A model generated the notes under the pieces. The model was not told the origin of the DNA. It searched no databases and saw only the letters and a program-made list of their open reading frames with translations. From assembly GCA_035528375.1 (NCBI GenBank), contig DATKYS010000004.1:1-10113 (forward strand): DNA of 10,113 bases, written 5' to 3'. The position numbers and the translations under genes were made by a program. Below, in pieces: positions 1-10,113 of this stretch (within the stretch, counting starts at the first letter, position 1; every line of letters starts with the position of its first letter). The DNA comes from a bacterium (GTDB lineage Bacteria; RBG-13-66-14).

Positions 1-41
1 CCACAGGGAGAGGGAGACCGCTTCAGGCCTCACCCGGCTCC

Positions 42-1085
42 CTACGGGTGCAGGACTATCTTGCCGCTCTCGCCCGAGGCCATGAGCGCGAAGCCCCTGG
101 CGTACTCCTCAAGGGGGAAGGTGTGGGTGATGGCGGGGGAGATGTCCAGCGTCCCCGAGGCGAGGAACTGCCTGGCCTTGTACCAGGTGGTGTACATGCG
201 GCGGCCGACGATGCCGTAGATGCGGGCGTTCTTGAATATCACCCCGTCGTTCAGGTCCACCTTCACGTCGGAGTCGAACAGGCCCAACAGTGAGACCCGC
301 CCCCCGAAGGCCAGGGCTTTGAGCCCCTGTGCCAGGGCGGTCGGCGCGCCGGAGAGCTCGAGGAGCACCTCGACGCCGACCCCGTCGGTCAGCTCGCGGA
401 TTTTCGGAACCGGATCGGCCTCGGCGGCGTTGAAAACGTGGTCCGCCCCGGCCTTTTTCGCCAGGTCGAGCCGGTATTGCGACACGTCGGTGGCGAAGAT
501 GGTGGTGGCCCCGGATGCGCGCGCCACGAGGACGGTCAGCACACCCAGCGGACCGCAACCCGTCACCAGCACCGTCTTGCCCGCCACGTCCTCGGCCAGG
601 ACGGTGTCCAGGGCGTTGCCCAGCGGTTCCTGGGCGGCGGCCTGGTCCGCCGGGATGGCCCGGTCGTTCTGCCACACGACCACCTCGGGCACGGTGATGT
701 ACTCGGCGAAGCAGCCGTCGCGGTCCACCCCGAGGATTTTCAGGTTCAGGCAGATGTGCTGCTTGTCCGTTTTGCAGGCCCAGCAGTGGCCGCAGGGGAT
801 GTGGGTTTCGGCGGAGACGTAGTCGCCGACCCGGACGGTCGTGACCCGGGAGCCTATCTCGACCACCTCGCCGGCGAGCTCGTGGCCCAGGGTCTGGGGG
901 AGATTTTTTATGCGACGGGCGGCCCACTCGTTCCACTGGTAGATGTGCTGGTCGGTGCCGCAGATGCTCGTTGCGGCGACCTTCACCAGGACCTCGTCCT
1001 CGGCGGGGGCCGGGACGTCCACTTCGACCAGTTCGGCGCCGGGACCCGGCTCGAGCTTGCGGACGGCCTTCATCGTCTCTGCCAC
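42..1085 (-). CDS. tdh: L-threonine 3-dehydrogenase (zinc-dependent medium-chain dehydrogenase)
   Basis: Oxidises L-threonine to 2-amino-3-ketobutyrate with NAD+ in the cytosol, the first step of threonine breakdown to glycine and acetyl-CoA. Numbered from the ATG at 1073 the protein is 343 residues, against about 341 in E. coli Tdh, and follows it end to end. Catalytic zinc region: Cys38, Thr40, His43 and GHE at 63-65. Structural zinc cysteines: 94, 97, 100 and 108. NAD-binding Rossmann loop: GCGPLG at 172-177, with Asp196 at the end of the second strand. WYK at 297-299 and GKIV near the C-terminus are also typical. I prefer a GTG start at 1085 (347 residues) because AAGGAG lies 5 bases before it; from the ATG at 1073 that site is 17 bases away. 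The usual partner kbl is not seen; it could lie left of the window. The TAG stop falls inside a CCTACGGGTG string shared with the intergenic repeats. Confidence 0.93.
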   Translation of the reverse strand: MAETMKAVRKLEPGPGAELVEVDVPAPAEDEVLVKVAATSICGTDQHIYQWNEWAARRIKNLPQTLGHELAGEVVEIGSRVTTVRVGDYVSAETHIPCGHCWACKTDKQHICLNLKILGVDRDGCFAEYITVPEVVVWQNDRAIPADQAAAQEPLGNALDTVLAEDVAGKTVLVTGCGPLGVLTVLVARASGATTIFATDVSQYRLDLAKKAGADHVFNAAEADPVPKIRELTDGVGVEVLLELSGAPTALAQGLKALAFGGRVSLLGLFDSDVKVDLNDGVIFKNARIYGIVGRRMYTTWYKARQFLASGTLDISPAITHTFPLEEYARGFALMASGESGKIVLHP

Positions 1086-1181
1086 TTCGGCTCCTTCGCT
1101 GGCGTTTTTTTTCGTTTCGCGCCGGTGAATTGTACCCGTCCGGGGGGGTTTTGGCAAGGGATTGTATGTCCGAATAATATA

Positions 1182-1204
1182 TATACTATATGTGGTATAG
1201 TATA
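1182..1204. promoter_or_regulatory. Perfect 9-bp inverted repeat, candidate operator upstream of tdh
   Basis: TATACTATA, a 5-base centre TGTGG, then TATAGTATA: the arms are exact reverse complements. It lies about 100 bp upstream of the tdh start, within the stretch that would carry its promoter, and contains TATACT -10-like hexamers on both strands. The symmetry would suit a dimeric repressor or activator site. A chance palindrome in AT-rich DNA is also possible, and no regulator gene is adjacent. Confidence 0.4.
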
Positions 1205-1367
1205 GGTTTGTTGATTCACCTCGTTGCGGTATCGGTTCATAGGGTAGTTCGTTCTGGTGTACCATTTTGAATCGGACGCGGTGCCAGGAAGAGCGTGCAG
1301 TGGCAATGAATTAGGTGAATGTGGTCGGTCGGGGGAGACCAATTTGACGCGATTTTCGAGAAATTTT

Positions 1368-1396
1368 TTGGTAAAAAGCAGCGATTGTGTTATACT
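1368..1396 (+). promoter_or_regulatory. Candidate upstream sigma70-type promoter
   Basis: TTGGTA at 1368-1373 and TATACT at 1391-1396 are separated by 17 bp, giving 4/6 and 5/6 matches to the consensus. Transcription would start near 1403, about 250 bases ahead of family gene 1. It would therefore be a distal promoter with a long leader, or serve an unrecognised small RNA. It is weaker evidence than the promoter at 1565-1593. Confidence 0.35.
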
Positions 1397-1564
1397 ATGT
1401 TTGCTTTGCATGAAGTCGGCATTGTCCATAGAGTTACGCGCATCTCCGAATAGACGGCTCTGATTGGAAATCGGCCGCGGTTTGCTTTGTGACGTGGGAT
1501 TGCGCCTGATTTAATTGTTATATGTTCGGGACGTGTATTTAGATTCGCTCGTCGGGGTGTAACC

Positions 1565-1593
1565 TTGACAGTTAGGATATTTGAGACTAGATT
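1565..1593 (+). promoter_or_regulatory. Promoter of family gene 1
   Basis: Consensus -35 TTGACA (1565-1570), a 17-bp spacer and -10 TAGATT (1588-1593). The start point would be near 1600, giving a leader of about 50 bases before the ATG at 1653. The hexamers and spacing are identical to those of the promoter of family gene 2 at 2862-2890. Confidence 0.75.
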
Positions 1594-1652
1594 ATCGTCG
1601 TATTGGTGAGGAAAGATCGCCCGACTTTCACTTGCTAACCGAAGGAGTAGTC

Positions 1653-2789
1653 ATGAGGAAGTACTTGTTCTTGCTTGTTCTTCTGTCGGCGGTCGCCTTC
1701 GCGGGTGGCGCGGTGGCATTGCAGGCGGAAAGTTCCCTCCCCCCGGCCGTCGGTACAGGTGCGCTTCCCTTCGGGTTATCCCCCCCGGCTCAGGGCGGCG
1801 GGGCGGGGTACTACTTCTGGGATTCCGCCGAGACCGACACCTGGGCGCCCACCTACGGGTGGCGCAGCCCGGTCAACCACATGGGGTGGCACGGCGACGA
1901 CGTGTTCTGGACCACGTCGCTGCCCTTCACCGTGACCTTCTGCGGCATCCGCCACAACGCGGGGACGAACCTCTACGTCGGCTCCAACGGCATCGTCGGG
2001 TTCATGTCCCAGAAGATGGATGAGCCGATCAACCAGAACATCCCGGTCTCGGCTTCGCCGAACGCCATCATGGCCGTGTTCTGGGACAACCTGACCGGTT
2101 ACACGTACGGCGACATCTCGGTGGACCTTATCGGCACCGCGCCCAACCGCGCGCTATTCGTCACCTACTCGCCCTGGTACTACGACCTGGCCCCGTCGGA
2201 CCCCATCGAGTTCCAGGTTCTCATCCGCGAGACCGACGTGTCCGGGATCAACAACACCATCGAGTTCCGCTACAAGGACGTCATCGGTGACTCCTGGCGC
2301 GACAACGGGTTCTCCGCGACGGTGGGCCTGGAGAACAACTCCGGCGTCATAGCGGCCAAGTACTCCTACAACACGCCGTTCATCACCGGCCAGCTGGCCG
2401 TCCGCTTCGTGGACAGCCAGTTCGTGGACAGCCAGCTCGGCGATTTCCACCTGATCGCCCCCGAGGACGGCTACACCGCCGTGGTCGGCGAGTGGGTGGA
2501 TTTCCAGTGGCAGGCTTCGGAGTACACCGGCCACGGCACCGTCACCTACGAGCTGTACCTGGACGACAGCCCGGATTTCAGCGACCCCGCCATCTTCGAC
2601 GTCGGGACCGACACCAACTATCGCTACGTCTTCGGCTCCGACGACACCGGCACGTATTGGTGGAAGGTGTTGGCCACCGAGTCGGTCATCGGCCTCGATA
2701 AGTGGTCCGAGGAGACGAACCAGCTCATCATCAGCGGCGTGGATGTCACCGTATCCACCTGGGGCCAGATCAAGGCCGACTTCGAGTAG
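1653..2789 (+). CDS. Secreted tandem-paralogue family protein 1 with WGxIKxxF tail
   Basis: 378 residues. The ATG at 1653 is chosen because GAAGGAG lies just upstream and a Sec signal peptide begins there (basic RK, hydrophobic to about residue 22, no lipobox Cys). The longer frame from 1581 adds only non-signal sequence. A conserved N-terminal domain covers about 52-254: YYFWDS at 53-58, FCG at 97, LYVGSNG at 107-113, PNAI/FWDNL at 136-147, PIEFQV at 184-189, the RYKDVIGDSWRDNG block at 206-219, ATVGLEN at 222-228 and YSYN at 237-240. A fibronectin-III-like domain follows at about 263-360, with W285, VTYELYL at 297-303, YWWKV at 335-339 and WSEE at 351-354. It ends with TWGQIKADFE. The molecular role is unknown; an extracellular or cell-surface protein is my inference. 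A 15-bp direct repeat duplicates FVDSQ at 252-261. It has its own promoter and terminator. Confidence 0.88.
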   Translation: MRKYLFLLVLLSAVAFAGGAVALQAESSLPPAVGTGALPFGLSPPAQGGGAGYYFWDSAETDTWAPTYGWRSPVNHMGWHGDDVFWTTSLPFTVTFCGIRHNAGTNLYVGSNGIVGFMSQKMDEPINQNIPVSASPNAIMAVFWDNLTGYTYGDISVDLIGTAPNRALFVTYSPWYYDLAPSDPIEFQVLIRETDVSGINNTIEFRYKDVIGDSWRDNGFSATVGLENNSGVIAAKYSYNTPFITGQLAVRFVDSQFVDSQLGDFHLIAPEDGYTAVVGEWVDFQWQASEYTGHGTVTYELYLDDSPDFSDPAIFDVGTDTNYRYVFGSDDTGTYWWKVLATESVIGLDKWSEETNQLIISGVDVTVSTWGQIKADFE

Positions 2790-2809
2790 TTCTTCCGCCA
2801 CCGATTACG

Positions 2810-2840
2810 GAGGGGCGCTCTGGAAAACGCCCCTCGTTAT
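2810..2840 (+). terminator. Terminator of family gene 1
   Basis: A hairpin of GAGGGGCG (2810-2817) with CGCCCCTC (2828-2835) and a 10-base loop is followed by GTTAT. The stem is perfect but the T run is short, so termination may be incomplete. It lies 20 bp after the stop codon, before the promoter of the next gene. Confidence 0.6.
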
Positions 2841-2861
2841 AAGATTTCGCGTTTGTTTTTC

Positions 2862-2890
2862 TTGACAAGACCCAAATACGGTGTTAGATT
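2862..2890 (+). promoter_or_regulatory. Promoter of family gene 2
   Basis: TTGACA (2862-2867), a 17-bp spacer and TAGATT (2885-2890), the same as upstream of family gene 1. The leader is about 38 bases. The flanks share little, so the matching core looks functionally kept rather than recently copied. Confidence 0.75.
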
Positions 2891-2934
2891 GCCCCTCGCG
2901 TGGTTTTCCTTTTTCTCGGGAATAAGGAGGAAAG

Positions 2935-4062
2935 ATGCACAAGGTTCTGATATATATCCTCCTGGTCTCCGTTTCGGTCTTCGCGGCCGCTACGGTTAGC
3001 GTCCAAGAGGAATCTCCTTCAACCTCACCGGCGGTGACCCTCTGGCCCGGATACGTGCCGCCTCTCGCGGGAGACGGTGCGGGGTACTACTTCTGGGACT
3101 CGCACGAGAGCGACGAGTGGGCGCCCACGTACAACTGGCGCACGCCGCACAACCCCCAGGGCTGGCACGGGGACGACACATACTGGACCGTGTCCACCCC
3201 CTTCGCCATCAGGTTCTGTGGCTCCGACCGTTCCACGGGGTCCAACTTCTACATTGGCTCCAACGGTATCATGGGCTTTTCGAGCAGCGGCATGGACGAC
3301 CCCATCAACCAGAACCTCCCCAACACTGCGGCGCCCAACAACATCCTCGCACCGTTCTGGGACAACCTGTCCGGCTACTCCGACGGTGACATCTGGGTGG
3401 AGTTGGCCGGGTCCGCCCCGACCCGCAAATGGTGCATCACCTACTCGCCCTGGTACTTCTACGAGGCCGGCGCGGATCCCATCGAGTTCCAGGTCCTCAT
3501 CTACGAGGCGCCGCTGACCACCGTGAACAACTCCATCGAGTTCCGCTACAAGGACGTGATCGGCGACTCCTGGCGGGACAACGGCTTCTCCGCCACCGTG
3601 GGCCTGGAGAACTCGGGCGGCACCGACGCCGTCCAGTACTCCTACAACCAGGATATAATCCCCAACCAGATCGCCATCCTCTTCGTGGACATGCACTGGG
3701 TGGATGACCAGCTCGGCGAGTTCAACCTCCTCACCCCCGTGGACGGGTCCGAATACAAGCCCGGCGATACGGTCCACTTCACCTGGGAGGAGCCCGACTA
3801 CGAGTTCGGCCACGGCGCCGTCAATTACACCCTCTACCTGGCCGACAACGAGGGCTTCAACGACCCCCTGGTCTTCAATCGCGGCACCAATCCCTGGTTC
3901 GACTACATCTTCGGCGACGACGACACGGGGCACTACTGGTGGAAGGTTTACGCGGAGGAGACCGACATCGGCAACAGCGTGTGGTGCAACGACGTCTTCG
4001 ATTTCACCGTCCCCAGCTCGGTCGAGGATACGACCTGGGGCCGGATCAAGGCCGATTTCTAG
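2935..4062 (+). CDS. Secreted tandem-paralogue family protein 2 with WGxIKxxF tail
   Basis: 375 residues. The start is fixed by AAGGAGG four bases before the ATG and by a signal peptide over about residues 1-20. Same architecture as protein 1: YYFWDS at 51-56, RFCG at 93-96, FYIGSNG at 105-111, FWDNL at 141-145, the RYKDVIGDSWRDNG block at 204-217 (identical in residues to protein 1, with several synonymous DNA differences), ATVGLEN at 220-226 and YSYN at 235-238. VDDQLGEF at 256-263 leads into the fibronectin-III-like part (HFTWEEPDY at 281-289, YTLYLADN at 298-305, YWWKV at 334-338). The tail is TWGRIKADF, directly before the stop. It carries three mature-region cysteines (95, 167, 351); only the first is shared with all paralogues. 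This is the closest paralogue of protein 1 in the window. No enzyme motif is visible; a secreted or surface role is inferred. Confidence 0.88.
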   Translation: MHKVLIYILLVSVSVFAAATVSVQEESPSTSPAVTLWPGYVPPLAGDGAGYYFWDSHESDEWAPTYNWRTPHNPQGWHGDDTYWTVSTPFAIRFCGSDRSTGSNFYIGSNGIMGFSSSGMDDPINQNLPNTAAPNNILAPFWDNLSGYSDGDIWVELAGSAPTRKWCITYSPWYFYEAGADPIEFQVLIYEAPLTTVNNSIEFRYKDVIGDSWRDNGFSATVGLENSGGTDAVQYSYNQDIIPNQIAILFVDMHWVDDQLGEFNLLTPVDGSEYKPGDTVHFTWEEPDYEFGHGAVNYTLYLADNEGFNDPLVFNRGTNPWFDYIFGDDDTGHYWWKVYAEETDIGNSVWCNDVFDFTVPSSVEDTTWGRIKADF

Positions 4063-4129
4063 TCATCCTCCCCTCGCGGGCGGGATACCGCGGGGATAGT
4101 ACGCTGAGTTAACGGCGTCTTCCCTTTAC

Positions 4130-4157
4130 GGGCGGGGTTCTGGACCCCGCCCCTTTT
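4130..4157 (+). terminator. Terminator of family gene 2
   Basis: A perfect 9-bp stem, GGGCGGGGT (4130-4138) with ACCCCGCCC (4144-4152), a 5-base loop and then C plus TTTT. It lies 67 bp after the stop codon. This is a standard intrinsic terminator shape. Confidence 0.75.
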
Positions 4158-4254
4158 ATCGGTCCTTGTGGGGGGCCCGGTCCCCTTTTTTTTTAAGGCG
4201 GCCCTCACCCTTAATCCCGTCGGCGCGCCGCTCCCACTGGGAGAGGGAAACAGC

Positions 4255-4341
4255 GGGCGACCGTGGAGGACTCGTCCTACCGGTCGCCCCTACGGGTGAA
4301 ATTCGCCGTATGGACGTAGGGGCGGGTGTCCACACCCGCCC
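4255..4341. repeat. Head-to-head pair of GTAG-footed hairpins (REPIN-like), copy 1
   Basis: On the minus strand, a GTAG foot (4293-4290) abuts a hairpin with arms at 4281-4289 and 4255-4263 (GGGCGACCG/CGGTCGCCC) and an inner AGGAC/GTCCT stem. On the plus strand, a GTAG foot (4316-4319) abuts GGGCGGGTGT/ACACCCGCCC (4320-4329, 4332-4341). The two feet face each other across 22 bp. A GTAG tetranucleotide at the hairpin foot and inverted pairing are hallmarks of REP/SMAG elements and REPINs, which RAYT-type tyrosine transposases mobilise. No RAYT gene is in the window. Confidence 0.7.
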
Positions 4342-4350
4342 GTTTTTTTT
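4320..4350 (+). terminator. Repeat-borne terminator-like hairpin with T8
   Basis: The plus-strand GTAG hairpin (arms 4320-4329 and 4332-4341) is followed after one G by eight T. It would work as an intrinsic terminator for rightward transcription, although the native transcript should already end at 4157. The same hairpins at 7323 and 7482 lack the T run, so the T run belongs to this array rather than to the element. Confidence 0.5.
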
Positions 4351-4493
4351 AAGGCAGCCCTCACCCTTAATCCCGTCGGCGCGCCACTCCCACTGGGAGA
4401 GGGAAACAGCTGGTCGCCGCTTTCACATTCCCAACCCCGACCCTCACCCCGACACGTAAGCGCGCTTCCCCCCAGAGGGAGGAGGGGACATGC

Positions 4494-4580
4494 GGGCGAC
4501 CGTGGAGGACTCGTCCTACCGGTCGTCCCTACGGGTGAAATTCGCCGTATGGACGTAGGGGCGGGTGTCCACACCCGCCC
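4494..4580. repeat. Head-to-head pair of GTAG-footed hairpins (REPIN-like), copy 2
   Basis: Near-exact copy of 4255-4341 with the same length, arm order and 22-bp spacing. Minus-strand foot 4532-4529 with arms 4520-4528/4494-4502; plus-strand foot 4555-4558 with arms 4559-4568/4571-4580. I see one base difference, in the right arm of the first hairpin (a C to T change that still allows a G-T pair). Confidence 0.7.
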
Positions 4581-4589
4581 GTTTTTTTT
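4559..4589 (+). terminator. Second repeat-borne terminator-like hairpin with T8
   Basis: Same hairpin and eight-T run as at 4320-4350. It sits about 310 bp upstream of family gene 3, so it would block read-through from the left and makes a nearer, unrecognised promoter for gene 3 necessary. Confidence 0.5.
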
Positions 4590-4649
4590 AAGGCGGCCCT
4601 CACCCTTAATCCCGTCGGCACGCCGCTCCCACTGGGAGAGGGAAACCGC

Positions 4650-4687
4650 GGGCCGACCTAAACGGCGCGCCGTCGGTCGGCCCCTAC
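4650..4687 (-). repeat. Variant GTAG-footed hairpin
   Basis: GTAG foot (4687-4684 on the minus strand) followed by arms GGTCGGCCC/GGGCCGACC (4675-4683, 4650-4658) and an inner palindrome ACGGCGCGCCGT (4662-4673). The stem sequence differs from the other copies but pairing is complete, so the fold and foot are kept while the sequence changes. Confidence 0.6.
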
Positions 4688-4897
4688 GAGGCATTTACCC
4701 CTCACCCTACCCTCTTCCCAGAGGGGAGAGGGGGATTATGGCGCCCTCACCCCGGCCCGTGGGCGGACCCGCACCGCATTGCTGTGGAGGACGGTCAAAC
4801 GACGCCCGACGGGGCTTGGCACGGATTTCGCTGTGAACCTGGGCGGTCACAATTTACGGCCATTTGGGCCGAATCGGAATGTAATCGAGGAGGAAAA

Positions 4898-5992
4898 ATG
4901 CGGTTCACCCAGTCCCTGCTGTTAATCGTGGCGCTCGTCGGCGTTGCGTCCGGAGCCCCCTTCCTGTCGGCCGGAATCTCGGTCGTCCCGCCCCGCGGCG
5001 GCGCCGACGCGGGCTACTACTTCTGGGACTCCATGGAATCGGGCGAGTGGGCGCCGGAGTACGAGTGGTTCAAGCCCTTCGTCTCCCAGGGGTGGTGCGG
5101 TGACGACGTCTGCTGGTCCGCCCTCACCCCCTTCGACGTCCGCTACTGCGGCGTGCTCCATACCGCCGGCTCGACCCTCTACGTCGGCTCCAACGGTGTG
5201 CTGGGCTTCTCGGATAACGGCCTGGCGGGGCCGATCAACCAGCGCATTCCCGATCCCGCTCAGCCGAACGGCGTCATCGCCCCCCTGTGGGACAACCTCC
5301 ACGGCTCGACGGACGGAAGGATCTACCTGGACCTGGACGGGACGGCCCCCGATAGACAATGGTACGTCACCTACTCACCCTGGTACTTCAACGGCACCTT
5401 GGTAGACCCCATCGAATTCCAGGTGGTCTTCTTCGAGACCGACACGACCGGCGTCAACAACACCCTCGAGTTCCGCTACCGGGACCTGGACGGCGATTCG
5501 TGGCGGGACCACGGGGCCTCGGCCACGGTGGGCCTCGAGGGCGCCTCGGGTCTCGAGGCGGCGCGCTACTCCTTCGACCAGCCCGCCATTCCCGACGAGT
5601 TCGCCGTCCGTTTCGTGGACCAGTACTACGTGGACGACCAACTTGGCGTCTTCAGCCTCCTGACCCCCGAGGACTCATCAGTCGTCGGACCGGGCGAGAC
5701 CGTGCACTTCACCTGGGAAGACCCGGAATACGGTGGGCACGGCCAGCTGCTGTACGCGCTCTACCTGGCCCGCGACCCGGATTTCGGCGAGGTCGTGGTC
5801 TTCGACATCGGCGCCGATGAGGGGATGGACCACGTCTTCGACACCGACGAGGCCGGTCCCTACTGGTGGAAGGTCCTGGCCCGGGAGACGGACCTCGGCC
5901 TCACCCGCTGGAGTGAGGAGGTCTACGCCCTGGACGTCTCCGCGTCGGAGATCGTCGAATCGAGCTGGGGGACGATAAAGACCGAATTTTAG
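4898..5992 (+). CDS. Secreted tandem-paralogue family protein 3 with WGxIKxxF tail
   Basis: 364 residues. The ATG at 4898 follows CGAGGAGG by four bases and starts a signal peptide (about 1-19); a longer frame open from 4784 is discarded. Landmarks: YYFWDS at 40-45, GWCGDDVCW at 65-73, YCG at 83-85, LYVGSNG at 94-100, WDNL at 131-134, PIEFQV at 171-176, the RYRDLDGDSWRDHG block at 193-206, ATVGLEG at 209-215 and VDDQLGVF at 245-252. The fibronectin-III-like domain has HFTWEDPEY at 270-278, YALYLARDPDF at 286-296, YWWKV at 322-326 and WSEE at 338-341. The tail is SWGTIKTEF at the stop. It carries an extra cysteine pair in GWCGDDVC (67 and 72) absent from the paralogues, which may form a disulfide. 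It follows a repeat block, with no promoter I can recognise between 4690 and 4890. Function unknown. Confidence 0.87.
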   Translation: MRFTQSLLLIVALVGVASGAPFLSAGISVVPPRGGADAGYYFWDSMESGEWAPEYEWFKPFVSQGWCGDDVCWSALTPFDVRYCGVLHTAGSTLYVGSNGVLGFSDNGLAGPINQRIPDPAQPNGVIAPLWDNLHGSTDGRIYLDLDGTAPDRQWYVTYSPWYFNGTLVDPIEFQVVFFETDTTGVNNTLEFRYRDLDGDSWRDHGASATVGLEGASGLEAARYSFDQPAIPDEFAVRFVDQYYVDDQLGVFSLLTPEDSSVVGPGETVHFTWEDPEYGGHGQLLYALYLARDPDFGEVVVFDIGADEGMDHVFDTDEAGPYWWKVLARETDLGLTRWSEEVYALDVSASEIVESSWGTIKTEF

Positions 5993-6020
5993 GAAAAGGA
6001 CTGGCGGTCCCCGGTCAGTC

Positions 6021-6051
6021 GGGCGGCGGAAGAATCCGTCGCCCTTTACTT
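6021..6051 (+). terminator. Terminator of family gene 3
   Basis: GGGCGGCGGA (6021-6030) pairs with TCCGTCGCCC (6035-6044) through one G-T pair, with AGAA as loop, then TTTACTT. It lies about 30 bp after the stop and ahead of the promoter of gene 4. Confidence 0.72.
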
Positions 6052-6095
6052 ATTGATAATCCGTGTGTTATGGTTAGACGACCCCTCCGGTAAGG

Positions 6096-6124
6096 TTGAC
6101 AGCAGCCGCTCCGGGTGATATATT
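6096..6124 (+). promoter_or_regulatory. Promoter of family gene 4
   Basis: TTGACA (6096-6101), a 17-bp spacer and TATATT (6119-6124): 6/6 and 5/6 consensus. The leader is about 45 bases before the ATG at 6176. It has the same -35 and spacing as the promoters of family genes 1 and 2. Confidence 0.75.
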
Positions 6125-6175
6125 ATCATTAGAGTTAGATTGGCGCTTTTATGCCTTTCGACCTGGGGAGGAGCC

Positions 6176-7285
6176 ATGCGCAAGACGATTCTGCTCTTGT
6201 TGGTCGCGCTGACGGCCGCGTGGGGTTACGCCATCGAGGCCGGCGGGACGGCCGCGGCTGTCGCGCTCCGGGCGGTGAGTCCGGATTTCGGCCCTCTCGT
6301 GGCGGGCTCGGGCGCCGGGTACTACTTCTGGGACTCCAACGAGACGGACGATTGGGCGCCCATGTACGACTGGATTGACGCCGGCGGCGGCACCGACCTC
6401 GGCACCGGCGACGAGGCCAGCTTCACCGTGACCACCCCCTTCTTCATCCGCTTCTGCAACCGCGACTACTCCGCCGGCTCCACCGTCTACGTGGGGTGCA
6501 ACGGCGCCCTCTCCTTCCGGAACGCCGGCATCCCCGCCGCCAACCAGGACATCCCGTCCACGACCGCCCCCAACGCCTTGGCCGCCGTCGCCTGGGACGA
6601 CCTGCGCGGCATCACCGGGGACCACCTCTACAGCTACCTGGACACCTCCGGCGATCTCGACGTCTGGGTCCTGAGCTACGACCCCTGGCACCGCTACCTC
6701 TCCGTGGGGCCCTTCCGGTTCCAGATACAGATCTACGAGCGGCCCGTGGAGGGGATCAACAACACCGTCGAGTTCCACTACCAGACGGTGCTGGCCTCGG
6801 GCATCAACCTGGGGCACAGCGCCACGGTGGGGCTGGAGAACTGGGGCGGCACCGAGGCCGCGGCGTACTCCTACAACACCAACCTCGAGGCCGAGTTCGC
6901 CATCCGTTTCGCGGACACGCACTTGGTGGACGACCAACTCGGCGCGTTCCACCTCCTCACGCCGGAGGATGGGTACGACTTCATGTATGAAGAGACCGTC
7001 CACTTCACCTGGGAGGCGCCCGAGTATTCCGGCCACGGGAATGTCACCTACACCTTCCTCCTCGGACGTGCGCCCGACCTCTCCGACGCCGAGGAGTACG
7101 ACTGTGGCACGAACACCTGGTTCGACTATTTCTTCGGCGATGGTTACGATAGTCAATGGTTCTGGAGTGTCCGGGCCGACGAGTCGGACCTGGGGCTGTC
7201 CCGCATGGCCGAGGAAATCTGGTCCCTTGAGGGTAATTGGGATGTCACCGAGGCTACCTGGGGTCAGATAAAGGCGGCCTTCTGA
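6176..7285 (+). CDS. Secreted tandem-paralogue family protein 4 (most divergent) with WGxIKxxF tail
   Basis: 369 residues. The ATG at 6176 is preceded by GGAGGAG and starts a signal peptide ending about GYA at 17-19; a TTG 12 codons upstream is not needed. Shared landmarks: YYFWDS at 49-54, RFC at 92-94, VYVGCNG at 104-110, PNAL at 132-135, WDDL at 140-143, FQIQIYE at 182-188, ATVGLEN at 216-222, YSYN at 231-234 and VDDQLGAF at 251-258. The fibronectin-III-like part has HFTWEAPEY at 276-284 and VTYTFLL at 290-296, but FWSV replaces the usual YWWKV and MAEE replaces WSEE. The GDSWRDNG block of the other three is lost (SGINLGHS at 208-215), and a Gly-rich stretch (70-78) replaces the WHGDD segment. 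Despite this drift the tail TWGQIKAAF is intact. Only a weak GACCG/CGGTC hairpin follows the stop. Function unknown. Confidence 0.87.
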   Translation: MRKTILLLLVALTAAWGYAIEAGGTAAAVALRAVSPDFGPLVAGSGAGYYFWDSNETDDWAPMYDWIDAGGGTDLGTGDEASFTVTTPFFIRFCNRDYSAGSTVYVGCNGALSFRNAGIPAANQDIPSTTAPNALAAVAWDDLRGITGDHLYSYLDTSGDLDVWVLSYDPWHRYLSVGPFRFQIQIYERPVEGINNTVEFHYQTVLASGINLGHSATVGLENWGGTEAAAYSYNTNLEAEFAIRFADTHLVDDQLGAFHLLTPEDGYDFMYEETVHFTWEAPEYSGHGNVTYTFLLGRAPDLSDAEEYDCGTNTWFDYFFGDGYDSQWFWSVRADESDLGLSRMAEEIWSLEGNWDVTEATWGQIKAAF

Positions 7286-7318
7286 CCGGCGGGCGGTCGG
7301 TTCTGGGTTTGCGATGAC

Positions 7319-7344
7319 GTAGGGGCGGGTGTCCACACCCGCCC
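7319..7344 (+). repeat. GTAG-footed hairpin
   Basis: GTAG (7319-7322) abuts GGGCGGGTGT/ACACCCGCCC (7323-7332, 7335-7344). The 26 bp are identical to the copies at 4316, 4555 and 7478. Confidence 0.7.
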
Positions 7345-7477
7345 GCTGCGATGATGTTGGGCGGCCCCGTGGGATGAATCCCCTGCGGGCCGCCGCGGTA
7401 TCTACTATTCCAACCCTTACCCTCACCCCAACCCTCTCCCTGAAAGGGAGAGGGGGTCGCTTTAACCTTGCGATGAC

Positions 7478-7503
7478 GTAGGGGCGGGTGTCCACACCCG
7501 CCC
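7478..7503 (+). repeat. GTAG-footed hairpin
   Basis: Same element as 7319-7344, also sharing the nine bases TGCGATGAC before the foot, so this pair probably arose by a local duplication. Confidence 0.7.
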
Positions 7504-7533
7504 GTTGGGCCATCCATTGCCGTGTGCCTAAAC

Positions 7534-7559
7534 GTAGGGCGGGGAATCCCATCCCCGCC
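7534..7559 (+). repeat. Variant GTAG-footed hairpin
   Basis: GTAG (7534-7537) followed by GGCGGGGA/TCCCCGCC (7538-7545, 7552-7559) with a 6-base loop. The stem differs from the main type but is fully paired. Confidence 0.6.
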
Positions 7560-7650
7560 GCGTTCACGTTCCCAACCCTGGCCCTCACCCTCAATCCCTC
7601 TCCCGGAGGGAGAGGGAGGCCGCGGGCCGCCGTTTTTATTGACGAGACGC

Positions 7651-7689
7651 GGGCGACCGTGGAGGACTCGTCCTACCGGTCGCCCCTAC
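7651..7689 (-). repeat. GTAG-footed hairpin, minus-strand type
   Basis: Arms 7677-7685/7651-7659 (GGGCGACCG/CGGTCGCCC) with inner AGGAC/GTCCT and a GTAG foot at 7689-7686. Same as 4255-4293. It is a solo copy here, lying 24 bp beyond the stop of the minus-strand GyrI-like gene. Confidence 0.7.
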
Positions 7690-7713
7690 ACCGTAAAATG
7701 CGTGCGGCCCCTG

Positions 7714-8184
7714 TTACGCCTTCTCCACCGGCAGGTAGATGTCGGTCACCAGCTCGGCGGGCGGAGTCTTGTCCGGGTCGTTCCGGTAAATCTCCAGGCA
7801 GGCCGTCTTGCGCTTCCGGTACCCGCCCAGCTCGCGGAGCTGCCGGTGGGCCTCCTCGAAGGCCCCGCCCAGCTCGTCGTACGGCCCGACGTGGTGGTAC
7901 TGGACGAAGGCCCCCCCGGCCAGCTCGTGTACGCCGTCCACGCCCGCCGGGGGCTCGCCGGTCAAGGTGTAGGCTGCGTCGTAGCGGCTCTTTTCCGTTG
8001 GAACCGTCTGCGGGTCGTCCCAGGACAGCCCCAGGACCAGCGTTTTCTCGCCGGGCGGGTTTTTGCCCATAAACTCGCCCAGGCGGCCGAAGGCGCTCTG
8101 TATACCCTCGGGCGCGTAGCCCTTCGACGAGCGGAAGTAGGCGACCCGCATGGGTTCGAGCTGTACGATCTTTATCTCGGGCAT
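7714..8184 (-). CDS. GyrI-like small-molecule-binding domain protein
   Basis: 156 residues, the length of a stand-alone GyrI/SbmC protein (E. coli SbmC is about 157). The ATG at 8184 is preceded by AAAGGAG at good spacing; the frame extends upstream to 8292 but without support. Two repeats of the SHS2-like fold are suggested: MRVAYFRSSKGYAPEGIQSA at 12-31, and GAFVQYHHVGPYDEL at 91-105 followed by a helix. The C-terminal signature CLEIYRNDP at 129-137 and TDIYLPVE at 147-154 is characteristic; Glu131 corresponds to the acidic pocket residue that binds cationic drugs in the family. No DNA-binding domain is fused. Family members bind or hydrolyse small hydrophobic or cationic molecules, or inhibit gyrase; which applies here cannot be told. 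It is the last gene after nusB and the peptidase, 70 bp from the peptidase stop, and may be co-transcribed. Confidence 0.85.
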   Translation of the reverse strand: MPEIKIVQLEPMRVAYFRSSKGYAPEGIQSAFGRLGEFMGKNPPGEKTLVLGLSWDDPQTVPTEKSRYDAAYTLTGEPPAGVDGVHELAGGAFVQYHHVGPYDELGGAFEEAHRQLRELGGYRKRKTACLEIYRNDPDKTPPAELVTDIYLPVEKA

Positions 8185-8254
8185 GGGCTCTCCTTTGCGG
8201 TCGGGGTGTCGGGTCGGCTCGGCGGACCGGCCGCCCCGGCGATGTTGTAATCGG

Positions 8255-9124
8255 CTAAAATTCTCCGGCGCGGATGAAGGCCTCGACGACACGGCCCACG
8301 GCGCCTAAACTCGCGGCCGAGCAGTGCTCCGGCGTGTCGGACGTCGTGTGCCAGACGTCGTAGTCGAAGTCAATCAAAAGAATCGTGGGCAGCCCGCGGA
8401 CCAGGAAAGGTTTGTGGTCGTCGTTGAGGGTGGCGTCGTAACCGGGCTGGAACGCCTCGACGCCCAGCCTCTTAGCGGTGTCCCAGACGCTCCGGGTGAG
8501 GTCGGGGGCGTCGAGGACCGAGTTGCCCTCGTGAAAGACCGCGAGGTCGCTGTCGCCGATCATGTCCACCACGATGCCGGCGGAGTAGGAGAGGGAGCCC
8601 TGGCGCGCCAGATGGTCCGAGCCGGTGCAGAAGTCCATCCCCCCGATGCGCCCAGAATCCTCGCCGTCGAAGAGGACGAAGATTATCCCCACGTCGGGCG
8701 TGTCCTCCGCGAAAGAGCGCGCCAGCTCGAGGAGCACCGCCACGCCCGAGGCGCCGTCGTTGGCCCCGGGTACGGGCTCGGTCCGCCGGGCGGGGTTCGG
8801 GTCCTCGTCGGCGAATATCCGCGTGTCCCAGTGCGCGCCCAGCATGACGCGCCGCGGCGCCTCCGGGTTGATCACACCGATGATGTTGGTCACCCGGAAG
8901 GCGTACGACCCGTCTGGGGAGACGTAATCGAAGGCGTCCAGGGTGAGCTGGTCGCAATGCCGGCCCAGTTCCCCGATGAGCCACCACCGGCAGGCCTCGT
9001 GCCCCGCCGAGCCGGGCATGCGAGGGCCGAAGGCGACCTGCTCCTCCAGGGACCCGAAGGCCGCTTCGGCGTCGAAGGCCGCGGCGGCGAGCGCCGTCGC
9101 CAGAATGATAAAGAGAACCTTCAT
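8255..9124 (-). CDS. Secreted M28-family peptidase, glutaminyl-peptide cyclotransferase-like
   Basis: 289 residues with a Sec signal peptide (about 1-22), so it acts outside the cytoplasm. The zinc-site motifs of the M28/glutaminyl cyclase fold are present in order: GAHWD at 97-101 (His98, Asp100), GANDGASG at 120-127 (Asp123), FDGEDSG at 152-158 (Glu155 as likely base, Asp156 as ligand), VVDMIGD at 185-191 (Asp187) and WHTTSDTP at 258-265 (His259). DDH at 235-237, LIDFDY at 250-255 and WHTTSDTP resemble glutaminyl cyclases, which convert N-terminal Gln to pyroglutamate using one zinc. His98 and Asp187 would also allow a two-zinc aminopeptidase, so the reaction is unsettled. The ATG overlaps the nusB stop by 4 bp (ATGA), which together with a weak ribosome site points to translational coupling. 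The length is typical for the family. Confidence 0.87.
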   Translation of the reverse strand: MKVLFIILATALAAAAFDAEAAFGSLEEQVAFGPRMPGSAGHEACRWWLIGELGRHCDQLTLDAFDYVSPDGSYAFRVTNIIGVINPEAPRRVMLGAHWDTRIFADEDPNPARRTEPVPGANDGASGVAVLLELARSFAEDTPDVGIIFVLFDGEDSGRIGGMDFCTGSDHLARQGSLSYSAGIVVDMIGDSDLAVFHEGNSVLDAPDLTRSVWDTAKRLGVEAFQPGYDATLNDDHKPFLVRGLPTILLIDFDYDVWHTTSDTPEHCSAASLGAVGRVVEAFIRAGEF

Positions 9125-9522
9125 AACAACCCCAGCTTTCGGGCCGCCCGGTCCAGGACGGCGTTGACGATGGCCACGGCCTCCTCGCCCGCGTAGTCCC
9201 GGCCGATTTCCACCGCCTCGTCTATGACCACCCGCGCCGGGGTTTCCCCCTCGAGCATCTCGGCGAGCGCTACGCGCAACAGCGCACGCTCGATGTGCCC
9301 CAGGCGCTCGAGCCGGTAATTCTCCAGATTTTCGCGGACGAGGCCGTCAATCCGCTCAGGGTCCGCGAAGTAACGCTCCACCAGGCGGTCGGCGAACTCC
9401 ACCACCTCGGGGTGGGGGAAGCGGGTGCTCCAGTAGCTCTCCCTCACGCCGTCGGCGCCGCCCAGCTCGGCCTGGTACAGCATCTGCAGCGCGGACTCGC
9501 GGGCCAGGCGTCTTCGGGTCAT
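9121..9522 (-). CDS. nusB: Transcription antitermination factor NusB
   Basis: 133 residues from the ATG at 9522, against about 139 in E. coli. NusB pairs with NusE (ribosomal protein S10), binds the boxA RNA of rRNA operons and prevents premature termination. The all-helical family pattern is plain: RLARESALQMLYQAEL at 5-20 (the Arg-rich helix that contacts RNA), ENLENYRLERLGHIERALLRVALAEML at about 65-90, then PARVVIDEAVEIGRDYAGEEAVAIVNAVLDR at 95-125. A GTG at 9558 would add 12 residues; I prefer the ATG, which has GGGGGA about 8 bases upstream and matches the family N-terminus. It is probably the first gene of the unit with the peptidase and GyrI-like genes. The common neighbour ribH is not upstream; a divergent small gene is. 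Confidence 0.93.
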   Translation of the reverse strand: MTRRRLARESALQMLYQAELGGADGVRESYWSTRFPHPEVVEFADRLVERYFADPERIDGLVRENLENYRLERLGHIERALLRVALAEMLEGETPARVVIDEAVEIGRDYAGEEAVAIVNAVLDRAARKLGLL

Positions 9523-9567
9523 CGCTCGATCCCCCAAACATCCGCCCAACGTTAGCACGACACCCCC

Positions 9568-9596
9568 TATACAAACAAGCCGGAGCCTGCTATCTT
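9568..9596 (+). promoter_or_regulatory. Candidate extended -10 promoter of the 86-residue gene
   Basis: TATACA (9568-9573), a 17-bp spacer and TATCTT (9591-9596), with TGC directly before the -10 as in extended -10 promoters. The start point would be near 9603, giving a short leader to the ATG at 9625. It lies in the 102-bp gap that must also hold the nusB promoter. Confidence 0.45.
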
Positions 9597-9624
9597 TTTC
9601 GGGAAAAAGCGGCCGGTACGCCCG

Positions 9625-9885
9625 ATGATAAATTCACTCCCCCCCGAAGACATCTACCTGAGCGCGGTGAACAGCCTGCTGACCGAGCGGTTCGGCTTTC
9701 CGTTGTCGCTTTCGCCCCGGGACGTGGCACAGATAATGCGGTGGTACAAAGCGGGCATTCCGCTGGGGGCGGTGCTCGAGGGGGTGACCGAGTCGCTGAA
9801 CAAAAAGCGGCAGGGTCGGCTCACGCCGCTGACCTACTGCGTGAAGACGGTGAAGGTGGCGGCCAAGAAGCGACGCCGCTTCTAG
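9625..9885 (+). CDS. Short conserved hypothetical protein, 86 residues
   Basis: A small basic cytosolic protein with no signal peptide or membrane segment. The layout is YLSAVNSLLTERFGFPLSLSP at 11-31, RDVAQIMRWYKAGIPLGAVLEGV at 32-54, a linker, then LTYCVKTVKVAAKKRRRF at 69-86. The pattern of a sugar-free LSP-x-D, a Trp, GIPL, VLxGV and later L-x-YC resembles short uncharacterised proteins that I recall from several Gram-negative phyla; I know of no function for them. The Lys/Arg-rich C-terminus could contact nucleic acid, which is only inference. No good Shine-Dalgarno site precedes the ATG, so the start is less certain, but a promoter-like site upstream and a hairpin plus TTTT downstream frame it as a one-gene unit. 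It is divergent from nusB. Confidence 0.68.
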   Translation: MINSLPPEDIYLSAVNSLLTERFGFPLSLSPRDVAQIMRWYKAGIPLGAVLEGVTESLNKKRQGRLTPLTYCVKTVKVAAKKRRRF

Positions 9886-9894
9886 GGAACCTTT

Positions 9895-9913
9895 CGACGC
9901 GGGTCGTCGTTTT
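9895..9913 (+). terminator. Terminator after the 86-residue gene
   Basis: A short perfect stem, CGACG (9895-9899) with CGTCG (9905-9909), a 5-base loop and TTTT. It starts 9 bp after the stop codon and before the next promoter. The stem is short, so strength is uncertain. Confidence 0.5.
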
Positions 9914-9929
9914 ATTAACGCGGTCCGCC

Positions 9930-9958
9930 TTGACCGGAACCGCTTTTCGTGCTAATAA
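9930..9958 (+). promoter_or_regulatory. Promoter of the 41-residue tail-motif gene
   Basis: TTGACC (9930-9935), a 17-bp spacer and TAATAA (9953-9958). It has the same spacing and nearly the same -35 as the promoters of family genes 1, 2 and 4. The -10 is looser (4/6). The leader would be about 22 bases, with AGGAGG before the ATG. Confidence 0.55.
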
Positions 9959-9986
9959 TTAAGTGTGTGAGTACCGAGGAGGCGTT

Positions 9987-10112
9987 ATGCAGAGGCGGCT
10001 CATCCTGGTTCTCGTGATTCTGGCGGTGCTGGCCGTCGCCGCTCTGGCCGGGGCCGGTTTCACCGTCGGCACGAGCTGGGGCGCGTTGAAGACCACCTTC
10101 ATCGGGGTCTAG
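9987..10112 (+). CDS. 41-residue secreted mini-protein: signal peptide plus WGxLKxxF tail
   Basis: A complete small ORF (ATG 9987, TAG 10110-10112) with CGAGGAGG ending four bases before the ATG. Residues 1-4 are MQRR, residues 5-21 are a strongly hydrophobic run of Leu, Val, Ile and Ala, and ALA at 19-21 is a good signal-peptidase I site. The mature peptide would be about 20 residues, GAGFTVG, then SWGALKTTF at 30-38, then IGV. The 30-38 block matches the C-terminal tail of the four large secreted proteins upstream ([ST]-W-G-x-[IL]-K-[AT]-x-F). It could be a functional secreted peptide carrying only the tail, or a remnant of a family gene that lost its middle. The intact promoter, ribosome site, frame and motif favour a functional gene. 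The uncleaved product could also sit in the membrane through residues 5-24. I know of no described family. Confidence 0.66.
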   Translation: MQRRLILVLVILAVLAVAALAGAGFTVGTSWGALKTTFIGV

Positions 10113-10113
10113 G

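Follow-up and report, generated by a model that had tools for sequence, protein, structure and literature searches.

About 60 proteins encoded in the genome of this uncultured bacterium were confirmed to end in a tail of ~13 residues with the consensus V-x-x-[ST]-[ST]-W-G-x-I-K-A-x-F, which makes the original observation much larger than first noted. The tail is very probably a minimal C-terminal sorting tag. Judging from sequence comparisons, it would be a modular tag most likely read by the type IX secretion system (T9SS), a reading to which we assign a probability of roughly 55%.

The window, i.e., the entire contig (G000:C4; 10,113 bases), had been described in the first-pass annotation as carrying five such tails, on four large secreted proteins and one mini-protein, and all five were confirmed directly in the sequence (Table 1). 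The four large proteins are paralogs with 44–55% identity to family protein 2 in the alignment. Family protein 1, which has a signal-peptide-like start at an ATG with a Shine-Dalgarno sequence, was included in alignment A3. In all four paralogs, the tail begins immediately past the fibronectin-III (FN3)-like domain, and the proposed location outside of this domain agrees with the AlphaFold2 model of family protein 2. Here, the FN3-like domain (approximately residues 261–360) reached block-mean pLDDT values of ~70–91, whereas the last 12 residues stayed below 50 and were modelled as a loose short helix. Many Foldseek matches to the model were FN3-containing proteins. At another locus (L062), the tail is retained despite an extra domain inserted ahead of it. 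Regarding the mini-protein, the sequence with its tail stood up, but its status as a gene is less certain. Its ORF has a strong ribosome-binding site (GAGGAGG) and was the sole independent one of its kind in a scan of 331 short ORFs, with ~0.14 such matches estimated by chance from the scan counts; as the contig ends at 10113, one base past the ORF, this 41-residue gene is plausible but unproven.

Table 1. Tail-bearing proteins of the window and their C-terminal tails.
Feature	Position	Strand	Tail core	Basis
Family protein 1 (378 aa): signal peptide, beta-rich domain, FN3-like domain, tail	1653..2789	+		
C-terminal tail VTVSTWGQIKADFE of family protein 1	2745..2786	+	TWGQIKADF (2757-2783), then one E, then stop	sequence
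Family protein 2 (375 aa)	2935..4062	+		sequence, alignment, AlphaFold2 model
C-terminal tail VEDTTWGRIKADF of family protein 2	4021..4059	+	TWGRIKADF (4033-4059)	sequence; pLDDT below 50
Family protein 3 (364 aa)	4898..5992	+		sequence, alignment
C-terminal tail IVESSWGTIKTEF of family protein 3	5951..5989	+	SWGTIKTEF (5963-5989)	sequence
Family protein 4 (369 aa), furthest diverged of the four	6176..7285	+		sequence, alignment
C-terminal tail VTEATWGQIKAAF of family protein 4	7244..7282	+	TWGQIKAAF (7256-7282)	sequence
Possible mini-protein (41 aa) TSWGALKTTFIGV: signal-peptide-like start (ATG at 9987), tail	9987..10112	+	SWGALKTTF (10074-10100), then I-G-V, then TAG (10110-10112)	Shine-Dalgarno, ORF

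Across the DNA of the own genome, the pattern TGGGGNNNNMTNAAR gave 62 matches compared to 15 for the reversed pattern, and the stricter pattern WSNTGGGGNNNNMTNAARDCN gave 50 compared to none; in a frame-shifted control, with the pattern moved by one base, the numbers were 4 and 2. Matches were strongly concentrated at protein ends: 64 of 70 occurrences of WGx[ILMV]K in ORFs of the fetched loci lay within 20 residues of the stop, 47 of 49 motif matches in 870 gene calls lay 8–12 residues from the protein end, and 59 tails extended just 3–7 residues beyond the lysine. Signal peptides, scored by our own heuristic rather than by SignalP, were found in 38 of 45 tail proteins with a judgeable start and in 93 of 766 other gene calls (p = 1e-25), which ties the motif to exported proteins instead of leaving it equally common elsewhere; nearly all complete tail proteins have a Sec signal peptide. 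Nor is the motif confined to one paralogous family, since the 61 tail proteins of the own genome span many unrelated ones, including Big_5, CBM96/DNRLRE, Omp28-like, beta-helix, lamin-tail, and unassigned proteins. Three tail proteins are lipoprotein-like, and lipoprotein cargo is unusual for the known T9SS, a point against the T9SS reading. The association with export and the diversity of families support the earlier proposal that the tail is a so far unrecognised tag for sorting, docking, or anchoring, with its function still deduced from these patterns.

Neither Pfam (E up to 0.01) nor NCBIfam (E up to 1) provided a model covering the tail in any of the 61 proteins. Within this set, we obtained no match to the type-A C-terminal domain (CTD) models TIGR04183/PF18962 or to the NCBIfam CTERM models, and no type-B or type-C CTD of the T9SS was among the family matches. 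The NCBIfam lipo-invert C-terminal anchoring domain NF058595 was rejected as a candidate: it gave two weak matches (best E 0.011), and the one that was located scored 16 of 37 bits and covered residues 114–134 of 455, outside the tail. A search of a literature collection for the motif retrieved no paper describing it.

The tail is present in 13 families among the 386 sampled genomes and in about a dozen named phyla; a cultured species, Adhaeribacter terrigena BT258 (L168), also carries it. The tag as such was corroborated, but its range extends beyond this lineage. Ends of the form [ST]WGx[IL]K[AS]x[FY]R occur in Eisenbacteria, Krumholzibacteria, Latescibacteria, Ignavibacteria, Zixibacteria, KSB1, Calditrichota, and some Bacteroidota; the initial description of the tail as lacking a basic end does not apply to these phyla with their FR or YR ends. 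Within the own phylum, probably Candidatus Coatesbacteria, sister families substitute L/F/V/I for the tryptophan while keeping G and K. We had regarded these families as tail-negative until homologs revealed the Trp-less variant, and because this variant exists, counts based on W alone give minimum numbers for other phyla.

The outer-membrane translocon of the T9SS, SprA, was found in 21 of 21 tail-rich genomes from 13 families, and in ~130 of the 386 sampled genomes. In the own genome, SprA scored 335.8 bits against a curated cut-off of 200, and two PorV/PorQ-family proteins as well as ~48 type-A CTDs accompany the tails. As the gene tracking the tails that the first-pass annotation had suggested looking for, SprA looks necessary but not sufficient: W-type tails are few in many of the genomes that encode SprA. 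One genome (G234) gave five putative W-type matches and no SprA match. The co-occurrence may also reflect shared ancestry, because SprA and the tail belong to one superphylum. A same-genus pair, G251 with 14 tails and SprA and G116 with no tails and a weak SprA match only, was dropped as a decisive comparison, as the 33 CTDs of G116 make an assembly gap possible. A second SprA-like barrel (SprA2) was rejected as the receptor, being present in tail-poor genomes as well. No recurrent neighbour gene was found around the tail genes of the own genome. In Ignavibacteria, KSB1, and relatives, the single conserved tail gene lies among housekeeping genes, which we take to encode Maf, a SpoIID-like protein, and a B12-binding mutase-like subunit, with no dedicated partner.

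Tail and CTD were never detected on one protein (0/61 and 0/29; ORF overlap, local CTD profile), but they alternate on related cargo. Omp28-like proteins of this phylum end in the tail and those of other phyla in a type-A CTD, DNRLRE proteins bear both kinds of label within one genome (G223), and the N-terminal domain of the window family also occurs in an Ignavibacteria-type protein ending in a CTD. For the own-genome tail proteins, no CTD-bearing homolog was found in the portion of that genome that was fetched. An NHL protein (with tails in L187, L245, L249, and G012) was discarded as an additional case of exchange, its G000 homolog having neither tail nor CTD. As the tail replaces the type IX domain on related proteins, it looks like a new, very short surface label.

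The proposed tag would comprise ~13–15 residues, V-x-x-x-[ST]-[W; L/F/V/I in sister families]-G-x-[IVL]-K-[AS]-x-[FY]-(R/K). Tagged proteins would cross the inner membrane via the ordinary Sec signal peptides seen in their sequences. An outer-membrane machine could then recognise the flexible tail in the periplasm and either move the protein to the cell surface or hold it there. Given the co-occurrence and the exchange with type-A CTDs, this machine would most likely be the T9SS, with the SprA translocon and a PorV-like shuttle; the CTD types A, B, and C would then be joined by the tail as an additional, minimal T9SS signal. As suggested by its conserved W, G, and K and by its aromatic end, the tail may act as a short amphipathic peptide that docks into a receptor.

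Several other explanations have to be weighed against a T9SS-read tag. The tail could instead be read by a separate outer-membrane or surface receptor that merely shares its superphylum with the T9SS, which we consider possible but rather unlikely. The dissimilarity of the tail to any T9SS CTD type and the lack of a Pfam/NCBIfam model argue for such a receptor, as do the frequent SprA-bearing genomes with few W-type tails; moreover, two labels may mean two routes, because the own genome keeps ~48 ordinary CTDs beside its tails. However, tail and CTD exchange on homologous cargo, every tail-rich genome has SprA, and no recurrent neighbour offers itself as a candidate. Tentatively, and at less than even odds, one may go further and propose a new surface-sorting route of the FCB superphylum, in which a stand-alone 13–15-residue tag, unlike all T9SS signals and with its own receptor, would serve tens of proteins in each genome across roughly a dozen phyla.

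Direct anchoring by a short amphipathic helix lying in the membrane surface, without a receptor, is improbable. W, I/L, and F/Y at positions i, i+3, and i+7 would share one helix face, and the AlphaFold2 model has a low-confidence short helix at the tail, but the exact conservation of G and K and of the distance to the end exceeds the needs of such a helix, some tail proteins already have a lipoprotein anchor, and sister families swap W for L/F/V/I yet retain G and K. We give just as little credit to a processing or quality-control signal, e.g., a terminus recognised by a protease and either cleaved off or used to mark unexported protein. Periplasmic proteases do read ends resembling the tail, i.e., extreme C-terminal and hydrophobic ones; such a signal, however, should neither take the place of a secretion domain on homologous cargo nor be confined to SprA-bearing genomes. 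That the motif is just the final strand or terminus of a single repeated domain, inherited within one paralogous family, would fit the four paralogs of the window, but ~60 tails on unrelated proteins, near absence of internal occurrences, location outside the folded domain, and recurrence in other phyla make it extremely unlikely; we regard it as refuted by C-terminal position, family diversity, and the structural model.

If a T9SS-read tag is correct, many ‘hypothetical’ proteins of uncultured FCB bacteria would gain a predicted destination, and the rule of a folded C-terminal domain on type IX cargo would need an addition. A portable surface tag of 13 residues would make what SprA/PorV read directly testable and could serve for display. 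Exported proteins of Coatesbacteria, Eisenbacteria, Krumholzibacteria, Latescibacteria, and relatives could also be annotated with the motif as a plain text signature.

Among known systems, type-A CTDs (TIGR04183/PF18962) resemble the tail as C-terminal labels of Sec-exported proteins in SprA genomes on homologous cargo. They comprise ~70–100 residues with an Ig-like fold and motifs A–E (PMC10202324), whereas the tail has 13–15 flexible residues without a model match; alignment and AlphaFold2 model revealed neither the beta-strand architecture of known CTDs (PMC10202324, PMC11969387) nor a terminal Ig-like beta-sandwich, which speaks against the T9SS reading. Type-A CTDs are cleaved off, with a sugar taking their place. 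Short T9SS CTDs of Prevotella intermedia (40–55 residues, three beta strands, motifs B, D, and E of type A; PMC11969387) likewise occur beside long ones in the same organism, but the tail lacks these strands and motifs. Type-B (TIGR04131/PF13585) and type-C CTDs are alternative C-terminal T9SS signals, and type B requires a PorP/SprF partner with which it is usually clustered (PMC10202324); tail proteins have neither a match to these models nor a recurrent clustered partner. PEP-CTERM, GlyGly-CTERM, and LPXTG are short conserved C-terminal motifs on many unrelated exported proteins as well, but they need a membrane helix and a basic end, for which 3–7 residues past the lysine leave no equivalent. 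Encapsulin cargo-loading peptides are short C-terminal docking peptides with a G-x-[IL]-[KR] core resembling that of the tail; their cargo is cytoplasmic, whereas tail proteins carry signal peptides.

The tail is used throughout its own genome (2.63 Mb in 144 contigs, with all of contig C4, 10,113 bases, as the window). At the DNA level, a degenerate search for W-G-x-[IL]-K gave 62 matches compared to 15 with the reversed pattern, tightening it to [ST]WGx[IL]K[AST] gave 50 compared to 0, and a control pattern displaced by one base gave 4 compared to 2. In ORFs of the fetched stretches, 64 of 70 occurrences of WGx[ILMV]K lay at most 20 residues from the stop codon, nearly all at 8–12, and among 870 simple gene calls the motif stood 8–12 residues from the end in 47 of 49 cases. 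The consensus of 59 tails reads V-x-x-x-[ST]-W-G-x-[IVL]-K-A-x-[FY] (V in 53, A in 47, and [FY] in 46 tails), in which W, G, and K are invariant because the search required them. Almost all tail proteins with a complete 5′ end carry a classical signal peptide, and three have one of the lipoprotein type. Scored by our own heuristic rather than SignalP, signal peptides were found in 38 of 45 tail proteins vs. 93 of 766 other gene calls (Fisher p = 1e-25), an effect size that is approximate because gene calling was crude and the stretches were partly picked for tails. Pfam searches of 61 tail proteins identified Big_5 in 19 and CBM96 in 8, along with beta-helix, lamin-tail, and further domains in single cases, and left many proteins unmatched; NCBIfam added DNRLRE and Omp28-like proteins, and no model of either database covered the tail itself in these 61 proteins. 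The tail is modular: in one protein (L062), the window-family domains are followed by an extra Big_5-like stretch and then the tail, so it does not depend on the preceding domain. Two relatives of the tail-protein cluster of contig C100 lack the tail; one resembles a frame-broken copy and the other is truncated by the contig end. In many genomes, the thioredoxin-like region of Omp28-like genes contains a TGA codon in frame, and one tail gene of the own genome is among these genes; as they match the NCBIfam model for Omp28-related selenoproteins, this codon is probably read as selenocysteine.

Within the window, sequence inspection placed all five tails exactly where the first-pass annotation had located them. 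The four large proteins are paralogs (44–55% identity to protein 2) with signal-peptide-like starts. In an AlphaFold2 model, the FN3-like C-terminal domain (residues 261–360) reached block-mean pLDDT values of ~70–91, and the last 12 residues were modelled as a loose short helix with pLDDT < 50; the tail is probably flexible. We make no claim on the N-terminal domain fold because model quality is poor elsewhere (mean pLDDT 51.8). The fifth tail belongs to a 41-residue ORF with a strong Shine-Dalgarno site, of which predicted cleavage of the signal peptide would leave ~18 residues, essentially a bare tail. A scan of 331 short ORFs gave no other independent case of this kind (~0.14 expected, estimated from the same counts), and the contig ends 1 base past its stop codon; a real mini-protein gene is plausible rather than established. 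ORF translations of two intergenic regions contain recurring peptides (PSPLIPSARRSHWERETAG and reverse-strand partners), so these regions contain interspersed DNA repeats.

Locations of features (G000, own genome; C, contig; L, locus or contig stretch)
Feature	Location	Remark
Recurring peptides, intergenic	window 4100-4840; 7290-7600	
SprA, full-length	G000:C132 (L284:7204-12930)	own genome
SprA-like barrel family, ~1,100 residues	L289:6264-9671; L285:6670-10593; L292:6476-9904; others	alignment A2
SprA-like barrel family, own-genome member	G000:C136:13201-16371	
~140-residue secreted tail protein	L228:5876-6274; L189:3874-4269	examples from 49 loci among L161-L277
Relatives of C100 cluster without tail	L043:14296-14742; L345:1-579	
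Omp28-like tail gene with in-frame TGA	G000:C119:6593-7000 (L047)	own genome

Across the 386 sampled genomes, 21 from 13 families had at least 9 pattern matches with at most 1 reversed-control match; counts were 33–51 in the own family and 9–56 in twelve scattered other families. Nearly all matches translated in tail-rich genomes were C-terminal, with ends such as [ST]WGx[IL]KxxFR (G038) and KLxTTWGx[IL]K (G052) and similar ones in G220, G346, and G147. Some background matches in tail-poor genomes were internal motifs, including what we take to be IF-2-like and oxidoreductase-like proteins. Among the matches listed in a scan of named records for [ST]WGx[IL]K[AST]x[FY]R-stop were Eisenbacteria, Krumholzibacteriia, Latescibacterota, Zixiibacteriota, KSB1, Calditrichota, Ignavibacteria, Neomarinimicrobiota, Coatesbacteria, Effluviviaceae, Gemmatimonadetes, and Bacteroidetes; a few single matches, e.g., in Novosphingobium, look like chance. 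At least 49 loci of this named scan encode one homologous ~140-residue secreted protein ending in SSVKRTWGSIKAMFR or similar, and the cultured Adhaeribacter terrigena BT258 is among its carriers. This protein has FN3-like sequence, a TWGSIKAMFR end, and no Pfam family; a Maf-like gene follows in 24 of the 49 loci. A named Coatesbacteria contig (L187) was nearest to G012, a genome of the own phylum, and this closeness suggests that the phylum is probably Candidatus Coatesbacteria. Its families f2–f5 appeared tail-negative by W-based counts; their DNRLRE and Omp28-like homologs end in SFGEVKALFK, SLGSIKSLFK, SLGQVKAAFR, SVGAIKAGFR, and the like, as well as SIGTVKALYR, SLGRVKALFN, and SVGRIKGLFN. 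For G012, 400 kb yielded 382 gene calls, of which 13 end in [ST][LFVI]Gx[IVL]K..., compared to 0.12 predicted by the internal rate; 10 of the 13 score as signal-peptide proteins, 1 falls just under the threshold, and 2 have no usable start. These Trp-less ends suggest that the tail is probably phylum-wide; in other lineages, named contigs totalling 826 kb contained the variant only once.

The own genome, probably of Coatesbacteria, has a type IX secretion system, as shown by a full-length SprA exceeding the curated cut-off and by ~48 type-A CTDs; two PorV/PorQ-family proteins were among those scanned. Tail and SprA co-occur: in a 44-genome set, SprA (TIGR04189) was present in 21/21 tail-rich and 5/5 intermediate genomes and in 0/14 controls, and clear SprA (E ≤ ~1e-15) was found in ~130 of the 386 genomes. 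The hypergeometric p-value for the 21/21 tail-rich genomes (3.7e-11) ignores kinship, and the association weighs much less than that because SprA and tail both belong to one superphylum. One genome (G234) had 5 W-type matches without SprA. Tail and CTD exclude each other, as no ORF in the fetched 1.08 Mb carried both (0/61 and 0/29), and they are exchanged on homologous cargo. Omp28-like proteins bear the tail in the own phylum and a type-A CTD in G020, G079, G149, G220, G251, G282, G297, G335, G348, G373, and G376 (the last a weak match); a few further homologs lack both. G223 encodes one DNRLRE protein with a CTD end and another ending in STWGRIKACFR. The N-terminal domain of the window family recurs in a protein of 1,362 residues (26% identity, E 4.5e-6) with a canonical CTD at its end, on an Ignavibacteria-type contig. 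Either label on homologous cargo is as expected if both target the same place.

Several observations concern the secretion system itself. G116 (98% complete) has 33 type-A CTDs and no clear SprA (best E 1.4e-4), representing either an assembly gap or a type IX system without the usual translocon. An outer-membrane-barrel-like family with distant SprA similarity and no convincing Pfam match occurs in 113 of 386 genomes (E up to 1e-10), tail-poor ones included, and the weakest of these matches may be SprA itself; in some genomes, an M6-peptidase-like protein with a CTD is encoded nearby.

Our results support and extend the first-pass proposal that exported proteins bear an unrecognised tag. We put the probability that the tail is a genuine tag for C-terminal sorting or docking at roughly 0.93; for reading by the T9SS we lean only slightly in favour. 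Proteins would be exported by Sec via the N-terminal signal peptide, and the tail would afterwards be recognised at the outer membrane, where the T9SS translocon or a PorV-like shuttle is the most likely reader, with the protein ending up on the cell or outside. Tails on lipoproteins argue weakly for a transport role over that of a mere anchor. The tail differs from all of the CTD types A, B, and C listed in a review (PMC10202324), and likewise from the short CTDs of Prevotella intermedia, which comprise 40–55 residues and three beta strands (PMC11969387).
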